This document shows positions 1 to 57,755 of a stretch of 57,755 nt of DNA, piece by piece; the stretch's first letter is position 1, and the number at the start of each line of letters is the position of its first letter. Location of the stretch: contig JANXAM010000007.1 of the NCBI GenBank assembly GCA_025062155.1, positions 22,464-80,218 on the forward strand, written 5' to 3'. The notes under the pieces were generated by a model that saw only the letters and a program-made list of their open reading frames with translations, did not search any database and was not told the DNA's origin. This DNA is from Gloeomargarita sp. SKYB120 (lineage in GTDB: Bacteria > Cyanobacteriota > Cyanobacteriia > Gloeomargaritales > Gloeomargaritaceae). Both the position numbers and the translations under genes were made by a program.

Positions 1-546
1 AAAAAACTTTCTCCTACCAAGAACAAGATGAGCAGGAGCGACAGGCGTATCTAGAGAGAATGAAGGATGTGAAGCCGGAAGAAATCGTTTACATAGACCA
101 ATCCGGCATTGACCAGCGAGCGGTTTATGCGTATGGCTGGGGTGTAAAAGGGGAGAGAGTTTATGGCAAAAAGGTAGGTAAAAAACGTGAAAGGGTGAGT
201 ATGATGGGCGGTGATTATCTCGGGAGATTCATCGAGCCATTAACCTGGATAGGGAGCTGCAATTTACAGGTCGTTTTAACTTGGTTGCGTGAGTGGTTGT
301 TACCAGCAATTGGTCCTGGCAAAAAGATAGTGATGGACAATGCCAGTTTTCACCGGTCGGCGGCGGTTAGGCAAGTGGTGGAAGCGGCTGGGTGTGAGCT
401 GATATATTTGCCTAGATATTCGCCAGATTTGAACCCGATTGATTGAGCAAAAGGTGCGTGAGCTACAGGTGAGTGCGATCGAAAACTTGCAATCCTTGGT
501 CAATGAAACTATCCGTAGCTTATGTCAAGTTTTGTGATTTTAGCTA
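1..546 (+). mobile_element. IS630-family insertion sequence, 3' portion (copy 1)
   Basis: This is the 3' part of an IS630/Tc1-mariner-type element; its 5' part lies beyond the window edge. It holds the DDE half of a transposase and ends in TTTTAGCTA at 538-546. The same terminal sequence is seen, inverted, at the left end of a decayed copy (39907 onward). The other terminus of the family, seen at about 40630-40639 and 57551-57560, starts with a similar GCTAAAA motif, so the ends are short imperfect inverted repeats next to a TA dinucleotide, as usual for IS630. A 103-bp MITE-like element starts on the same TA. Confidence 0.85.
3..537 (+). pseudogene. IS630 transposase, 5'-truncated by window edge, frame change at 444
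   Basis: Cut-and-paste transposase with an RNase-H-like DDE catalytic core. The reading frame is open from base 3 through the edge; the first ATG inside is at 60, but homology-like sequence (a run of E and Q residues) starts before it, so the true start is outside the window. Catalytic residues visible: the first Asp in YIDQSG (codon 96-98) and the second Asp in VMDNASFH (codon 336-338). The third acidic residue should be in a PDLNPIEQK motif. Here the sequence GATTGATTGAG gives PID and then a stop at 444-446, while EQKVREL continues one base over, from 445, and runs to a stop at 535-537. A 4-bp tandem duplication (GATT) explains the shift. The decayed copy at 39907-40639 has the same duplication, so it predates copy divergence or is a translational frameshift site. 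Confidence 0.82.
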
Positions 547-647
547 TAGCTAAGCTGCTTTAGTTTGTTAGAAAGAGGAGAGAAAACCCAAAGGCGGGGC
601 CGTGCTCCGGGACTCAAGGGCTGACAACCATAGATGGCTTGGCTATA
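545..647. mobile_element. 103-bp MITE-like element, copy 1
   Basis: Short non-coding element with terminal inverted repeats TATAGCTAAGC (545-555) and GCTTGGCTATA (637-647), one mismatch between them, flanked or ended by TA. It matches 47964-48066 at 100 of 103 positions by eye. The outer TAGCTAA resembles the IS630 terminus, and its left TA coincides with the right end of IS630 copy 1, which suggests that an IS630-type transposase moves it. It has no reading frame of note. Confidence 0.8.
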
Positions 648-925
648 GAAACACTTGCCACTGCAGGCCGGGTTGGCGACCCGTTGAGCCGCCCAGTTAT
701 TGGGCTAGAGCAGAAGATAATCGAGTTATAGCCAAGCACAAAATGTGTGACACAAGCAGCACCTAGAACCCTTGGTGCTTCAGGGTTGGCCGCCACCCAC
801 CTGCGACAACTGTAGACCAAAAAAGTGACCCATTGGGAGCAGCGGGTGAGCCCATTGGAAAACCTATCAAAAAGCGGCAACTCAAGTGGTTAACCTAGCC
901 TTTGGCCGTTACGGTCATGGTCACC
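648..925. other. Gap without recognisable gene; holds hairpins and a diverged repeat
   Basis: No convincing gene. Two short self-complementary segments are visible: CGGGTTGGCGACCCG near 669-683 and a GCCCA/TTGGGC stem near 692-706. At 727-737 the 11 bases TATAGCCAAGC are the exact inverse of the MITE right end at 637-647, so the 79 bases between them are bounded by inverted repeats. A short open frame on the minus strand here lacks any recognisable motif. Confidence 0.4.
727..772 (+). repeat. 46-bp dispersed repeat, copy B
   Basis: The segment begins TATAGCCAAGCACA and ends GAACCCT. It matches the reverse complement of 20589-20634 at 38 of 46 positions by eye, including the first 14 bases exactly. 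The TATAGCCAAGC start equals the terminal repeat of the nearby MITE, so this may be one end of an older member of the same element group. Confidence 0.6.
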
Positions 926-1544
926 TTATTCCAGGTTCACGCGACGAAACTCCACCGTCCCCTCTTCGGGGTTGGCGGTTTCCGGTGGGACAAAGCGATA
1001 ACCAATGCGCAGCAGCGACAGATAGGACGTTTGGGGCATCTCGGTAAACGTGAGACTGGCGGGCGTTGGGACGTTAGCCACCGCAATTTGTCGGGCAGTC
1101 CATCCCCTTTGGGAACCAAACTGGGCGACAGCCGCCTCAAATTGCAACCCCTTGTCCGTAAAGGCCAAGGAGGCGGGCTGATCACTGGCTATCAACGTAA
1201 ACGGCATTTCCCTGTCCGTCAGGTTGGTTGGTAATTTCCAGGTCACACAGGACTTTCATGTCCTGGTAGCGGCAACCCTGCAGTTCAAAGCGAAAGCGCT
1301 CGTCTTTGCTGAGCACGCTCGCCACGGCTTTGGCTTTCGGTTGGACGCCTGGCGCTCCGACACCGGACTGTCCCTGGGGCGCTGGTTCCAGGCGCACTGT
1401 CTGCTCTCCCGGCATTGGTGGGGGAGTCTCTCGTGACCCCAACTGTTGGACTCCCCACAACGTCAGGGCAACGCCGCTAGCCATGCCCACCAGCACCAAC
1501 AGAGCCGGCCCCCACAGGTTGAACTTCGCTCTGGTACCCGACAT
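926..1544 (-). pseudogene. Single-pass membrane protein of unknown function, frameshifted
   Basis: The N-terminal half starts at 1544, has a transmembrane helix at about residues 11-32 and a Pro/Gly-rich linker, then a folded-looking part (FRFELQGCRYQDMKVLCDLE) that reads on in a second frame ending at 926. The break is a 4-bp tandem duplication, GGTTGGTT on the plus strand at 1222-1229. Removing one GGTT joins the frames smoothly as LEITN-LTDREMPF. The joined protein would be about 200 residues, anchored by one helix, with the rest probably outside the cytoplasm. I do not recognise the family. It could be a recent mutation, an assembly error, or a slippage-variable gene. Confidence 0.6.
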
Positions 1545-1601
1545 GACCGCTGACCAAGCCGTGTTCCTGCCTTGTACCCTAAGCCACCGTTGCAGCTCTC
1601 G

Positions 1602-2006
1602 TCAAGCCGACAGTCCCAGAACCATGCGTACCTGGGTTAAAAATTCCTTTTCTCGGGGAGCCACCCCATCGACCGCCAAAAACTCCTGGAGTTTCTGGTA
1701 AGCATCCTGGCGAGCCGCCGGTGTCGCCAAACGGTCGCGAATGGACTGCAAAAGCTGTAAACGCGCCCCCAGGTTTTCATAGGCCGTGCGAATTTTGGGC
1801 ATATTGCTTTGAACGTAAAGACTCAGCGCCATCCCAGATTCCCAAGGCATATCCAACAGTTGTGCGTTGAGGACATCGGTCTCAGCCACCGACAACCGGT
1901 TATCCACATACATTCCCAACAACAGCAGGTCGAGCAGGGCTTCGCGCTGGGGTTGCGCCGCCGGTTGAGGTTCTTTTTGCAAAATCGACCGTAGCCGCGC
2001 CCACAT
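1602..2006 (-). CDS. Small helical protein, TerB-like
   Basis: 134-residue, soluble, all-helical-looking protein. The segment LLLGMYVDNRLSVAETDVL near residues 29-47 resembles the TerB/DnaJ-like helical fold, where an acidic VDGxxSxxE pattern follows a hydrophobic helix. A second similar half, FLAVDGVAPREKEFL near residues 107-121, repeats the pattern, as in TerB domains. Function is unknown; TerB domains occur in membrane-associated stress proteins. It starts at ATG 2006 and lies upstream of the frameshifted membrane-protein gene, with a 57-bp gap, so the two may be cotranscribed. Confidence 0.5.
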   Translation of the reverse strand: MWARLRSILQKEPQPAAQPQREALLDLLLLGMYVDNRLSVAETDVLNAQLLDMPWESGMALSLYVQSNMPKIRTAYENLGARLQLLQSIRDRLATPAARQDAYQKLQEFLAVDGVAPREKEFLTQVRMVLGLSA

Positions 2007-2038
2007 GGACCGATACCGAAAACCGAGTTGCCTTTACT

Positions 2039-3382
2039 CTATCCGAAAAGGAAAAAGCGCACAACCACAAAAAGACACACGGCCCCCAGCTGGACTAGCA
2101 TCACTGGTATCCCGTAGACCAGGAAACGCCGGAAGGTTATCTGTCGGCCATGTTGCTCGGCAATTCCCGCCGCCACGATATTTGCCGAAGCCCCGACCAA
2201 CGTGCCATTCCCGCCCAAGGTCGCCCCGTACATCATGGCGTAAAAAAGCGGCAACACCGCATCGGGAAATTGCCCGTCAAACTCCGGTTGCAAAACAGCC
2301 GCCGGCGCTAAACCCACATTCACTACATACTGCTTGAGCAGGGGTACCATCGCCGTCACCAAGGGGATATTGGGTACCACGCTCGAAACCAAACCCACAA
2401 AAAAAACCAAAACAATGCAACCTATCAGAATATTCTGACCTAAAATCATACCCAAAACCCCAGATAAACTTGCGATGATCCCGCTTTTTTCCAGGCCGCC
2501 AATTAAGACAAAAATACTCATAAAATAAATCAACGTACTCCAGTCTACATCGCGGAGAATGTTATGAACTGTATCAATACTGCTATGGTGGCTAAGTAAT
2601 AAAGCAAGAGCGGCTCCCATCAGGGCCACCGCTGCTGGTGAAAGTCTTTGGGGTAACGATTCTCCCACCACAAACATCGTCAATACAAAGATGATAATGA
2701 CCAGACCCACCAATAGTACGCGCGGGTGATTGATCTGGGGATGAGGCAAGACCTCTAGATTTTCCAACTTCTTGCGCCAGATTTTAGGAAACAGAAAAGG
2801 GAGCATGGACACAATGACAGTCACGGCAATCACGCCCCCCAAGCTCAAGCGCCAGAGATAATCCATAAAAGTCAGGTTAATCGAATCAGCCACGATGTAA
2901 GTCGCTGGGTCGCCGACCATCGTCAATAGCCCCGCGGAATTGGCAACCATTACCATAAGAATCAACAGGGGCACGAAATCCACGCCGATATCTTGGGCCA
3001 GCGGGGGAATCAGGGGCGCCAGCAACATCACCGTCGTGGCATTGGGCAATACGGCGCAGACCGGTGTCGTGATTGCCACCACTCCCAGAAGCAAGTTGCG
3101 ACCACGGCCCTTTCCCAACCGCACCATCTGGACTGCCAGGTAGTCGAAAATTTTGGTGGGTTCAAAGGCCCGCACCAGCACCATCACCCCAAAAAACAAG
3201 GCCAGCGTGTTGTAACTGCGCCCGATGTAGCCGACAGCTTCCCCCAGGGTCATCACGTGGCAAAACACCAGCACCATGGCTCCCAACAGCGCTGCTACAG
3301 TCAGGTGCAGCCTCTCGGTGATGATCAGGGCAATGACGGCCAGAAAGGTAATCCCTGTAACCGCAACTTGCCAGTCCTCCAT
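2039..3382 (-). CDS. SLC13/ArsB/NhaD-like inner-membrane transporter
   Basis: About 447 residues with 10-12 hydrophobic helices along the whole length. The pattern, with repeated motifs such as NATTVMLLAPL in the first half and GNGTLVGASANIVAAGIAE in the second, is that of ion-transporter superfamily permeases (ArsB, NhaD, CitM, SLC13), in which two inverted halves each supply a re-entrant loop. Substrate cannot be told from sequence: anion, dicarboxylate or Na+/H+ exchange are all possible. ATG at 3382 is preferred over a TTG six codons upstream. It lies 32 bp upstream of the TerB-like gene on the same strand. Confidence 0.8.
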   Translation of the reverse strand: MEDWQVAVTGITFLAVIALIITERLHLTVAALLGAMVLVFCHVMTLGEAVGYIGRSYNTLALFFGVMVLVRAFEPTKIFDYLAVQMVRLGKGRGRNLLLGVVAITTPVCAVLPNATTVMLLAPLIPPLAQDIGVDFVPLLILMVMVANSAGLLTMVGDPATYIVADSINLTFMDYLWRLSLGGVIAVTVIVSMLPFLFPKIWRKKLENLEVLPHPQINHPRVLLVGLVIIIFVLTMFVVGESLPQRLSPAAVALMGAALALLLSHHSSIDTVHNILRDVDWSTLIYFMSIFVLIGGLEKSGIIASLSGVLGMILGQNILIGCIVLVFFVGLVSSVVPNIPLVTAMVPLLKQYVVNVGLAPAAVLQPEFDGQFPDAVLPLFYAMMYGATLGGNGTLVGASANIVAAGIAEQHGRQITFRRFLVYGIPVMLVQLGAVCLFVVVRFFLFG

Positions 3383-3435
3383 AGAAGGATACCGTGACAA
3401 ATTGCCGTTACTTTAACAACTGTTTACCCATGCCG

Positions 3436-5496
3436 TCAACTTGGGGTTTCCAGAGGCGGGGAAGCGGGGTCGGTGGTGTCTAGTGGCAACACTAAATCCA
3501 CCTGCTGGCGGTAGTAGTCCACTCCCTTGACCATCACCTCCATCTCCATGCCTACCGTGAAGGTCGCTCCGGTGCGCCGACCCACCAGCGCCTGTTGTTG
3601 AGGGCGAAATTCGTACCAGTCGTTGCGCAGCGCCGTGACGTGGACCAACCCCTGCAGCGGCGTGCGTTCAATCGCCACAAAAAACCCGTAGGATTCCACG
3701 CCGACGACCAACCCGCGCACCCTTTGTCCGGGCGACAACCGACAGCGATGGAGCCACAGGAGATGGGCATAGTCGTCGCGGGCCTGGCGATGCACCCGTT
3801 CCCGCTCTGGCCACTGGGAGAGTATTTGCTGGGCCTGGGTTTGCAGCTCCTCTTGCACCGACGGGGGCAACACCGGCCAGTCCACCCGCCCATGGCACTC
3901 GCTACTGCGCAGGTCCACCGTTTCCTTAGAACGGGAGCTTTTGCGGTCTTTCCCGTGGATGAACAAGGCCCACAGCACCCGCTGGTTAAACAGGTCGGTG
4001 TAGCGGTCGAGGGGAGCGACCCCGTGGAGATAGGGCGTGAATCCCGTCCCAAAGTGTTCTCCCGGTTGCAGGCTGTCGGTGGGAGGGGGCAAGATTTCCA
4101 GAAACAGGGTCTGCAACAGGGGCGCGAGTTCGTGGGACTGGAGCAAGGGTAACAGCGTGGTTATCTCCGGCGTCTCTGGCGCGGTCAACCCCAGGCTCTG
4201 CAACAGGGAACGATACCGTTGCCAGGCTTCCGGGTCGGGGGGCGGTTGCACGCGAAACAGGGCCGGGAGTTGCAACGCCTGCAGATGCCGAGCCAACAGG
4301 TGATTGGCCAGCAGCGCCAGCGCTTGGGCCACGCGCGCCTGCGGGTCGGTTTCCTGGCGGGGCAACCCGCTCGGATGCTCATCGGGCAAGGGATAGGGCT
4401 CGGTCAACGGTAAACCCACCGGCTTTTGGGTCCGCGCCACCCAGTCTGATACGGCTGTGACCACCTCGGGCGGCGGTGGCTCCTTCACCCGCACCCAGCC
4501 TGGTTCGAGCCGGTAGGTGCCCACTTGCCCTTGCGCGTCCAGTTCCACCCACAGCGACAGGCTGGGCCACTCCGGCCCCCAACTCACAGGAGGGGTCATG
4601 GGATAGATGGTATCCCCCAACCCAAACGTAGCCCCCTGCTGCCGAGCGTACCAATCCACCAGCGTTTCCGTCGGGAGGTAGGCCGTGCCGTCGGGAATAT
4701 GGATCCCCAAACGCCCGGGTTCCCAGGAAACCGCCAGCTTGCCCAGCCCCCAGGTTGCCAGTTCCCGGTAGTCCTGTCGCTGCGCCTCAGGCGGTTGAGC
4801 CGTCAGGGTTGCCGGTAATCCCGCCGGTGGGTTGGGCAGCAAATTATGTTTGCACACCACCAGCAGGGCCGGGTCGGCGCTCTGGGCATTGGGGCCTAAC
4901 ACCTGTTTGATGGCTCCCTGGGCGGGCATCTGGGCCAACGGGTAGCGCTCAATCGTCACGTACACCAACTGGTCCACCCACTGGCCCACCCCTTCACCAG
5001 GCAAGGCCACCGTGATGTTTAACCGGTCGTCCATCGGTTTGGCGACGTAACCCTGTTCCCCAGCCTTGACCTGGGCCACCAGAGCAGTAATCGCCCGTTC
5101 CAGCACCAGAAACACCTCCCCTTCGGGGCTACGGCGGTTGCGCCCCTTGCGCGTGACCTTGATCAATCCCCGGTCCCCGTGCCAGGCGGTCCCCAGATAA
5201 CGGGCGGGAATGTAAATATCGGCGGCGCCGGGTTCGTCTTGAACGGCCCAAAAACTCCCCCGGGAAAAGCGCAAGCGCGCCTTGACCATATCCGGCATCG
5301 GCACCCGCCGGTACTTACCAAATTCTTCGGTCACCAATGCCAATTTGGTCAGGACATCCAGGGCAATTTTCAAACGTAGGCGGTCGCTTTCCGTTTCACA
5401 AAACAACTTTTTGGCCAGCACCTTGGGCGCAATCAATTTATCCTCTGGCAAATTGCCCAAGAGTTCTCCAATCGAAAATGGCATGGCTGTTCCCAT
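3436..5496 (-). CDS. RNB-family protein without catalytic aspartates (Zam-like)
   Basis: 686 residues. The N-terminal winged-helix/OB-like part (about 1-200) and the RNase II/R-like core are followed by an S1 domain at about 600-675 (GQRVRGLVVGVESYGFFV). In active RNase II/R the core carries a TIDxxDAxDxDDA-type motif that binds Mg2+. Here the matching stretch at about residues 258-275 reads as KLAVSWEPGRLGIHIPDG, with the aspartate cluster absent, so exonuclease activity is unlikely. Cyanobacteria commonly encode such an RNB paralogue, named Zam in Synechocystis for acetazolamide resistance; the match in architecture is good but not proof. A role as RNA-binding scaffold is inference. ATG at 5496 has AGGA a few bases upstream. 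Confidence 0.7.
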   Translation of the reverse strand: MGTAMPFSIGELLGNLPEDKLIAPKVLAKKLFCETESDRLRLKIALDVLTKLALVTEEFGKYRRVPMPDMVKARLRFSRGSFWAVQDEPGAADIYIPARYLGTAWHGDRGLIKVTRKGRNRRSPEGEVFLVLERAITALVAQVKAGEQGYVAKPMDDRLNITVALPGEGVGQWVDQLVYVTIERYPLAQMPAQGAIKQVLGPNAQSADPALLVVCKHNLLPNPPAGLPATLTAQPPEAQRQDYRELATWGLGKLAVSWEPGRLGIHIPDGTAYLPTETLVDWYARQQGATFGLGDTIYPMTPPVSWGPEWPSLSLWVELDAQGQVGTYRLEPGWVRVKEPPPPEVVTAVSDWVARTQKPVGLPLTEPYPLPDEHPSGLPRQETDPQARVAQALALLANHLLARHLQALQLPALFRVQPPPDPEAWQRYRSLLQSLGLTAPETPEITTLLPLLQSHELAPLLQTLFLEILPPPTDSLQPGEHFGTGFTPYLHGVAPLDRYTDLFNQRVLWALFIHGKDRKSSRSKETVDLRSSECHGRVDWPVLPPSVQEELQTQAQQILSQWPERERVHRQARDDYAHLLWLHRCRLSPGQRVRGLVVGVESYGFFVAIERTPLQGLVHVTALRNDWYEFRPQQQALVGRRTGATFTVGMEMEVMVKGVDYYRQQVDLVLPLDTTDPASPPLETPS

Positions 5497-5627
5497 CTAT
5501 CCTGTGTTTCACTTTATCACTGCTGCGCAGTGATCTTGGCAGAAACCGGCCCCCTTGCTAAGATGATGGGAAAGAATGTAAGAATTCCTACCACCTTTCC
5601 TACAGCGAACCCCCGCAGGAGAGCGTC

Positions 5628-6305
5628 ATGGATGCCAGGACTCGGGAGAACGACACGCAACTGGACAGTTTTCCGGTGGAGTTGCTGGAGGACCGCTATC
5701 AATTGGGTCACAACGCCCTGTACAACCGGCTCAAGGGGCTGGGGATCAAACCCTTTAAGGTGAGCCGGCGGGCCTACATCACCGCCCAAGAGTTGGAGCG
5801 GCTCGACCGGTTGCACGAGTTTTTGCAGCAGGGGGGCACCATCAACGACTTTCTCGCCCAGGAACCGAATCCCCCTACCGATTTGAGCGTCAACCGCGCA
5901 GAAATTCCGGTGAATTTGACCCATCTGATCGGCACGGTGGCCGATGCGGTTGCAGGGGCGGTGGTGACCAGTATGCGCTCGACCGCCGGGGTGATTGCCG
6001 ACGCTGTAGCCCAGCGGTTAGCCCAACTCAAAGTCAACAGCGACCCCTTGGAGTACCTGCGCACCTTGGAGGAGGCCTATCGCAACGGCTGGATTCTTAG
6101 CACGTCGGAGGTGGCCCATCTGCTGCGGGTCGCGCCCCGGACGATTACCGAGCACGGGGAACGGTTTGAGGACTCCGGGTTTGTGTTTGTGCGGGTGGGG
6201 AAAAAACGAGGCGAAGTGGCCTGGCGAGTCGGCAAGCCGGAGGAACTGCCGCCGCCGGAGCGCTATCAACCCATGGACCCCCAGACCGGTTATCCCCAGT
6301 GGTAG
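5628..6305 (+). CDS. Putative DNA-binding protein with two helix-turn-helix segments
   Basis: 225 residues. The segment LLEDRYQLGHNALYNRLKGL near residues 19-38 looks like a helix-turn-helix, as does LSTSEVAHLLRVAPRTITEH near 147-166; the latter is followed by a wing-like basic stretch (VRVGKKRGEVAWRVG). The middle contains an Ala-rich helix (about 95-130). A good ribosome site (AGGAGAG) precedes ATG 5628. It is divergent from the RNB gene, with a 131-bp shared upstream region. I recognise no named family; a sequence-specific regulator or a partition-type protein is possible. Confidence 0.6.
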   Translation: MDARTRENDTQLDSFPVELLEDRYQLGHNALYNRLKGLGIKPFKVSRRAYITAQELERLDRLHEFLQQGGTINDFLAQEPNPPTDLSVNRAEIPVNLTHLIGTVADAVAGAVVTSMRSTAGVIADAVAQRLAQLKVNSDPLEYLRTLEEAYRNGWILSTSEVAHLLRVAPRTITEHGERFEDSGFVFVRVGKKRGEVAWRVGKPEELPPPERYQPMDPQTGYPQW

Positions 6306-6872
6306 TCAATCGGGGCCCTGGGAACGCCGGTGACGACGAAACTGCTGTTGCCAAGCCTTGGCCGCCCGCAACGCCAGCCACATGAGCATCAGGGCTATCA
6401 ATCCCCCCTGCGTCGGCGCTTGCAAGGCAAAAACGGTCAGCAGGGCACACAACCCGTCCTGCGCTAGGCCGACCCAGGCGGGAAATCGGCCCCGGCGGTA
6501 CAACCAGCCCGTTTGCACCAGTTGCAGCAACAAGGCCAGTGCGCCACCCACACAGCCCATCAGCGCGTGAAGACCGGCGGGCAAGCCCATCACCTGGGCG
6601 GTCATGACACCAATCAGCCAGCCCACCAGCGGACTCAGCAGCACCTGCAGGGGTTGCACCAACCGCAGGCCCCAGGCATGCAGCGGGGCGACCAATTCCC
6701 AAACCGCCCCAGCCGCTAGCGTCCCCAACACCAGCGCTGGCGAAAACTGGCCCAACACCGGTGTCTGCTCCCAGGTGTCCTCCCGCCGGAGCACCAGAAT
6801 CAGCAGCAGGGGGAGCGCCAACCGGAATCCACCAGCGGCGGCGGCGGCCAGCACGGCGAGAACGGCGGTCAT
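6306..6872 (-). CDS. DUF4126-type membrane protein
   Basis: 188 residues with about five hydrophobic helices and a glycine/alanine-rich pattern matching the DUF4126 family, whose function is unknown. The basic C-terminus (FRRHRRSQ) is probably cytoplasmic. It converges on the preceding helix-turn-helix gene with no gap (stops at 6305 and 6306). ATG at 6872. Confidence 0.6.
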   Translation of the reverse strand: MTAVLAVLAAAAAGGFRLALPLLLILVLRREDTWEQTPVLGQFSPALVLGTLAAGAVWELVAPLHAWGLRLVQPLQVLLSPLVGWLIGVMTAQVMGLPAGLHALMGCVGGALALLLQLVQTGWLYRRGRFPAWVGLAQDGLCALLTVFALQAPTQGGLIALMLMWLALRAAKAWQQQFRRHRRSQGPD

Positions 6873-6947
6873 CGCGCTTGCAACCCACGCCCTCCGGGAT
6901 ATGGAATTAAGATAAATTTTGATGAATCCCTGAGTTTCCGAGGGCCT

Positions 6948-7268
6948 GTGTCATCGCCTGCAACCGAACCAGCCTGGCGGGCGCACCTGGAACAGCGGTT
7001 GGCCCACTACCGCCAGTTTTACGGCGCCTATACTGACAACCCCCAAGCCTGGGAAGCCCAGCACGGCAATTGGACCGTGTTTGAGCACCGGGAAAAAGCC
7101 CAACTTCTGGGTGAAATCGGGCAAATTCTCACCCTGTTGCAGCGTCAGACCCTGCACGAGGGCCAGCTCGATACCCCCGGCGACCTGGAGTACTACTCCA
7201 CCGTCAAGGAGGCCCTGCAGGTAATCCGGGAATTTCTCGAGCAGCATCCCCCGCAAGCTCAGCCGTGA
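6948..7268 (+). CDS. Conserved-looking small helical protein of unknown function
   Basis: 106 residues, soluble, mostly helical and acidic, starting at GTG 6948. No motif is recognised. The frame is supported by its position in an otherwise empty interval and by codon use like its neighbours. Its end overlaps the end of the convergent dioxygenase gene by 10 bp. Confidence 0.55.
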   Translation: MSSPATEPAWRAHLEQRLAHYRQFYGAYTDNPQAWEAQHGNWTVFEHREKAQLLGEIGQILTLLQRQTLHEGQLDTPGDLEYYSTVKEALQVIREFLEQHPPQAQP

Positions 7269-7846
7269 AACAGCCAGGTGGTCAGGACGTACTTTACTCC
7301 CGTACGCACCGGCAAGGCCTGGTGGGGATGGGTGTAGTAGGCGGGAAAAACGACCACAGCCCCCTGTTGGGGTTTCACTGTGATATTTTGACGGTCGAAG
7401 TAGGTTTCTCCCCCAGTAAAGTCGTCGTTCAAGTAACCCACCACCCCAATATCGCGCGTGGGGATTCCCTGAGCCAGCTCGGCGCGGCGACTTCCTAAAA
7501 GAATGTTATCCACGTGGCGTCGGTAGAACTGGCCGGGGCGATAGCGCAGGATCGCAATCGCCTCCATGTCGTAAAACGCGATGCCGTAGTAGCGATGGAG
7601 CAGTTTCTGCACTGGTCGTAAACAGGATGCCAGCAATGCCTGGGTCGAGCGCAGCAGCGGTTGCGTTCCCCCCAGGTGCAAAATATCGCTGGAGCGGACC
7701 TGAGTGTCCACTGTATCCAGGAGAATCCCCGCCGTTTGCAGTTCCTGCGCCTCCACGATGGTCATCACATGGCGGCAGATGTCCGGCGCAATTACCCCCG
7801 GTATCCAGAGAATGTCCTGGCCCAACGGTATCAGGTCCAAACCCAC
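7259..7846 (-). CDS. 2-oxoglutarate/Fe(II) dioxygenase, prolyl-4-hydroxylase type
   Basis: 195 residues with the P4Hc fold. The iron ligands are visible: HVD (in FYRRHVDN, about residue 112) for the HxD pair, and a distal His in YYTHPHQALPV near residue 175. The 2-oxoglutarate-binding basic residue follows in GVKYVLTTW. The GGETYF motif before the distal His is typical. Substrate is unknown; bacterial members hydroxylate proline in proteins or free substrates. GTG start at 7846. Confidence 0.8.
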   Translation of the reverse strand: MGLDLIPLGQDILWIPGVIAPDICRHVMTIVEAQELQTAGILLDTVDTQVRSSDILHLGGTQPLLRSTQALLASCLRPVQKLLHRYYGIAFYDMEAIAILRYRPGQFYRRHVDNILLGSRRAELAQGIPTRDIGVVGYLNDDFTGGETYFDRQNITVKPQQGAVVVFPAYYTHPHQALPVRTGVKYVLTTWLFHG

Positions 7847-7850
7847 TGCC

Positions 7851-8120
7851 CTAGTGATTATCCGGCTCGTCCTGAAACCCCAAGTTCTTCCAGCTCTCTT
7901 TCAAACGCTTCCACAGTTTTTTAATTTCCCGGTAGGCCTCCTCGGTGGTGATTTTCCCCCCCGTTTCCAAACTACAAATAATCCCGACTCGATGGGCAAA
8001 CTCCTGTAAATTGGCGTTGAACAGAAACTTCTGGGGCGTGAATTCCCCGTGATATGTTGCCCGGGGGTAGATAAAACTTTCTTTGTCCGGCCCTGCTGGA
8101 GACGATTCGGGGTGGGTCAC
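7851..8120 (-). CDS. DUF7219-type small cyanobacterial protein
   Basis: About 89 residues from GTG 8120. The core reads YHGEFTPQKFLFNANLQEFA, then a conserved CSLETGGKITTEEAYREIK stretch, which I associate with the cyanobacterial DUF7219 family of unknown function. A TTG ten codons upstream would also be in frame, but a TATACT hexamer on the minus strand at about 8153-8158 would put the transcript start close to that TTG, which favours the GTG. It lies directly upstream of the dioxygenase gene (4-bp gap) and is probably cotranscribed with it. Confidence 0.6.
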   Translation of the reverse strand: MTHPESSPAGPDKESFIYPRATYHGEFTPQKFLFNANLQEFAHRVGIICSLETGGKITTEEAYREIKKLWKRLKESWKNLGFQDEPDNH

Positions 8121-8212
8121 CGCTTTGGTGTGGGTAAAAGGCCTACCCAATCAGTATATCATCCGGCGCAATTGCTCTAGAATTGAGAACCGTACGGAGG
8201 TCCACGGGCGGG

Positions 8213-9217
8213 ATGGATATTCGCCACGGCTTTGTCGGCACGATTGGGCAAACCCCCTTGATTCGTCTCCATTCCCTGTGCGAGTTAACCGGCTGCGAAA
8301 TTTTGGGGAAAGCCGAATTTCTCAATCCTGGCGGGTCCGTCAAGGACCGGGCGGCCTGGTACATCATCCGCGATGCCGAGCAGCAGGGACGCTTGCGACC
8401 GGGGGGCACGGTTGTTGAAGGCACCGCCGGCAATACCGGCATTGGGTTGGCCCACATCTGCAACGCCCGCGGCTACCGCTGTTTGATCGTCATTCCTGAG
8501 ACCCAATCCCAAGAAAAAATCGATTTGCTGCGTCTGCTGGGGGCGGAGGTGAAAACCGTGCCCGCTGTTCCCTACCGCGACCCCAACAACTATGTGAAAG
8601 TTTCCGCGCGGCTGGCCCAGGAGATGGACAACGCCATCTGGGCCAACCAATTCGACAACTTGGCCAACCGGCAAGCCCACTACGAAACCACCGGCCCGGA
8701 AATCTGGCAACAAACCGACGGGCGCATCACGGCCTGGGTCGCGGCGATTGGGACAGGGGGGACCTTCGGCGGCGTGACCCTGTATCTGAAGGAAAAAAAT
8801 CCCCAGATTCGCTGCGTGGTGGCCGACCCCCTGGGCAGCGCCTACTACAGCTACGTGAAAACAGGGGAACTCAAAACCCAGGGCAGTTCCATCACCGAAG
8901 GCATTGGCAACTCCCGCATCACCGCCAATTTGGAGAACGTGCCGATGGACGACGCTATTCAAATTGACGACCTCACCTGCGTCCGGATGGTTTATCACCT
9001 GTTGCACCGGGAAGGCTTGTTCCTGGGCAGTTCGACTGGGATCAACGTGGCGGCGGCGGTGCAATTGGCGCGGCAGATGGGACCCGGACAGGTGATCGTG
9101 ACAGTCCTGTGCGATGGGGGCGCCCGTTACCAATCGCGCCTGTTCAATCGCGCCTGGTTGCAGCAGAAGGGGCTTTGGCCCTGGGACAGCGGGGTGCCGC
9201 CCGCCTTTGACCTATAA
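8213..9217 (+). CDS. cysK: Cysteine synthase (O-acetylserine sulfhydrylase)
   Basis: PLP enzyme that makes L-cysteine from O-acetylserine and sulfide. About 334 residues. The PLP lysine is in NPGGSVKDRAA, the phosphate-binding glycine loop in GTGGTFGGV, and the substrate-binding asparagine loop in EGTAGNTGIG, where the usual TSGNTG is TAGNTG. ATG 8213 follows GGAGG at 8196-8200 by 12 bases and is preferred over the TTG at 8183. Cystathionine beta-synthase-like relatives share these motifs, but there is no extra CBS or heme domain. It is divergent from the DUF7219 gene. Confidence 0.85.
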   Translation: MDIRHGFVGTIGQTPLIRLHSLCELTGCEILGKAEFLNPGGSVKDRAAWYIIRDAEQQGRLRPGGTVVEGTAGNTGIGLAHICNARGYRCLIVIPETQSQEKIDLLRLLGAEVKTVPAVPYRDPNNYVKVSARLAQEMDNAIWANQFDNLANRQAHYETTGPEIWQQTDGRITAWVAAIGTGGTFGGVTLYLKEKNPQIRCVVADPLGSAYYSYVKTGELKTQGSSITEGIGNSRITANLENVPMDDAIQIDDLTCVRMVYHLLHREGLFLGSSTGINVAAAVQLARQMGPGQVIVTVLCDGGARYQSRLFNRAWLQQKGLWPWDSGVPPAFDL

Positions 9218-9250
9218 TGGGGAGCGATGCAGGCGCCGTTTTCGCTCTGA

Positions 9251-10894
<1,644 letters not shown>

Positions 10895-10909
10895 AGCAAC
10901 AGGAGCTTG

Positions 10910-11509
10910 GTGAGTCGGATGGTCACAGCCGTTGCCAGCAACCCCCCCATAGCCCAAACTGAGCGGTCAGAGCCTAATGATTGGGCGCTGGTACAGCAGT
11001 GCCAGCAGGGAGACCCCGAGGGATTTCGCTGGTTGTACCGCCGGTTTCAAGCGCGGGTGCGAGGCACGCTTTACCGGTTGTGCGGCGGCGACGCCCTAGA
11101 CGACTTGACCCAGGAAGTGTTTATGCGGGTGTGGCGGGGATTGCCCCGCTTGCGCCAAGCGGCCATGTTCAACACCTGGCTCTATCGCATCACGTTGAAC
11201 GTGGCCCAGGACTACCGACGGCAATGCGCCCACCAGCGCACCCAACTACAAACCCTGACCCAAGTCGCGCCCGACCGCATCCCGGCCCCGGATTTGCTGG
11301 ATTTGCACTACGAGGAGCTGGTGCGGCAAGGGCTGGCCGCCCTCAGTTTTGACCAGCGTACAGTGCTGGTATTGCACGACCTGGAGGCCCTGTCACAGAA
11401 AGAAATCAGTGAGATTTTGCAGATTCCGGTGGGGACCGTCAAATCCCGGCTGTTCCACGCGCGGGCTGCTCTGCGTCGTTACCTAGAAACACAAGGAGTG
11501 AGTCTATGA
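10910..11509 (+). CDS. ECF-type RNA polymerase sigma factor
   Basis: About 199 residues. Region 2 is visible in DDLTQEVFMRVWRGL and FNTWLYRITLNVAQDYRR; region 4 in ALSFDQRTVLVLHDLEALS and IPVGTVKSRLFHARAAL (helix-turn-helix that reads the -35 element). There is no region 1.1 or 3, so it is a group 4 (ECF) factor; cyanobacterial SigG-type is likely. AGGAG at 10901-10905 supports GTG 10910; ATG 10919 is also possible. Its stop overlaps the next start by 4 bp (ATGA), so the next product is translationally coupled, as expected for a sigma/anti-sigma pair. Confidence 0.88.
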   Translation: MSRMVTAVASNPPIAQTERSEPNDWALVQQCQQGDPEGFRWLYRRFQARVRGTLYRLCGGDALDDLTQEVFMRVWRGLPRLRQAAMFNTWLYRITLNVAQDYRRQCAHQRTQLQTLTQVAPDRIPAPDLLDLHYEELVRQGLAALSFDQRTVLVLHDLEALSQKEISEILQIPVGTVKSRLFHARAALRRYLETQGVSL

Positions 11510-11796
11510 GTCGAGCGCGAGACCCGGTAGTGGACTTTCTCCGGCGCTATGCCCCGACTGTTCCCCCCGCCCATCCGGCGTTGGAGTCGCGGATTTTGAC
11601 CTGTATCACTCGGCCCCAGCCTCGGCCTGTTTGGTGCTGGTTCCCGTCCCTGCTCACGGTGATCGTCCTGTCCCTGGGCCTGGGCATGGCCTCAGCCTAT
11701 TTCCTGCAGCCCGACCCCGCCCAGATCGCTGAAGTGGAAGCCTGGTTGGAGGCCCAATGGCGCGGTGATGACGACTGGCTGACCTTGTTGCCATAA
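11506..11796 (+). CDS. Single-pass membrane protein, probable anti-sigma factor
   Basis: 96 residues: a short basic N-terminal region, one transmembrane helix at about residues 48-68 (LLTVIVLSLGLGMASAYFL) and an acidic external tail. The zinc-type anti-sigma motif HxxxCxxC is absent. The guess at function rests on the 4-bp overlap with the ECF sigma gene and the topology, in which a cytoplasmic N-terminus could hold the sigma factor at the membrane. It would be a small, non-zinc version. Confidence 0.6.
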   Translation: MSRARDPVVDFLRRYAPTVPPAHPALESRILTCITRPQPRPVWCWFPSLLTVIVLSLGLGMASAYFLQPDPAQIAEVEAWLEAQWRGDDDWLTLLP

Positions 11797-11848
11797 ACCC
11801 AGCCGTCGTGCTAAGTTAAGGTACTGTCCCATTTCTTGAGCGGCTCCG

Positions 11849-12127
11849 ATGGGTTTGTTGCAGGAGCAAAAGCAGCAGATCATCAACGAGTACCAGCTGC
11901 ATGCCACGGACACCGGCTCGCCCGAGGTGCAAATTGCCCTGTTGAGCGCGCGGATCAATCAACTCAGCGAGCACCTGCGCACCCACAAGAAGGACTATGC
12001 ATCGCAGCGGGGGCTTCTCAAGCTCATTAGCCAGCGGCGGCAATTGCTGTTGTACCTGCGCAAGCACCACTACGACCGCTACGAGAGTCTGGTGCAACGG
12101 TTAGGAATTCGGGGGTTACGGGTTTAG
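11849..12127 (+). CDS. rpsO: 30S ribosomal protein S15
   Basis: 92 residues, slightly longer than the usual 89. Contains the family signature [17 protein letters not shown] and the C-terminal four-helix pattern ending in the [16 protein letters not shown] segment that contacts 16S rRNA helices 20-22. ATG 11849; 1 bp separates its stop from the next gene. Confidence 0.97.
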
Positions 12128-12128
12128 G

Positions 12129-12536
12129 ATGGCGAAAAAATCTCGGCGAACCGTGCAGCAGGACACGCCTCCCCCTAAGAAGCGGGGTTGGCAACAAATT
12201 GAGGAACCAGGGATGCCCAAGGTGGTGAGCGACCGGATGCTGCGGCGCATGGCGGTGTTTTGCGGTACTCCCACCGCCTTGGGGTTGGCCGCCTTTCCCA
12301 CGAGCTATTTACTCCTCCAGCAAGGCATTAAAATACCAGTGCCAGTGGTCGTGGTGGTCACGCTGGGGTTGTTTGGCCTGGGCATGGTGGGGTTGAGTTA
12401 CGGGATTCTCTCAGCCTCCTGGGATGCGGACCGAGTCGGACACTGGCTCGGTTGGCAAGAATTTCGCACCAACTGGGGACGTTTACGGGCCGGCTTAGCC
12501 AGCATCAAAGCAAAACGTAACAATTCGGCTGCGTAA
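12129..12536 (+). CDS. PAM68-like photosystem II assembly protein (DUF3464)
   Basis: 135 residues: a basic Pro-rich N-terminus, the characteristic VSDRMLRRMAVFCGTPTALG segment at about residues 33-52, two transmembrane helices (about 43-63 and 72-95) and a short C-terminal part (SASWDADRVGHWLGWQEF). PAM68 proteins sit in the thylakoid and help assemble CP47/D1 modules of photosystem II; this fits the cyanobacterial origin. It starts 1 bp after rpsO, an arrangement I recall from cyanobacteria. Confidence 0.82.
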   Translation: MAKKSRRTVQQDTPPPKKRGWQQIEEPGMPKVVSDRMLRRMAVFCGTPTALGLAAFPTSYLLLQQGIKIPVPVVVVVTLGLFGLGMVGLSYGILSASWDADRVGHWLGWQEFRTNWGRLRAGLASIKAKRNNSAA

Positions 12537-12589
12537 GTCGCCCTGTTCGTTACAATACAAAAACGGTGTAGTGCATTGACCCCACGGCC

Positions 12590-13648
12590 ATGATCATTGT
12601 GATGCAGCCCGGCGCGCCGGAACTGGAAATTGAGCGGATTAGCGAAGAACTACGTTCTTGGGGATTAAATCCTGAAAAGATTGTTGGGCAGTACAAGGTC
12701 GTGATTGGGCTGGTGGGGGAAACCGCCCAACTGCAACCAGAACGCATTCAGGAACTCAGTCCCTGGATCGAAGATGTGGTGCGGGTAGAACAACCCTTTA
12801 AGCGGGCCAGCCGCGAGTATCGCCACGGGCAACCCAGCGAAATTGCGGTAGAAACCCCCAACGGCACGGTGGTCTTCGGGGAAACGCAGCCGGTGGTGGT
12901 CGTTGCCGGTCCTTGCTCGGTGGAAAACGAGGAAATGATTGTGGAAACGGCGCTGCGGGTGAAGGCGGCGGGTGCCAAGATGTTGCGAGGCGGCGCTTAC
13001 AAGCCCAGGACATCGCCCTATGCGTTCCAGGGCCACGGCGAGAGCGCATTGGAGCTGCTGGCCATCGCGCGGGCCGCCTCTGGGTTGGGGGTGATTACCG
13101 AGGTCATGGATGCCGCCGATATTGAGAAAGTGGCGCAAGTGGCGGACGTACTACAAGTGGGTGCCCGCAACATGCAGAATTTTTCCCTGCTGAAGAAAAT
13201 TGGCGCCCAGGACAAGCCGGTGCTGTTGAAGCGGGGGATGTCGGCCACGATTGAGGAGTGGTTGATGGCGGCAGAGTACATCCTGGCGGCGGGCAACCCC
13301 AAAGTCATTTTGTGCGAGCGGGGCATTCGCACGTTTGACCATCGTTACACCCGTAACACTTTGGATTTAGCGGCCATCCCCGTACTGCGTAAACTCACGC
13401 ACCTGCCCATCATGATTGACCCAAGCCACGGTACAGGTAAATCCGAGTACGTCCCAGCGATGGCAATGGCGGCGATTGCGGCAGGAGCAGATGCCCTAAT
13501 GATTGAGGTGCACCCCAATCCTGCCAAAGCGCTCTCCGATGGTCCCCAATCCCTGACGCCCGAACGCTTTGACCGGTTGATGCGCGAAGAACTAGCGGTG
13601 ATTGGGCAAGCGGTAGGTCGTTGGCCCAAGGTGCCGGTGGCGGTGTAG
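12590..13648 (+). CDS. aroF: 3-deoxy-7-phosphoheptulonate synthase (DAHP synthase, type I-beta)
   Basis: First enzyme of the shikimate pathway; joins phosphoenolpyruvate and erythrose-4-phosphate. 352 residues: an N-terminal ferredoxin-like regulatory domain (about 1-70), then a TIM barrel with the hallmark [35 protein letters not shown] and IDPSHGTG motifs, the last including metal- and PEP-binding residues. ATG 12590. A TACAAT hexamer at 12551-12556 could be its -10 box. It is the last ordinary gene before the vWA-tubulin cluster. Confidence 0.93.
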
Positions 13649-13710
13649 GGCTTGCCTTTGCAGTACAGACCGAGAGCAGCTAGTTTAGGGTAGAAGGCTT
13701 TTAAATACCT

Positions 13711-13716
13711 GAAGGA
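13711..13716 (+). promoter_or_regulatory. Strong ribosome binding site of the vWA gene
   Basis: AAGGAG ends six bases before ATG 13722. It fixes the start of the first gene of the vWA-tubulin-MotA-MotB cluster and suggests efficient translation. The 73-bp gap after the DAHP synthase stop shows no clear terminator. Confidence 0.6.
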
Positions 13717-13721
13717 GCTGC

Positions 13722-14759
13722 ATGCCTGATTCCATCGTTCCTGGCAACCGTCCCCTGTCTGCGTGGCAACAAAGGGCGCTTGCGTGGGTTGGTCGCTGGG
13801 GCGGTCGCGATGTGGTGCTGGCTGTTGACCTCACAGAAAGCGTGGGTCTGAACGATGCAGGGCGGCTTCACCTGCGCCAGATTGTGGAGAAAACTTTAGT
13901 CAAAGGGCATAACTTGCACGTCATTCCTTTTGCGACCGGCGTACACGCTCCTAAGGTCTTTCGCTACCAGGGCCCCGAAGATATTCCCAAAATCTTGGCC
14001 GCGGTGCCCATGAGTCCCGGACCCGAACGGGGAACCGATATCAAATGCGCGGAACTTGCGATTTATCGGTATCTAGCAGAGCTGAATCAGCAGCGTCTGC
14101 AACAAGGTCAACCCATTAAAGCCCAGTCGGTCGTCTGGGTGACCGACGCCCCCTTGCATCTTCCCCAAGGCAAGGAGTGGGTAGAAGCACCCAACAGTCC
14201 TTGCGGCTTGGCTGGTCAGCCCCTCGCTGTGGAGCGCGACCGCTGGCTGGCGGTGCTCCCTATGTCCTTACGCCAGATGCCAGTTGGTCAGTTCCAGCTT
14301 ACTGTGGTGGACATCGCTCCCACTGTCCAGGAGTTCTGCACCCCCAGACCTGGTGGAGGCGAAGTCTGTTTGGTCAACAATTACCTGTGGGGACAGCTTT
14401 GGTGGCAGTTGCTGCTGGGAGGCATCCTTGGCCTTGCCGCCAGTCTGGGTGGAGTCTGGTCCTTAGTGCGATGGGTGCGCCAGCAGATTCCTTGGCCCAT
14501 TACTATTCAGGTCAATGACCAGGAATACCCTTTCAAGCTTAGGCACGGTCAAAAAATAGACCTCGGTGTTGATGTAACCTTGCCAGTCATGCAAACGGTG
14601 GGCCGCATTCAACGCTATCACCAAACACTCAAAATTGCTGCTTTTGACGAAGGTCTCTCCTACAACGGTCAGCCGATTGTGAGCTCTGTTACGATACCTT
14701 ACCGCCAGCGGATGGTTTGCTTGTCTTACAGGGACGAGACGATTAAAATTAGCTGGTAG
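13722..14759 (+). CDS. Membrane-anchored von Willebrand factor A protein (cluster gene 1)
   Basis: 345 residues. Residues 30-215 form a vWA domain: MIDAS-type metal residues are visible as D36-x-T38-x-S40 (VDLTES), T105-D106 in RGTDIK, and D142 in WVTDAPLH. The DxTxS form replaces the common DxSxS but can still bind Mg2+. One transmembrane helix lies at about 226-248, followed by a beta-rich C-terminal domain of about 95 residues. Three cysteines occur at the end of the vWA part. There is no N-terminal signal, so sidedness is open. vWA domains mediate metal-dependent protein contacts. It is first in a same-strand run with the tubulin-, MotA- and MotB-like genes, 22 bp before the next start. 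Its composition is like resident genes, unlike the following three. Confidence 0.8.
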   Translation: MPDSIVPGNRPLSAWQQRALAWVGRWGGRDVVLAVDLTESVGLNDAGRLHLRQIVEKTLVKGHNLHVIPFATGVHAPKVFRYQGPEDIPKILAAVPMSPGPERGTDIKCAELAIYRYLAELNQQRLQQGQPIKAQSVVWVTDAPLHLPQGKEWVEAPNSPCGLAGQPLAVERDRWLAVLPMSLRQMPVGQFQLTVVDIAPTVQEFCTPRPGGGEVCLVNNYLWGQLWWQLLLGGILGLAASLGGVWSLVRWVRQQIPWPITIQVNDQEYPFKLRHGQKIDLGVDVTLPVMQTVGRIQRYHQTLKIAAFDEGLSYNGQPIVSSVTIPYRQRMVCLSYRDETIKISW

Positions 14760-14781
14760 TTGCTTGGGCAAAGCAGGTCTC

Positions 14782-17700
14782 ATGACTAGCGCTCACAATG
14801 AAGATTTGCTAAGAGTTACGCGAGTTCTCTGTGTAGGGATAGGAGGAACAGGGGCGAAAGTACTGGAGCGAGTTAGACGCATCATTGTTGATGAATTTGG
14901 GTCTTTGTCAGCTTTGCCAATTGTTGGTTTCGTTTACATTGATACAGACGGTGGTGTGCATCTTTTGCCCTATCGGGGGCAGTCCATTGATTTCACGCCA
15001 GCGGAGAAATTACACATTTCCGTGTCCCATCACGTTGTGAATCAGTTTAAGGAAAACTACGAGCAACGCTGCCAAAATCCTTATCTTAGTACGCCAGATG
15101 ACCATATTTTTGAATGGTTTCCCAGTGGCCTAATTCGCAATCTCAGTACCATTGAGAATGGTGCGGGCGCGATACGAGCTATTGGTCGCTTGGCACTGTT
15201 TAAAAACTATGAAAAAATTAAGGAATCTTTGACAAACGCCTACGCTCGGGTGAACACAGCCGATGTAGCAGCACTTATCGAGCGTGGTATTGCAGTTAGC
15301 CCCGGTCTTCGTGTGTTTGTTGTGGGCTCACTTTGCGGTGGAACAGGTAGTGGGATTTTCTTGGACATCGGCTATATTCTCCGCCGTCAATTCGAGTCTA
15401 ACGTGGGGTCATTTGAGAGTCATGCTTACTTTGTCATCAGTCCGGAGCTTTATGCCAGCAAGGAAGATGTAAAAGCCAACTGTTATGCGGCTTTGAAGGA
15501 ACTTGATTACTATAGTCGTCCTGGTACGCTCTTTCATGCGAATTATCCCGGAGAGCCCCCCTTCTCCGAAATGCGTCCGCCCTATGACTTTGTGTATTTG
15601 ATTTCCAACTCCACGCCTGATGGTGCCTTTATCATTCCTGCTGGCGACCCAGATGCGATGGGTAAAATTGCGTATACAATTGCCCAGAAGATATGTCTCT
15701 TCTTCATAAGTAGTGAAACAGCTCGAGCAGCTATTTCTGCGCGAGACAACCTGGCGAAAAATGCAATCGCTATGAACTATTTTGACAAACATCCAAGACC
15801 TAATTGCCAAGCTTACATGACAACTGGGTTAGCTACCATCTACTTTCCTCAAGACAAGATCAACCAGCAAGCTGTCAATAAAGCGAAGATTATTTTACTG
15901 GAGTTTTGGAGGAGTGGCTCGGGACAAAAGCCAACGCAAGGTGAGATGCGCCAAGCATTCGCCAATCGCTGCGAATGGAAAACTAGCGAGTTAGAGGACT
16001 TTTTGCGCCGTCGCATCCAAGAAGTTAAAGTGGAAGGGGCAACGGTGCCCGAGCTGATAAGGCGCTGGCAGCAATTACAAGAAGGCCAAATTAATGCAGC
16101 GGCTAGACGTGCCGAGCAGGATGACCTAGTGACACAGCTACCCCAGCGGTTTGAAAGCTTGTTACGCTTGGTCAAGTTGGCCGACAATAGTCGTGAGAGG
16201 GGTGCTTGGTTGACATCTTTGGTAGACCAGCTACCTGATATCATCCGCGATATTGTAGTCAGTATTGAAAGGTTTTTAGAGCAAATTTTAAGACCTGAAG
16301 ATCAGTTTTTTGGGATAGAGAATGCACTGAACTGGTTGCAAGGACTCAAGCTAGAACTTGAGCGTATACGCGTACAGCCGTTAGATGACCGCTTTCAGGA
16401 TACGGAAAGAAGATGTCAGGAAGTTACTGTTCAGATGCAGAATGAGATTAGAGCAATTAGGAGTCAATGGTGGCCGTATGGCAGGGTTGCTAGAATCCAG
16501 AATGCCCTTCGCAGAGCAGTTGAACAAGTTGCCCAACTTGCTCGGCGCAACTACCAATGGCAGGTAGAGCGCTTGGTGCGACAAGCAGCGGAAGGACTCA
16601 TTGAGTATGTGGACGTCAGGACTCTCTCTTTGAATGAGTTTGATGAAAGTCTTCAAGAGTTAATATCCTTCTTTCAGAGAGAAGCAAAAAGTTTAGTAGA
16701 CAAGGGTGGCCAGGAGCGAATTGGTCTGGCAATTGATAGTCCGGCTGATGTTGAAGAAGTCTTACGGGAGCTTCTTCCTGCTAAAGAGCAGGAGCGTCGT
16801 CAGCGAATGAATCAGATTTCCGCTGAAATGATACGTGATCTGGCTAGCTTAGATGCAGATGAGAGACCTAGCTTGAGAAGGGTACTGCAGCCTCGTCCAT
16901 CGCGCGAAGAGATGCGTGAAGCGCTGGACCGAGAGATGGAGGCAAGAGCCGCTCGAATAAATAGAGAGTTGCGTAAATCAGCCATCCAGCGTTTCATAGA
17001 ATTAGGCGATAGAGAAAAGTTAATGGAGCACCTACGGAACCTGAAGCATCAGTCTGACATCCTGCTGCCGCTTAGATTTGGTGATAATTATTATGAAGAC
17101 AAAACCAGCAAACGAGTCTCCATCATTGCCTTTCACAGACCTCCAGCAAGAGATGACCCTTATGTTAGCCGTTTCGAAGAGCTGCTGAGAAGTGTCGGCT
17201 GGCTGGAAGGCACTCAGATATGTGAGTTACCTGAGTCCGAACAGCATCAAGTTATCTTCATGACCGAGTATGCAGCTTTTCCTTTACGGATCATTAATGA
17301 TCTAACTTCTAAGAGCTTACGGTTTACCTACCAGGAAAAGACTAGATTGTCAGGTCAGGATTCCCTACATACTAACCGTAGTATCGCCTTTTCAGATATT
17401 TTGCCCCCGAGTGACGCTATCGTTAAGGAAGTCCAAGCCTTGTTCTTCAAATGTCTTGGCTTAGATGTGTTTGAGCTGGAAGGTGACAATCTGGTTGTTT
17501 CTGTTGAGGACAATCTTGGTTTCAGAGAAAGGATTTCTCTAGGAAATGACTGGTCTGCTGTGATTGATAATCTGAGCTGGATACAAGGTAACAGAGCAAC
17601 CCCTGACGGGCGCGGGCTAACAGATTTTCTGCGGGATGAATTGAGAAGAAAGATAGACTATTTCGTGAATAATCCAGACGAATGGCAAGGCCAGCGGCAG

Positions 17701-17934
17701 AGGATTATAGAGAAAATTCAGGACATACGTAGCTACCCTGAGGACCACATCAACCACGCCATGGTTCCAATTGTAGCTGGCAAAGGGATAGGAAGTATAA
17801 CTGATGTAGCTAGAAAAGGAATTTTGGAACAGCTGATAGAGGAGATAGATAACCGTATTAGGGAGTGTTCATCCTTAGTACTCCCGGGCTCTCAGCAGGA
17901 AAAACAATTGCCGGAGGCCCGAGACCATGACTAA
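14782..17934 (+). CDS. Giant tubulin/FtsZ-like GTPase with long helical tail (cluster gene 2)
   Basis: About 1050 residues. The N-terminus has VLCVGIGGTGAKVLERV (GGTG at 21-24), the nucleotide-loop pattern of FtsZ/tubulin, and VGSLCGGTGSGIFLDIGYIL, where CGGTGSG (185-191) corresponds to the tubulin/FtsZ G-box GGGTGxG that binds GTP phosphates. This fits the 'tubulin-like' (Tubulin_2) family. The first ~430 residues look globular; about 430-800 is highly charged and helical, probably coiled coil; the C-terminal ~250 residues look folded again. FtsZ itself is about 400 residues, so most of this protein is extra. ATG 14782 is preferred over TTG 14764. The 3' end overlaps the MotA-like gene by 8 bp. 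DNA is A+T-rich: 23 of 60 bases from 17281 are G or C. Polymerisation and GTPase activity are inferred. Confidence 0.85.
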   Translation: MTSAHNEDLLRVTRVLCVGIGGTGAKVLERVRRIIVDEFGSLSALPIVGFVYIDTDGGVHLLPYRGQSIDFTPAEKLHISVSHHVVNQFKENYEQRCQNPYLSTPDDHIFEWFPSGLIRNLSTIENGAGAIRAIGRLALFKNYEKIKESLTNAYARVNTADVAALIERGIAVSPGLRVFVVGSLCGGTGSGIFLDIGYILRRQFESNVGSFESHAYFVISPELYASKEDVKANCYAALKELDYYSRPGTLFHANYPGEPPFSEMRPPYDFVYLISNSTPDGAFIIPAGDPDAMGKIAYTIAQKICLFFISSETARAAISARDNLAKNAIAMNYFDKHPRPNCQAYMTTGLATIYFPQDKINQQAVNKAKIILLEFWRSGSGQKPTQGEMRQAFANRCEWKTSELEDFLRRRIQEVKVEGATVPELIRRWQQLQEGQINAAARRAEQDDLVTQLPQRFESLLRLVKLADNSRERGAWLTSLVDQLPDIIRDIVVSIERFLEQILRPEDQFFGIENALNWLQGLKLELERIRVQPLDDRFQDTERRCQEVTVQMQNEIRAIRSQWWPYGRVARIQNALRRAVEQVAQLARRNYQWQVERLVRQAAEGLIEYVDVRTLSLNEFDESLQELISFFQREAKSLVDKGGQERIGLAIDSPADVEEVLRELLPAKEQERRQRMNQISAEMIRDLASLDADERPSLRRVLQPRPSREEMREALDREMEARAARINRELRKSAIQRFIELGDREKLMEHLRNLKHQSDILLPLRFGDNYYEDKTSKRVSIIAFHRPPARDDPYVSRFEELLRSVGWLEGTQICELPESEQHQVIFMTEYAAFPLRIINDLTSKSLRFTYQEKTRLSGQDSLHTNRSIAFSDILPPSDAIVKEVQALFFKCLGLDVFELEGDNLVVSVEDNLGFRERISLGNDWSAVIDNLSWIQGNRATPDGRGLTDFLRDELRRKIDYFVNNPDEWQGQRQRIIEKIQDIRSYPEDHINHAMVPIVAGKGIGSITDVARKGILEQLIEEIDNRIRECSSLVLPGSQQEKQLPEARDHD

Positions 17935-19681
17935 CTCAGTCCTACAAGTTATTGGTCAGGCTGTTCAATCTCCCTTGACACTACCTTGGATTCTACTGTC
18001 ATCAGGACTCGCCATCCTTAGCGTTTTGTTGCGTCTACTACTTTTTCGGAAGCTGGAATCGCTGATAGGGTGGGCTCGAGAACCATCGACGTCAGAGTAT
18101 GTTCCCCAGCTTGTCCGTAAGCTCGAGATAAAGGTTAGTAGGTTTTTACAAAGTCATGATGAGGTCAACACATCGGCTCTAATAGAGCGTGAATTAGCTG
18201 ATGAACCATTGCTTCATAAGCTTTCCCTGGAAAAAGCTGAGTATGTTACTGGGGTTGTACCTAACCTTTTAATTGCTGTAGGGCTATTGGGTACCTTTCT
18301 AGGAATAGCAATTAGTCTGAATGCAGTTAGGGATACTCTCGCTAGGCCTGACCTTAACTTGGCTGATCTTACCAGCGAGCTTAGCAAGCAGATAGATGGA
18401 ATGACCGTCGCCTTCATTTCGAGTTTAGTCAGCTTACTTTGGGGCATTATACTGGTTGTAGTTAATAGTATCTGGAACACGACAATAGCCCGAAGGAAGC
18501 TTTTTGCGAACTTAGAAATTCTTCTAGACCATGAGTTAGAAATTCAAGACCGCAGTCCCACAACAAGACTGATTCGATCAATAGAAAACAATTTTAGGGT
18601 TTTTCTGGATAGCTTTTATGAAACTGTCCGCAGTGCCATAGAAAAGCCCCTAGAGCGGCAGATAGGCAACTTGACAGAGTTAAACCGAGAGAACGCGGAA
18701 CTGGCACGACAAATCTATATCCACTTCGGCAATGCTGCTGGCAACCTTCTAACTGGGGCCAACACTTTTCAGACGGCAGCTCAAATTCTCTCTGACAGCC
18801 AGTTTGCAGAGAAAGTAAGTGCAGCTGCCACCCAAGCTTCACAATTTACTAACCAGCTTATTGCTATAACCCATTCTTCCCTGCAGCTCAACAGCACTGT
18901 TGCAGAACTTAATCAGAAAGTAGAAAGTTTAATAGAAATAGTAAACCAAAGCCAGATTGATTTTCAACGGGTTGTTCAAGACATCAAGTCAGCAGCGGAG
19001 ACATTTACTCACATTCGTGACGTAGCACACCACCTGCTAGAACGAGTTAGAGAAGCACAAGGAGAAATTATTGCCAGTTCGAGTGAGTTATCTCAGGTTG
19101 CATTAAAACTAAGTGACGCAACGGCCACCTTACACGCTGCTCGAGAGAACCTGTCTGAATGTGTTCAAAGTCTTCAGTCTATCCAAGAAGAAGTTAGCCA
19201 AAATAGGAAGCAAATTGAAAACCAGAACCAACTACTCAACCAGGAGTTAGGGTCTATTAGACAGGGGCTTGAGCAGTACAAGGAGCAGCGCTTTACCTGG
19301 GAGCGTGGCTACAGTGAGCTGCTGTCTCATCTTCAGCAACAGCTAAATCAATTGACGAATAAAATCTCCGGTGTGGAGCAATATTTGCAGGAACTTAATA
19401 GTTTTGCTCACCAGCTAATTAACCAGGAGTTAGTGTCCATTAAAAATGGGCTTGAACAGTACAAGGACCAGCGTCTCACCTGGGAGCATGAGTACGGTGA
19501 GCTGCTGTCAAACCTGCAGCAAAAGTTAAGCAAGTTGACGAATGAAACAGCAGATATTAAGCAGTGTTTGCAGGAACTTAGGAATTTTGCTTACCAGTTG
19601 GACACGCGAGTTTCATCTCAAGCAAGCACACAGACCAATGAAGGAAAGTCTTTCCGCCCACCCTGGAGAAGAACCCCCTAG
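17927..19681 (+). CDS. MotA/TolQ/ExbB (ZorA-like) channel protein with long coiled tail (cluster gene 3)
   Basis: 584 residues. Hydrophobic helices at about 20-40, 108-131 and 159-180. The VPNLLIAVGLLGTFLGIAIS segment and GMTVAFISSLVSLLWGIIL are the conserved pore helices of the MotA/TolQ/ExbB family, which form pentamers around a MotB/TolR/ExbD dimer and conduct H+ or Na+. Residues from about 185 to the end form a long charged helical tail, which is the feature that distinguishes ZorA of Zorya defence from flagellar MotA. Near the C-terminus a 61-residue unit is repeated in tandem. It starts 8 bp inside the tubulin gene, so translation is coupled. The C-terminus is basic and Pro-rich. Confidence 0.87.
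   Translation: MTNSVLQVIGQAVQSPLTLPWILLSSGLAILSVLLRLLLFRKLESLIGWAREPSTSEYVPQLVRKLEIKVSRFLQSHDEVNTSALIERELADEPLLHKLSLEKAEYVTGVVPNLLIAVGLLGTFLGIAISLNAVRDTLARPDLNLADLTSELSKQIDGMTVAFISSLVSLLWGIILVVVNSIWNTTIARRKLFANLEILLDHELEIQDRSPTTRLIRSIENNFRVFLDSFYETVRSAIEKPLERQIGNLTELNRENAELARQIYIHFGNAAGNLLTGANTFQTAAQILSDSQFAEKVSAAATQASQFTNQLIAITHSSLQLNSTVAELNQKVESLIEIVNQSQIDFQRVVQDIKSAAETFTHIRDVAHHLLERVREAQGEIIASSSELSQVALKLSDATATLHAARENLSECVQSLQSIQEEVSQNRKQIENQNQLLNQELGSIRQGLEQYKEQRFTWERGYSELLSHLQQQLNQLTNKISGVEQYLQELNSFAHQLINQELVSIKNGLEQYKDQRLTWEHEYGELLSNLQQKLSKLTNETADIKQCLQELRNFAYQLDTRVSSQASTQTNEGKSFRPPWRRTP
19238..19603 (+). repeat. Tandem 183-bp repeat inside the MotA-like gene
   Basis: Two in-frame units start at 19238 and 19421, a period of 183 bp or 61 codons. 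Both begin NQEL, contain GLEQYK, TWE, and GELL or SELL, and end CLQEL or YLQEL then FAHQL or FAYQL. Protein-level identity is high while third positions have diverged, so the duplication is not recent and has been kept under selection. It lengthens a coiled-coil tail by exactly one unit. Confidence 0.85.
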
Positions 19682-19734
19682 CGCAGCCTACGGCGTTAGA
19701 CTGGTAGGGAAGATAGATTTGCGATGCAGGTCCT

Positions 19735-20406
19735 ATGCACCGTCAACGTCGCCGCTCTCTGGCACAGGTAGAAGAGCTGAATATCTGGATGTCTTTCACC
19801 GACCTGATGTCGGGGAGTCTTCTAATTTTTAGCCTGCTTCTATTTTTACTAGTTGGCTCACTCCACCAGAGTCGAAACAACGTAGGCCAGCAATCTGACG
19901 AAGTACCCCCTATTATTGTCATCCCAGACAACGAGGCATTTCGTTTCCCAGTGGGTAGTGCAGAACTATCTAGCGCCTTACGACAGTACATTTGGGAAGA
20001 TTTAGTTGAAAAAATCATAGCCAATCGTCGGCGCTTTGGCATTGATACGATTGAAATTATTGGTCACACAGACGGTCAGCCAAATCGGGGTGCTCGCAGT
20101 AACTTGGATATGTTGTTGGAAGTGTCAGCAGCAACAAACACTCTGCAGCGGCTTACGCCTGGTTCCAACGTAGACCTTGGCTTAATGCGGGCGTTGGCGA
20201 TTGCAAATGAGCTGCATAAAATACAGGCCCAAAGACCAGAGCTAGAAGAATTGAAAGGATTAAATTTCCGGGCTTACTCAGCAGGACAACTGTACTTACC
20301 CACCGGAGAAATTGCTCCTCCTGACCGCAGTAATGACTCTAGCCGCCGCCGGATTGAAGTGCGTTTTACCCGTCTGGGACGAGTTGAGAAAGCTGTGAGT
20401 CAATAG
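19735..20406 (+). CDS. MotB/ZorB-like stator protein with OmpA peptidoglycan-binding domain (cluster gene 4)
   Basis: 223 residues. A basic cytoplasmic start is followed by one transmembrane helix (about 22-42) opening with FTDLMSGSLL; Asp23 is at the position of the ion-carrying aspartate of MotB/ZorB. After a linker, residues 70-215 form an OmpA-type domain: IIGHTDGQPN, then SNLDMLLEVSAATN, a L-x-x-x-RA helix, and the closing SRRRIEVRF, where the Asp and Arg residues bind meso-diaminopimelate of peptidoglycan. This would anchor the channel to the cell wall. Lies 53 bp after the MotA-like gene. ATG 19735. TolR/ExbD lack an OmpA domain, so MotB/ZorB is the better comparison. Confidence 0.87.
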   Translation: MHRQRRRSLAQVEELNIWMSFTDLMSGSLLIFSLLLFLLVGSLHQSRNNVGQQSDEVPPIIVIPDNEAFRFPVGSAELSSALRQYIWEDLVEKIIANRRRFGIDTIEIIGHTDGQPNRGARSNLDMLLEVSAATNTLQRLTPGSNVDLGLMRALAIANELHKIQAQRPELEELKGLNFRAYSAGQLYLPTGEIAPPDRSNDSSRRRIEVRFTRLGRVEKAVSQ

Positions 20407-20779
20407 CACTGACCTAAGAGCATTCTTAGCTGGCGATGCAGCCCTCTGTTGGTCTCGGCTTGCTTGTTTTTGGCTATGCCCTGCGACCCAGGATATGGCA
20501 CCCATAGCTGACTCCAGACTCCAACTCGATGAGTTGCAGGAAACATTTAGGTTGTTGCGCTTGAGAAGCAACCAACAGGGAAACATGTAGGGTTCCAGTT
20601 GCTGCTCAGGTCAAGCATTCTGTGCTTGGCTATAGTCTTAAGGCTTTTTTAACTACTGATTGCCCTGCCATGCGCTAGCATGGAATCAAAGAAGAAACAA
20701 ATTCGTGGAGCAGTTAGTTTCAGAAGGACAGAAGTCTAATTGTCGTGTTACATAGTGGATTTTTGCTTCAAAGGTTTTT
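20407..20779 (+). other. Gap after the cluster: repeat, hairpin and T-run
   Basis: No gene recognised. A CAAGCA/TGCTTG hairpin at about 20612-20628 lies within the dispersed repeat and is followed 16 bases later by GGCTTTTTTAA (20642-20652), which could end transcription of the upstream cluster. The rest shows nothing I can name. Confidence 0.4.
20589..20634 (-). repeat. 46-bp dispersed repeat, copy A
   Basis: Read on the minus strand it begins TATAGCCAAGCACA and ends GAACCCT, matching 727-772 at 38 of 46 positions by eye. It sits 183 bp after the MotB-like gene, at the border of the A+T-rich block, where a mobile-element remnant could mark an old insertion boundary. Confidence 0.6.
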
Positions 20780-21037
20780 ATGGTTAGTGATAGTAATTTA
20801 GGAGACCCGTTGAGTACCTCGTTCCGCACGTTGATTCTTCTTGTGTTTGGACTTGTGGATGACGCTCTTGTGGTTGGTTTATCGCGCTTGGGCTGTACGA
20901 TACCTATGGTTAAGGTCCTGTCTCCCGTTATCGTGGGTTGTACGGTTTTGTACCTGTTGATTCAGCTTTATCGGCATGGGATGCCTAGATTGAAGACTTA
21001 CTGGGGCATTCTCATTGCTCCTAGAGGTTGTCAGTAG
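20780..21037 (+). CDS. Small two-helix membrane protein, unknown
   Basis: 85 residues with hydrophobic segments at about 15-37 and 43-65, and a basic C-terminus. AAGG at 20771-20774 is a weak ribosome site five bases before ATG 20780. Codon composition is A+T-rich like the vWA-tubulin cluster. It overlaps the end of the convergent primase gene by 17 bp. It could be a distal cluster member, an unrelated small protein, or a chance frame. Confidence 0.4.
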   Translation: MVSDSNLGDPLSTSFRTLILLVFGLVDDALVVGLSRLGCTIPMVKVLSPVIVGCTVLYLLIQLYRHGMPRLKTYWGILIAPRGCQ

Positions 21038-23009
21038 GACCTGCCCATACTTCTGTACTGAGCGTGTCATCGCTGGTGGTGTTGAGCTTTGTAGGCTGTA
21101 AACACCGCTGCCGGTCAAGGCTTTCGAGGTAACTTTTTTCGGCTTGGATGGAGTTTTGCAAACGCTGGAGTTCGTCTAACAGGGCCTGGCGCTCGTAGTG
21201 GTCTTGGGTTTGGCTGAGCCGTTGACTGCGTTCTTGCCATAGGGCTAGTAGTTGCTTGCAGTTTTTTTCGCAAATCACGCGGGCGATGGTGGCCACCGCC
21301 GATTGAATGACTAGGCGGGGATGGCGCAGTTCTAGTTCCGTTACCTCGTTCAGTTGAAACAACCCCTGCACCTGGCGCATGTGGTCGGGATAGTCGTGGT
21401 GCAAGCGTTGCAGGGCCGTCACTAAGTCCAGGGTGTAGGGAACGCCGCCGCTCTGGGCGACCCGCTGCTCTAGCGCTCGAATCTGTTGCCACAACCAGCG
21501 GTGATGGGGCGTGCCAAAGGCCAAATCCCATTCCTCTAGGGCATCCACGACGGCCTGGCGGTGGGATGGCAAATGCAGGTAGATGCGTAGGAGTTGGGCT
21601 TCGGCGGCTTCCAATAAATTGGCGCTGGTGATGGGGGGCGCTAAACGCTGGGGCGATGGGTCCTGCCCGCGCAAGAGCCGGTGCAAATAGGCCTCCAGTT
21701 GCAAGACCAGCCGCGCATTCCCCTGGCTTAGGTCGTTGACCGCCTTGTTGATATAGCGTAGGCGCAAGGCCGGGTTGGGAATTTGCCGCAGCAGAGCCGC
21801 CAGCTCCTGGAGAATCGCCGGGAATTGCTCGGGCCGCTGGCTGTCGCGTTGCAACAAAATCTGGTTGATTTGCCAGTCCAACCACAGGGGGGCCGCCTGC
21901 ACCAGGGTTTGATAGTCCTCGGCGCTGTGGTGTTGCAAATACTCGGCGGCGTCTTTGCCATCGGGTAAATGCAGCACGTACAGGGCCACTTCTCCCCGAT
22001 AGGCCATGGCTTTCACTTCGCCAATCACCCGTTCAACGGCTTTCTGGCCCGCTGCGTCGGCGTCGAAGTTCAAGACGATGCGTTTGGATTCGGTGTAGCG
22101 CAACAGCAACCGCACCTGGTCGGCGCTCAAGGCGGTTCCCAGCACCGCCACCGTCTGAGTCAGACCTGCTTGGTGCAGCGCGATAGCGTCGAAATACCCC
22201 TCCACCACTAACGCCTGGTCGGTGCGGGTGATGGCCTCCTTGGCCCGATCCAGCGCAAACAGGGTCCGGCTTTTGTTGAACAGGGGCGTTTCAGGCGAGT
22301 TGAGATACTTGGGTTCTTCCCCGTCCAAACTGCGCCCGCCAAACCCAATCACGCGGCCCTGGCTGTCGCGGATGGGAATCATCAAACGGTTGCGGAACCG
22401 GTCGTAATAGCCGCCCGTAGCCCGGCTGACGATTAACCCTGCTTCTTCGACTAGGGGGGCCGGAAACCCTTTGTGCTCCACAAGATAGCTGTACAGCGTT
22501 TGCCAGCCGTGAGGGGCATAGCCCAGTTGGAAGGCTTTGATGGTCTCGGGGGTCAGACCGCGTTTTTGGGTGAGATAGTCCCACACCATGTGGTTGCTTT
22601 TTTGGCCCAGGGCGTATTCGTAGAAGTGGGCGGCCACCGCTAGAATTTCGTAGAGCTGTTGCCGGCGGGCTAGCTGCTGCTGGAAGTGTTGCTGTTGTTC
22701 CGGTTCGAGGGTGCGGATGGGAACCTGATAACGGTGCGCCAGGTCCAGGATCACCTCTTGAAACGAGGTTTTTCCTAGCTCCATCAAGAACTTGATAGCA
22801 TCCCCACCAGCGCCGCAACTGAAACAGTGGTAGAGCTGCTTTTGAGGGTTGACGTGAAAACTGGGGTTTTTGTCGTCGTGAAAGGGACATAGTCCCACAA
22901 ATCCCTTGCCCTGGCGCCGCAACACTACTCGCGTGGAGACAATGTCCACGATGTCAAGCTTTTGCCGCACCTGCTCAATGGTCTGGGGGTGCAGCCGCAG
23001 CGGTTCCAT
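21021..23009 (-). CDS. dnaG: DNA primase
   Basis: Makes RNA primers for replication. About 662 residues. Zinc-binding domain with CPFHDDKNPSF and YHCFSCG near residues 38-65; catalytic core with GGRSLDGEEPKYLNSPET and the Toprim motif VVEGYFDAIALHQAG followed by NFDADAAGQKA (metal-binding acidic residues); C-terminal helical DnaB-binding region. ATG 23009 gives the standard N-terminus (MEPLRLHPQTIEQVRQ); an in-frame upstream extension to 23141 is not family-like. The stop overlaps the small ORF by 17 bp. Confidence 0.97.
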   Translation of the reverse strand: MEPLRLHPQTIEQVRQKLDIVDIVSTRVVLRRQGKGFVGLCPFHDDKNPSFHVNPQKQLYHCFSCGAGGDAIKFLMELGKTSFQEVILDLAHRYQVPIRTLEPEQQQHFQQQLARRQQLYEILAVAAHFYEYALGQKSNHMVWDYLTQKRGLTPETIKAFQLGYAPHGWQTLYSYLVEHKGFPAPLVEEAGLIVSRATGGYYDRFRNRLMIPIRDSQGRVIGFGGRSLDGEEPKYLNSPETPLFNKSRTLFALDRAKEAITRTDQALVVEGYFDAIALHQAGLTQTVAVLGTALSADQVRLLLRYTESKRIVLNFDADAAGQKAVERVIGEVKAMAYRGEVALYVLHLPDGKDAAEYLQHHSAEDYQTLVQAAPLWLDWQINQILLQRDSQRPEQFPAILQELAALLRQIPNPALRLRYINKAVNDLSQGNARLVLQLEAYLHRLLRGQDPSPQRLAPPITSANLLEAAEAQLLRIYLHLPSHRQAVVDALEEWDLAFGTPHHRWLWQQIRALEQRVAQSGGVPYTLDLVTALQRLHHDYPDHMRQVQGLFQLNEVTELELRHPRLVIQSAVATIARVICEKNCKQLLALWQERSQRLSQTQDHYERQALLDELQRLQNSIQAEKSYLESLDRQRCLQPTKLNTTSDDTLSTEVWAGPTDNL

Positions 23010-23205
23010 GGGTTTGGGGTAAGCAGGGATGCCTCTATTGTATCGGGTGGTTAGACCCAAGGCGTACACACCGGCAACAACCGCCGCCAGCAAGCCATGA
23101 CAGACCCCCCTAGCTTTTGCCGAGGGAGTCATCAACGACAATCCCAGAAGCCAAAGCCACAGGCAAACGCCAAGCCAGCGCGTCCCGGTTGTTCAGGCCG
23201 CGAAT

Positions 23206-23465
23206 CTAGAGCCACCCCTTTTTGTTGAGAATGTAGGTGTTGACAAACTCCTCGTCGCTCTTGGTCAAGTAGATAATCCCCTCAATCAAACCGATAATCC
23301 CCGTGGCCGCCGAAGCAAGACCGCAGGTGAGCAGCCCACCCACTAAATGATCAACCCTTCAGTCGTGTAGCCTAGGACAAACTTGTGGACGCCAAAGGCC
23401 CCTAGCACAATGGCCAGCACCCCCGCCACTATCTTCTTACTCGCATCGGGTGGACTTGTTGTCAT
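23206..23465 (-). pseudogene. TM2-domain membrane protein with one-base frameshift
   Basis: Starts at ATG 23463-23465 after a strong site (GAGGTGAGGAG on the minus strand). The first frame encodes KKIVAGVLAIVLGAFGVHKF then VLGYTTEGLI and meets TAG. Adding one base in the T-run (AAA on the plus strand at 23345-23347) restores VGGLLTCGLASAATGIIGLI and a tail ending NKKGWL. The restored 86-residue protein has the two helices and GxxGxHxFYLG-like motif of the TM2 family. Either a recent one-base deletion, a sequencing error in a homopolymer, or phase variation. Confidence 0.75.
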
Positions 23466-23502
23466 AGCACTCCTCACCTCTGGCCAGACCGTTAGCCCTA
23501 TT

Positions 23503-23958
23503 CTAGTTCGCCGCTGTCCCCAACCGGTCTGCTGCCCGTTGTCCTCCCGCCAGTTGGGAGATTTCGTCGTCGAAGCGGTCGGCCATTTCCATAATCGAGC
23601 GGGCGGAGGTTTCTAACTCTTTGGGGTCGCAGGTTGAGCCGACAATAGCGTGCTCTAGCAGGATGTCGCCGTCCTCGTCAATGCCAAAGGCGCCAAAGGG
23701 CATTTCGGTGTTTTTACGCAACAGGTATTCTAGGAGTTCCGGCTTCAGTTCCGCTCCTTTGACCACGTAGGACCAGGTGCAGATGATGGCGTCGTCCTGG
23801 GTCCAGGGCAACACCTCCACCGCTGCGTAGGCTGAACCGCGCGGCAGGATGAAAATCGGCAGGTCGTCCCGCACCTCCATCCGGTCGCCGAACAGCTCTT
23901 GCATCCAAGGGCGAATTTTTTCGTAACAGGCGCGTTGGGGGTCACTCTCGAAGTGCAT
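23503..23958 (-). CDS. YbjN-domain protein
   Basis: About 151 residues from ATG 23958 (MHFESDPQRACYEKIR). The middle has the YbjN/type III chaperone-like alpha-beta pattern: FILPRGSAYAAVEVLPW, then LLRKNTEMPFGAFGID and DGDILLEHAIVGST. YbjN proteins are small cytoplasmic proteins, possibly chaperone-like, of unsettled function. An upstream ATG at 24042 would add a poorly conserved-looking extension and was not chosen. Confidence 0.7.
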   Translation of the reverse strand: MHFESDPQRACYEKIRPWMQELFGDRMEVRDDLPIFILPRGSAYAAVEVLPWTQDDAIICTWSYVVKGAELKPELLEYLLRKNTEMPFGAFGIDEDGDILLEHAIVGSTCDPKELETSARSIMEMADRFDDEISQLAGGQRAADRLGTAAN

Positions 23959-24120
23959 GGCGGCTTCCTCGCACACGTCTGCCCTCCAGTGTACTCGCAA
24001 GGGGCCGCCCCCAAGGTTAAGGTCCGGTAATGAACCGGCCAAACCTTAAGCTGACCTGCACAGCCACAGCCCGCTGGGAGTCTTGGCGTAGGATACAGAT
24101 AGCCATTCGCCTAACCCCCT

Positions 24121-25239
24121 ATGGACGCTGCCACGGCGACCGCTCCTTTCCAGGACATGGCGATTTTGATCGTGGACGATTCCCCCAGCCAACGGCTGTC
24201 GTTGGTGGCACTCCTGAAGGCGGCGGGTTTCCGGCACCTGTACACCTGCGATGACGCCGAAAGCGCGTTTGCCCTGTTGCGACAGCAGCCAGTGGATTTG
24301 ATCCTGATGGACGTGAGTATGCCCCGCCTCAACGGCATCGAAGCCTGTCGTCTCCTCAAGGGCCAGCCGGAATTCCACGATATTCCCATCATCATGGTCA
24401 CCGCCAGCGTCGAAGTCTCCAACCTGGAATCAGCCTTTGAGGCGGGCGCCACTGATTACATTGTCAAACCGCCCCACCAGGTTGAACTGCTGGCCCGCGT
24501 GCGTGCGAGCTTGCGCCTCAAGTACGAGACCGACCAGCGCAAAGCCAGAGAAGTGGAACTGCGGCAGGCCCTGGCCTCTCTAGACGAACAACACCGGTTG
24601 CTGCGGCTAGAGCAGGAAAAGTCCGAGCGCCTGTTGCTGAACATCCTTCCCAAACCGGTGGCGGAGCGTCTTAAACAGGGGCAGCAGGTGATTGCTGATG
24701 ATTTTCCGGCGGTGACGGTGCTGTTTGCTGATATTGTGGATTTCACGTCACTAGCGGCGCGGATGCCCGCCCAGGAGGTGGTAGCCCTGCTGAACGCGGT
24801 GTTTTCCCGGTTTGACCAGTTGGCGGAACGGCATGGCCTGGAAAAAATCAAAACGATTGGGGATGCCTACATGCTGGTGGGGGGCTTGCCCACGCCTCGA
24901 CCCGACCATGCCGCCGCAGTGGCCGCCTTCGCCTTAGATGTCCTGCAGATGCTGCAGGCGGACGAGCAGACCAGACAACTGCTGCGGGTGCGCATCGGGA
25001 TGCACTCGGGGCCAGTGGTGGCGGGCGTCATTGGCACCAAAAAGTTCATCTACGACCTGTGGGGGGATACGGTCAACACCGCCAGCCGGATGCAAATGGT
25101 CGCAGCGCCCAACACCATCCAGGTCTCGGAAGCCACTTACCACCTGCTCAAGGCGGACTTTCTCCTGCAGGAACGGGGCGTAGTGCCGGTCAAGGGCAAG
25201 GGCGAGATGCGAGTGTACTACCTGCTAGGTCGTCGCTAG
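24121..25239 (+). CDS. Response regulator-adenylate cyclase
   Basis: 372 residues. REC domain at 14-130 with acidic pocket (VDD, 18-20), phospho-acceptor Asp64 in LMDVSMPRLNG and Lys116 in VKPP. A coiled linker (135-185) leads to a class III cyclase domain: LLNILPKPVAERL signalling helix, metal-binding Asp204 (FADIVDFTS) and Asp248 (IGDAYM), purine-selecting Lys242 and Asp312 (YDLWGDTVN), and transition-state Asn319 and Arg323. The Lys/Asp pair predicts ATP rather than GTP as substrate, hence cAMP output. Activation by phosphorelay from an unlinked kinase is likely. Its stop overlaps the stop of the convergent CHASE2 kinase by 4 bp. Confidence 0.88.
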   Translation: MDAATATAPFQDMAILIVDDSPSQRLSLVALLKAAGFRHLYTCDDAESAFALLRQQPVDLILMDVSMPRLNGIEACRLLKGQPEFHDIPIIMVTASVEVSNLESAFEAGATDYIVKPPHQVELLARVRASLRLKYETDQRKAREVELRQALASLDEQHRLLRLEQEKSERLLLNILPKPVAERLKQGQQVIADDFPAVTVLFADIVDFTSLAARMPAQEVVALLNAVFSRFDQLAERHGLEKIKTIGDAYMLVGGLPTPRPDHAAAVAAFALDVLQMLQADEQTRQLLRVRIGMHSGPVVAGVIGTKKFIYDLWGDTVNTASRMQMVAAPNTIQVSEATYHLLKADFLLQERGVVPVKGKGEMRVYYLLGRR

Positions 25240-27305
25240 GGCGTCAAGGGAATCTGGGCCAAGGCCGCATCCAGGGCCAGGGCATCGGGATAACGCTGGC
25301 TGGGGTCTTTGGCTAGGCAACGCCGGAGCACCGCCAGCAACGGTTGACCCTCCAGCCAGGGCAAGGGCAGAGGTTCCTGGTGCTGGTGAGCGTCGCACCA
25401 GGCGTGAAAGGTGGCCGTGTCGCCACAGGGATAGGGGTAATGGCCGGCAATCAACCGGTAGAGCAGCACCCCCAAGCTATAGACATCGGCGCTCGGTTGG
25501 GCGGTCCCGCCGCAGAATAGTTCGGGGGCGGTGTAGGGTAAGCTGGCGCGGCTGGCCCCCAGCGTAGTATTCGCCGTGGTTTCGTTGATCCAAGGCGTGA
25601 GACCGAAATCCAAGATTTTCACCAGTTCATGGCCGCCACTGGGGAGACCCGTGGGAATGAGAAAGATATTTGCGGGTTTCAGGTCCTGATGCACCCACCC
25701 CTGCTGATGGGCTGGCGCCAATCCTTGGCAAATTTGCCGCACCAGATGCACCGCTTGGGACACCGCCAGGCGGGGGTGTTCTCGCAACCGTTGCTGGAGA
25801 CTGCAGCCCGGGAAATACTCCCGCACATAGAACAGAAATCCTTCATGGGTCAACCCAAAATCCAGGATTTGCATTAGGTGCAAGCTGTTGAGGGCCACGT
25901 AACGCTGGACCTGGGCTGCAAAGGTCTGCAGGAGTTCCTGGCGACGCTGGGGTGATGGCGTTAGCTTGAGTACCCGCACCACCACTGTCTTACCCACCCG
26001 CTGGTCCTGGGCAGCGTACACCCAGCTCAATTCGTCCTGGCTAAGCAAGTGCGCTGTGACGTAGCGGCCCTGGGGGTCAATCACGCTTGCCAGGGGGCGA
26101 GACGAACGCCGTCGCCAAACGGCTAAGGGACGGGGCAATCCCCACCAGACCCCCATGCCGCTCAGAGCGTAGGCGACCAGGGGAGCCACCAGCGGTATCC
26201 AGCCGCCCGCCCAGCTTGCCACTAGCGTCGTACCGAGCAGGAGACCGGTCGCCGCCAGGGGTTCGGGACCCCACCGCCGTTGGGCCCGCCACCCGATGCC
26301 GGCACCCACACTGCTCCAAAGCAGCAACCACAGTCCTTGCCCCCACAGGGGCCAGCTCCAGGGCCAAGATTCGCCCGCTAGCACCGCTTGCAGCACCTGC
26401 GCCGTCGTCTGGGCGTGGAACTGCACCGACGGCAACGGCCCCAGCGGCGTCAGCACCGGCTTTTCGGTCCCTTCGGCATAGCCCACCAGCACCACCCGCT
26501 GGCGCAGCGGTACCGGCGTTGTGCCCTGGAGCACTTGGGTCATGGTCACCACCGGCGCGAGGGAGCTTGGACGCCGGTAACGCAGTAGCACCTGATATCC
26601 CGCCGCATCCAGTCGGCGATAGGCGGCGCTGTAGGGCGTCAAGGACGGCATCACTGTCCGCTGGATTTGCAACTGCTGCTGGGGCGTCACGCGCAAGGGA
26701 TAGCCCTGCTGTTCCAAGTAACGCAACGCCGTCAGAAACCCCAGGGCATAACGCGCCGGACAGGTGCGGGCTGGCGGCTCGGGCGAGGGTTGGACGTACA
26801 ACACCTGGCGGCGCACCACCCCATCTGCATCCGGCACCACATCGGCAAAACCCACCACCGCCACCGGCTCCTGCAATCCCGGCGGCGGCAAGATGCCCCG
26901 TCCCTGCTCATCCGGCAAAAAGCACGTGAGCACGATATGGCCCTGGGGCGCCTGGGCCCGTTGATTCACCAATTGCACCAACCGCCGTTGCGCCCGTCGT
27001 TCCCCGACCGGCACATCTCGGATCACGTCCACTCCGACAACCGCCGCCCCTTCCGCCAGTAACTTGCGCAGCAGGCGTTCCAGGTCCCTATCGGTGATGC
27101 GCGCTCGTTGCCCCAAATCCGCCGGCGTCAGGGCCACAATCACCAGCCGTGGTTCCGGCGGCACTGGGAGATGCCCTCGCAGGCGCAGGTCATAGGTCCA
27201 GGTCTCCAGACGCGTGAAGCCGCCCGCCATGTCCACCAGCCCAACGGCTATGGTGACGCCCGCCACTACGCCCCCCAAGCGCAGCCTCGTTAGAACCGTT
27301 GCCAC
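25236..27305 (-). CDS. CHASE2-domain Ser/Thr protein kinase
   Basis: About 689 residues from GTG 27305. An N-terminal helix, an extracytoplasmic CHASE2 sensor (about 30-310, with WTYDLRLRGHLP at the start), three membrane helices (about 325-400), then a cytoplasmic Hanks-type kinase (about 415-685). Kinase motifs: HQDLKPANIF catalytic loop (Gln replaces the Arg of HRD), DFGLTPW metal loop, APELF, and DVYSLGVLLY. The glycine-rich loop is poor (LLSQDELSWVYAA), while VVVRVLKL lacks an obvious AxK lysine, so catalytic strength is uncertain. The start overlaps the upstream solute-binding gene by 16 bp. Convergent with the cyclase gene. Confidence 0.82.
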   Translation of the reverse strand: MATVLTRLRLGGVVAGVTIAVGLVDMAGGFTRLETWTYDLRLRGHLPVPPEPRLVIVALTPADLGQRARITDRDLERLLRKLLAEGAAVVGVDVIRDVPVGERRAQRRLVQLVNQRAQAPQGHIVLTCFLPDEQGRGILPPPGLQEPVAVVGFADVVPDADGVVRRQVLYVQPSPEPPARTCPARYALGFLTALRYLEQQGYPLRVTPQQQLQIQRTVMPSLTPYSAAYRRLDAAGYQVLLRYRRPSSLAPVVTMTQVLQGTTPVPLRQRVVLVGYAEGTEKPVLTPLGPLPSVQFHAQTTAQVLQAVLAGESWPWSWPLWGQGLWLLLWSSVGAGIGWRAQRRWGPEPLAATGLLLGTTLVASWAGGWIPLVAPLVAYALSGMGVWWGLPRPLAVWRRRSSRPLASVIDPQGRYVTAHLLSQDELSWVYAAQDQRVGKTVVVRVLKLTPSPQRRQELLQTFAAQVQRYVALNSLHLMQILDFGLTHEGFLFYVREYFPGCSLQQRLREHPRLAVSQAVHLVRQICQGLAPAHQQGWVHQDLKPANIFLIPTGLPSGGHELVKILDFGLTPWINETTANTTLGASRASLPYTAPELFCGGTAQPSADVYSLGVLLYRLIAGHYPYPCGDTATFHAWCDAHQHQEPLPLPWLEGQPLLAVLRRCLAKDPSQRYPDALALDAALAQIPLTP

Positions 27306-28411
27306 TGTTTCTGCAACTCCGCCAGCACCGCCGACTGGGGCATAGGAAGTTGTTGCACAGGGGGCGTGGCCTGCACACCCGGAATCCCCTGCGCCCAAGG
27401 GCTACCCGGCACCTGCTCAACCGCCAGCTGAATGACTGGCCGAAAGCCCTGTTGCACAAACACCTGTTGCTGCTCCGGCGCCCGCAAAAAGGCGATGAAC
27501 GTTTCCGCCGCCCGCGCCAGTAGCGGAGAGACCCGTCGCCGCACCACCACAGCAGTAGAAACCGTCGCCACCGTTGGGCTGAAGTAATAGATTCGGTAGC
27601 CCTGACCCTGGGCGACCTGGGCCTGGGGCCAGCGACTCAGGGCAATGCTTTCGTAGACCACCGCCACATCCCCTTCGTTCGGCCCCTGGCTGATGAATTC
27701 CTCCAGTAGCAGGTCCGTGGACCGAGGGGGGCGATAGACCGAGGGTTTGAGCAATCGCAGCAGTTCGATTACCGGCGGGCTGTTGACATTGCTAGGAGTC
27801 AAGGGCTGGCCCAGCACCTGTTGCGACCAGAGCGCCAAGGTCAACTGGCCACTGTTGGAGCGTAGGGGGTCGGTCATGCGGAAGTCAAAACTCCCCCAGG
27901 CTGCTGGCCCACCCATCGCCGCCCATTGCCGTGCTCGCAGGGCTTGGGCCACCCGCTCCCAGTCAAAGCGTCCCTGGGGAAACAGCACCCGCCCACGCTC
28001 TGGCCAGGCAATCCCCACCATAAAGGTCGAAGCAATCGGCTGCGGTTTGCTCAAAAAAGGCTCGGTGTTTTCTCGCGCCCGCCAATCTTGCACGAGTTTT
28101 TCCAAAATTTCCTGATTCGCTGGGATCAAAATCGTGGGATGGAACCCCGCAAACGTGTCGTCCAAATAGTTATTCGCCAGCTCCTGAGAGCCTTGGAAAT
28201 GGAGTTCCAGTCGGATGTTAGGTTGCTGCTGTTCAAAGCGGGGGCGGAGCACCTCCAGCACCTGCCGCAATTCCGTACCCGCAACAACAACCAGCGTTTG
28301 GGAAACCCCTGGCAACGGTGCCCAGGTCAATATCAAACCCGCCGCCAAGATCCCCAAGGACAACAGCGTACGACGGCGCAATTGTTTCTGGTTGGGCAAG
28401 CGGGGGGTCAT
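27290..28411 (-). CDS. Extracytoplasmic solute-binding protein
   Basis: 373 residues with an N-terminal twin-arginine-like basic region (LRRRTLL) and hydrophobic helix at about 14-36, giving an exported or lipid-anchored protein. The rest has the two-lobed binding-protein pattern, beginning LVVVAGTELRQVLEVLRPRF with a later WGSFDFRMTDPLRSNSGQL hinge-like stretch, as in sulfate/iron/molybdate-type binding proteins. No permease or ATPase gene is adjacent. The downstream CHASE2 kinase overlaps it by 16 bp, so a sensory role, presenting a ligand to the kinase, is possible but only inferred. Confidence 0.7.
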   Translation of the reverse strand: MTPRLPNQKQLRRRTLLSLGILAAGLILTWAPLPGVSQTLVVVAGTELRQVLEVLRPRFEQQQPNIRLELHFQGSQELANNYLDDTFAGFHPTILIPANQEILEKLVQDWRARENTEPFLSKPQPIASTFMVGIAWPERGRVLFPQGRFDWERVAQALRARQWAAMGGPAAWGSFDFRMTDPLRSNSGQLTLALWSQQVLGQPLTPSNVNSPPVIELLRLLKPSVYRPPRSTDLLLEEFISQGPNEGDVAVVYESIALSRWPQAQVAQGQGYRIYYFSPTVATVSTAVVVRRRVSPLLARAAETFIAFLRAPEQQQVFVQQGFRPVIQLAVEQVPGSPWAQGIPGVQATPPVQQLPMPQSAVLAELQKQWQRF

Positions 28412-28439
28412 GGCCCATTACCCTGTTGCTACCCCCAGT

Positions 28440-29600
28440 TTAACGCTGCGGCCAAGGCATGACCGCGCCGCGGTCCACTTCTCGCGCCACCCGCACCAGC
28501 AGTCCCGCCAATAGAAAACTGGCTAGCAGCGAATTCCCCCCGTAACTGAAAAACGGCAACGGCAATCCCGTCGTCGGCAGCACGCCTGTCGCCACGCCAA
28601 TATTCAACAGCGACTGCCCCACCAGCAACACCGTTGCTCCGAGCGCCACTAGTCGCAGAGCTGGTTGGGTTTCCGCCAGCAGGGCCACTCGCAGACCCCA
28701 GCCCCCATAAACCAGCAAAAACATTAACAGCAGCAAACTCCCTACTAGTCCGAACTCCTCCGCAAATACCGCAAAGATAAAATCCGTGTGTTGGATGGGC
28801 AGGAAAAACAACTTTTGTTGTGACATCCCTAGCCCCATGCCCCAGAGGCCCCCCGACCCGACGGCCAGCAAGCTCTGCACCAGTTGGTATCCATGCCCAA
28901 GCGGATCGGCCCACGGATTGAGAAACGAAACCACCCGTTGCCGCTGGTAATCCCTCAACATCAAACTCACCCCCGCCAGAGCTGCTCCCGCCACCGCCGT
29001 TGTCCCCAGGTAAAACCAGGGCAAGCCCGCCACCAACGCCAGTACCCACAGGGTCATTCCCATGAGTCCCGCCATGCTCAAATTGGGCTGGAGCAGGGTC
29101 ATCCCCACCAGCAGGGCAAACACTCCCAGCCAGCACAATCGGGCCGGCCCAGGGCAATAAAACCAATTGGCAAACAGGCGGCTGCTTTGCAGGATGAGAA
29201 AGGGTTTGACCAATTCCGACGGTTGTAGCAACAAAGGTCCCAGCGCCAGCCAGCGACTTGCTTCATTCACCTCCGTTCCGTGGGAAAGGGTCAACCCCAT
29301 CAGCACGGCACACACCAGCAAGCCTGGCCCAGCGATGCGCCACCACCATTTCAGCGGCATCCGCAACACGGCGCTGTAACCCAGGACCCCCAACACCGCC
29401 CAGGCCACCTGCCGTTTGATGTAGTAGAGTCCATCGCCGTGGTCTGCCAGGCTCATGGGCAACGACGCAGAAAACAGCACCACCAACCCCACCGCCAGCC
29501 ACAGAAACGTCAGTCTTTGTAACCAGCGGGCTGACGCCGACCAAGAGGCCACTTCCGGGTCTGCAAACGGCAAAAACCAGCGCCGCAATTCTTCGACCAT
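28440..29600 (-). CDS. ftsW: FtsW/RodA-family peptidoglycan polymerase
   Basis: About 386 residues from ATG 29600, which gives the usual cyanobacterial N-terminus (RRWFLPFADPEVASW); an upstream TTG extension is not family-like. Ten transmembrane helices. SEDS motifs are visible: GSRWL-like ASRWLALGPLLLQPSE, the AEEFGLVGSL loop, and the closing LPFFSYGGNS. SEDS proteins polymerise lipid II at the septum (FtsW) or side wall (RodA). FtsW is favoured by the TTGLPLPFFSYGG ending, but RodA cannot be excluded. Lies 28 bp upstream of the solute-binding gene on the same strand. Confidence 0.85.
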   Translation of the reverse strand: MVEELRRWFLPFADPEVASWSASARWLQRLTFLWLAVGLVVLFSASLPMSLADHGDGLYYIKRQVAWAVLGVLGYSAVLRMPLKWWWRIAGPGLLVCAVLMGLTLSHGTEVNEASRWLALGPLLLQPSELVKPFLILQSSRLFANWFYCPGPARLCWLGVFALLVGMTLLQPNLSMAGLMGMTLWVLALVAGLPWFYLGTTAVAGAALAGVSLMLRDYQRQRVVSFLNPWADPLGHGYQLVQSLLAVGSGGLWGMGLGMSQQKLFFLPIQHTDFIFAVFAEEFGLVGSLLLLMFLLVYGGWGLRVALLAETQPALRLVALGATVLLVGQSLLNIGVATGVLPTTGLPLPFFSYGGNSLLASFLLAGLLVRVAREVDRGAVMPWPQR

Positions 29601-29735
29601 ACGCCCAATAGGCCAACTGGTCTCTACTCTAAATTGAGATTGGCGCTCCCTAGCCAGGAGACGCCACGAACCTAACAGCGTTTCGTCGGCAAGGGGCCTA
29701 TCGCCAGCCAAACCGTACTGGAAATGACTTTAGTT

Positions 29736-29748
29736 TTATAGGTATAAT
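29736..29748 (+). promoter_or_regulatory. Candidate promoter and Fur/PerR-type operator upstream of the fur-family gene
   Basis: TTATA-GG-TATAA (29736-29747) is a perfect 12-base palindrome apart from its centre, and its right arm overlaps the -10-like hexamer TATAAT (29743-29748). A Fur-family protein bound here would block RNA polymerase, which fits autoregulation. No good -35 is seen. The site is an inference from position and symmetry. Confidence 0.4.
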
Positions 29749-29799
29749 GAAGGCATAGCGGTATATTAACCAAAATTTAACAAACGTAGGGGCAGGGCG

Positions 29800-30276
29800 A
29801 TGATAATCAAGGGTGCGGGCGTCCGGTCGTTGGAAGAGGCCCTCCAGCGGTGTCAAGCGTTAGGGATGCGGTTGAGTCAACAACGGCGGGCGATTTTGGA
29901 GTTGCTGTGGCAGACAGGAGAGCACTTGTCGGCGCGGGAGATTTACCACCGGTTGAACGCGCAGGGGCAAGACATTGGCCATACGTCGGTGTATCAAAAC
30001 TTAGATGCGCTGGCGTCGCAAGGGGTAATCGAGTGCATTGAGCGGGCAGACGGGCGGCTGTACGGTAGCGTGAGCGAACCCCACAGTCATGTGCATTGTT
30101 TGGATACGCAGCAGATTCAGGATGTGTGGGTGGAATTGCCGCCGGAGTTGATTGCCCAGGTGGAGCGGGAAACAGGCACGAAAATTACCCATTACCGGAT
30201 TGACTTTTTTGGATACCGGCAAACTAATCCACCAAGCGAATTGGCCCCTGCAACTCCCCGCGCAGAAATTGGGTGA
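29800..30276 (+). CDS. Fur-family metalloregulator (Fur or PerR-like)
   Basis: 158 residues. Winged helix with MRLSQQRRAILELLWQTG and HLSAREIYHRL, recognition helix in HTSVYQNLDALASQGV; then a dimerisation domain with metal ligands HSHVHCLDT and a later IDFFGY. The C-terminal CxxC zinc site of many Fur proteins is absent. Metal (Fe, Mn, Zn) and oxidant specificity cannot be assigned. The gene is preceded by an A+T-rich palindrome over its likely promoter. Its last 53 bp overlap the convergent ABC ATPase gene, so part of the unusual tail (NPPSELAPATPRAEIG) is constrained by the other strand. Confidence 0.88.
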   Translation: MIIKGAGVRSLEEALQRCQALGMRLSQQRRAILELLWQTGEHLSAREIYHRLNAQGQDIGHTSVYQNLDALASQGVIECIERADGRLYGSVSEPHSHVHCLDTQQIQDVWVELPPELIAQVERETGTKITHYRIDFFGYRQTNPPSELAPATPRAEIG

Positions 30277-31006
30277 GATAGGGGTTGTCGCTGGTGTCTA
30301 ACTCGGCAGGGGTGCCTTCCCAGCGAATCTGCCCGTCATAGAGCAACAAAATCCGGTCAGCGGCGCGGCGAATTGTGCTTTCCTGGTGGGTGACCACGAC
30401 GTAGGTGGCGGCATGTTGGACGGACTGTTGCAAATGGCGCATCAGGTCTTCGATCCGGTGGGCGGCAATCGGGTCTAGACCGGCGGTGGGCTCGTCGTAG
30501 AGCAAGATATCTAGGTCATCTTCGGGATTATCCGGGTCTTCAATAATCGCCCGCGCCAGCGCCACGCGCCGCCGCATCCCCCCCGAAAGTTCTGCCGGAT
30601 AGCGGTCGCTGATGTCCTTGAGACCCACGCGCTCCAGACTTTGTTCCACCAGTTCTTGGATGCGCTCAGGCGACAACCGGCTGTGTTCGATTAGCAAAAA
30701 GCCCACATTCTCGGCGACGGTGAGGGAATCAAACAGGGCGGCTTCCTGGAATACCATGCCGATGCGAGCTTTGCTTTTTTCTCCTTCGGTTACCAGGACT
30801 TGGGGCTGCCCCTTGACCCAAACTTCTCCCGCATCGGGGACCATTAACCCAGCAATGAGCCGCAATGTAGTGGACTTGCCCGCGCCGGACGGCCCGATGA
30901 TAGCCACAGCTTCTCCGGGATACACGGCTAAATTCACGCCATTGAGGACAGGACGGCCACCTAACGTTTTGTGAACGTTCCGAAACTCAATGATGGGTTG
31001 AGGCAT
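30224..31006 (-). CDS. ABC transporter ATPase, MlaF type
   Basis: 260 residues. Walker A GPSGAGKST, Q-loop VFQEAALFDSLTV, signature LSGGMRRRVALARA, Walker B LLYDEPTAGLD, and the H-loop in VVVTHQES. The EAALFDSLTVAENVGF and PIAAHRIEDLMRHLQ segments match the MlaF/TrgD ATPases that power lipid transfer between membranes with an MlaE permease and MCE substrate-binding protein. The partner genes are not next to it here; downstream is the fur overlap. ATG 31006. Confidence 0.85.
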   Translation of the reverse strand: MPQPIIEFRNVHKTLGGRPVLNGVNLAVYPGEAVAIIGPSGAGKSTTLRLIAGLMVPDAGEVWVKGQPQVLVTEGEKSKARIGMVFQEAALFDSLTVAENVGFLLIEHSRLSPERIQELVEQSLERVGLKDISDRYPAELSGGMRRRVALARAIIEDPDNPEDDLDILLYDEPTAGLDPIAAHRIEDLMRHLQQSVQHAATYVVVTHQESTIRRAADRILLLYDGQIRWEGTPAELDTSDNPYLTQFLRGELQGPIRLVD

Positions 31007-31135
31007 AGAACAGGAGAGTGACTGTTCACACTATATCCCTTTTTCTGGCTCTCGCCGCAGGTCAATGTCTATGTTCGGCGGAACAGGTCATCGCCGGATT
31101 AACCTTGAAACTAATTCGTTGGTCACGGTTGGGGT

Positions 31136-31681
31136 ATGGCAACTCGGCTCACACTGACCCAGTACCATGAGATGATTCGCCAGGGGAAATTTACGCCAGG
31201 GGAGCGCGTGGAACTCATTGCTGGTCAATTGCATCCCATGCCACCCAAAGGCACCCGCCACGCTGTTTGCTGTACCCAGCTCTTGCGATTGCTCATCCCC
31301 TTGTTGCCGGCTGGGTTACTGCTGCGTTGCCAAGACCCGATTACATTACCAGGGGATAACGAACCGGAACCGGATATAGCGATTGTGAAACATGACGTTT
31401 ATCTCCAGCGTCACCCTACGCCGGCGGAGATTCTGCTAGTGATAGAAATTGCCGACACATTGCTGGAGTACGACCGCAGCATCAAAGCGCCTTTGTATGC
31501 CCAAGCGGGGATTCCCACCTACTGGCTGGTGAATTTGGTGGACAATCAACTGGAGGTTTTCAGTCAGCCCATACCGAGCGGCTACCAACAAAAAACGATT
31601 TACAACCGTACCCAAGTCGTGCCTTTTTTCACCACACTGATTGCCTGTGCTGATTTCTTGCCGTCATCTGAGCTAGGCTAA
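31136..31681 (+). CDS. Uma2-family putative restriction endonuclease-fold protein (first of a tandem pair)
   Basis: 181 residues of the Uma2/DUF820 family, very abundant in cyanobacteria and with a PD-(D/E)xK nuclease fold. Catalytic pattern: EPDIAIVKHDVY, then [11 protein letters not shown] and a lysine in [12 protein letters not shown]. The function of Uma2 proteins is unknown. A duplicated unit (period 589 bp) contains this gene, the next gene and part of their leaders: both are preceded by CTAATTCGTTGGT, 20-30 bases before the start. Confidence 0.85.
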   Translation: MATRLTLTQYHEMIRQGKFTPGERVELIAGQLHPMPPKGTRHAVCCTQLLRLLIPLLPAGLLLRCQDPITLPGDNEPEPDIAIVKHDVYLQRHPTPAEILLVIEIADTLLEYDRSIKAPLYAQAGIPTYWLVNLVDNQLEVFSQPIPSGYQQKTIYNRTQVVPFFTTLIACADFLPSSELG

Positions 31682-31724
31682 GCTAACCTAGAGCTAATTC
31701 GTTGGTTCTGCAGGGCCAAGACGC

Positions 31725-32255
31725 ATGACGGCGCAACTAACGTTGGCTCAATACCATGAGATGATTCGCCAGGGGAAATTTAGGCCGGGGGAGCGCGTGG
31801 AACTCATTGCTGGTCGCTTGCATCCCATGTCACCCAAAGGCACCCGCCACAGTGAATGTTGCCGTCGGTTATTGCATCTGTTGCCACCCTTGTTGCCCCC
31901 AAACACGTTATTACAGTGTCAAGACCCGATTACATTACTAGGGGACAGCGAACCCGAACCAGATATGGCCATCGTGAAAAATGACGTTTATCTCCAGCGT
32001 CACCCTACACCGGCAGAGATTTTGCTAGTGATTGAAATTGCCGATACATCTTTGGAGTATGACCGCACCATCAAAGCGCCTTTGTACGCCCAAGGGGGGA
32101 TTCCCACCTACTGGCTGGTGAATTTGGTGGACAATCAACTGGAAGTTTTCAGCCAGCCTGGACCACACGGTTATCAGCAGCAAACGATTTATACGCCTGA
32201 CCAAACGGTGCCCGTGTTTGAGACAGCCATCCCCTGCGCCGATTTCTTGCCGTAA
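31725..32255 (+). CDS. Uma2-family protein (second of a tandem pair)
   Basis: 176 residues, clearly a duplicate of the preceding gene; most of the sequence aligns without gaps, with changes mainly in the region of residues 40-65 and the C-terminus. Keeps the [23 protein letters not shown] and [11 protein letters not shown] catalytic pattern. ATG 31725. Either copy may be redundant or paired with different partners. Confidence 0.85.
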
Positions 32256-32317
32256 CGCCGCACGCTGTCCCGTTTACCCGTATCCTAGAAGATTGCTTCG
32301 TTATTCCTAAAAAGCGT

Positions 32318-33274
32318 ATGAACTCGGTCACCCGCATCGGCTCCCGCCAAAGTCAACTGGCTTTGATCCAAACCCACTGGGTCCGCGACGAACTCCAAAA
32401 GCATTACCCTGAGCAGGCATTTCCCATCGTGACGATGACCACCCAGGGGGACAAGATTCTGGATGTGGCGCTGGCAAAAATTGGGGATAAGGGGCTATTT
32501 ACCAAGGAACTGGAGCAGGCGCTGTTACGGCACGAGGTGGATTTGGCGGTGCATTCCCTGAAAGATTTGCCGACGCGGATGCCGGAGGGGTTAGTCCTGG
32601 GGGCCATTACCCAGCGCGAGGAACCCCGCGATGCCCTGGTGCTGCATCCCCGCTGGCAAGGAAAGACCCTGGCAGAACTTCCCCCTGGCGCTGTCATTGG
32701 TACATCGTCTTTACGGCGGCTGGCCCAGTTGCGGCACCGGTTTCCCCATCTCACTTTCAAGGACATCCGGGGCAATTTGAACACACGCCTGCAAAAGCTC
32801 GACCGGGGAGACTACGACGGCTTGATCCTGGCGGTGGCGGGCTTGCACCGGATGGGCTGGGCTGACCGGATCAGTGAAGTGCTAGACCCAGACATTTCCC
32901 TGTACGCGGTCGGGCAAGGGGCCTTGGGTGTCCAGTGCCGCGCGGGGGATGAACGGGTGCTGGCGCTTTTGCAAGTGGTGCATCACCGGGAGACGGCGCT
33001 GCGCTGTTGGGCGGAACGGGCCTTTTTGCGGCAACTCGAAGGGGGATGCCAGGTACCCATTGGCGTGCATTCCCAACTGGTGGGGGATGAGTTGACCCTG
33101 AGCGGGGTGGTGTTGAGCCTGGATGGGCAACAGCGGGTGTTTGGCACCCAAACGGCCAAAGTAACGACGGAAGCCGAAGCCCAGGCGTTGGGAGAATCCC
33201 TGGCGCAGACGTTGCGGGCGCAAGGGGCGGAAGCCATCCTGCAGGCCATCTTTGCCACGGTCGGGCGGAGCTGA
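32318..33274 (+). CDS. hemC: Porphobilinogen deaminase (hydroxymethylbilane synthase)
   Basis: Joins four porphobilinogen units into hydroxymethylbilane for heme and chlorophyll. 318 residues: [16 protein letters not shown] start, [29 protein letters not shown] and [10 protein letters not shown] active-site motifs, and the cofactor-binding Cys in EGGCQVPIG near residue 243. ATG 32318. Followed 63 bp later by glmU. Confidence 0.96.
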
Positions 33275-33337
33275 ACAGGTTGCCAGCCGGTCGGAGAAAC
33301 CGCTAGAGTCTTGTGGGGGAGGACGAGGACCAGCGCG

Positions 33338-34717
33338 ATGGTAGCAGTAGCAGTCTTGGCAGCGGGCAAAGGCACACGCATGAAGTCGGAGGTGCCCAAG
33401 GTGTTACACCCGCTAGCGGGAAAACCCCTGGTGGAGCGGGTGATTCGCAGCACGCAAGGGTTGCCAGTGGAACGATTGCTGGTGGTGGTGGGTCACGGAG
33501 CCGACCAGGTGCGCCAGGCGTTGGCCCATCTTCCCCAGGTGGAATTTGTGGAACAATCGCCCTTGCTAGGAACGGGCCATGCCGTGCAGCAGTTAGTGCC
33601 CTACCTGGAGGACTATACCGGCGATTTGCTGGTCTTGAACGGCGATGTGCCGTTGTTGCGCCCGGAAACCCTGGTGCAGTTGTGGGAGACCCACCAGCAG
33701 GGGAACTACGCTGTCACGTTGCTCACGGCGTTGCTGGCGGATCCAACGGGCTATGGGCGGGTGATCTGCGACGGCCAAATGCAGGTGAGCGCCATTATCG
33801 AAGACCGGGACTGCACGCCAGCCCAGCGACAAAACCAGCGGGTGAATGCGGGGATTTACTGTTTCCAATGGCCCAAACTTCGGGACGTGCTCCCCCGTTT
33901 GACCACCCAGAACCAGCAGCAGGAGTATTACCTGACCGATGCCATCCAGTGGCTCAAACCGGCGCGGGCGGTGGATATGCAAGACAGCACGGAAATTTTG
34001 GGGATTAACGACCGTAAACAACTGGCGGTGGCGACCCAACTGTTTTATGAACGGTTGCGGGATGAATGGCTGCGCCGGGGTGTGACGATGATTGACCCGG
34101 ACAGCGTCACGATTGAGGACGAGGTGGAACTGGCGCCAGATGTGGTGATTGAACCCCAGACCCATTTACGCGGGCGGACGGTGATCGGGGCGGGTAGCCA
34201 CATTGGACCCAATTGCTGGCTGGAAAACAGCATAGTCGGGGAGAAAGTGCGCATCTGGTACTCGGTGGTGACCAATAGCGTGATTGCTGCAGGGTGCCAA
34301 GTGGGGCCGTTTGCGCATCTGCGGGACCAAACCCAGGTGGGTGAACACTGCCGGGTGGGGAACTTTGTGGAAATGAAAAAAACCCAGGTGGGGCCGGATT
34401 GCCGAGTCGCTCATTTGAGTTACCTAGGAGATGCCCAACTGGGAACGCAGGTGAATGTAGGCGCCGGCGCCATTACCGCCAATTTCGACGGGCGAGATAA
34501 GCATCCAACGGTGATCAAGGACGGTTGCAAGTTGGGGGCCAACTGCGTGCTCGTCGCGCCGGTGACCTTGGGCGAGGGCGTTACAGTGGCGGCGGGGTCG
34601 GTGGTGACGGAGGATGTTCCGGCGGATGCGCTGGTGATTGCCCGGGCGCGCCAGGTGGTCAAACCCGGTTGGCGACCCCCCTACTTGCGCAATACGGCCC
34701 ATGACGGCAGCAACTAA
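33338..34717 (+). CDS. glmU: Bifunctional GlmU: N-acetylglucosamine-1-phosphate uridyltransferase / glucosamine-1-phosphate acetyltransferase
   Basis: Makes UDP-GlcNAc for peptidoglycan and lipid A. About 459 residues from ATG 33338, which has a purine-rich site (GGAGGACGAGGA) upstream and removes a non-family extension. N-terminal pyrophosphorylase with [28 protein letters not shown]-terminal left-handed beta helix of hexapeptide repeats, including [12 protein letters not shown] with acetyl-CoA and His-loop residues. Its end overlaps rsmI by 17 bp. Confidence 0.96.
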
Positions 34718-35552
34718 GGGACGCTTGTATCTAGTGGCGACCCCCATCGGCAATTTGGAGGACATTACCTTGCGGGCGCTGCGGGTGCTCCGGGAAGTGG
34801 ACCTAATCGCCGCCGAAGACACCCGTCACACTGGCAAATTGCTCCAGCATTTCGGCATCACGACGCCCCAGCTGAGTTACCACCAGCACAACCAGCGACA
34901 ACGACAAGCGGAACTGCTGGTTCGCCTGCACGCCGGGGCCCAGATTGCCCTGGTGACCGATGCGGGGATGCCAGGCATTAGCGACCCCGGTCAGGAACTG
35001 GTCCAAGCCTGTATCGAGCAGGGGATTCCCGTTACACCCATTCCCGGCTGCAACGCCGCTATCACAGCCCTGTGTGCCAGTGGCTTGCCGACAGATTCGT
35101 TCCTATTTCTGGGTTTTCTACCCCCCAAGGAAACGGCTCGTCGCCGGGTTCTAGAGCAAGTACGAGCAGTCGAAGCGACTCTCATCTTCTATGAAGCCCC
35201 CCACCGGTTAGGTGCGAGTTTGGCCACCATGGCCGATGTTCTCGGCAGGGAGCGGTGGTGTGTGATTGCCCGCGAGCTGACTAAACTCCACGAGACATTT
35301 TGGCGGGGAACCCTGCAACAAGCCGCCGAGGCGTTTCAGGCGTCTCCCCCACGAGGAGAGATCACAGTAGTGGTGGCCGGCGCGGCACCCCGTTGCTCAC
35401 TACCCCTGGAGCAAGTGCAACCAGAAATTGAACGTTTACTGGCCCAAGGATGCAGTTGCCGAGAAATTGCCCAGCAGTTAGCGGAAACCACCGGTTTACC
35501 CAGGCGTACACTGTACCAACTGGCCTTGACGTGCGACCGGCGGGGGAGTTGA
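34701..35552 (+). CDS. rsmI: 16S rRNA (cytidine-1402 2'-O)-methyltransferase
   Basis: About 283 residues from ATG 34701 ([17 protein letters not shown]). Tetrapyrrole-methylase-like fold; RsmI motifs: [42 protein letters not shown] and FYEAPHR. Methylates C1402 in the ribosomal P site. The start lies in the last 17 bp of glmU, so translation is coupled. The in-frame extension to 34638 runs inside glmU and is not family-like. Confidence 0.95.
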
Positions 35553-35604
35553 CGGCAGGGGTGGTTCCTGCTATGTATGAAGCACGGCTCCGGCGCCCCC
35601 GTTT

Positions 35605-36369
35605 ATGTTGATTGTCAAAGCCTGGTATTTGGATTACCCCTTGCTCCCGGAGGATGTGGAACAACGGCCCCCCACCCTACGGTTGAGCAAAAAGAGCTTG
35701 CTCAAGGCGGCGTTTCGGGGCTTTTTTGTGGATGATGCACAAGCCGTCCAGCAAGCGGCGTGGTTTCGGGCGTTTTTGGCTGGGGAAAAAGTCGAGTTTT
35801 ACCTAGAAGGGAGCGGCACCTACACCCTGGCGAACATGGACCTGGTCAGCCGCGAGGTGTATCTCGAACGCTCGGAAATGCCCCCTGCTTTTCCCCCCTT
35901 GATTTTCTTTTGCGACCAGACCGACTACCCCGACAGCAGTACCCAAATCAGCCAGGCTTTGCATCAAGTGGTGGGCAAGCTCCAGACCCAGCACCGTCTC
36001 AAACCCAAAATCCGCATTGAACGCCCGGCGCGGCTCCCAGATGGCACGGTGCGCTTGGATACGGATGTGCGGCGATTGATCCGGCAGTCGTTGGTCGTGA
36101 TTGCCGACACCACCCTGATCACCTGTGTCAACGGCAAAGGGTTTCCCAGTCCCGAGGTATGCCTAGAGGTCGGCTACGCGCTGGTCTCTAAAAAGCCCTA
36201 CCAGATCAAGCTGGTGCAATGGCCGTCGCCGGAGCCGGCAGCACAGGACGCCCTGTTCCCCTTTAGCATCAGCGATGAGTTGCGGTTGATGCCCCGCAAT
36301 GCGGCTGAGTTGGCCCGGCAGCTGGAACAGGAATTGACGGACGTGTTCAAACGATTTCGTCTGTTGTGA
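35605..36369 (+). CDS. Conserved-looking protein with a possible nucleotide-binding (TIR-like or deoxyribosyltransferase-like) C-terminal part
   Basis: 254 residues, soluble. The N-terminal 110 residues are not recognised. The C-terminal half has RLIRQSLVVIADTTLITC followed by FPSPEVCLEVGYALVSKKP: a hydrophobic strand, acidic turn, then an E-x-GYAL helix, the layout seen in TIR-like and nucleoside deoxyribosyltransferase-like folds where the Glu is catalytic. That reading is tentative. It starts 52 bp after rsmI and ends 10 bp before manC, so it may belong to a glmU-rsmI-manC transcription unit. Confidence 0.55.
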   Translation: MLIVKAWYLDYPLLPEDVEQRPPTLRLSKKSLLKAAFRGFFVDDAQAVQQAAWFRAFLAGEKVEFYLEGSGTYTLANMDLVSREVYLERSEMPPAFPPLIFFCDQTDYPDSSTQISQALHQVVGKLQTQHRLKPKIRIERPARLPDGTVRLDTDVRRLIRQSLVVIADTTLITCVNGKGFPSPEVCLEVGYALVSKKPYQIKLVQWPSPEPAAQDALFPFSISDELRLMPRNAAELARQLEQELTDVFKRFRLL

Positions 36370-36379
36370 GGGAGGAACA

Positions 36380-37405
36380 ATGACAGTGCGTTTTGTGCCG
36401 GTGGTGCTCGCTGGGGGCAAAGGGGAACGCTTCTGGCCCTTGAGTCGCTACGACAAACCTAAGCAATTTCTCTCGCTCGATGGCAGTGGCCGGACGTTGC
36501 TCCAGAACACCGTGGCGCGCTTTCCCGATTGGGCGGAAGCGGTGTGGGTTATTACTCGGGCCAGTCTCGTGCCCCTGGTGCGCGAACAATTGCCTGATGT
36601 AGCACCTGAACGAATCATAGGGGAACCGGAACCGCGCGATACCGCACCGGCAGTGGCCTGGATGACGTGGGAGTTACAGCAGCGGTATGGCCCGGAAACG
36701 GTGGTGGGTATTTTCCCAGCGGACCACTGGATTCCCGACGTGGCAGCGTTTCAGCACACCCTTGCCCAAGCGGTGGACGTGGCGGCCCACACCCAGAGCA
36801 TTGTCACGCTAGGGATTCAACCCACGCACCCGGCGACTGGTTATGGCTATATCCAACGGGGAGAACCGGTGACCGGCGGGGCCTATCGTGTCCAGCAGTT
36901 TACCGAAAAGCCGGATGTAGCCCAGGCGGTGCAGATGCTGGCCACCAGCGAGTACTACTGGAACGGTGGAATGTTTATTTTTCCGGCGGGGGTGATGTGG
37001 CGGGAATTGACCCAGTACGCGCCTGCGATTGCCCAACCCTTGCAGGAACGTGGGATAGCCGCCTACGGGGAGTTGCCCAAGATCAGCATTGACTACGCCG
37101 TGATGGAACACACCCAGCGGGCGGTGGTGTTACCGGTGAGTTTCCCCTGGGATGACCTGGGAGACTGGCGCAGTTTGGAACGGTTACCCACTCGCCCCTT
37201 GCCCATGCAACACGTGGATTGGCAGAGCACTGGCGTCCAAGTGTACAGCACTAATCCCCAGGAACTGGTAGCCACGCTGGGGTTACAAGATGTGATTGTT
37301 GTTCGCGATGGACCGGTGACCTTGGTGGTGGCCGCCGACCGCACGCAGGAGATGAAAAAACTACTGGCCCACTTGCAGGCCCAAGGCTACGGAGCCTACC
37401 TGTGA
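36380..37405 (+). CDS. manC: Mannose-1-phosphate guanylyltransferase
   Basis: 341 residues; forms GDP-mannose from mannose-1-phosphate and GTP for polysaccharide and fucose pathways. Motifs: LAGGKGERFWPLSRYDKPKQ (nucleotide loop), EPEPRDTAPAVAWM, FPADHWI, FTEKPD, and WNGGMFIF. The phosphomannose isomerase domain of bifunctional homologues is absent. ATG 36380 follows GGGAGG. Ends 1 bp before the end of the convergent psbT. Confidence 0.92.
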   Translation: MTVRFVPVVLAGGKGERFWPLSRYDKPKQFLSLDGSGRTLLQNTVARFPDWAEAVWVITRASLVPLVREQLPDVAPERIIGEPEPRDTAPAVAWMTWELQQRYGPETVVGIFPADHWIPDVAAFQHTLAQAVDVAAHTQSIVTLGIQPTHPATGYGYIQRGEPVTGGAYRVQQFTEKPDVAQAVQMLATSEYYWNGGMFIFPAGVMWRELTQYAPAIAQPLQERGIAAYGELPKISIDYAVMEHTQRAVVLPVSFPWDDLGDWRSLERLPTRPLPMQHVDWQSTGVQVYSTNPQELVATLGLQDVIVVRDGPVTLVVAADRTQEMKKLLAHLQAQGYGAYL

Positions 37406-37406
37406 G

Positions 37407-37523
37407 TTACTTCTCCTCCCTGCGCACGCTGGGGTCAATGCGGGGCGGTTCGCGGAAAAAGATGGCGAAAAAGATTACACCCAGAGCGCCCACCAGCAGT
37501 ACGGTGTAGGTCAATGCTTCCAT
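37407..37523 (-). CDS. psbT: Photosystem II reaction centre protein T
   Basis: 38 residues, too short for usual gene thresholds. One transmembrane helix (about 5-24) followed by the diagnostic FFREPPRID stretch that all PsbT proteins share after their helix; the tail is a few residues longer than the usual 30-32. PsbT binds at the D1/D2 dimer interface. A ribosome site (GAGGTGG) precedes ATG 37523. It lies 29 bp downstream of tyrA on the same strand instead of next to psbB. The psbB gene is not in this window. Confidence 0.93.
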
Positions 37524-37552
37524 AGCCACCTCGTCGTGCGTCTGTTCTTATT

Positions 37553-38398
37553 TTAGGGGGGCAAGGTCATCCCCTGGCGAAGCTGTTGCGTGTCCTGGAG
37601 ATAGGTGGTCAAGGCCGGCAGGTCCTGCTTTTCCACCATCTGGATGATTTGGCTCAACTCCGCCAGGTACCGGCGCAATCCCTGGAGCAGATATTCCCGG
37701 TTGAACTGGGCCAAACACACACCCAGCTCAGGATTACCGCCCCCCACGCGCGTCGTATCCCGCCACCCTGGACCGGCCAGTTGTTGGGCCAGGCGAGCCA
37801 CCTGGGGGTCCGATTCCTGGGCACAGGCCGCAATGAGTGCAGCACTCACCCAAATAGGTAGATGGGAAATCCAGGCGACTGCCCGGTCGTGGGTCTCGGC
37901 ATCGCAAATCAACACCTGGGCGTCGAGTTCGGTCACCAACTGCTCCAACCGCGCCAATTGCTGGGCATTGGTCTGCGGGGTGGGCGTGAGTACGTAGGGC
38001 CGTTGCCGAAAGAGTCCCGGTTGCGCCGCCTCTATGCCTTGTTGTTCAGTGCCCGCCATCGGGTGCCCACCGATAAATCCGGGCCACAGGGGCGTCAGCG
38101 TGCGGACTAGGGGAGCCTTGACCGACCCCACATCCGTTAAAATGGCGTCAGTGCGTAGGTAGGGGCAGAGCGCCTGGGCGACCGGCACCATTTGATGCAA
38201 GGGCACGCACAGCACCACGACGCGACAGGTGCTCACCAGGGATAAATCGGTACCGCCTCGGTCAATTGCCCCCCGTTCCAAGGCTAGGGCGACGGTTTTT
38301 GCTTGCCGGCTGACGCCAGTGACGGTATGCCCAGCCCGTTGCCAGTCGAGGGCTAAGGACCCTCCAATCAGCCCTAACCCGACGATACCAATGTGCAT
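37553..38398 (-). CDS. tyrA: Prephenate/arogenate dehydrogenase
   Basis: 281 residues; final oxidative step toward tyrosine. N-terminal Rossmann fold IGIVGLGLIGGSLALDW; catalytic-type motifs GGHPMAGTEQQG and DRAVAWISHLP; C-terminal helical dimerisation domain. Cyanobacterial members use arogenate and NADP, which cannot be decided here. ATG 38398; the divergent helicase-like gene starts 42 bp away. psbT follows 29 bp downstream. Confidence 0.9.
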   Translation of the reverse strand: MHIGIVGLGLIGGSLALDWQRAGHTVTGVSRQAKTVALALERGAIDRGGTDLSLVSTCRVVVLCVPLHQMVPVAQALCPYLRTDAILTDVGSVKAPLVRTLTPLWPGFIGGHPMAGTEQQGIEAAQPGLFRQRPYVLTPTPQTNAQQLARLEQLVTELDAQVLICDAETHDRAVAWISHLPIWVSAALIAACAQESDPQVARLAQQLAGPGWRDTTRVGGGNPELGVCLAQFNREYLLQGLRRYLAELSQIIQMVEKQDLPALTTYLQDTQQLRQGMTLPP

Positions 38399-38439
38399 CG
38401 CCCCGGCAGAGTAGCATGGACATAAAACACTCTAGCGGA

Positions 38440-39852
38440 ATGTTAGAAGTTGAAGTCCACCAGCGCCTGCGGTCCCTGTTACAGACCCAACCGCTCCCGG
38501 CCTGGCCACACCATTTGACCTTGGCCCGGCTCGTCACACGCGCCTTGCGTCTAGGTCCGAGTACGGTGCTGGAAGTGGGGGGCTTGGCCGGTGTGCAGGG
38601 CCACTATCGCCTGGGGTATCTAGCGGCGGCGCTGCTGTGGCCTGGTCCGGTCATGTTGGTGGCTCCACCAGCGGTACAACAGCGGTGGTTGCAGGTGGAA
38701 CTGCCCCGGCTCCACACCTGGTTGGGCGTCCAAAAATCGCTGTACCGTTACCCTCAGGTCCAGGGCAAGCCGGCAGAGGGATTGATCCTGGTAACGCCGG
38801 ACCACTGGGTGAAACTCCTGCTGGCCAGAACATCTCCCTGGCTGGAATTGCCCACCATCGTGGATGGTCTAGATGAGTTAGAGACCTGGGCGGAAGCCGT
38901 ATTGACGCATCACGTGCCGCCGGAGCAGTGGGATGAATGGGTCTGGGCGCAACCCCACCGAGCTGAACTGATCCGCGAGACCCAAATGGCCTTGACCCAA
39001 TCCCTGTTGCGTCATCCCCCCAATCCCTACGAGCAGTGGTTGTTGACCGAAACGGAGCAGGCATGGCTGGCGCAGGTGTGGCCTCCCTGTCATCCCGACT
39101 GGGTGCGCTGGGTGACGCTGGAACGGTCGCTAGAGCGGTTCACCTGTCACTGTTCGCCCCTGTGGCCCCTGGCAGAATTGCTACCTTACTGGCCCCAACG
39201 GCCCTGGGTGGGTCTCGGGATGGCTCTACGCAGTGTGACGTTGCCGCCGGTGACGCGCTGCCGGTTTGGTCCCCACCCGCGGGATGAAGTCCTGCATTTG
39301 TATGCGCCAGGCCATTTACCGCCTCCCAACCACCCCCAGTTTTACAGTGCCCTGCGCCAGGAGTTGTACCGCCTATTGCCCCAGACCTCAGGTTTAGTGG
39401 TGATTGTGGTAGATGAACAACCCCTGCAAACCCAACTAGCCGTGATGCTGGCCGCCGAATTCGGCTCGCGGGTGCAACGGGAACGGACAGCGCTCGAGGA
39501 AAACGGCATTCTCATCAGCGGTTGGCAATTTTGGCAAACCCACCAGGAACGGTTGCCGACGCCCGCCCTGCTGGTCATTCCACTACTACCCATTCCATCG
39601 CGGGAACAACCCCTGGTGGCGGCCCGTTTGGAAGCCCTCCGGCAGCAAGGGCGAGACTGGTTTCGGGAGTATCTGTTGCCCCAGACTCTGGACCGGCTTC
39701 AGCGGGCGGTGGCGCCTGTACGGGGTGGACGCGTTGCTCTGCTCGATAGTCGTATCTGTCACCGCAGTTACGGAGCGGCAATCCTCCAGGCCCTGGAACC
39801 CTTGATCCGCTATTCTCGCTTGAGCGCTTTCATCGGCGATGAGTACCGATAG
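38440..39852 (+). CDS. Degenerate DinG-like helicase family protein
   Basis: About 470 residues from ATG 38440 (MLEVEVHQRLRSLLQTQ), which fits the start I recall for this cyanobacterial family better than ATG 38416. Order of segments follows XPD/DinG helicases, with a LARLVTRAL Q-motif-like start, but the Walker A position (VLEVGGLAGVQGHYRLGYLA) has no GKT/GKS and the DEAH position reads IVDGLDELE. A second-domain end with DSRICHRSYGAAILQAL resembles the conserved DxR-x-Y-G-x-x-xL motif VI region of DinG. ATP hydrolysis is therefore unlikely. Such conserved helicase-like pseudoenzymes are usually annotated simply as helicase in cyanobacteria. Confidence 0.6.
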   Translation: MLEVEVHQRLRSLLQTQPLPAWPHHLTLARLVTRALRLGPSTVLEVGGLAGVQGHYRLGYLAAALLWPGPVMLVAPPAVQQRWLQVELPRLHTWLGVQKSLYRYPQVQGKPAEGLILVTPDHWVKLLLARTSPWLELPTIVDGLDELETWAEAVLTHHVPPEQWDEWVWAQPHRAELIRETQMALTQSLLRHPPNPYEQWLLTETEQAWLAQVWPPCHPDWVRWVTLERSLERFTCHCSPLWPLAELLPYWPQRPWVGLGMALRSVTLPPVTRCRFGPHPRDEVLHLYAPGHLPPPNHPQFYSALRQELYRLLPQTSGLVVIVVDEQPLQTQLAVMLAAEFGSRVQRERTALEENGILISGWQFWQTHQERLPTPALLVIPLLPIPSREQPLVAARLEALRQQGRDWFREYLLPQTLDRLQRAVAPVRGGRVALLDSRICHRSYGAAILQALEPLIRYSRLSAFIGDEYR

Positions 39853-39906
39853 TCCTGTAGCGGTGGATGAAGGTCCCAGGGCAAAGCCCCTTGATTGGTG
39901 TTCCCA

Positions 39907-40639
39907 TAGCTAAAATCACAAAACTTGACATAAGCTACGGATAGTTTCATTGACCAAGGATTGCAGATTTTCGATTGGACTCACCTGTAACTTACGGACC
40001 TTTTGCTCAATCAATCGGGTTCAAATCTGGCGAATATCTAGGCAAATATATCAGCTCACACCCAGCCGCCTCCACCACTTGCCTAACCGCCGCCTGTCCA
40101 TCACTATCTTTTTGCTAGGACCAATCGCTGGTCATAACCACTCCGTCAACCAAGCTAAAGCTCCCTATCCAGGTTAATGGCTCGATGAATCTCCCGAGAT
40201 AATCACCACCCATCATATCCCACCCGCCTTCTTCCCATAATTACCCCAGCCATACTCATAAACTGCTCGCTGGTCAATGCCGGATTGGTCTATGTAAACG
40301 ACTTCTTCCGACTTCACATCCTTCATTTTCTCGAGATATGCTTGCCGCTCTTGCTCGTCTTTTAAGCGCCCTACGAATCGTCATACTAGCCGCCATTTCC
40401 TTCTGGGTCAGACTGGAATTTGCTTCGACAAACTTGCGAAATTTATGACTATGCCCCTTTTGGTAAGCAATCACCGGTTTCAGACCATTATTTGAGCCAA
40501 CGTTGCAAAGTGCGATACCCGATGTGAATCCCCCAAGACCGCTCCAATGGCTTTCTGACGTAAGTCTGTGCTGTAAGGCATAGACATCGCTCCGTAACCT
40601 ATTAGCCTTGTTCTACGTCAGACTAAATGTTTTTAGCTA
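39907..40639 (-). mobile_element. Decayed IS630-family element (copy 2)
   Basis: The transposase reads on the minus strand. Ends are GCTAAAATCAC at the left and ATGTTTTTAGC at the right (short imperfect inverted repeats), each next to TA. Internal deletions reduce it to about 733 bp. Fragments of the transposase remain: start at about 40580 (MPYSTD-type beginning), a helix-turn-helix remnant near 40440-40480, the Asp-containing core near 40280-40310, and the GATTGATTGAG frame break near 40005-40015. Many frameshifts make it non-functional. It abuts the marC gene upstream region. Confidence 0.82.
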
Positions 40640-40697
40640 TAGCTATTGCCCCAGGCCTGATGAATGGCAAGATGGAGTTAAAGGGTTTATAGCGTCA

Positions 40698-41327
40698 ATG
40701 ATGTCTTCTTCTTTATCGTGGGTATTGGGAACGGTTGCCATCCTATTTCCTATTGCAAATCCAGTGGGTGCCATCCCTGTCTTTTACAGTCTGACAGCGA
40801 ATGATACTCACCGATACCGCTTGCGTCAGGCGCAAAAAACAGCTCTCAATGTGTTTATTATCCTGGCATTATTTTTGCTAAGCGGCAGGTTGATTTTAGA
40901 CTTCTTTGGAATTTCCCTAGCTGTTGTGCGAATTGCTGGTGGGCTAATTGTTGCGCATACCGCTTGGGAAATGGTAACTTCTCAGCAGCGGCTAACGGTG
41001 CAAGAACATGCAGAGGCAGTGGATAAGGAGGATATTTCCTTTACACCAATGGCTGTGCCGCTCATTAGTGGGCCAGGCGCAATTGGGGTAATTATTAGCC
41101 TTTCCACACGCTGCCATTACTGGTCTGAATATCTCAGTTGTTTTCTGGGTATCTTCCTATTTAGCGTTATCCTGTATTTGTGTTTGGCGCTCGGTGAACC
41201 TTTGATGAAGCGATTGGGGCAAACGGGAATGGGGGCAATCAACCGCATTTTTGGGTTCCTGATCCTAGCGATTGCTGTGCAGTTGATTGCCGATGGAACA
41301 ACGGAAATTCTGAAAACCGCTCTATGA
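40698..41327 (+). CDS. MarC-family integral membrane protein
   Basis: About 209 residues with six predicted helices. Family features: FPIANPVGAIPVFYSLT at the start, the ALNVFIILALFLLSG helix, a PMAVPLISGPGAIGVII segment, and the closing NRIFGFLILAIAVQLIADG. MarC proteins were once linked to multiple antibiotic resistance; the real function is unknown. ATG 40698 starts the conserved part; the open frame reaches back into the decayed IS630 copy, whose insertion therefore ended about 60 bp upstream and may have changed the promoter. Confidence 0.85.
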   Translation: MMSSSLSWVLGTVAILFPIANPVGAIPVFYSLTANDTHRYRLRQAQKTALNVFIILALFLLSGRLILDFFGISLAVVRIAGGLIVAHTAWEMVTSQQRLTVQEHAEAVDKEDISFTPMAVPLISGPGAIGVIISLSTRCHYWSEYLSCFLGIFLFSVILYLCLALGEPLMKRLGQTGMGAINRIFGFLILAIAVQLIADGTTEILKTAL

Positions 41328-41330
41328 CTC

Positions 41331-41780
41331 CTACGCCTGCAACCAAGGCGTCAACACCAGCGCAACCATCACACCTAGCAGACCGCCCGCTAATACCTGG
41401 GCCGGCGTATGTCCTAGGAGTTCGTGCAACCGGTTTTGGTCTTGAAACTCCTGGTGTTCGCGGCGCAGGGTGTCCACCATCTGGTTGAGCAAGCGAGCAT
41501 GGCGACTGGCAGCCAAGCGGACCCCTGAGGCGTCGTACATAACAATCAGCGCTACGACGACAGCAATAGCAAATTCTGGCCCATTCCAACCCCAGGTCTG
41601 ACCAACGGCCACAGCTAAAGCGGCCACTAGCGCTGCATGGGAACTAGGCATTCCCCCCGATTGAATCAGGGTTTTGGGGTGCCATTGCCGCTGCTGCACT
41701 AGGGCAATCAGGGATTTCGTAGCCTGCGCTAATCCACAGGCCAGGAGTGCTACCAGCAGTACCCCGTTCCACGCCGCCAT
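41331..41780 (-). CDS. Divergent PAP2-family membrane protein
   Basis: 149 residues with about four helices. Signature SGGMPSSHAALVAALAVAVG and YDASGVRLAASRHARLLNQ match the divergent PAP2 (DUF212) family, in which the phosphatase His and Arg motifs are partly kept. Role unknown, perhaps isoprenoid or lipid phosphate chemistry. It lies 29 bp downstream of the GGPP synthase gene, an association seen in other cyanobacteria, and could act on the product's pathway. Confidence 0.85.
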   Translation of the reverse strand: MAAWNGVLLVALLACGLAQATKSLIALVQQRQWHPKTLIQSGGMPSSHAALVAALAVAVGQTWGWNGPEFAIAVVVALIVMYDASGVRLAASRHARLLNQMVDTLRREHQEFQDQNRLHELLGHTPAQVLAGGLLGVMVALVLTPWLQA

Positions 41781-41809
41781 GGCCGTTGCTCCCGCCTTTG
41801 CCTTCTATC

Positions 41810-42730
41810 TTAATGGGTGCGGGCGACGATGAAATCTGCAAGCGCTTGCAGAGGAATCGCCTTGTCTCCCCAGGGGTCTAACCGGTTTTTGGCTTCATAA
41901 ACCAGTTGTTCGGCTTGGCGACGGGATTCTTCCAGGCCCCACAGGCTGGGATAGGTCACTTTGCGAGCTTTTTGGTCTTTGCCAGTGGTTTTCCCCAGTT
42001 CTTCGGTAGTGCCGGTGATGTCCAAAATATCGTCCACAATTTGAAACGCTAAACCAATCTTCTGGGCGTAGTCGGTTAGCGCATCAATGAGATCTTGCCC
42101 AGCGCCGGCTAAAATTGCGCCGGAGACCACTGAAATTTCCAACAACGCGCCGGTTTTATGGGTGTGGATAAAATGCAGGGTTTCCAAGCTCACATCGGTT
42201 TTGCCTTCCGACTCCAAATCTACGACTTGGCCCCCAACTAGCCCAGTTGCCGCGACCGCATGGCCCAACCGCGCTACGACCTCTAACACGGCTTCGGCGG
42301 GCACTCCCCGCGTCTGTCGTACGAGCCACTCAAACGCATAGGCCAGCAATCCATCCCCCGAGAGAATGGCGATGGCTTCCCCGTAGATTTTGTGGTTGGT
42401 CAAGCGGCCCCGCCGGTAGTCGTCGTTATCCATCGCTGGCAGGTCGTCGTGGATCAGGGACATGGTGTGAACCATCTCCAGCGCACAGGCAGTCGGCATG
42501 GCCATTTCCACCGTGCCCCCCGCCAATTCACAACTGGCAAGACACAGGATGGGACGCAACCGTTTGCCGCTCCCCAGTAGCGAGTAGCGCATCGCCTCGT
42601 AAATCCGTTCGGGGTAACGCACGGGTATGGCCGCCGACAACGCTTCTTCAATCCACTGTTGCCGCTCCTTCAAGTACGCCGATAGGTCAAATTCGGCACG
42701 CTTGGCACTCACACCCGTCGCTTGACTCAT
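41810..42730 (-). CDS. crtE: Geranylgeranyl diphosphate synthase
   Basis: About 306 residues; adds isopentenyl units to make C20 GGPP for carotenoids and the chlorophyll tail. First aspartate-rich motif DDLPAMD with preceding HDD-type context ([14 protein letters not shown]), second motif DDILD ([11 protein letters not shown]), plus [12 protein letters not shown] and [11 protein letters not shown]. Farnesyl synthases share these; chain length cannot be fixed by eye. ATG 42730. Confidence 0.9.
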
Positions 42731-42795
42731 AACCAACCCACAACGTTTGCCCTGATCGTAACTGATGAAGGGGGCGCTGGACTAGGAGGACATCA

Positions 42796-43695
42796 TTAGG
42801 CAACAACGGTCACCTGATGGAAGCTGTCAAGCTCCATCAACTCTTCTATGTCCTGCTCAATATCGCGGCAAATGTAATCTAGCGGCAGGTCGTTAGGGTC
42901 AGTTCCGAAAGGATTCTCGATTTCAAGGGCAATTTCTTCTATGCCCAGTACCACAAACGCTGCAATGGCCGTCGCTGGGATCACTCCCCAACCGAGTTGG
43001 GATACTAGCCGAAACGGAAAGGACAAGCAGTATAGGATGAGGATGTGGCGTAAATGCACTGAGTATGCCAAAGGTTGTGGAGTGCTGAGAATACGCTCGC
43101 AAACGCCGGTGACATCGACTAACTCTGACAATAATCGCTCCAGGCTAGTGAACTGGTGAGGGGTCAAGCGCTGTTGCTGAAACTGCCAGCGCAGGTAGTC
43201 ACTAATCCAGAAGGCAATGGTTAAAGGTTGGTGTTTCGTGTTGCTCAGCAGGACTAACCGGTCACGGCTAACCCACTTGCGCAGCTCCTGCAACGCCGAT
43301 TGTCCTCGTAAGTGCTTTTTCAAAGCAATAGTGTAGGCAACAACCAAACGTAATACTTCTTCCTTCTTCAGCCGGTCAAGGGACGTCTGTTCATCCACCA
43401 TGATGAGTAATTGTCGCGCCAGGTTCCGTGACGCATTGACTACGGTTCCCCAGGCTTTGCGTCCTTCCCAAAACCGGTCGTAGGCTGTGTTCGTACGGAA
43501 GATTAACAGTGACCCCACTACTACCTCTGTCGCTAAGGTCGCCAGGTGAAAGGGGGGTAGTTTAAAAATATAGGTATGAATTAGGACAACGACCCAGGCC
43601 AGAAGGCTGTAGAAGAGAACCCGTGGCAAGACATTCGGCAACACCGAACCGCGCCACGTGAAGACTAAATCCGCCGAATTTCTGCGCCGAACCAT
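42796..43695 (-). CDS. Bestrophin-family anion channel protein
   Basis: 299 residues, with hydrophobic helices at about 22-60 and 215-255. Family motifs: FRTNTAYDRFWEGRKAWGTVVNAS-like segment (about 67-88) and IENPFGTDPNDLPLD at about 259-273. Bacterial and chloroplast bestrophins form pentameric chloride or cation channels; chloroplast VCCN1 tunes the proton motive force across thylakoids. Role here is inferred. Confidence 0.85.
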   Translation of the reverse strand: MVRRRNSADLVFTWRGSVLPNVLPRVLFYSLLAWVVVLIHTYIFKLPPFHLATLATEVVVGSLLIFRTNTAYDRFWEGRKAWGTVVNASRNLARQLLIMVDEQTSLDRLKKEEVLRLVVAYTIALKKHLRGQSALQELRKWVSRDRLVLLSNTKHQPLTIAFWISDYLRWQFQQQRLTPHQFTSLERLLSELVDVTGVCERILSTPQPLAYSVHLRHILILYCLSFPFRLVSQLGWGVIPATAIAAFVVLGIEEIALEIENPFGTDPNDLPLDYICRDIEQDIEELMELDSFHQVTVVA

Positions 43696-43733
43696 AGGAC
43701 AGGTGAATCACTACATCTACCTAACTCCTTAGC

Positions 43734-45368
43734 TTATTTCCTAGTTCGGAGGTCATTGGGTGACGGTTGACTGGGTTGGGGTGTGATACGACGCAATACC
43801 AGCGCGTTGTGGATACGGCCACCGTTGACCAGCACTTGACCCCCCAGCACCAAGCCGGTGGAACTGCCGCCGTCTAAATTCAACGCCGAGACTGCCCCCA
43901 GTTCTTGCAAAATGCGCGTCCATTCTGTCAAGGTGGGACCTTGTTGCGCCTGCTCGCTGCCGCTAACCGTCACCCACAACCACCGGCCCTGGCGATTCAC
44001 GGCTAAGCCACTGCGGGGCGCTCTTTGCCGGATGAAAAAGGGTTGAAATTGTTCCTGTTCAGCATTGAGCACCACCTGTCCCCGCTGGAGTAACAACGGC
44101 CCGGCTCCTAGGGCGTGGGGATAGTTTTGCAAGAGGGAGGGCGTCAATTGCTGGCGCAGTTGCACCGTCGCACCTGCAGGAAACTGTCGGTCTAACCCAT
44201 TCAGGCCCCGTCCCACCAGCAGGTAACCATTCAAGGGGATAGGAATCAGCTCGCCGGTGACCACACCCACCACCCGGTCTTGTTCGATGCGAATCACTGT
44301 TTCGTTGGGCGTGAGCGGCGTGTAGTAAGCGCCCCAGTGAGCCGTGTACCGCGCGACACCCCGCTGCACAAAGCCAGAGTTGAGCGCTTGTAACACCAAT
44401 GGCGTTTCTTGATTGACCCGTACCTGTTCCTGGAGTTGCGCCCGGCCAAACACCATCTGTCCCCGGTCGTTCCAAGCCGCTATCCCCCGCTGCAGGATGG
44501 GACTGCTGTACCATTGCCCTTCGACCCGGATGGCTCCTAGGGGTAACTGGGTCTGCCGGTTGAAAAATCCCCCGTTGATGGCGGCGACGCCCTGCGCCTG
44601 TTGAACCAAAGCCGGTAATGCCGCGAGTCCCGGTTGCCCCTGTGTGCTATCCCACACCGGTCGCATGGTGTACTGCTGGGGGTCAATTTCTAGCCAGGTG
44701 ACGGGAAAGCCCTGCACTTGCCCCTGTCGCCACCGCAAGCCACTGGCCCACTGGATGTCGAGGTTCTCTGGGGTGCGGGGTTCAATCACCACACGGGGCG
44801 GGTCTGGCAAGGTCGTCGCCTGCATCGGCTGGTCAAAGGTCAAAACGGTGGCGCGGTCGCTGAACTGCACATCGGCAACTTGCTGGCGCAATTCACTCCG
44901 ACCGGGCGCTAAAATCCGCACAACCGTCCGTTGCCCCAACGTCTGCACTTGGTAGGGAACCGGTCTATCCACATCCACTACCGTGCGACGGGCGCTCTGG
45001 CGAATGCCTTGAATTTGGGCTACTGGCGCAGTGATGGTCAGTTGATTGCCCTGCACCTGCACTTGCCAACCGACGGCGGCGAACAAGTCCGTCACATCCA
45101 GGTAGCGCCGCGTGAATTGGGGATGCCAGGACACCGCCAAGTTTTGTACGGGACTGAACCAGACCACCGCCTGTTCCTGGGGACGGCGATTGGACCGCAG
45201 GCGCATCCCCAACCGCTGGGTCAAATCCTGGTCGCTGATGGCGAAACGCAGCCGTCCTTGGGCATCCCGCCATTGTCGCCACGCTCCCACCCAGGTTTCC
45301 CCATTCCAGCTCAGCCGTTGTTCCAGCGGCGCGGGTTGGGGAACCGGTAACGGTACTTGCGCCCACAT
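43734..45368 (-). CDS. Phosphodiester glycosidase (NAGPA-type) family protein
   Basis: About 544 residues. The N-terminal ~170 residues are beta-rich (AMIN- or copper-amine-oxidase-like, WQVQVQGNQLTI), followed by the phosphodiester glycosidase domain: AAINGGFF (about 230), ALGAGPLLL, and the closing ALNLDGGSSTGLVL. The family cleaves N-acetylglucosamine phosphodiesters or related bonds, often in envelope polysaccharides. There is no N-terminal signal peptide; the frame starts at ATG 45368 (GTG 45371 is adjacent) and no start exists upstream before a stop. That is odd for an enzyme expected outside the cytoplasm. Confidence 0.78.
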   Translation of the reverse strand: MWAQVPLPVPQPAPLEQRLSWNGETWVGAWRQWRDAQGRLRFAISDQDLTQRLGMRLRSNRRPQEQAVVWFSPVQNLAVSWHPQFTRRYLDVTDLFAAVGWQVQVQGNQLTITAPVAQIQGIRQSARRTVVDVDRPVPYQVQTLGQRTVVRILAPGRSELRQQVADVQFSDRATVLTFDQPMQATTLPDPPRVVIEPRTPENLDIQWASGLRWRQGQVQGFPVTWLEIDPQQYTMRPVWDSTQGQPGLAALPALVQQAQGVAAINGGFFNRQTQLPLGAIRVEGQWYSSPILQRGIAAWNDRGQMVFGRAQLQEQVRVNQETPLVLQALNSGFVQRGVARYTAHWGAYYTPLTPNETVIRIEQDRVVGVVTGELIPIPLNGYLLVGRGLNGLDRQFPAGATVQLRQQLTPSLLQNYPHALGAGPLLLQRGQVVLNAEQEQFQPFFIRQRAPRSGLAVNRQGRWLWVTVSGSEQAQQGPTLTEWTRILQELGAVSALNLDGGSSTGLVLGGQVLVNGGRIHNALVLRRITPQPSQPSPNDLRTRK

Positions 45369-45402
45369 CACTACTCTTCCAAGTTCGCTACAGGAGATGA
45401 TG

Positions 45403-46449
45403 TTACGGACGCGCTAGAAGTTGCCCATCACACCAATCTAGGACCCGATGCCAGGCCCACCAAGGGTCCGGGTCGTTTGCCAGCCATTGCCCTAGCCAAC
45501 TGCTGTAGTAGCCCACATGACCGCCATCGTCCGTCAGCACCAGGTCCAGCGCTGGATTGGCAGCCGCCGCCTGTTCCAACTCAGGCAGAATCTCCGGCGC
45601 AAACAACGGGTCATCCCGGCTGTAGAGCACGAGCGTAGGGATGGTCAATTGGTCGAGAAACTGCAGGGGACTGCTAGCGGCGTAGTAATCAGCAACCGTT
45701 TGGAACCCCAGGCGCGGGACCACCAACTCCTGGTCAAACGTCCAAATGCTAGTGATGCGGTCAATTGCCTGGCGGCTGATGGCCTGGGGATGGGCTTGGT
45801 GCAATCGCAGCGCCTTGCGTTTCAGTTCCTGGGTAAGCAACTGTTCCACCAAGCGTCCTAGGGGCTGTTGTCTCAAGTGCTGCAACGAGCGGTGTGCATC
45901 CAGATTGGGGCAAACGGCGACAATTCCCCCGATGGATTCCCTTGGCAAGGGACGGCTTGCTTGCATCGCCGCCCAGCCCGCCCATAGGGCCAGTTGCCCC
46001 CCTAGCGAGTAACCCACAAACCAGTAGGGCGGTGGACAACCCAGACCTTGGGCCGCGGTGGCCAACGCCAGAAAGTCATACCCTTCCTGAAGGCCATCCG
46101 ACGGCAAAGCGGGCGACAGCCATCCCGTTTTCCCCTGTCCCCGGCTATCGAACAACAGCACGGCATACCCCCGTTGCACAGCGCGATAGGCCAGCCAGTG
46201 CAAAAAACCCGGTTGACGCAAATCCCCAATCATGCCGTAGGTGGCAACCAGCGTTCCCTTCGCCTGGGTTGGCTTTGCCCACAGACCAAACAGCGGTACA
46301 CCCCCATCGCCCGTAAACACGTGTTCCCGGTAGGCAAGTCGGGGCGTGAGCCATCCTGACGCTAGGGCTGTGAAAATCGTCATGGCCCAGCCATCGCGCA
46401 GCCACCAGGGCGGAATAAACATAGGCGCTTTCCAGCTTCCCTTGCCCAT
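45403..46449 (-). CDS. Alpha/beta hydrolase-fold protein
   Basis: 348 residues. A hydrophobic segment at about 20-35 may anchor it. The catalytic core has the nucleophile elbow GYSLGG (Ser in WFVGYSLGGQLA, about residue 147), a later aspartate in LYSRDDPLFA and the His in DDGGHVGYY. Resembles the YheT/AB hydrolase-4 group of lipases and esterases. Substrate unknown. ATG 46449 lies 3 bp from the first possible start of the divergent exoD gene. Ends 34 bp before the glycosidase start. Confidence 0.72.
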   Translation of the reverse strand: MGKGSWKAPMFIPPWWLRDGWAMTIFTALASGWLTPRLAYREHVFTGDGGVPLFGLWAKPTQAKGTLVATYGMIGDLRQPGFLHWLAYRAVQRGYAVLLFDSRGQGKTGWLSPALPSDGLQEGYDFLALATAAQGLGCPPPYWFVGYSLGGQLALWAGWAAMQASRPLPRESIGGIVAVCPNLDAHRSLQHLRQQPLGRLVEQLLTQELKRKALRLHQAHPQAISRQAIDRITSIWTFDQELVVPRLGFQTVADYYAASSPLQFLDQLTIPTLVLYSRDDPLFAPEILPELEQAAAANPALDLVLTDDGGHVGYYSSWLGQWLANDPDPWWAWHRVLDWCDGQLLARP

Positions 46450-46482
46450 AAAATGAGTGGGGGAACCGCGTATTTCGATACG

Positions 46483-47100
46483 ATGCCCCGATTATCCGTC
46501 AAATTGCAGGACTGGTTAAGGCAACCCGACCCCCCTGCCGCCATTACGGTACGGGACATCCTGGCCTACACCGGCGAAAGTTCGTGGGGCATGTTATTTG
46601 CCATCCTCTCGTTTCCGTCAGCGCTGCCCCTACCAGCGCCCGGCTATTCCACTCCCTTCGGCGCGTTGATTCTCATCTTAGCTGTGCAGTGGCTGGCAGG
46701 GCGGACGATTCCCTGGCTCCCCCCCTGGCTATTGCGCCGGCAAATCACCTGGCACAACTGGACCCGCTGGGTTGAGACCGGCATCCCCTGGTTGCAGCGC
46801 TTAGAACGCCTGACCTGTCCTCGCTGGGGCGTCATCCCTAAACGCGGTCATTGGGTGTTGGGGTGGCTTGTTGCTCTGATGGGCGTGTCCATGATTATTC
46901 CTTTGCCCGGCACTAATACGATTCCAGCGATGGGCATTTTCTGTATCGGGCTAGGCCTTATTGAAGGCGATGGCGTGTTTTGTCTGGTTGGCTCGCTGAT
47001 TTCTCTAATTGGCGGCGCTATCACCACGTCAATCCTGTACGCCCTGTGGTTTGGGGGCAGCAATCTCATCGAATGGGTGAAATCCCTGATAGCCCGCTAG
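46483..47100 (+). CDS. ExoD-family exopolysaccharide-synthesis membrane protein
   Basis: About 205 residues from ATG 46483 (MPRLSVKLQDWL), the family-like start; an in-frame ATG at 46453 is possible but leaves 3 bp to the divergent gene. Three or four hydrophobic helices with LPLPAPGYSTPFGALILILAVQ-type motif split as in ExoD, then MIIPLPGTNTIPAMGIFCIG. ExoD proteins affect exopolysaccharide and alkaline tolerance, mechanism unknown. Stop overlaps the convergent DUF4079 gene by 4 bp. Confidence 0.8.
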   Translation: MPRLSVKLQDWLRQPDPPAAITVRDILAYTGESSWGMLFAILSFPSALPLPAPGYSTPFGALILILAVQWLAGRTIPWLPPWLLRRQITWHNWTRWVETGIPWLQRLERLTCPRWGVIPKRGHWVLGWLVALMGVSMIIPLPGTNTIPAMGIFCIGLGLIEGDGVFCLVGSLISLIGGAITTSILYALWFGGSNLIEWVKSLIAR

Positions 47101-47810
47101 GGTTGGGGCTTCGCTTGGGGGCAGGTCAAGTTCTGGAAATCACAGGAATAAATCGCCGGTTCTTGCCAGCTCAGGGGAATTTCCAGTAAATCGCGCGTCC
47201 CGGTCAACCCCTGGCCGATAAATAGCAGCAACGCCAAGCAATTCAATGTCACATGAATCTTGCGCCAGGTATTCGTCCGGTCTTGATAAATATCCGGCAA
47301 GATGGCTAGGGAGAAAATCATCAACAACGCCGCCGTCAACCCGTAGTAATAGTGGGACACCCACCATTCAAACCCGCGTCGCCACACGCCGTCTTGCGCA
47401 CCTAAAACCACCAATCCCACTCCCGTTAACGTAGCAAACACCGCCCGCCAGACCCGTTTTTGGGCATGATAAAGCGCTACGAAGGCCGCCACTGTAGCAA
47501 TGAAAAACAGCCCGATTAAAATCACTTGGGTTGGGTTTTTCGTCCAGATGTTGTTCTTAACAATGTGGCGGCCAATGGGAATCATAATGCCGGCCAACGT
47601 GACGCCTACCACCGTTCCCGTCAACCACCGTCCCAACCGAGCGTGTTCCGGCCCTACCACTGGTGGAATTTTGCTTTCATGGCCCTGCTGGACTTGTCGG
47701 CGTCGTTGCCAGGTTTGCCAGGCCAAGTGGGTCACCATCCCCACCAAGGGAAATACCAGCACCACCGCCAGCGTGGGGTGGACAAGACGCAACCAGTCAA
47801 GGAGTTTCAT
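47097..47810 (-). CDS. DUF4079-family membrane protein
   Basis: 237 residues with about six helices: LVHPTLAVVLVFPLVGMV start, IPIGRHIVK, and WVSHYYYGLTAALLMIFSLA. Histidines in two helices recall cytochrome b561-like proteins, but heme binding is not shown. The family is mostly cyanobacterial and of unknown function. ATG 47810. Confidence 0.75.
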   Translation of the reverse strand: MKLLDWLRLVHPTLAVVLVFPLVGMVTHLAWQTWQRRRQVQQGHESKIPPVVGPEHARLGRWLTGTVVGVTLAGIMIPIGRHIVKNNIWTKNPTQVILIGLFFIATVAAFVALYHAQKRVWRAVFATLTGVGLVVLGAQDGVWRRGFEWWVSHYYYGLTAALLMIFSLAILPDIYQDRTNTWRKIHVTLNCLALLLFIGQGLTGTRDLLEIPLSWQEPAIYSCDFQNLTCPQAKPQP

Positions 47811-47963
47811 AGGGTTCGAGCGACTGCAATACGCTGGTGCAAGACTTGGGGTTTACCCGCATTATATCCAGGGTTCAGGATGACTGACCTGCAGGGGAAG
47901 CGCTCTTGTATTCCCAGGTCACACTCAAGATCTGACGTCAACTCAGCCACCCCGCACGGATGT

Positions 47964-48066
47964 TATAGCTAAGCTGCTTTAGTTTGTCAGAAAGAGGAGA
48001 GGAAACCCAAAGGCGGGGCCGTGCTCCGGGACTCAAGGGCTGACAACCATAGATGGCTTAGCTATA
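47964..48066. mobile_element. 103-bp MITE-like element, copy 2
   Basis: Terminal inverted repeats TATAGCTAAGC (47964-47974) and GCTTAGCTATA (48056-48066), exact over 11 bases. Differs from 545-647 at only three positions by eye, so both moved recently. It carries the last codons of the Uma2 pseudogene on its right edge: the first stop codon of that frame (48062-48064, minus strand) lies in the terminal repeat. Confidence 0.85.
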
Positions 48067-48653
48067 ATCCCATTTGCAACACCTGCAAAAGTGCTATGCT
48101 ATCGAGCCACAGGTCAGGGAAAATCCGGCTTTTGAGTACGCCCTGGCTATCCGGTTCTTGCCGTTGATATTCACCTGCATCCAGGATGAACCAATCGCTC
48201 TCCTGGTCTAGGGTCCGCCAGACGATATAATCTTGAACTTAATTGCGGGCATAGGCCTGTTTTTTCTCGTACAAGTCAATTGCAGCACTGCTGGCGGCAA
48301 TTTCGACCACGAACTCCGGCGCCCCTTCGATAAAATCATCGGCGCTAATTGTGGCTTGGCGACCAGGAACCAATAAAACCACATCGGGTTGCACTTCATT
48401 GCGCTCATCCAACCGCACTATAGGTTCAACGGCTAGAACGACACCAGGAGTTGCTACTTTGCTAGGTTCACAAGAGACTAACCATATGGCTGTGGGGTTC
48501 CCCACAGGGGCGACGCCATGTACACTACCCCTTCAATCAACTCGGCTTTGACGCTCAGCACCGCCGCATAACGCCGTTCAAACTCGCTACGGGAAAAGGT
48601 GGCACCCGCTCAACCCGCTGAGCAATTTGCACAACACTACCCGCAGATGGCAT
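48062..48653 (-). pseudogene. Uma2-family gene ruined by frameshifts and a nonsense codon
   Basis: Begins at ATG 48653. Traces of the family occur in different frames: FERRYAAVLSVKAELIEGVV near 48560-48600, then PDVVLLVPGRQATISADDF and FVVEIAASSAA with the catalytic Asp and Glu at 48290-48400, and a lysine in YEKKQAYARN. TAA follows at about 48240, and the C-terminal part (VQDYIVWRTLDQ onward) continues in the same frame to a TAG inside the MITE. At least two frameshifts plus this nonsense codon are needed, so the gene is dead. Confidence 0.78.
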
Positions 48654-48724
48654 GGTCGCTCCCCTAAGCTAGCATAGGGCCGGTTAGGTCAAAGACCCCT
48701 TGCGTTGTGAACGACCAGGCTTCG

Positions 48725-50947
48725 CTATAGCTGCAAACGTCGCGGTAGAGCCTGTGCCCAGGTCTGGTGCAACAGCGTCACAGGCAGGTCTATCAGTCGC
48801 TGCGTCTCTGTCCGGATCACCAGCGCCTCACCGCCAATAACACCCCAAAAGCCCCATTCGTTGGGCAAGTGTTCCCGTAAGTAAGTCTCCCAAGCAGGCT
48901 GAGCGTCAGGTGCAATCGTCACCCAGATGCGACTCCCACCTTCTTCAAAGAAAAACTCATCCCACCGCACCGCAAGGGGTGGCTTGACCGTGATTTGGAC
49001 GCCACAGCCACCGGCAATCGCCATTTCCGCTAGGGCGATGACAACGCCACCATCGCTCACATCGTGGGCCGCCGTTATCCACCCTTGGGCAATCCCGTGC
49101 CGACAGGCCGCCTGCACCCGTTTTTCCCGCGCCCAATCCACCGCCGGCGGGCGCCCCGTTACCAACCCGTGAATCGCCGCCAGGTACTCTGAACCACCTA
49201 AGCCGCCGGTTGCCTGGCCCCAGGGCACGCCCAGAAGGTAGAGATAATGACCAGGCACCCACTGCATCGTACAGCACCGGCGGATGTCGGCGACGCGCCC
49301 CACCATGCCCACCACCGGCGTCGGGTAAATCGCTTGCCCCTGGGTTTCGTTGTATAGGGAGACATTGCCTCCGGTTACGGGCGTCTCCAGTTCCCGGCAG
49401 GCCTGAGCCAACCCACGACACGCCAGCGCCAACTGCCAGTAAATCTCCGGCTTTTCCGGTGACCCAAAATTCAAATTGTCAGTGACAGCTAGGGGTTCGG
49501 CCCCCACACAGGACAGGTTCCGCGCCGCTTCCGCCACGATTGCCATAGCCCCCCGTTCGGGGTCGAGCCAGACCCATCGCCCGTTGCCGTCCATCGTCGC
49601 TGCGACTCCTAGGCGTCCTTGCACCCGGATCACGGCGGCATCGGCCATCCCCGGCAAGACCACTGTGTTGTTTTGCACCTGGTGGTCGTACTGGCGGTAA
49701 ATCCAGCGCTTGCTCCCCAGGTTGGGCTGGTCTAGCAGGGCAAGCAGCACTGCATTCCAAGCGCGTCCGCCTATACCCTGCACCGTCGCCGCCGGCAAGG
49801 TTTCCGCCGACCAAGCCCAATGGCGTTGCACCGCAGGGGGTGGTTCGGGCAAGAGGTCCCGCTCGTAAACAGGCGTATCTATCGCCAGCGCCGCAGCAGG
49901 GACTTGGGCCACAAGTTCTCCCTGATAAAAAACCTGTACGTCGGGCGTTGCGATTACTTCACCCACCACCGCCGCCGTCAGTCCCCAGCGCCGAAAGATA
50001 GGCAAAACGTCTGCTTCCCGGCCTCGCTCCACCACCAGCAGCATGCGCTCCTGGGACTCCGACAGCATCAGCTCCCAGGGTTGCATCCCCGTCTCCCGCA
50101 CGGGTACCGCGTCCAGGTTGAGACGAATCCCAACCTTGCCCTTGGCTGCCATTTCTGCCGTGGCACAGGTCAATCCCGCTGCCCCCAGGTCCTGGCAGGC
50201 CACCACCGCTCCCGTGGCAAAGGCCTCCAAACAGGCTTCGATCAGGCATTTTTCTAAAAAGGGGTCGCCCACCTGTACTGCCGGTCGCTGCGCTTGCGTG
50301 TCTTCCCCCAGTTCAGCGCTGGCAAAACTAGCTCCGCCAATCCCATCCCGTCCAGTCGTCGCACCGACGTACACCACCGGATTGCCAATGCCCTGCGCTG
50401 CCGACGGCATGACCTGAGGTTGATGCAAAACCCCCAACGCCATGACGTTGACCAGCGGATTGTCCCGATAGACAGGGTCCACATACAGCTCACCTCCTAC
50501 CGTCGGTACGCCGACGCAATTGCCGTAGTGACTGATGCCCGCCACCACACCGGTCAGCAAGGCTCGACTGCGGGGCTCCTCCAACGGGCCAAACCGCAGG
50601 GAGTTGAGCAGGGCGATTGGCCGCGCCCCCAGCGTAAAAATATCTCGCAGAATGCCGCCTACGCCCGTCGCTGCGCCCTGGAAGGGTTCCACCGCCGAGG
50701 GATGGTTATGGGACTCTACCTTGAAGGCCAGGTACACACCCCCCACGTCCACCACGCCGGCATTTTCGCCTGGCCCAACCACAACGTGCGGCCCTTGCGT
50801 GGGAAACTGCCGCAACAGGGGTTTGGAATTTTTATAGCAACAGTGCTCCGACCACATGACCCCGAACATCCCCCGCTCCAGGGGGTTGGGCGCCCGGCCC
50901 AATTTTGCACACACCAGGGCGTATTCCTGGGGCGTCAGCTCCGTCAT
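48725..50947 (-). CDS. purL: Phosphoribosylformylglycinamidine synthase, subunit II (PurL)
   Basis: Fourth step of purine synthesis: FGAR plus glutamine-derived ammonia and ATP to FGAM. 740 residues, the small type that works with PurQ and PurS. Motifs: [13 protein letters not shown] near 29-41, [31 protein letters not shown], and SDGG near the C-terminal domain. ATG 50947 lies in the last 4 bp of the upstream kinase gene, so translation is coupled. Confidence 0.95.
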
Positions 50948-52383
50948 GGCGTTTCCCGGTGATACACCCGCCCCCGGTAGGTGTAGGTTTGGGAGACGTC
51001 CTTGCCTGGGGTATCCAGGGCACCGGTTTCGTAGGTGCGTCCTCGGTAGCGGAACTGGCCCGTCAATTCCACCGACTGGACCACCCGCTCCGCAGGCCGG
51101 TACGCCTGCCCTCGGTAGCTCATCAACCGCTCGACCGGCTGGGGTGCATCGTCGGCGCTTTCATCAGTACAAAAGCGGTACAGGACATAGCCATCCTGAA
51201 AGGACTGGTCGTCGGTGACGGCGCGAATCAGGTTGCGGGCCACCAGCGTTTGTCCCACTTGAATCGCCTGCTGCCGTGCCAGGCCCCGCTGGGTCATCAG
51301 CTCCGACCCGGCAAAACAACGCGGATAGATGCGCAGGAAGTAGCGCCGGTCGCGGAGTTCTAATCCCCCTTCGCCCTGCAGTTGCTCGAGGAGAGCCGCC
51401 TCGTCGAATTCAGGTAGGGTGAGCGTGCTGGTTGCCGCAAACGCCTCCATATCTCGCAGGACCGTTGTGGCATCGGGGTAGCGCTCCTGCAGGTTCGGGC
51501 ACAACATCCGGTCGAGGATGCGGGCCAACCCATCGCCGACCGTGGTGAACCCTCGCCATTGCCACCGCAGCTGCGCTGGGTCAATCAGTTGCGGGGGCGA
51601 ACAGCCCGTCAGTAACACCACGCAGGTCACCCCGAGGGCATAAATATCAGAAGCGGGCGTTGCCTGGAACCCGTACATCTGCTCCGGCGGCGCATAAATC
51701 AGGCTGCCAATGGTGGTCAGGTCGGCCTGGGAGTCGTGTAGCGGTCCCTGCACCACTTGCTTCACCGCGCCGAAATCCAGCAGGTACAGCGTGCCGTTTT
51801 CGTGGCGCATGATGTTGGCTGGTTTGATGTCCCGATGCACCACCCCTTGGCTGTGAATAAATGTCAAAATCCCCAGCAGCGACCGTAGGATGTCCGTCAC
51901 CTCCGGTTCGCTCAACCGGCCTTGGCGCTGTAACACCCTGTGCAAATCCTCCCCCGGAATATACTCCTGCACCAAGTAGAAATACTCCTCGTCGTACTGA
52001 CCGTTGGCCGACTGCACCGTTAGATCAAAGGAAGCAAACAGGTAGGGGATTTGCGGGTGAGTGCCCAGCGCCTCCAACACCTCCGCCTCCCGGTGAAAAA
52101 GCCGCTGGGCGGTGACCAGCTCTTCAGGGCTAAAGCGGGCCGTCCGCAACTGTTTCACCACGCACAGGCGCTGCGCCGGTGTGTATAGATCCCGTGCCAG
52201 GTAGGTCCGGCCAAAGCCTCCCTGGGCCAGCAGTCGTTGCGGTACGTAGCGTCCCAACAGCACCAGGGGCATCCCGCAGGTTGGACAGGGCAATTCCAAC
52301 AGCGCTTCGCGGCTAACAGCATGCAACGTGTGCTGGGGTTGCGGGCACACCGGACGCGTGCAAAAAGCGTCTATAGAAGTCAC
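50944..52383 (-). CDS. Ser/Thr kinase with DEP and DUF4278 (YRG) repeats
   Basis: About 479 residues from GTG 52383, which has AGGGG nine bases upstream; ATG 52410 is an alternative. The cysteine pairs CTRPVCP and CPTCG suggest an N-terminal zinc ribbon (about 8-38). Hanks-type kinase follows (about 44-310): GGFG, catalytic [18 protein letters not shown] and APPEQM, all intact. A DEP-like domain (about 330-400, with [16 protein letters not shown]) comes next, then three YRGxxY repeats (YRGQAY, YRGRTY, YRGRVY) of the DUF4278 type at the C-terminus. The stop overlaps purL by 4 bp. Confidence 0.85.
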
Positions 52384-52423
52384 AGGCTTACCCCTGGCAA
52401 TCGCCTTCATTATAGCTAGATGC

Positions 52424-53092
52424 TCAGGGCGGCGCAGGCGAAACCCCCACCACCCGCGCCCGCAAGGTGTCCAGGTCGGGAAAGGGCTGGCCGGTTTGCT
52501 GGTACTGGGCCGCTTCTTCGGGATAAAGCCAGGCGAAGGCTTGGCGGGCCATTTGTTCAGGACTGAGGCGGGGCTGAGCGTACAAACCCGCCTGGAGACG
52601 CTGGCGCTGGGCCTCAAACAGAATCACCGCTGTCGCCACGGACACGTTCAACGACGGCACCATCCCCAGCATCGGAATCTGGATGTGGTGGTCGGCCAGG
52701 GCTGCCGCTGTCTCGCTCACTCCCGATTTTTCATTGCCGACAATAATGCCTGTCGGTCGCGTGTAGTCCACCTCCCGGTAGTCCAGCGCTGTTGAGGAGA
52801 GATGGGCCGCCAGCAGTTGCAGGTTTTGGGCGCGCAGATGAGCAATGGCCGCCTCCAGCGTGGGATGCACCACCAGTTCCACCCACTTGTCCGCGCTGGC
52901 GCTGGTTTCGCTGTAGGTCGGCACGCCGCCGGTGGGGTTCACAGCATGGACGCAACCAATGCCCACCGCATCGCAACTGCGCAAGATAGCACTTAAGTTG
53001 TGGGGTTTATGGACCGCCTCCGCCAGCACCGTCAAATCCGGTTGCCGCCGGCTCAGCACCTGCAAAATCCGTTGCCAACGACGCTCGGTCAT
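52424..53092 (-). CDS. trmH: tRNA (guanosine-18 2'-O)-methyltransferase, TrmH
   Basis: 222 residues; SPOUT methyltransferase. Motifs: VHKPHNLSAILRSCDAVG (motif 1), IIVGNEKSGVS (motif 2) and IPMLGMVPSLNVSVATAVI (motif 3, the trefoil knot that binds SAM). Modifies G18 in the tRNA D-loop. ATG 53092 is divergent from purC, 50 bp away. Followed by the kinase and purL on the same strand. Confidence 0.93.
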   Translation of the reverse strand: MTERRWQRILQVLSRRQPDLTVLAEAVHKPHNLSAILRSCDAVGIGCVHAVNPTGGVPTYSETSASADKWVELVVHPTLEAAIAHLRAQNLQLLAAHLSSTALDYREVDYTRPTGIIVGNEKSGVSETAAALADHHIQIPMLGMVPSLNVSVATAVILFEAQRQRLQAGLYAQPRLSPEQMARQAFAWLYPEEAAQYQQTGQPFPDLDTLRARVVGVSPAPP

Positions 53093-53142
53093 CGGGTTCT
53101 ATTCTAGGCTTTACACTGGAGAAAAGACGGGAGACCCCAGCC

Positions 53143-53868
53143 GTGTTCACCACTTACGCAGGGAAAGCGAAAGTTCTCACCCCTACTGACCGTCCCGGCG
53201 TGCTGCGGATGCACTTCAAAGACGACGCCACCGCCTTCAACGCCCAGAAAAAGGGCCAGATTCGCGGCAAGGGGGAGGTCAACTGCACCATCAGCAGCTA
53301 CCTGTTCCAATTCCTGGAACGGCGGGGCGTCCCCACCCATTTCCTGGCCCAGGTCGCGCCGGACGTGATGGAGGTCCAGGCGTTGCAGATGTTTCTCCTG
53401 GAGGTGGTGGTGCGCAATCGGGCGGCGGGCAGCTTGTGTCGCGAAACGGGATTGCCCCTGGGCCTGGAATTGCACCCCCCCCTGGTGGAGTTCTACTACA
53501 AAAACGACGCGCTGGGCGACCCCCTGTTGACTCCGGACCGGCTGCAGTTGCTCCAACTAGCGACGCCGGCGCAGGTACAGACCATCACCCACCTAGCGGA
53601 ACAGGTCAACACCCATTTACGTCCCTTTTTTGCGGAATGCGGCATCTTGCTGGTAGACTTCAAACTGGAGTTCGGTCAAGACGGGCAAGGGCGAATCCTT
53701 CTGGCCGATGAGATCAGCCCAGATACCTGTCGCCTCTGGTTGGCGGACGAAACCGACCCAGCGCGGCGCGTACTGGACAAAGACCGCTTCCGCTACGACC
53801 TAGGGGAAGTGGAACCGGCGTACCGGCTAGTGCTGGAGCGGGTCACGCAGCAGGTGCTCCATGGATAA
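53143..53868 (+). CDS. purC: Phosphoribosylaminoimidazole-succinocarboxamide synthase
   Basis: SAICAR synthetase, step seven of purine synthesis. About 241 residues from GTG 53143. Motifs: AGKAKVL start, FKDDATAFN (ATP/Mg loop), VRNRAAGSL, DFKLEFG, and ADEISPDTCRLW. Its last 8 bp overlap the omp85 start. Two purine genes (purC, purL) lie on opposite strands within 2.5 kb, separated by trmH and a kinase. Confidence 0.95.
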   Translation: MFTTYAGKAKVLTPTDRPGVLRMHFKDDATAFNAQKKGQIRGKGEVNCTISSYLFQFLERRGVPTHFLAQVAPDVMEVQALQMFLLEVVVRNRAAGSLCRETGLPLGLELHPPLVEFYYKNDALGDPLLTPDRLQLLQLATPAQVQTITHLAEQVNTHLRPFFAECGILLVDFKLEFGQDGQGRILLADEISPDTCRLWLADETDPARRVLDKDRFRYDLGEVEPAYRLVLERVTQQVLHG

Positions 53869-55774
53869 ACGCTCCGTTGTGGTGTGGTGGGATATGCGCT
53901 CCGACATGCTGACAGCAATCCTGGCGACGGTACTGGTGACGATGCTTCCCCTGGCGGCCAGGGCGGAAACAACCGTGCAGCAGCCCCAGCGTGTCGGCTC
54001 CATGGCCCAAGCCCAACCGGCGGAACCTGAGCCTCGGGTTCTCGTTGCAGAGGTTTTGGTGGAGGGAGCGCAAGGTGAACTGCTGGATGCCGTCTATGGC
54101 GCGATTCGCACCCGCCCCGGTTTTACCACCACCCGCAGCCAGTTGCAACGGGATATTGACGCCATCTTTGCCACTGGTTGGTTCCAGAGCGTGCAGGCCA
54201 CGCCAGAGGACACACCGCTGGGGGTGCGGATCCGGTTCGTGGTGCAGCCCAACCCCGTGCTCCGGCGGGTGAATCTGGTAGGGACCAAGGTCTTGCCCCC
54301 GCAGGTGGTGGACGAGGTCTTCACGCCCCTGTACGGGGAAGTGTTAAATTTTCGCAGTTTGCAGCAGGGGGTGCAGCGCCTCAACGAGTGGTACAAGAAA
54401 AACGGCTACCCGCTGGGACAGGTCATCGGCACCCCCAAGGTGGACGAGCAGGGCGTGGTGACGCTCGAGGTGGCCGAAGGGGTGATTGCCGATATCCGCA
54501 TCCGCTACCTGAACGCCAAGGATGAGGAGGTCAAGGGCAAAACCAAACCCTACGTCATCCTACGCGAGCTGCAGCAAAAACCCGGCGACGTGTTCAACGA
54601 AAAAAAGGCCCAGCAGGACCTGCGCACGCTGTTTGGGCTGGGGATTTTTGAGGACGTGCGCTTGAATTTGGAACCCGCCGAGGCCGACCCCCGCAAGGCC
54701 GTCATCGTGCTGACTGTCGTGGAAGCCCGGACGGGGGCCATTAATTTTGGGGCCGGCTACAGTACCGCCACCGGCTTTTTCGGTTCGCTGGGCTATTCCG
54801 AGCGAAATCTCGGCGGGCGGCTCCAGTCCCTGACCGTCAATATCCAGGGCGGGGAGCGGGATATTTTGTTTGATGTGAATTTTCGAGACCCGTGGCTGGC
54901 CTTTGACCCTGGGCGGTTGTCCCTGGCAGCCAGTGCGTTTAACCGGCGGTCGTTTTCCTACATCTTTAGCGGTGGGGAGACGCCGGTGGATTTGCCCAAC
55001 GGGGACACTCCCCGGATCAACCGGTTGGGGGCAATTATTGATTTCAGTCGCCCGTTTCCAGGAAATTGGCGGGGCACGGTCGGGCTGAGCTACCAGCGGG
55101 TGTCCATTGTGGATGGAGATAACCGGATCTCGCCGGTGGATGCATTGGGGAACTTCCTGGCGGCCAGCCGCAGTGGGATTGACGACCTGTTGCAGGTGAA
55201 TTTAGGGGCGACCAAGGACGAGCGGGACAATCCGACCGACCCAACGCGGGGGTGGGTTCTCCGTTTGGGCTACAGCCAGGCCCTTCCGGTCGGCTCGGGC
55301 AGCATTTCCCAAAGTCGCCTGCGGGCCAGCTATAGCCATTACTTCCCGGTGAAACTGTTGCAGTTCCGGCCGGACCAGCCAGAAGTGTTGGCGTTCAACG
55401 TCCAAGCTGGAACTATCCTAGGCCGGATGGCGCCCTACGAGGCTTTCAGCTTGGGCGGAACCGACTCCGTGCGCGGCTGGGGTGAAGGTGAACTCGGGAC
55501 GGGCCGCAGTTTCCTTCAGGCCACAGCGGAGTATCGTTTCCCCATCTTCAACATCGTGCGCGGGGCCTTGTTTGTGGATTACGGGACGACGCTGGGGAGT
55601 CAAGATGACGTGCCAGGCAACCCAGGCGGGATTCGCGGTAAACCAGGTCAAGGGCTGGGTTATGGAATTGGCATCCGGCTAGCAGCCCCCTTCCTAGGCA
55701 ACTTGCGGATTGATTTCGGTTGGAACGACCGGGGCGGCAACCAAATTACCTTTGGGGTCGGGGAACGCTTTTGA
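53861..55774 (+). CDS. Omp85/BamA outer-membrane assembly protein
   Basis: 637 residues. Signal-peptide-like start with hydrophobic stretch at about 17-33 and cleavage-type ARAE; three POTRA-like domains (about 65-280), each with a beta-alpha-alpha-beta pattern and FxG-type turns (IFATGWFQSV, FNEKKAQQDLRTLFGLG); then a C-terminal 16-strand beta barrel from about 300. The VRGW motif in DSVRGWGEGELG corresponds to the conserved VRGF/Y of the barrel loop. Ends in a Phe, the outer-membrane signature. Cyanobacterial Omp85 inserts beta-barrel proteins. Overlaps purC by 8 bp and lpxC by one base. Confidence 0.93.
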   Translation: MDKRSVVVWWDMRSDMLTAILATVLVTMLPLAARAETTVQQPQRVGSMAQAQPAEPEPRVLVAEVLVEGAQGELLDAVYGAIRTRPGFTTTRSQLQRDIDAIFATGWFQSVQATPEDTPLGVRIRFVVQPNPVLRRVNLVGTKVLPPQVVDEVFTPLYGEVLNFRSLQQGVQRLNEWYKKNGYPLGQVIGTPKVDEQGVVTLEVAEGVIADIRIRYLNAKDEEVKGKTKPYVILRELQQKPGDVFNEKKAQQDLRTLFGLGIFEDVRLNLEPAEADPRKAVIVLTVVEARTGAINFGAGYSTATGFFGSLGYSERNLGGRLQSLTVNIQGGERDILFDVNFRDPWLAFDPGRLSLAASAFNRRSFSYIFSGGETPVDLPNGDTPRINRLGAIIDFSRPFPGNWRGTVGLSYQRVSIVDGDNRISPVDALGNFLAASRSGIDDLLQVNLGATKDERDNPTDPTRGWVLRLGYSQALPVGSGSISQSRLRASYSHYFPVKLLQFRPDQPEVLAFNVQAGTILGRMAPYEAFSLGGTDSVRGWGEGELGTGRSFLQATAEYRFPIFNIVRGALFVDYGTTLGSQDDVPGNPGGIRGKPGQGLGYGIGIRLAAPFLGNLRIDFGWNDRGGNQITFGVGERF

Positions 55775-56616
55775 TGATGGGACAGGTGACCCTCGCGGGC
55801 GTTGGGTTGCACACGGGACAGGTCACTGCGGTCACCCTAGAACCGGCACCGCCAGGGACAGGGCGGGTGTTTTACCGGGAGAACCGTCCAATGCTGGCCC
55901 ATGTTCATGCTGTACAACCCAGTGCGCTCTGCACGACCTTGGCCCAAGGGATGGACAAAATCCATACAGTAGAACATCTGCTGGCCGCCCTGGTGGGGTT
56001 GGGAATTGACGATGTGGCGATTCACGTGACGGGCGACGAAATCCCCCTGCTCGACGGCTCGGCGCAACCCTGGGTGGAGCAGTTGCAGAGCTGGGGAACG
56101 GGCCAACCGACCGTCAGGGGAATGATTAGAGAACCTGTTGTGGTGGTCGAGGGGGACCGATTTGTGGCGGCTCTGCCCTCGGAACAGTTGTTATTCACCT
56201 GTGGGATTGATTTTCCCGACTACCCGGCCATTGGCCGGCAGTGGGTGACGTGGGTTCCGGCTCAAGAACCCTTTGCGACGGCGATTGCACCAGCGCGGAC
56301 GTTTGGCTTAGCTGATCAAGTCGCGCACTGGCGGGCGCAGGGATTGATTCGCGGCGGCAGTTTGGCCAATGCGCTGGTGTGCGACCGCAAGCGGGGTTGG
56401 CTGAATCCTCCCCTGCGGTTTCCCGACGAACCCGCCCGCCACAAACTGCTGGACTTTTTGGGGGATTTGGCGTTGCTGGGAACCTTACCGCGTGGTCATT
56501 ACCTGGCTTACAAAGCGGGGCATCGCCTGCACCTCCAACTGGCGGCTAAGCTGTGGACGACAGGACAAACGCCCAGTACAATGGAGCGGTGTGGGTCCCT
56601 GTCAGCTACCCCATGA
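55774..56616 (+). CDS. lpxC: UDP-3-O-acyl-N-acetylglucosamine deacetylase
   Basis: Committed step of lipid A synthesis, zinc-dependent. About 280 residues from ATG 55774 (overlapping the omp85 stop as TGATG). Motifs: LAGVGLHTG, HTVEHLLAAL (zinc His), IPLLDGSAQPW, and RHKLLDFLGDLAL (zinc His and Asp). The presence of lpxC after omp85 matches the cyanobacterial order. The rest of that set (fabZ, lpxA, lpxB) is not here; DUF2470 and lepB follow. Confidence 0.93.
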   Translation: MMGQVTLAGVGLHTGQVTAVTLEPAPPGTGRVFYRENRPMLAHVHAVQPSALCTTLAQGMDKIHTVEHLLAALVGLGIDDVAIHVTGDEIPLLDGSAQPWVEQLQSWGTGQPTVRGMIREPVVVVEGDRFVAALPSEQLLFTCGIDFPDYPAIGRQWVTWVPAQEPFATAIAPARTFGLADQVAHWRAQGLIRGGSLANALVCDRKRGWLNPPLRFPDEPARHKLLDFLGDLALLGTLPRGHYLAYKAGHRLHLQLAAKLWTTGQTPSTMERCGSLSATP

Positions 56617-56649
56617 GTCCGGTCAATAGGAATTCCCATAACCAATCCC

Positions 56650-56958
56650 ATGAGCGGAGCGTTGCCATCTGATGCGAGTTTTCCGGCGGAGGTGAGTGCG
56701 CGTATCTGCCGCCATATGAACAGGGACCACCCTGATGCCGTCCTGCTCTACGCCCAAGGGTTGGCGGGCATGGTGGGAGCAACAGCGGCGACGATGGAAG
56801 CGATCGATTGCAGGGGGATGGACTTGCAGGTGTGGGAAGGCGATACCCCCAAGGCCATTCGGATTGAATTTCCTGAGCCTTTGAGCGGCCCGAAGGCGGC
56901 CCATCACTGTCTGGTGCAACTGGTAGAACAGGCGCGGCAACGGTTGGCTTCCCAATGA
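56650..56958 (+). CDS. DUF2470-domain protein
   Basis: 102 residues. RICRHMNRDHPDAVLLYAQGL (about 18-38) with the conserved NxDH motif, and an acidic second half, match the DUF2470 family, related to the C-terminal part of heme-binding HugZ/pyridoxamine oxidase-like proteins. Heme-related function is inferred. Its stop overlaps lepB by 4 bp. Confidence 0.75.
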   Translation: MSGALPSDASFPAEVSARICRHMNRDHPDAVLLYAQGLAGMVGATAATMEAIDCRGMDLQVWEGDTPKAIRIEFPEPLSGPKAAHHCLVQLVEQARQRLASQ

Positions 56959-57539
56959 ATTGGGCACGTTGGCGGACATGGCTAGCGCAGACAGTCCCGA
57001 CCCTGGCGTTGGCGGTAGGTCTAGCTCTGCTGCTGCGGTGGGGTGTGGCGGAACCCCGCTATATCCCATCAGGTTCGATGTTGCCCACGTTGCAGTTGGG
57101 GGACCGGCTGGTCGTCGAAAAGATCTCCCATTTTTGGCGGGATTGGCAACGGGGGGATATCGTGGTGTTTTCACCGCCGCCGGCATTACTGCTCCAGGGT
57201 TATCGTCCGGATGATGTACTGATCAAACGGGTGGTGGCTCTGCCGGGAGAGACAGTGGAAATCCGCCAGGGACAGGTGTGGGTCAATGGGGTGCCGCTGG
57301 AAGAACCCTACGTTGCGCAAGCGCCGAATTACGATTGGGGGCCGGCGGTGGTGCCAGAGGGTTATTTGTTTGTACTGGGGGACAATCGCAACGCCAGCAA
57401 TGATTCCCATGTGTGGGGTTTTCTGGACCAGCGGTTGATTCGCGGGCGCGCGTGGGTGCGGTTTTGGCCCTGGCCGCTACAGGTCTATGCAAAGTTTCCT
57501 GGGAGCGGAGAAGTACGGCATATATCAAGACTTGTGTAA
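56955..57539 (+). CDS. lepB: Signal peptidase I
   Basis: 194 residues; membrane-anchored protease removing signal peptides at the periplasmic face. One transmembrane helix at about 11-31, catalytic Ser in YIPSGSMLPTL (about residue 40) and catalytic Lys in DVLIKRVVALPGE (about residue 84), then GDNRNASNDS. ATG 56955 is in the ATGA overlap with DUF2470. Confidence 0.95.
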   Translation: MNWARWRTWLAQTVPTLALAVGLALLLRWGVAEPRYIPSGSMLPTLQLGDRLVVEKISHFWRDWQRGDIVVFSPPPALLLQGYRPDDVLIKRVVALPGETVEIRQGQVWVNGVPLEEPYVAQAPNYDWGPAVVPEGYLFVLGDNRNASNDSHVWGFLDQRLIRGRAWVRFWPWPLQVYAKFPGSGEVRHISRLV

Positions 57540-57550
57540 GACTTGTGCAG

Positions 57551-57755
57551 TACGGCTAAAAACATTCAGTCTGACGTAGAATAAGGCTGATGGGTTACGG
57601 AGCAATGTCTGTGCCTTACAGCACGGATCTGCGTCAGAAAGCCATTGAAGCGGTCGTAGGGAGTGCAAAACTAGTCGAAGTGAGATATCGCACGTTACTC
57701 TGAAACCGGTGATTGTTTACCAAAAGGGGCATAGTCATAAATTTCGCAAGTTTGT
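57551..57755 (+). mobile_element. IS630-family element, 5' portion (copy 3), cut by the window end
   Basis: Begins CGGCTAAAAACATT next to TAC, matching the end of copy 2 on the opposite strand (TAGCTAAAAACATT). A transposase start follows at ATG 57605, with an MSVPYSTDLRQKAIEAVV N-terminus. The window ends at CAAGTTTGT, inside the DNA-binding half. It has the same orientation as copy 1. Confidence 0.85.
57605..57703 (+). pseudogene. IS630 transposase N-terminus, frameshifted
   Basis: 32 residues from ATG 57605 to a stop at 57701-57703: a start like other IS630 transposases (PYSTDLRQKAIEAV), then a broken helix-turn-helix. Relative to copy 2 a short deletion near 57690-57700 removes the sequence CAACGTTGGCTCAAATAATG, shifting the frame. 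The downstream frame reads PVIVYQKGHSHKFRKF to the window edge. Non-functional unless read through. Confidence 0.7.

What the first reader, a model, noticed from the sequence alone, without database searches (positions are those of the whole stretch)
13722..20406. Candidate undescribed system: vWA protein + tubulin-like GTPase + MotA/ZorA-like channel + MotB/ZorB-like OmpA protein
Seen: four same-strand genes with tight spacing (22 bp gap, 8 bp overlap, 53 bp gap) encoding a membrane vWA protein with an intact-looking metal site, a ~1050-residue protein with both tubulin/FtsZ nucleotide motifs, a MotA/TolQ-type protein with a ~400-residue tail, and a MotB-like protein with ion-carrying Asp23 and an OmpA domain. 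Known: Zorya defence uses ZorA (MotA-like with a long tail) and ZorB (MotB-like with OmpA domain) as a cell-wall-anchored ion-driven motor; its effectors are ZorC/ZorD or ZorE in the types I know. Inference: here a cytoskeletal GTPase and a vWA protein take the effector/sensor place, so a motor may act on, or be tracked by, a tubulin-like filament. Roles could be phage defence, envelope or division surveillance, or motility.
Basis: partly seen in the sequence, partly recalled or inferred. Interest (0 to 1): 0.93.

Follow-up and report, generated by a model that had tools for sequence, protein, structure and literature searches.

The report
Rotary motor plus tubulin-like protein operon
This cyanobacterium carries a conserved four-gene operon that pairs a cell-wall-anchored, flagellar-stator-like ion motor with a bacterial relative of tubulin and a membrane metal-site (vWA) protein; part of this gene set was proposed in 2010 as a membrane-remodelling system, but the motor half had not been recognised in the papers I could search.

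Summary
Four same-strand genes at 13722-20406 encode a vWA membrane protein, a Tubulin_2/FtsZl1 GTPase (E 1e-76), a ZorA/TolQ-type channel subunit with a ~350-residue coiled-coil tail, and a ZorB/MotB-type OmpA protein with invariant Asp23.

The operon is conserved across Cyanobacteria: all four genes in order in 16 of 19 other vWA loci and in 50 of 80 named loci. All 35 genomes (of 292) with the vWA also carry the MotB. Tubulin-MotA-MotB order recurs in Deinococcus plasmids, with an unrelated-looking protein in the vWA slot.

The vWA + FtsZl1 + OmpA set is not undescribed: Makarova and Koonin (2010) proposed it as a membrane-remodelling system, without recognising a MotA partner. I found no paper joining this family to a 5:2 motor.

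Zorya membership fails: no ZorC-G gene, scores far below NCBIfam's ZorA cut-off, no defence-island context, mostly vertical inheritance.

Best reading: a peptidoglycan-anchored ion motor coupled to an FtsZl1 scaffold, working in envelope or membrane maintenance. Coupling and function are inferred. Phage defence remains a rival, since related vWA-tubulin genes sit beside Hma/BrxL genes in Thermales.

The parts
13712..13717 (+). AAGGAG ribosome-binding site of the first gene
   Evidence: sequence
13722..14759 (+). vWA membrane protein, 345 aa; metal site D36-x-T38-x-S40, T105, D142; one TM helix (about residues 226-247) and a beta-rich C-terminal domain
14782..17934 (+). Tubulin_2 / FtsZl1 GTPase (ATG start preferred; the TTG at 14764 is an alternative)
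14836..14853 (+). T1 nucleotide loop GIGGTG
15325..15354 (+). T4 nucleotide loop GSLCGGTGSG
17927..19681 (+). ZorA/MotA/TolQ-type channel subunit, 584 aa
18632..19678 (+). coiled-coil tail of the MotA-like protein (residues 236-584)
   Evidence: 3.52-residue hydrophobic period, power 78 against a shuffle maximum of 25
19735..20406 (+). ZorB/MotB-type OmpA protein, 223 aa
19801..19803 (+). Asp23 codon, presumed ion-carrying residue
   Evidence: invariant in 15 relatives
20062..20190 (+). peptidoglycan-binding residues GHTD (110-113) and N145-x-x-L-x-x-x-R152
   Evidence: invariant in 15 relatives

Best explanation
The operon encodes a peptidoglycan-anchored, ion-driven motor of the MotA5-MotB2 (5:2) class whose cytoplasmic coiled-coil tail works with an FtsZl1 tubulin-like GTPase and a membrane vWA adaptor; its job is most likely maintenance, surveillance or remodelling of the cell envelope, not phage defence. 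Proposed steps: (1) MotB binds the cell wall through its OmpA domain and carries ions on Asp23 [residues shown; activity inferred from MotAB/ZorAB]. (2) Ion flow turns or strains the MotA ring and its coiled-coil tail, about 50 nm if continuous [coiled coil shown; length, stoichiometry and motion inferred]. (3) FtsZl1 binds GTP through intact T1 and T4 loops and assembles on or near the tail at the membrane [motifs and fold shown; binding and assembly inferred]. (4) The vWA protein, through its metal site, ties the GTPase assembly to the membrane or motor [site shown; role inferred].
For: Identity of the parts. Operon: vWA-tubulin gap median 17.5 bp; all four in order on one strand in 16 of 19 other vWA loci of the phylum sample, two of the other three being cut by contig ends, and in 50 of 80 named loci. 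Co-occurrence: all 35 genomes with the vWA have MotB; 13 of 292 have MotB without an intact vWA (relatedness not corrected). Tubulin-MotA-MotB order recurs in four Deinococcus plasmids, with profile matches for tubulin (E 2e-24), MotA (4e-8) and MotB (2e-4). Housekeeping setting. The MotB tree largely follows host families. No viral contig encodes the tubulin, and one distant OmpA hit was the only viral match to MotB.
Against: No complex was modelled, so the 5:2 assembly, MotA-MotB pairing and any contact with the tubulin are inferred. The presumed T7 acidic residue is D/E in 15 of 17 relatives but Phe in this copy and its same-genus relative, so GTP hydrolysis by polymerisation may be lost here. 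A close relative kept MotA-MotB but lost the vWA and nearly all of the tubulin gene, and sister MotA-MotB pairs stand alone, so the motor does not always need the tubulin. vWA topology is unresolved. The envelope function rests on context and analogy.
Confidence: 0.5

Rival explanations
1. An unrecognised anti-phage system: the ZorAB-like motor senses envelope disturbance by an infecting phage and the tubulin-like GTPase with the vWA protein is the effector.
For: Closest solved and PADLOC relatives are ZorA and ZorB. The system is patchy: vWA in 35 of 292 genomes. In Thermales plasmids a vWA-Tubulin_2 pair lies beside brxL and, in Meiothermus, an HmaC gene. The Deinococcus versions found are on plasmids, though only a plasmid collection was searched for that phylum.
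Against: No nuclease or ZorC-G gene in the operon; no clear defence gene among 88 flanking proteins at 18 loci; MotB tree largely follows host families.
Confidence: 0.25
2. A gated ion channel or sensor rather than a working motor: FtsZl1 does not polymerise but acts as a GTP-dependent plug or switch on the MotA tail, and vWA reports envelope state.
For: T7-like acidic residue lost in this copy and its same-genus relative; the 2010 authors could not identify the T6-H7 elements in the family and allowed that it may not form filaments.
Against: T1 and T4 loops stay invariant; 15 of 17 relatives keep the acidic residue.
Confidence: 0.15
3. Two independent pairs that merely share an operon: vWA-FtsZl1 and MotA-MotB have separate jobs.
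For: Lone MotA-MotB pairs are common (24 of 80 loci), and the VI4D9 genome lost vWA and the tubulin but kept the pair; G054 keeps vWA-tubulin with MotB elsewhere and no MotA at either place.
Against: All 35 vWA genomes have MotB; the tubulin-MotA-MotB order recurs in another phylum.
Confidence: 0.1

Closest known systems
FtsZl1 / vWA / OmpA predicted membrane-remodelling system (Makarova and Koonin 2010, PMC2875224)
   Same: [quoted passage not shown] vWA gene, most with intact MIDAS, beside it; OmpA-domain gene in several genomes. Their cyanobacterial members form a distinct clade.
   Different: Their text does not mention MotA, TolQ or proton channels and treats the OmpA proteins as porin-like; here the OmpA protein is a MotB/ZorB-type subunit with a ZorA-like partner. 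Their P-loop GTPase and protein kinases are not in this operon.
Zorya anti-phage systems (ZorA-ZorB; PMC11890865)
   Same: MotA-like subunit with a long cytoplasmic tail plus a MotB-like subunit with an Asp in the TM helix and a peptidoglycan-binding domain.
   Different: No ZorC/D (type I), ZorE (II) or ZorF/G (III); 24 bits against a 500-bit NCBIfam cut-off; not in defence islands; mostly vertical inheritance.
Flagellar stator MotAB and TolQR/ExbBD motors
   Same: MotA_ExbB channel core and an Asp-bearing partner; in MotB also a peptidoglycan-binding domain.
   Different: No flagellar, Tol or Ton genes in the operon; the coiled-coil tail of about 350 residues is ZorA-like.
vWA-Tubulin_2 genes beside brxL/Hma genes in Thermales plasmids
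   Same: vWA gene directly upstream of a Tubulin_2 gene.
   Different: The third gene shows no MotA or OmpA match; neighbours include defence genes; the vWA protein is larger and different.

Membership tests
FtsZl1 / Tubulin_2 | Match to Tubulin_2 above its curated cut-off | tested here: met
   258.7 bits against a cut-off of 27
FtsZl1 / Tubulin_2 | Signature GTP-binding loop GGTGSG | tested here: met
   GSLCGGTGSG invariant in 17 sequences
FtsZl1 / Tubulin_2 | Tubulin-like fold of the N-terminal domain | tested here: met
   AF2 + Foldseek: tubulins and CetZ, probability 1.00; CetZ TM-score 0.50 by target length
FtsZl1 / Tubulin_2 | GTP hydrolysis and filament formation | not testable with these tools
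   Needs biochemistry; presumed T7 acidic residue missing in this copy
FtsZl1 predicted operon (2010) | Adjacent vWA gene and, in several genomes, an OmpA-domain gene | tested here: met
5:2 ion motor (MotAB/ZorAB/TolQR type) | MotA/ExbB channel core | tested here: met
   Pfam E 4e-4 (below its cut-off), PADLOC ZorA E 1.8e-12, invariant GLLGT-type motifs, ZorA channel matches in the PDB
5:2 ion motor (MotAB/ZorAB/TolQR type) | TM Asp and OmpA-type peptidoglycan-binding residues in the partner | tested here: met
   Asp23, GHTD and N-x-x-L-x-x-x-R invariant in 15 sequences
5:2 ion motor (MotAB/ZorAB/TolQR type) | Pentamer-dimer assembly and ion conduction | not testable with these tools
   No multimer prediction or experiment available
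Zorya | ZorA above its family threshold | tested here: not met
   NCBIfam antiphage_ZorA_4: 24.1 bits against 500; PADLOC ZorA and ZorB hits are only 45 and 52 bits and PADLOC gives no cut-off
Zorya | Accessory ZorC/D, ZorE or ZorF/G in the locus | tested here: not met
   None in the operon or among the flanking proteins scanned
Zorya | Defence-island setting (typical, not obligatory) | tested here: not met
   88 flanking proteins at 18 loci; strongest PADLOC hit is a UvrA cross-hit
Zorya | Protection against phage | not testable with these tools
   Plating assay needed

The most novel reading that the evidence does not exclude
A cell-wall-anchored, ion-driven rotary motor mechanically coupled to a bacterial tubulin-family assembly: torque on the MotA coiled-coil tail turns, strains or positions FtsZl1 filaments at the membrane, with a vWA protein as clutch in Cyanobacteria and a related arrangement in Deinococcus.
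Probability: 0.25. Interest if true: 0.93.

Novelty: new variant of a known kind. Interest (0 to 1): 0.62.

Why it matters
FtsZl1 proteins have been known since 2010 as a widespread tubulin-superfamily branch predicted to remodel membranes, with no experimental mechanism that I could find. Recognising that in Cyanobacteria and Deinococcus the FtsZl1 operon includes both subunits of a MotAB/ZorAB-type motor ties that open question to a class of machine that is already understood, and gives direct tests: co-purification, cryo-EM of the motor with FtsZl1, and Asp-to-Asn mutation of MotB. If the coupling is real, it would be a bacterial case of an ion motor working with a tubulin relative.

Tried and rejected
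Zorya membership: rejected (scores, missing effectors, context). Mobile or viral origin: viral-contig scans with MotB and with the tubulin found one distant OmpA hit and no tubulin; plasmid hits to the tubulin are mostly Deinococcota, with one each from a cyanobacterium and an Azospirillum. Defence-island test: the strong PADLOC hit (mad3/mad8) on a flanking gene traced to UvrA, a generic ATPase cross-hit. 'Split loci': I first took lone MotA-MotB loci with a distant tubulin as split operons; fetching and searching them showed a vWA-tubulin-MotA locus with a MotB nearby plus a second lone pair in three genomes, so the idea was dropped. Deinococcus upstream protein as a vWA homologue: profile comparison gave E 0.22, so homology is not claimed. 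Sequence searches of the PDB with the tubulin and vWA profiles found nothing meaningful. The argument from vertical inheritance is limited because the MotB tree is a quick tree with many low-support forks.
Full report
Where it is. The window lies in a 2.48-Mb draft genome of a cyanobacterium. The closest named MotB relative is from a Gloeomargaritales cyanobacterium, at 61% identity.

What is there. Four genes follow one another on the + strand. The vWA gene (13722-14759) starts at an ATG with an AAGGAG site. The tubulin-like gene most likely starts at the ATG at 14782, since relatives have a median vWA-tubulin gap of 17.5 bp. The MotA gene overlaps it by 8 bp, and the MotB gene follows after 53 bp.

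vWA protein. No Pfam model hits it. The AF2 model (mean pLDDT 83.8) gives vWA domains as the leading Foldseek matches (CLCA1, BatB, VWF A1, integrin I domain; probability up to 1.00, but no E below 0.001). Metal-site residues D36, T38, S40 and T105 are invariant and D142 nearly so in 19 homologues. One hydrophobic helix is followed by a beta-rich C-terminal domain. Topology is a puzzle: the N-termini start straight into the vWA domain without a signal peptide, and no upstream in-frame start adds one, but K/R residues average 3.5 on the C-terminal side of the helix and 0.7 on the N-terminal side, which would place the vWA domain outside the cytoplasm.

Tubulin-like protein. Tubulin_2 E 1.2e-76. 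The T4 loop GSLCGGTGSG is invariant in 17 relatives and T1 is G(I/L)GGTG. The AF2 model (pLDDT 79.5) matches tubulins and the archaeal CetZ in the PDB (probability 1.00, best E 1.3e-4). A helix break at about residue 316 may be the T7 loop; the acidic residue there is D/E in 15 of 17 relatives and Phe in this copy and that of G085, same genus. This assignment is tentative. The genome also has an ordinary FtsZ and a second Tubulin_2 gene in a different setting.

Motor proteins. The MotA-like protein has channel motifs PNLL...GLLGTF.GI and AF..S conserved in 16 relatives, PADLOC ZorA E 1.8e-12, and a 349-residue tail with a 3.52-residue hydrophobic period far above shuffles, the mark of a coiled coil. 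The MotB-like protein has Asp23 at its TM helix and the OmpA peptidoglycan-binding residues GHTD and N-x-x-L-x-x-x-R, all invariant in 15 relatives. Its best solved relative is 8vvn_B (E 2.1e-6), an entry deposited with the Zorya study of Mariano et al. 2025 (PMC11890865). MotA matches 8vvn_C and the ZorA chain 8qyy_A in the channel region.

Conservation as a unit. In a sample of 292 genomes of the phylum, 57 have a Tubulin_2 match over the cut-off. Among the 19 fetched loci besides the window that have this type of vWA, 16 have all four genes in order on one strand (some with inserted ORFs or split frames); two end at contig edges after MotA; one (G054) lacks MotA and MotB at the site and has a MotB elsewhere. 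Of 80 named genome loci found with the MotB profile, all cyanobacterial, 50 have all four in order and 24 show only MotA-MotB, some at contig edges. In the 292 genomes, all 35 with the vWA also have MotB; 13 have MotB without an intact vWA, one of them with vWA remnants. Fisher's test gives p about 1e-34 but ignores relatedness. Lone pairs lie beside genes that by eye are recR, hisS and phoH. Three genomes hold both a full locus and a lone pair. In the Gloeomargaritales relative VI4D9 the vWA gene and all but the last 101 codons of the tubulin gene are gone while MotA and MotB are intact.

Other phyla. In four Deinococcus plasmids a Tubulin_2 gene is followed by a MotA-like and an OmpA/MotB-like gene (in one a transposase gene intervenes). 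Profile comparison supports tubulin (E 2e-24), MotA (4e-8) and MotB (2e-4) but not the upstream protein (E 0.22). In three Thermales plasmids a vWA-tubulin pair has no motor genes and lies beside brxL; the Meiothermus locus also has an HmaC gene.

Prior work. Makarova and Koonin (2010, PMC2875224) defined FtsZl1 and proposed it as the key component of a membrane-remodelling system with a vWA protein, a GTPase and OmpA-family proteins. The text never mentions MotA, TolQ or a proton channel; their supplementary tables could not be read here, so the gene may be among their unnamed families. My searches found no paper joining this family to ZorAB or MotAB, within an open-access library only.

Defence or not. 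PMC11890865 lists ZorA and ZorB as shared by all Zorya types, with ZorC/D, ZorE or ZorF/G as further parts. None is in this operon. NCBIfam's ZorA model scores 24 bits against a cut-off of 500. Flanking genes in the window are of housekeeping type. At 18 other loci, 88 flanking proteins include Ycf48, sigma factors, MurJ, glutamine synthetase and UvrA. The MotB tree groups mostly by host family, though many forks are weak. Defence is less likely but not excluded.

Mechanism. I commit to a peptidoglycan-anchored ion motor whose tail works with an FtsZl1 assembly and a vWA membrane adaptor in envelope maintenance or remodelling (confidence 0.5). Shown: the four identities, key residues and operon conservation. 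Inferred: stoichiometry, ion flow, contact between motor and tubulin, and function.

Judgement. The finding is real and more than ordinary annotation, but half of it was predicted in 2010. The new element is the motor, recognised in two phyla. New variant of a known kind; interest 0.62.

Noticed in passing
L175:6407-12761, L182:6309-12742, L183:6378-12779: In three Thermales plasmids a vWA gene, a Tubulin_2 gene and a third gene of about 680 aa lie just upstream of brxL; at the Meiothermus locus an HmaC-like ATPase gene (PADLOC E 0) is also present. The 2026 BREX survey does not mention tubulin or FtsZ.
   Followed up: partly
L038:5917-13625, L039, L040: Three cyanobacterial genomes hold another kind of cluster: a signal-peptide vWA (Pfam VWA_2), a Tubulin_2 protein of about 915 aa, and a third protein of 920-1030 aa that by eye resembles a degenerate Tubulin_2.
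   Followed up: partly
L058:6233-12183 and similar loci (L047, L059, L061, L067, L072): A further Tubulin_2 cluster in cyanobacteria: a periplasmic-binding-protein domain behind a TM segment (Peripla_BP_6), a TM protein with a vWA-like DxSxS motif, then Tubulin_2.
   Followed up: partly
L177:5093-9504, L178:2973-6414: Rhizobium and Sinorhizobium plasmids carry a tubulin-free operon ending in a coiled-coil membrane protein and an OmpA protein that matches this MotB family (E about 4e-41); by eye a vWA-like gene precedes them in Rhizobium.
   Followed up: partly
window 13722-14759: The vWA protein lacks a signal peptide, yet the charges around its TM helix and two invariant cysteines beside it suggest that the vWA domain is outside the cytoplasm. 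Unresolved.
   Followed up: partly
L176:12075-12680 and three Deinococcus relatives: The Deinococcus MotB-like proteins have GHTQ instead of GHTD in the peptidoglycan-binding motif; Deinococcus walls carry ornithine instead of diaminopimelate (from memory), so this may be an adaptation.
   Followed up: no
L042:9177-9778, L048:7498-8099, L062:3792-4397: The same pair of small ORFs (113 and 82 aa) is inserted between the vWA and tubulin genes in two genomes and occurs elsewhere in a third; possibly a mobile pair.
   Followed up: no
L193:9791-12513 (Gloeomargaritales VI4D9): Only the last 101 codons of the tubulin gene remain in front of intact MotA and MotB genes: a natural deletion of vWA and tubulin.
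   Followed up: yes

Follow-up and report, generated by a model that had tools for sequence, protein, structure and literature searches.

What kind of protein is encoded by a tubulin-like gene about two and a half times as long as ftsZ in the cyanobacterium Gloeomargarita sp. SKYB120, and what might it do beside genes for a membrane motor? The gene lies in a 57,755-nucleotide stretch of contig JANXAM010000007.1 (the window, with positions counted from its first letter), and a preliminary description of the sequence had proposed that its product is a tail-extended FtsZ-like protein, of a kind that could couple a filament to such a motor. It is the second of four adjacent genes:

13722..14759, + strand: gene 1, protein with a predicted vWA domain (residues ~24-193), a TM helix (~231-249) and a predicted C-terminal FHA-fold domain (256-345)
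14782..17934, + strand: gene 2, tubulin-like GTPase of the FtsZl1/Tubulin_2 family, 1050 aa
17927..19681, + strand: gene 3, ZorA-like motor subunit with three TM segments followed by a cytoplasmic coiled-coil tail of ~390 residues
19735..20406, + strand: gene 4, ZorB-like protein with D23 at the start of its sole TM segment, followed by an OmpA/peptidoglycan-binding domain

Gene 2 belongs to the FtsZl1/Tubulin_2 family

The open reading frame of gene 2 is genuine, running from an ATG at 14782 to a stop codon at 17932-17934 and encoding 1050 residues, and full-length relatives of its product are found in many cyanobacteria. Residues 16-366 match the Pfam family Tubulin_2 (PF13809) with an E-value of 1.2e-76 and a score of 258.7 bits, covering profile positions 1-348 of 356; since the curated cut-off for this family is 27 bits, a chance match is excluded. 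The main text of the 2010 paper by Makarova and Koonin (PMC2875224) describes such proteins as FtsZl1, with an N-terminal GTPase, a long coiled coil and a helical C-terminus in ~1050 aa, encoded next to vWA-domain and OmpA-domain genes and co-occurring with normal FtsZ, and puts forward membrane remodelling as their role. The gene 2 protein presents the T1 and T4 loops, a helical/coiled region, a helical C-terminal part, and vWA and OmpA neighbours, and is a member of this published family. The idea of a new type of tail-extended FtsZ was hence not borne out, the same length and layout having been reported in 2010 (PMC2875224). The size estimate was correct: FtsZ of the same genome is encoded at another locus by a 428-aa open frame and carries an FtsZ_C domain, for which Pfam yields no match in the gene 2 protein, which is not the cell-division FtsZ.

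The 2010 analysis, as given in its main text, could recognise in FtsZl1 neither T6-H7 nor any related domain at the C-terminus, and that main text mentions no ZorA-type motor subunit and contains none of the words MotA, TolQ, ExbB, proton or FHA (PMC2875224). Within the open-licence literature, where the absence of a report is no proof, we found no paper joining Tubulin_2/FtsZl1 to ZorA or MotA and no experimental role for the family since 2010. What goes beyond the earlier description is the link to a ZorAB-type motor, a predicted tubulin fold that is split but complete, and a cysteine that marks the clade.

The two nucleotide-binding loops expected of a tubulin/FtsZ protein are located as follows:

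14836-14853, + strand: T1 loop, GIGGTG
15325-15354, + strand: T4 loop, GSLCGGTGSG

The motifs GGTG at residues 21-24 and CGGTGSG at 185-191 had been placed correctly, and their reading as tubulin-type loops is supported by an alignment of 36 relatives in which G19, G21, G22, G24 and the G186-G191 block are invariant. Candidates for the acidic residue of the T7 loop are D322, within a near-invariant R321-D322-N323, and D335, both strongly conserved and neither assigned with certainty. The cysteine preceding GGTGSG, which had been suggested to mark a subfamily, does behave as such a marker: it is present in 20/20 aligned orthologs and in 79/79 named loci (overlapping sets), whereas 15 of 16 paralogs carry Ser, Ala or Asn at this position, and the tubulin clade with Cys receives a tree support of 96/99.

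The predicted fold is that of a tubulin split by a helical insert

Sequence searches against solved structures, with the protein and with its alignment, returned only chance matches to coiled coils, and the fold therefore rests on a predicted model. A profile alignment with cyanobacterial FtsZ places the region from about T3 to S5, and neither T7 nor the second domain. An AlphaFold2 model of the gene 2 protein, built from 36 relatives, is of confident quality (mean pLDDT 84.7, pTM 0.73), and the best Foldseek matches of this model are CetZ and tubulins. Alignment with VIA-align gave a Z-score of 22.4 against CetZ (3zid; 304/342 residues, rmsd 4.0), about 20 against tubulins (~350 of ~430 residues), 19.5 against FtsZ (2vxy; 275/306 residues) and 19.4 against TubZ (4xcq), the last being similar to the values for other members of the superfamily. 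The expectation of a tubulin/FtsZ fold was thus upheld by structure prediction, with Z-scores of 19-22. On the model, the aligned span reaches from residue 12 to residues 834-878; because the tubulin chains align from residue 1 to ~434, both tubulin domains are present in the model, and the gene 2 protein is predicted to contain the GTPase domain and a second domain in tubulin topology. The predicted layout is as follows:

14809..15933, + strand: tubulin GTPase core and first elements of the second domain, residues 10-384
15934..17091, + strand: predicted insert of ~390 residues (385-770), helical and rich in charge, within the second (C-terminal) tubulin domain, from DSSP and from VIA alignments spanning the insert
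17092..17415, + strand: predicted rest of the second (C-terminal) tubulin domain, residues ~771-878, from tubulin alignments to model residues 12..878
17416..17931, + strand: C-terminal extension past the tubulin fold, residues 879-1050, the last 18 residues being disordered

The boundaries of the insert follow from the secondary structure of the model (DSSP), which shows a gap in the tubulin elements between a helix at 357-378 and a strand at 778-784; read in this way, single elements place a helical insert of ~390 residues so that it would split the second tubulin domain. Charged residues make up 34% of the stretch 385-770, which the model shows as helix nearly throughout, including one helix of 72 residues at 569-640, and the length of the insert is 382-395 residues in 20/20 orthologs. 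The earlier observation of more than 600 residues after the GTPase region, many of them charged and coiled, therefore stands as to composition, but this region is not a mere tail, as the rest of the second tubulin domain is predicted inside it at residues ~771-878. The apparent tail would mainly be an insert inside the tubulin fold, together with a C-terminal extension.

The neighbouring genes encode a ZorAB-like pair and a vWA-FHA-like protein

The proposed association with membrane-motor genes is supported, in that genes for ZorA-like and ZorB-like proteins adjoin gene 2. Gene 3 shares its first 8 nt with the end of gene 2. Its product matches the PADLOC ZorA2 model with an E-value of 1.8e-12, and its profile matches the solved ZorA structure 8VVN at 6.6e-9; the conserved motifs are PNLL..GL.GTF.G and M..AF.[TS]S, the ZorA GTF.G motif being present in 71/77 sequences. 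The gene 4 protein matches PADLOC ZorB1 (E 1.2e-14), and its profile matches solved ZorB in 8VVN (E 5.4e-7) as well as MotB/PomB, the plain Pfam OmpA match being weak (E 0.045). D23, corresponding to the ZorB aspartate, is invariant in the gene 4 alignment; the TM motif [TS]DLM appears in 67/72 sequences, and the OmpA motifs GHTD, SN.DL...R and RRR.E.RF appear in 72/72, 72/72 and 70/72, respectively. As judged from these aligned motifs, gene 4 has the ZorB TM aspartate and the peptidoglycan-binding residues.

The gene 1 protein has no Pfam match by sequence, vWA included, and its alignment gives no match to solved sequences, so that its domain assignments rest on an AlphaFold2 model (pLDDT 86). 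According to VIA, this model resembles the CLCA1 vWA domain (Z 10.1 over 132 residues) and the FHA fold (Z 11.2 over 84 residues). A MIDAS-like D-x-T-x-S motif (D36-x-T38-x-S40) and a cysteine pair ahead of the TM helix (Cys206/Cys216) are invariant in the alignment, and hydropathy indicates one TM helix. Despite the match in fold, the G-R and S-x-x-H motifs typical of FHA domains are not evident. Basic residues after the TM helix suggest, on topological grounds, that the FHA-like domain is cytoplasmic.

The four-gene unit is conserved and accessory

Among 80 named cyanobacterial loci, 65 have no contig end near the genes, and the complete unit (vWA-TM-FHA-like, tubulin-like, ZorA-like, ZorB-like) is found in 63 of these 65; the remaining two contain the tubulin alone, and two borderline loci leave the picture unchanged. 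Gene order is constant in the loci that were read gene by gene, and the genes outside the four vary. At the level of the phylum, the tubulin clade occurs in 35 of 292 sampled genomes; the vWA gene accompanies it in all 35, as does the ZorB gene, whole or in part. The hosts include many filamentous cyanobacteria and several unicellular ones, such as Microcystis and Chroococcus; several genomes carry frameshifted or split copies, and in one genome the vWA-tubulin pair and the ZorB-like gene lie at separate sites. About a dozen further genomes encode strong ZorB homologues without a tubulin of the clade, and the motor therefore does not need the tubulin. A single exchangeable partner set for such tubulin-free ZorAB pairs was considered and rejected, as their neighbours differ from genome to genome (a DEDDh-exonuclease/NTPase at locus L162, kinases beside L157 and L159), and the modularity of these pairs is only suggested.

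Outside the Cyanobacteria, four Deinococcus plasmids encode, in this order, a protein laid out much like that of gene 1, a small protein, and tubulin-like, ZorA-like and ZorB-like proteins. The first of these opens with a signal-peptide-like stretch and has a TM segment, its likeness to gene 1 being one of layout on inspection rather than a profile match, and the tubulin-like protein of one locus (L174) reads TLCGGTCSG. The Deinococcus branch is very long in the tubulin tree, so that the link between tubulin and ZorAB may have arisen once or more than once. In D. radiophilus, an IS630 transposase follows the tubulin frame. Thermales plasmids present a different variant, in which the vWA and tubulin-like genes are accompanied by BrxL and a gene for an unknown protein, with RecQ, exonuclease or HEPN genes next to them.

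The distribution in the genus was compared with that of a paralogous FtsZl1 family member, which is present in 7/7 Gloeomargarita-genus genomes, whereas an intact member of the clade is found in only 2/7 (47% identity). Of the remaining genomes, one has a unit truncated where its contig ends, and another a decayed unit. DNA homology with three relatives ends at window positions 13647-13649, just past the gene that precedes the operon; with the closest relative it runs to 14285, where a contig ends inside gene 1. One relative retains a relic consisting of a C-terminal fragment of the tubulin-like gene together with ZorA and ZorB sequences. The four-gene unit is accessory within the genus. The window flanks appear housekeeping-like (pyrG-like, rpsO-like, a PAM68 homologue, a DAHP-synthase-like gene, dnaG), and a defence-island context is unsupported. 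The tubulin tree agrees fairly well with cyanobacterial taxonomy. A phage origin of gene 2 was also rejected, there being no match among 50,697 phage records, and the best viral fold matches being ordinary phage tubulins.

Comparison with known systems

With respect to FtsZl1 as described in 2010, the OmpA-domain gene is here of the ZorB/MotB type and is accompanied by its own ZorA-type channel gene, and the gene 2 model now reveals the second tubulin domain and a match over the whole fold. Paralogous cyanobacterial FtsZl1 loci (for example L033 on contig C3 of the same genome, and L060 and L061) are of the same family and share the aligned position of the insert, but their T4 loop usually reads SGGTGSG or AGGTGSG, they lack ZorAB and the FHA-type vWA gene, and their neighbours are a periplasmic binding protein, another vWA protein or a Ser/Thr kinase.

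As in the Zorya ZorAB complex (solved as 8VVN, 8VVI and 8QYD), adjacent genes encode a ZorA-like channel subunit with a long cytoplasmic coiled coil and a ZorB-like protein that, like Zorya ZorB, has a TM aspartate and a peptidoglycan-binding domain. Unlike in Zorya, the pair is accompanied by a tubulin-like GTPase and by a vWA-TM-FHA-like protein. PADLOC finds no match to ZorC, ZorD or ZorE among the four operon proteins; ZorC (EH_Signature) is absent from this genome and present, away from the operon, in 7 of 20 carriers tested. With none of the Zorya effectors (ZorC and ZorD in type I, ZorE in type II) in the operon, the unit should not be filed as Zorya. The unit also recalls the vWA force transducers encoded beside TolQ-like motors (PMC12204202), in that a vWA membrane protein is genetically linked to a 5:2-type motor, but differs from them in its separate ZorB-like stator, its tubulin-like gene and the domain order of its vWA protein.

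Possible function of the unit

Defence by Zorya requires peptidoglycan binding by ZorB, ion flow and the ZorA tail; the ZorB aspartate and peptidoglycan-binding residues matter for it, and its motor is thought to answer disturbance of the envelope by phage (PMC11890865). By analogy, the ZorA-like and ZorB-like proteins may form an ion-driven motor whose tail acts on the tubulin-like protein, with the vWA-FHA-like protein as a sensor or relay. The analysis establishes the family, the predicted fold, the gene set, the conserved motifs and the accessory distribution; that the motor assembles, that the proteins are coupled, that the tubulin-like protein polymerises and what the unit does for the cell are inferred. 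Within an accessory device of four proteins, the tubulin-like one would be the cytoplasmic component. The ZorB-like protein, with its peptidoglycan anchor and TM aspartate, and the ZorA-like protein, a putative pentamer-type channel with a long coiled coil, would assemble into an ion-driven motor of 5:2 stoichiometry; the MIDAS of the vWA-TM-FHA-like protein would bind a partner or ligand, probably in the periplasm, and its FHA-like domain would pass the signal inward. Ions passing through ZorAB would rotate the ZorA tail or pull on it, the motion of which may engage or remodel GTP-dependent assembly of the tubulin-like protein beneath the membrane. Most likely, such a device would respond when the envelope is damaged or a phage enters, the tubulin-like and vWA proteins standing in for the Zorya effectors. 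That a peptidoglycan-anchored ion-driven motor is coupled to a tubulin-like scaffold for such a response is a proposal that we regard as evenly poised between right and wrong. Counted for a coupled device are the Tubulin_2 match, the whole-fold match to CetZ, the 63/65 loci, the company of vWA and ZorB genes in all 35 genomes, the overlap of genes 2 and 3, the ZorA/ZorB similarity with its conserved motifs, the Deinococcus gene order, the accessory behaviour of the unit and the requirements known from Zorya; counted against it are the ZorB homologues in genomes that lack this tubulin and the weak plain Pfam match of the ZorB-like protein, and, as regards its use in defence, the housekeeping flanks and a tubulin tree that follows taxonomy, unlike that of a fast-moving defence system.

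The membrane remodelling proposed for FtsZl1 by Makarova and Koonin in the main text of their paper (PMC2875224) offers another reading, in which FtsZl1 polymers shape the inner membrane on which they form, as part of a remodelling or vesicle machinery, the vWA and OmpA proteins tether the complex to the envelope, and the motor supplies remodelling force with no role against phage. The confirmed vWA and OmpA-type partners, the complete tubulin fold, the housekeeping flanks and a mostly vertical inheritance are consistent with it. As a basic cell function, however, remodelling fits poorly with the patchy presence (35/292), the decayed copies and the relic in a congener, and the nearest motor homologues by profile are those of Zorya; we consider it rather unlikely. 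Gliding occurs in filamentous cyanobacteria, and the many filamentous hosts would suit a device for surface motility or trans-envelope force, in which the ZorAB-like pair would power either the vWA protein or a track, with the tubulin-like protein as an internal scaffold. It has been proposed that vWA proteins encoded beside TolQ-type motors act as transducers of motor-generated force, and gliding is likewise powered by 5:2 motors (PMC12204202), but here the TM helix comes after the vWA domain and is followed by the FHA-like domain, unlike in the transducers described, and several hosts are unicellular, which makes this reading quite improbable. There is likewise little chance that the genes are mere neighbours, with an independent ZorAB-like motor and a tubulin-like protein working with vWA alone as in the paralogous vWA-tubulin-kinase loci: paralogs beside vWA, periplasmic binding protein or kinase genes without ZorAB, ZorAB-like pairs without tubulin, and the genome with separate sites all speak for it, but the unit is kept together in 63/65 loci, the tubulin-ZorA-ZorB order recurs in Deinococcus, and genes 2 and 3 overlap.

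Returning to the motor-scaffold proposal, its fullest form physically joins a peptidoglycan-anchored proton motor of the ZorAB type, a tubulin-family GTPase scaffold and a vWA-FHA-like relay into an anti-phage or envelope-stress system of Cyanobacteria and Deinococcus plasmids that is distinct from Zorya, and we hold this form tentatively, as somewhat less probable than even. Tubulin-family proteins are known as building blocks of cytoskeletal filaments, and the known targets of ion-driven 5:2 motors are flagella, the outer membrane and defence effectors. The conserved set of motor and tubulin, if the two are coupled, would constitute a new route for proton-motive force into a cytoskeletal polymer. 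Coupling, if true, would also give the FtsZl1 family a testable role, and it carries a structural hypothesis, namely that the helical insert of the split tubulin fold could contact the ZorA tail.

Tubulin_2 genes and ZorAB-like pairs at other loci

A second Tubulin_2 paralog is encoded elsewhere in the same genome (locus L033, contig C3:75021-77705) and is common to the genomes of the genus (7/7), with neither ZorAB nor a vWA-FHA-like gene adjacent to it at L033. The tubulin operon itself occurs in decayed form in a congener (L204:6761-9486), where the tubulin-like gene is cut down to its last ~110 residues and is followed by ZorA-like and ZorB-like sequences. At a site separate from the tubulin operon, a ZorAB-like pair was identified in a cyanobacterium (L162:4877-10564). 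The pair is adjoined there by a DEDDh-exonuclease/NTPase protein of 777 aa, a neighbour that a related genome (L163) does not share. One other ORF of the window was inspected by eye only:

25236-27398, minus strand: by the appearance of its sequence, a fusion between a Ser/Thr protein kinase and a sensor of CHASE2 type

On plasmids of Thermus oshimai, Meiothermus taiwanensis and Allomeiothermus silvanus (L172, L197 and L199), a vWA gene, a Tubulin_2 gene, an uncharacterised gene of ~680 aa and brxL are grouped, with RecQ, exonuclease or HEPN-type genes adjoining, and this group is possibly a defence array containing a tubulin. The Tubulin_2 gene of plasmid p2 of Azospirillum sp. TSA2s (L173) is surrounded by OmpA-family, DUF4384 and caspase-family genes.

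The ZorAB-linked tubulins of Deinococcus (L174, L195, L196 and L198) carry the unusual nucleotide loops GMGSTG or GLGSTG, and that of L174 presents a further unusual loop, TLCGGTCSG. Given these loop sequences, GTP handling may differ in the Deinococcus proteins.
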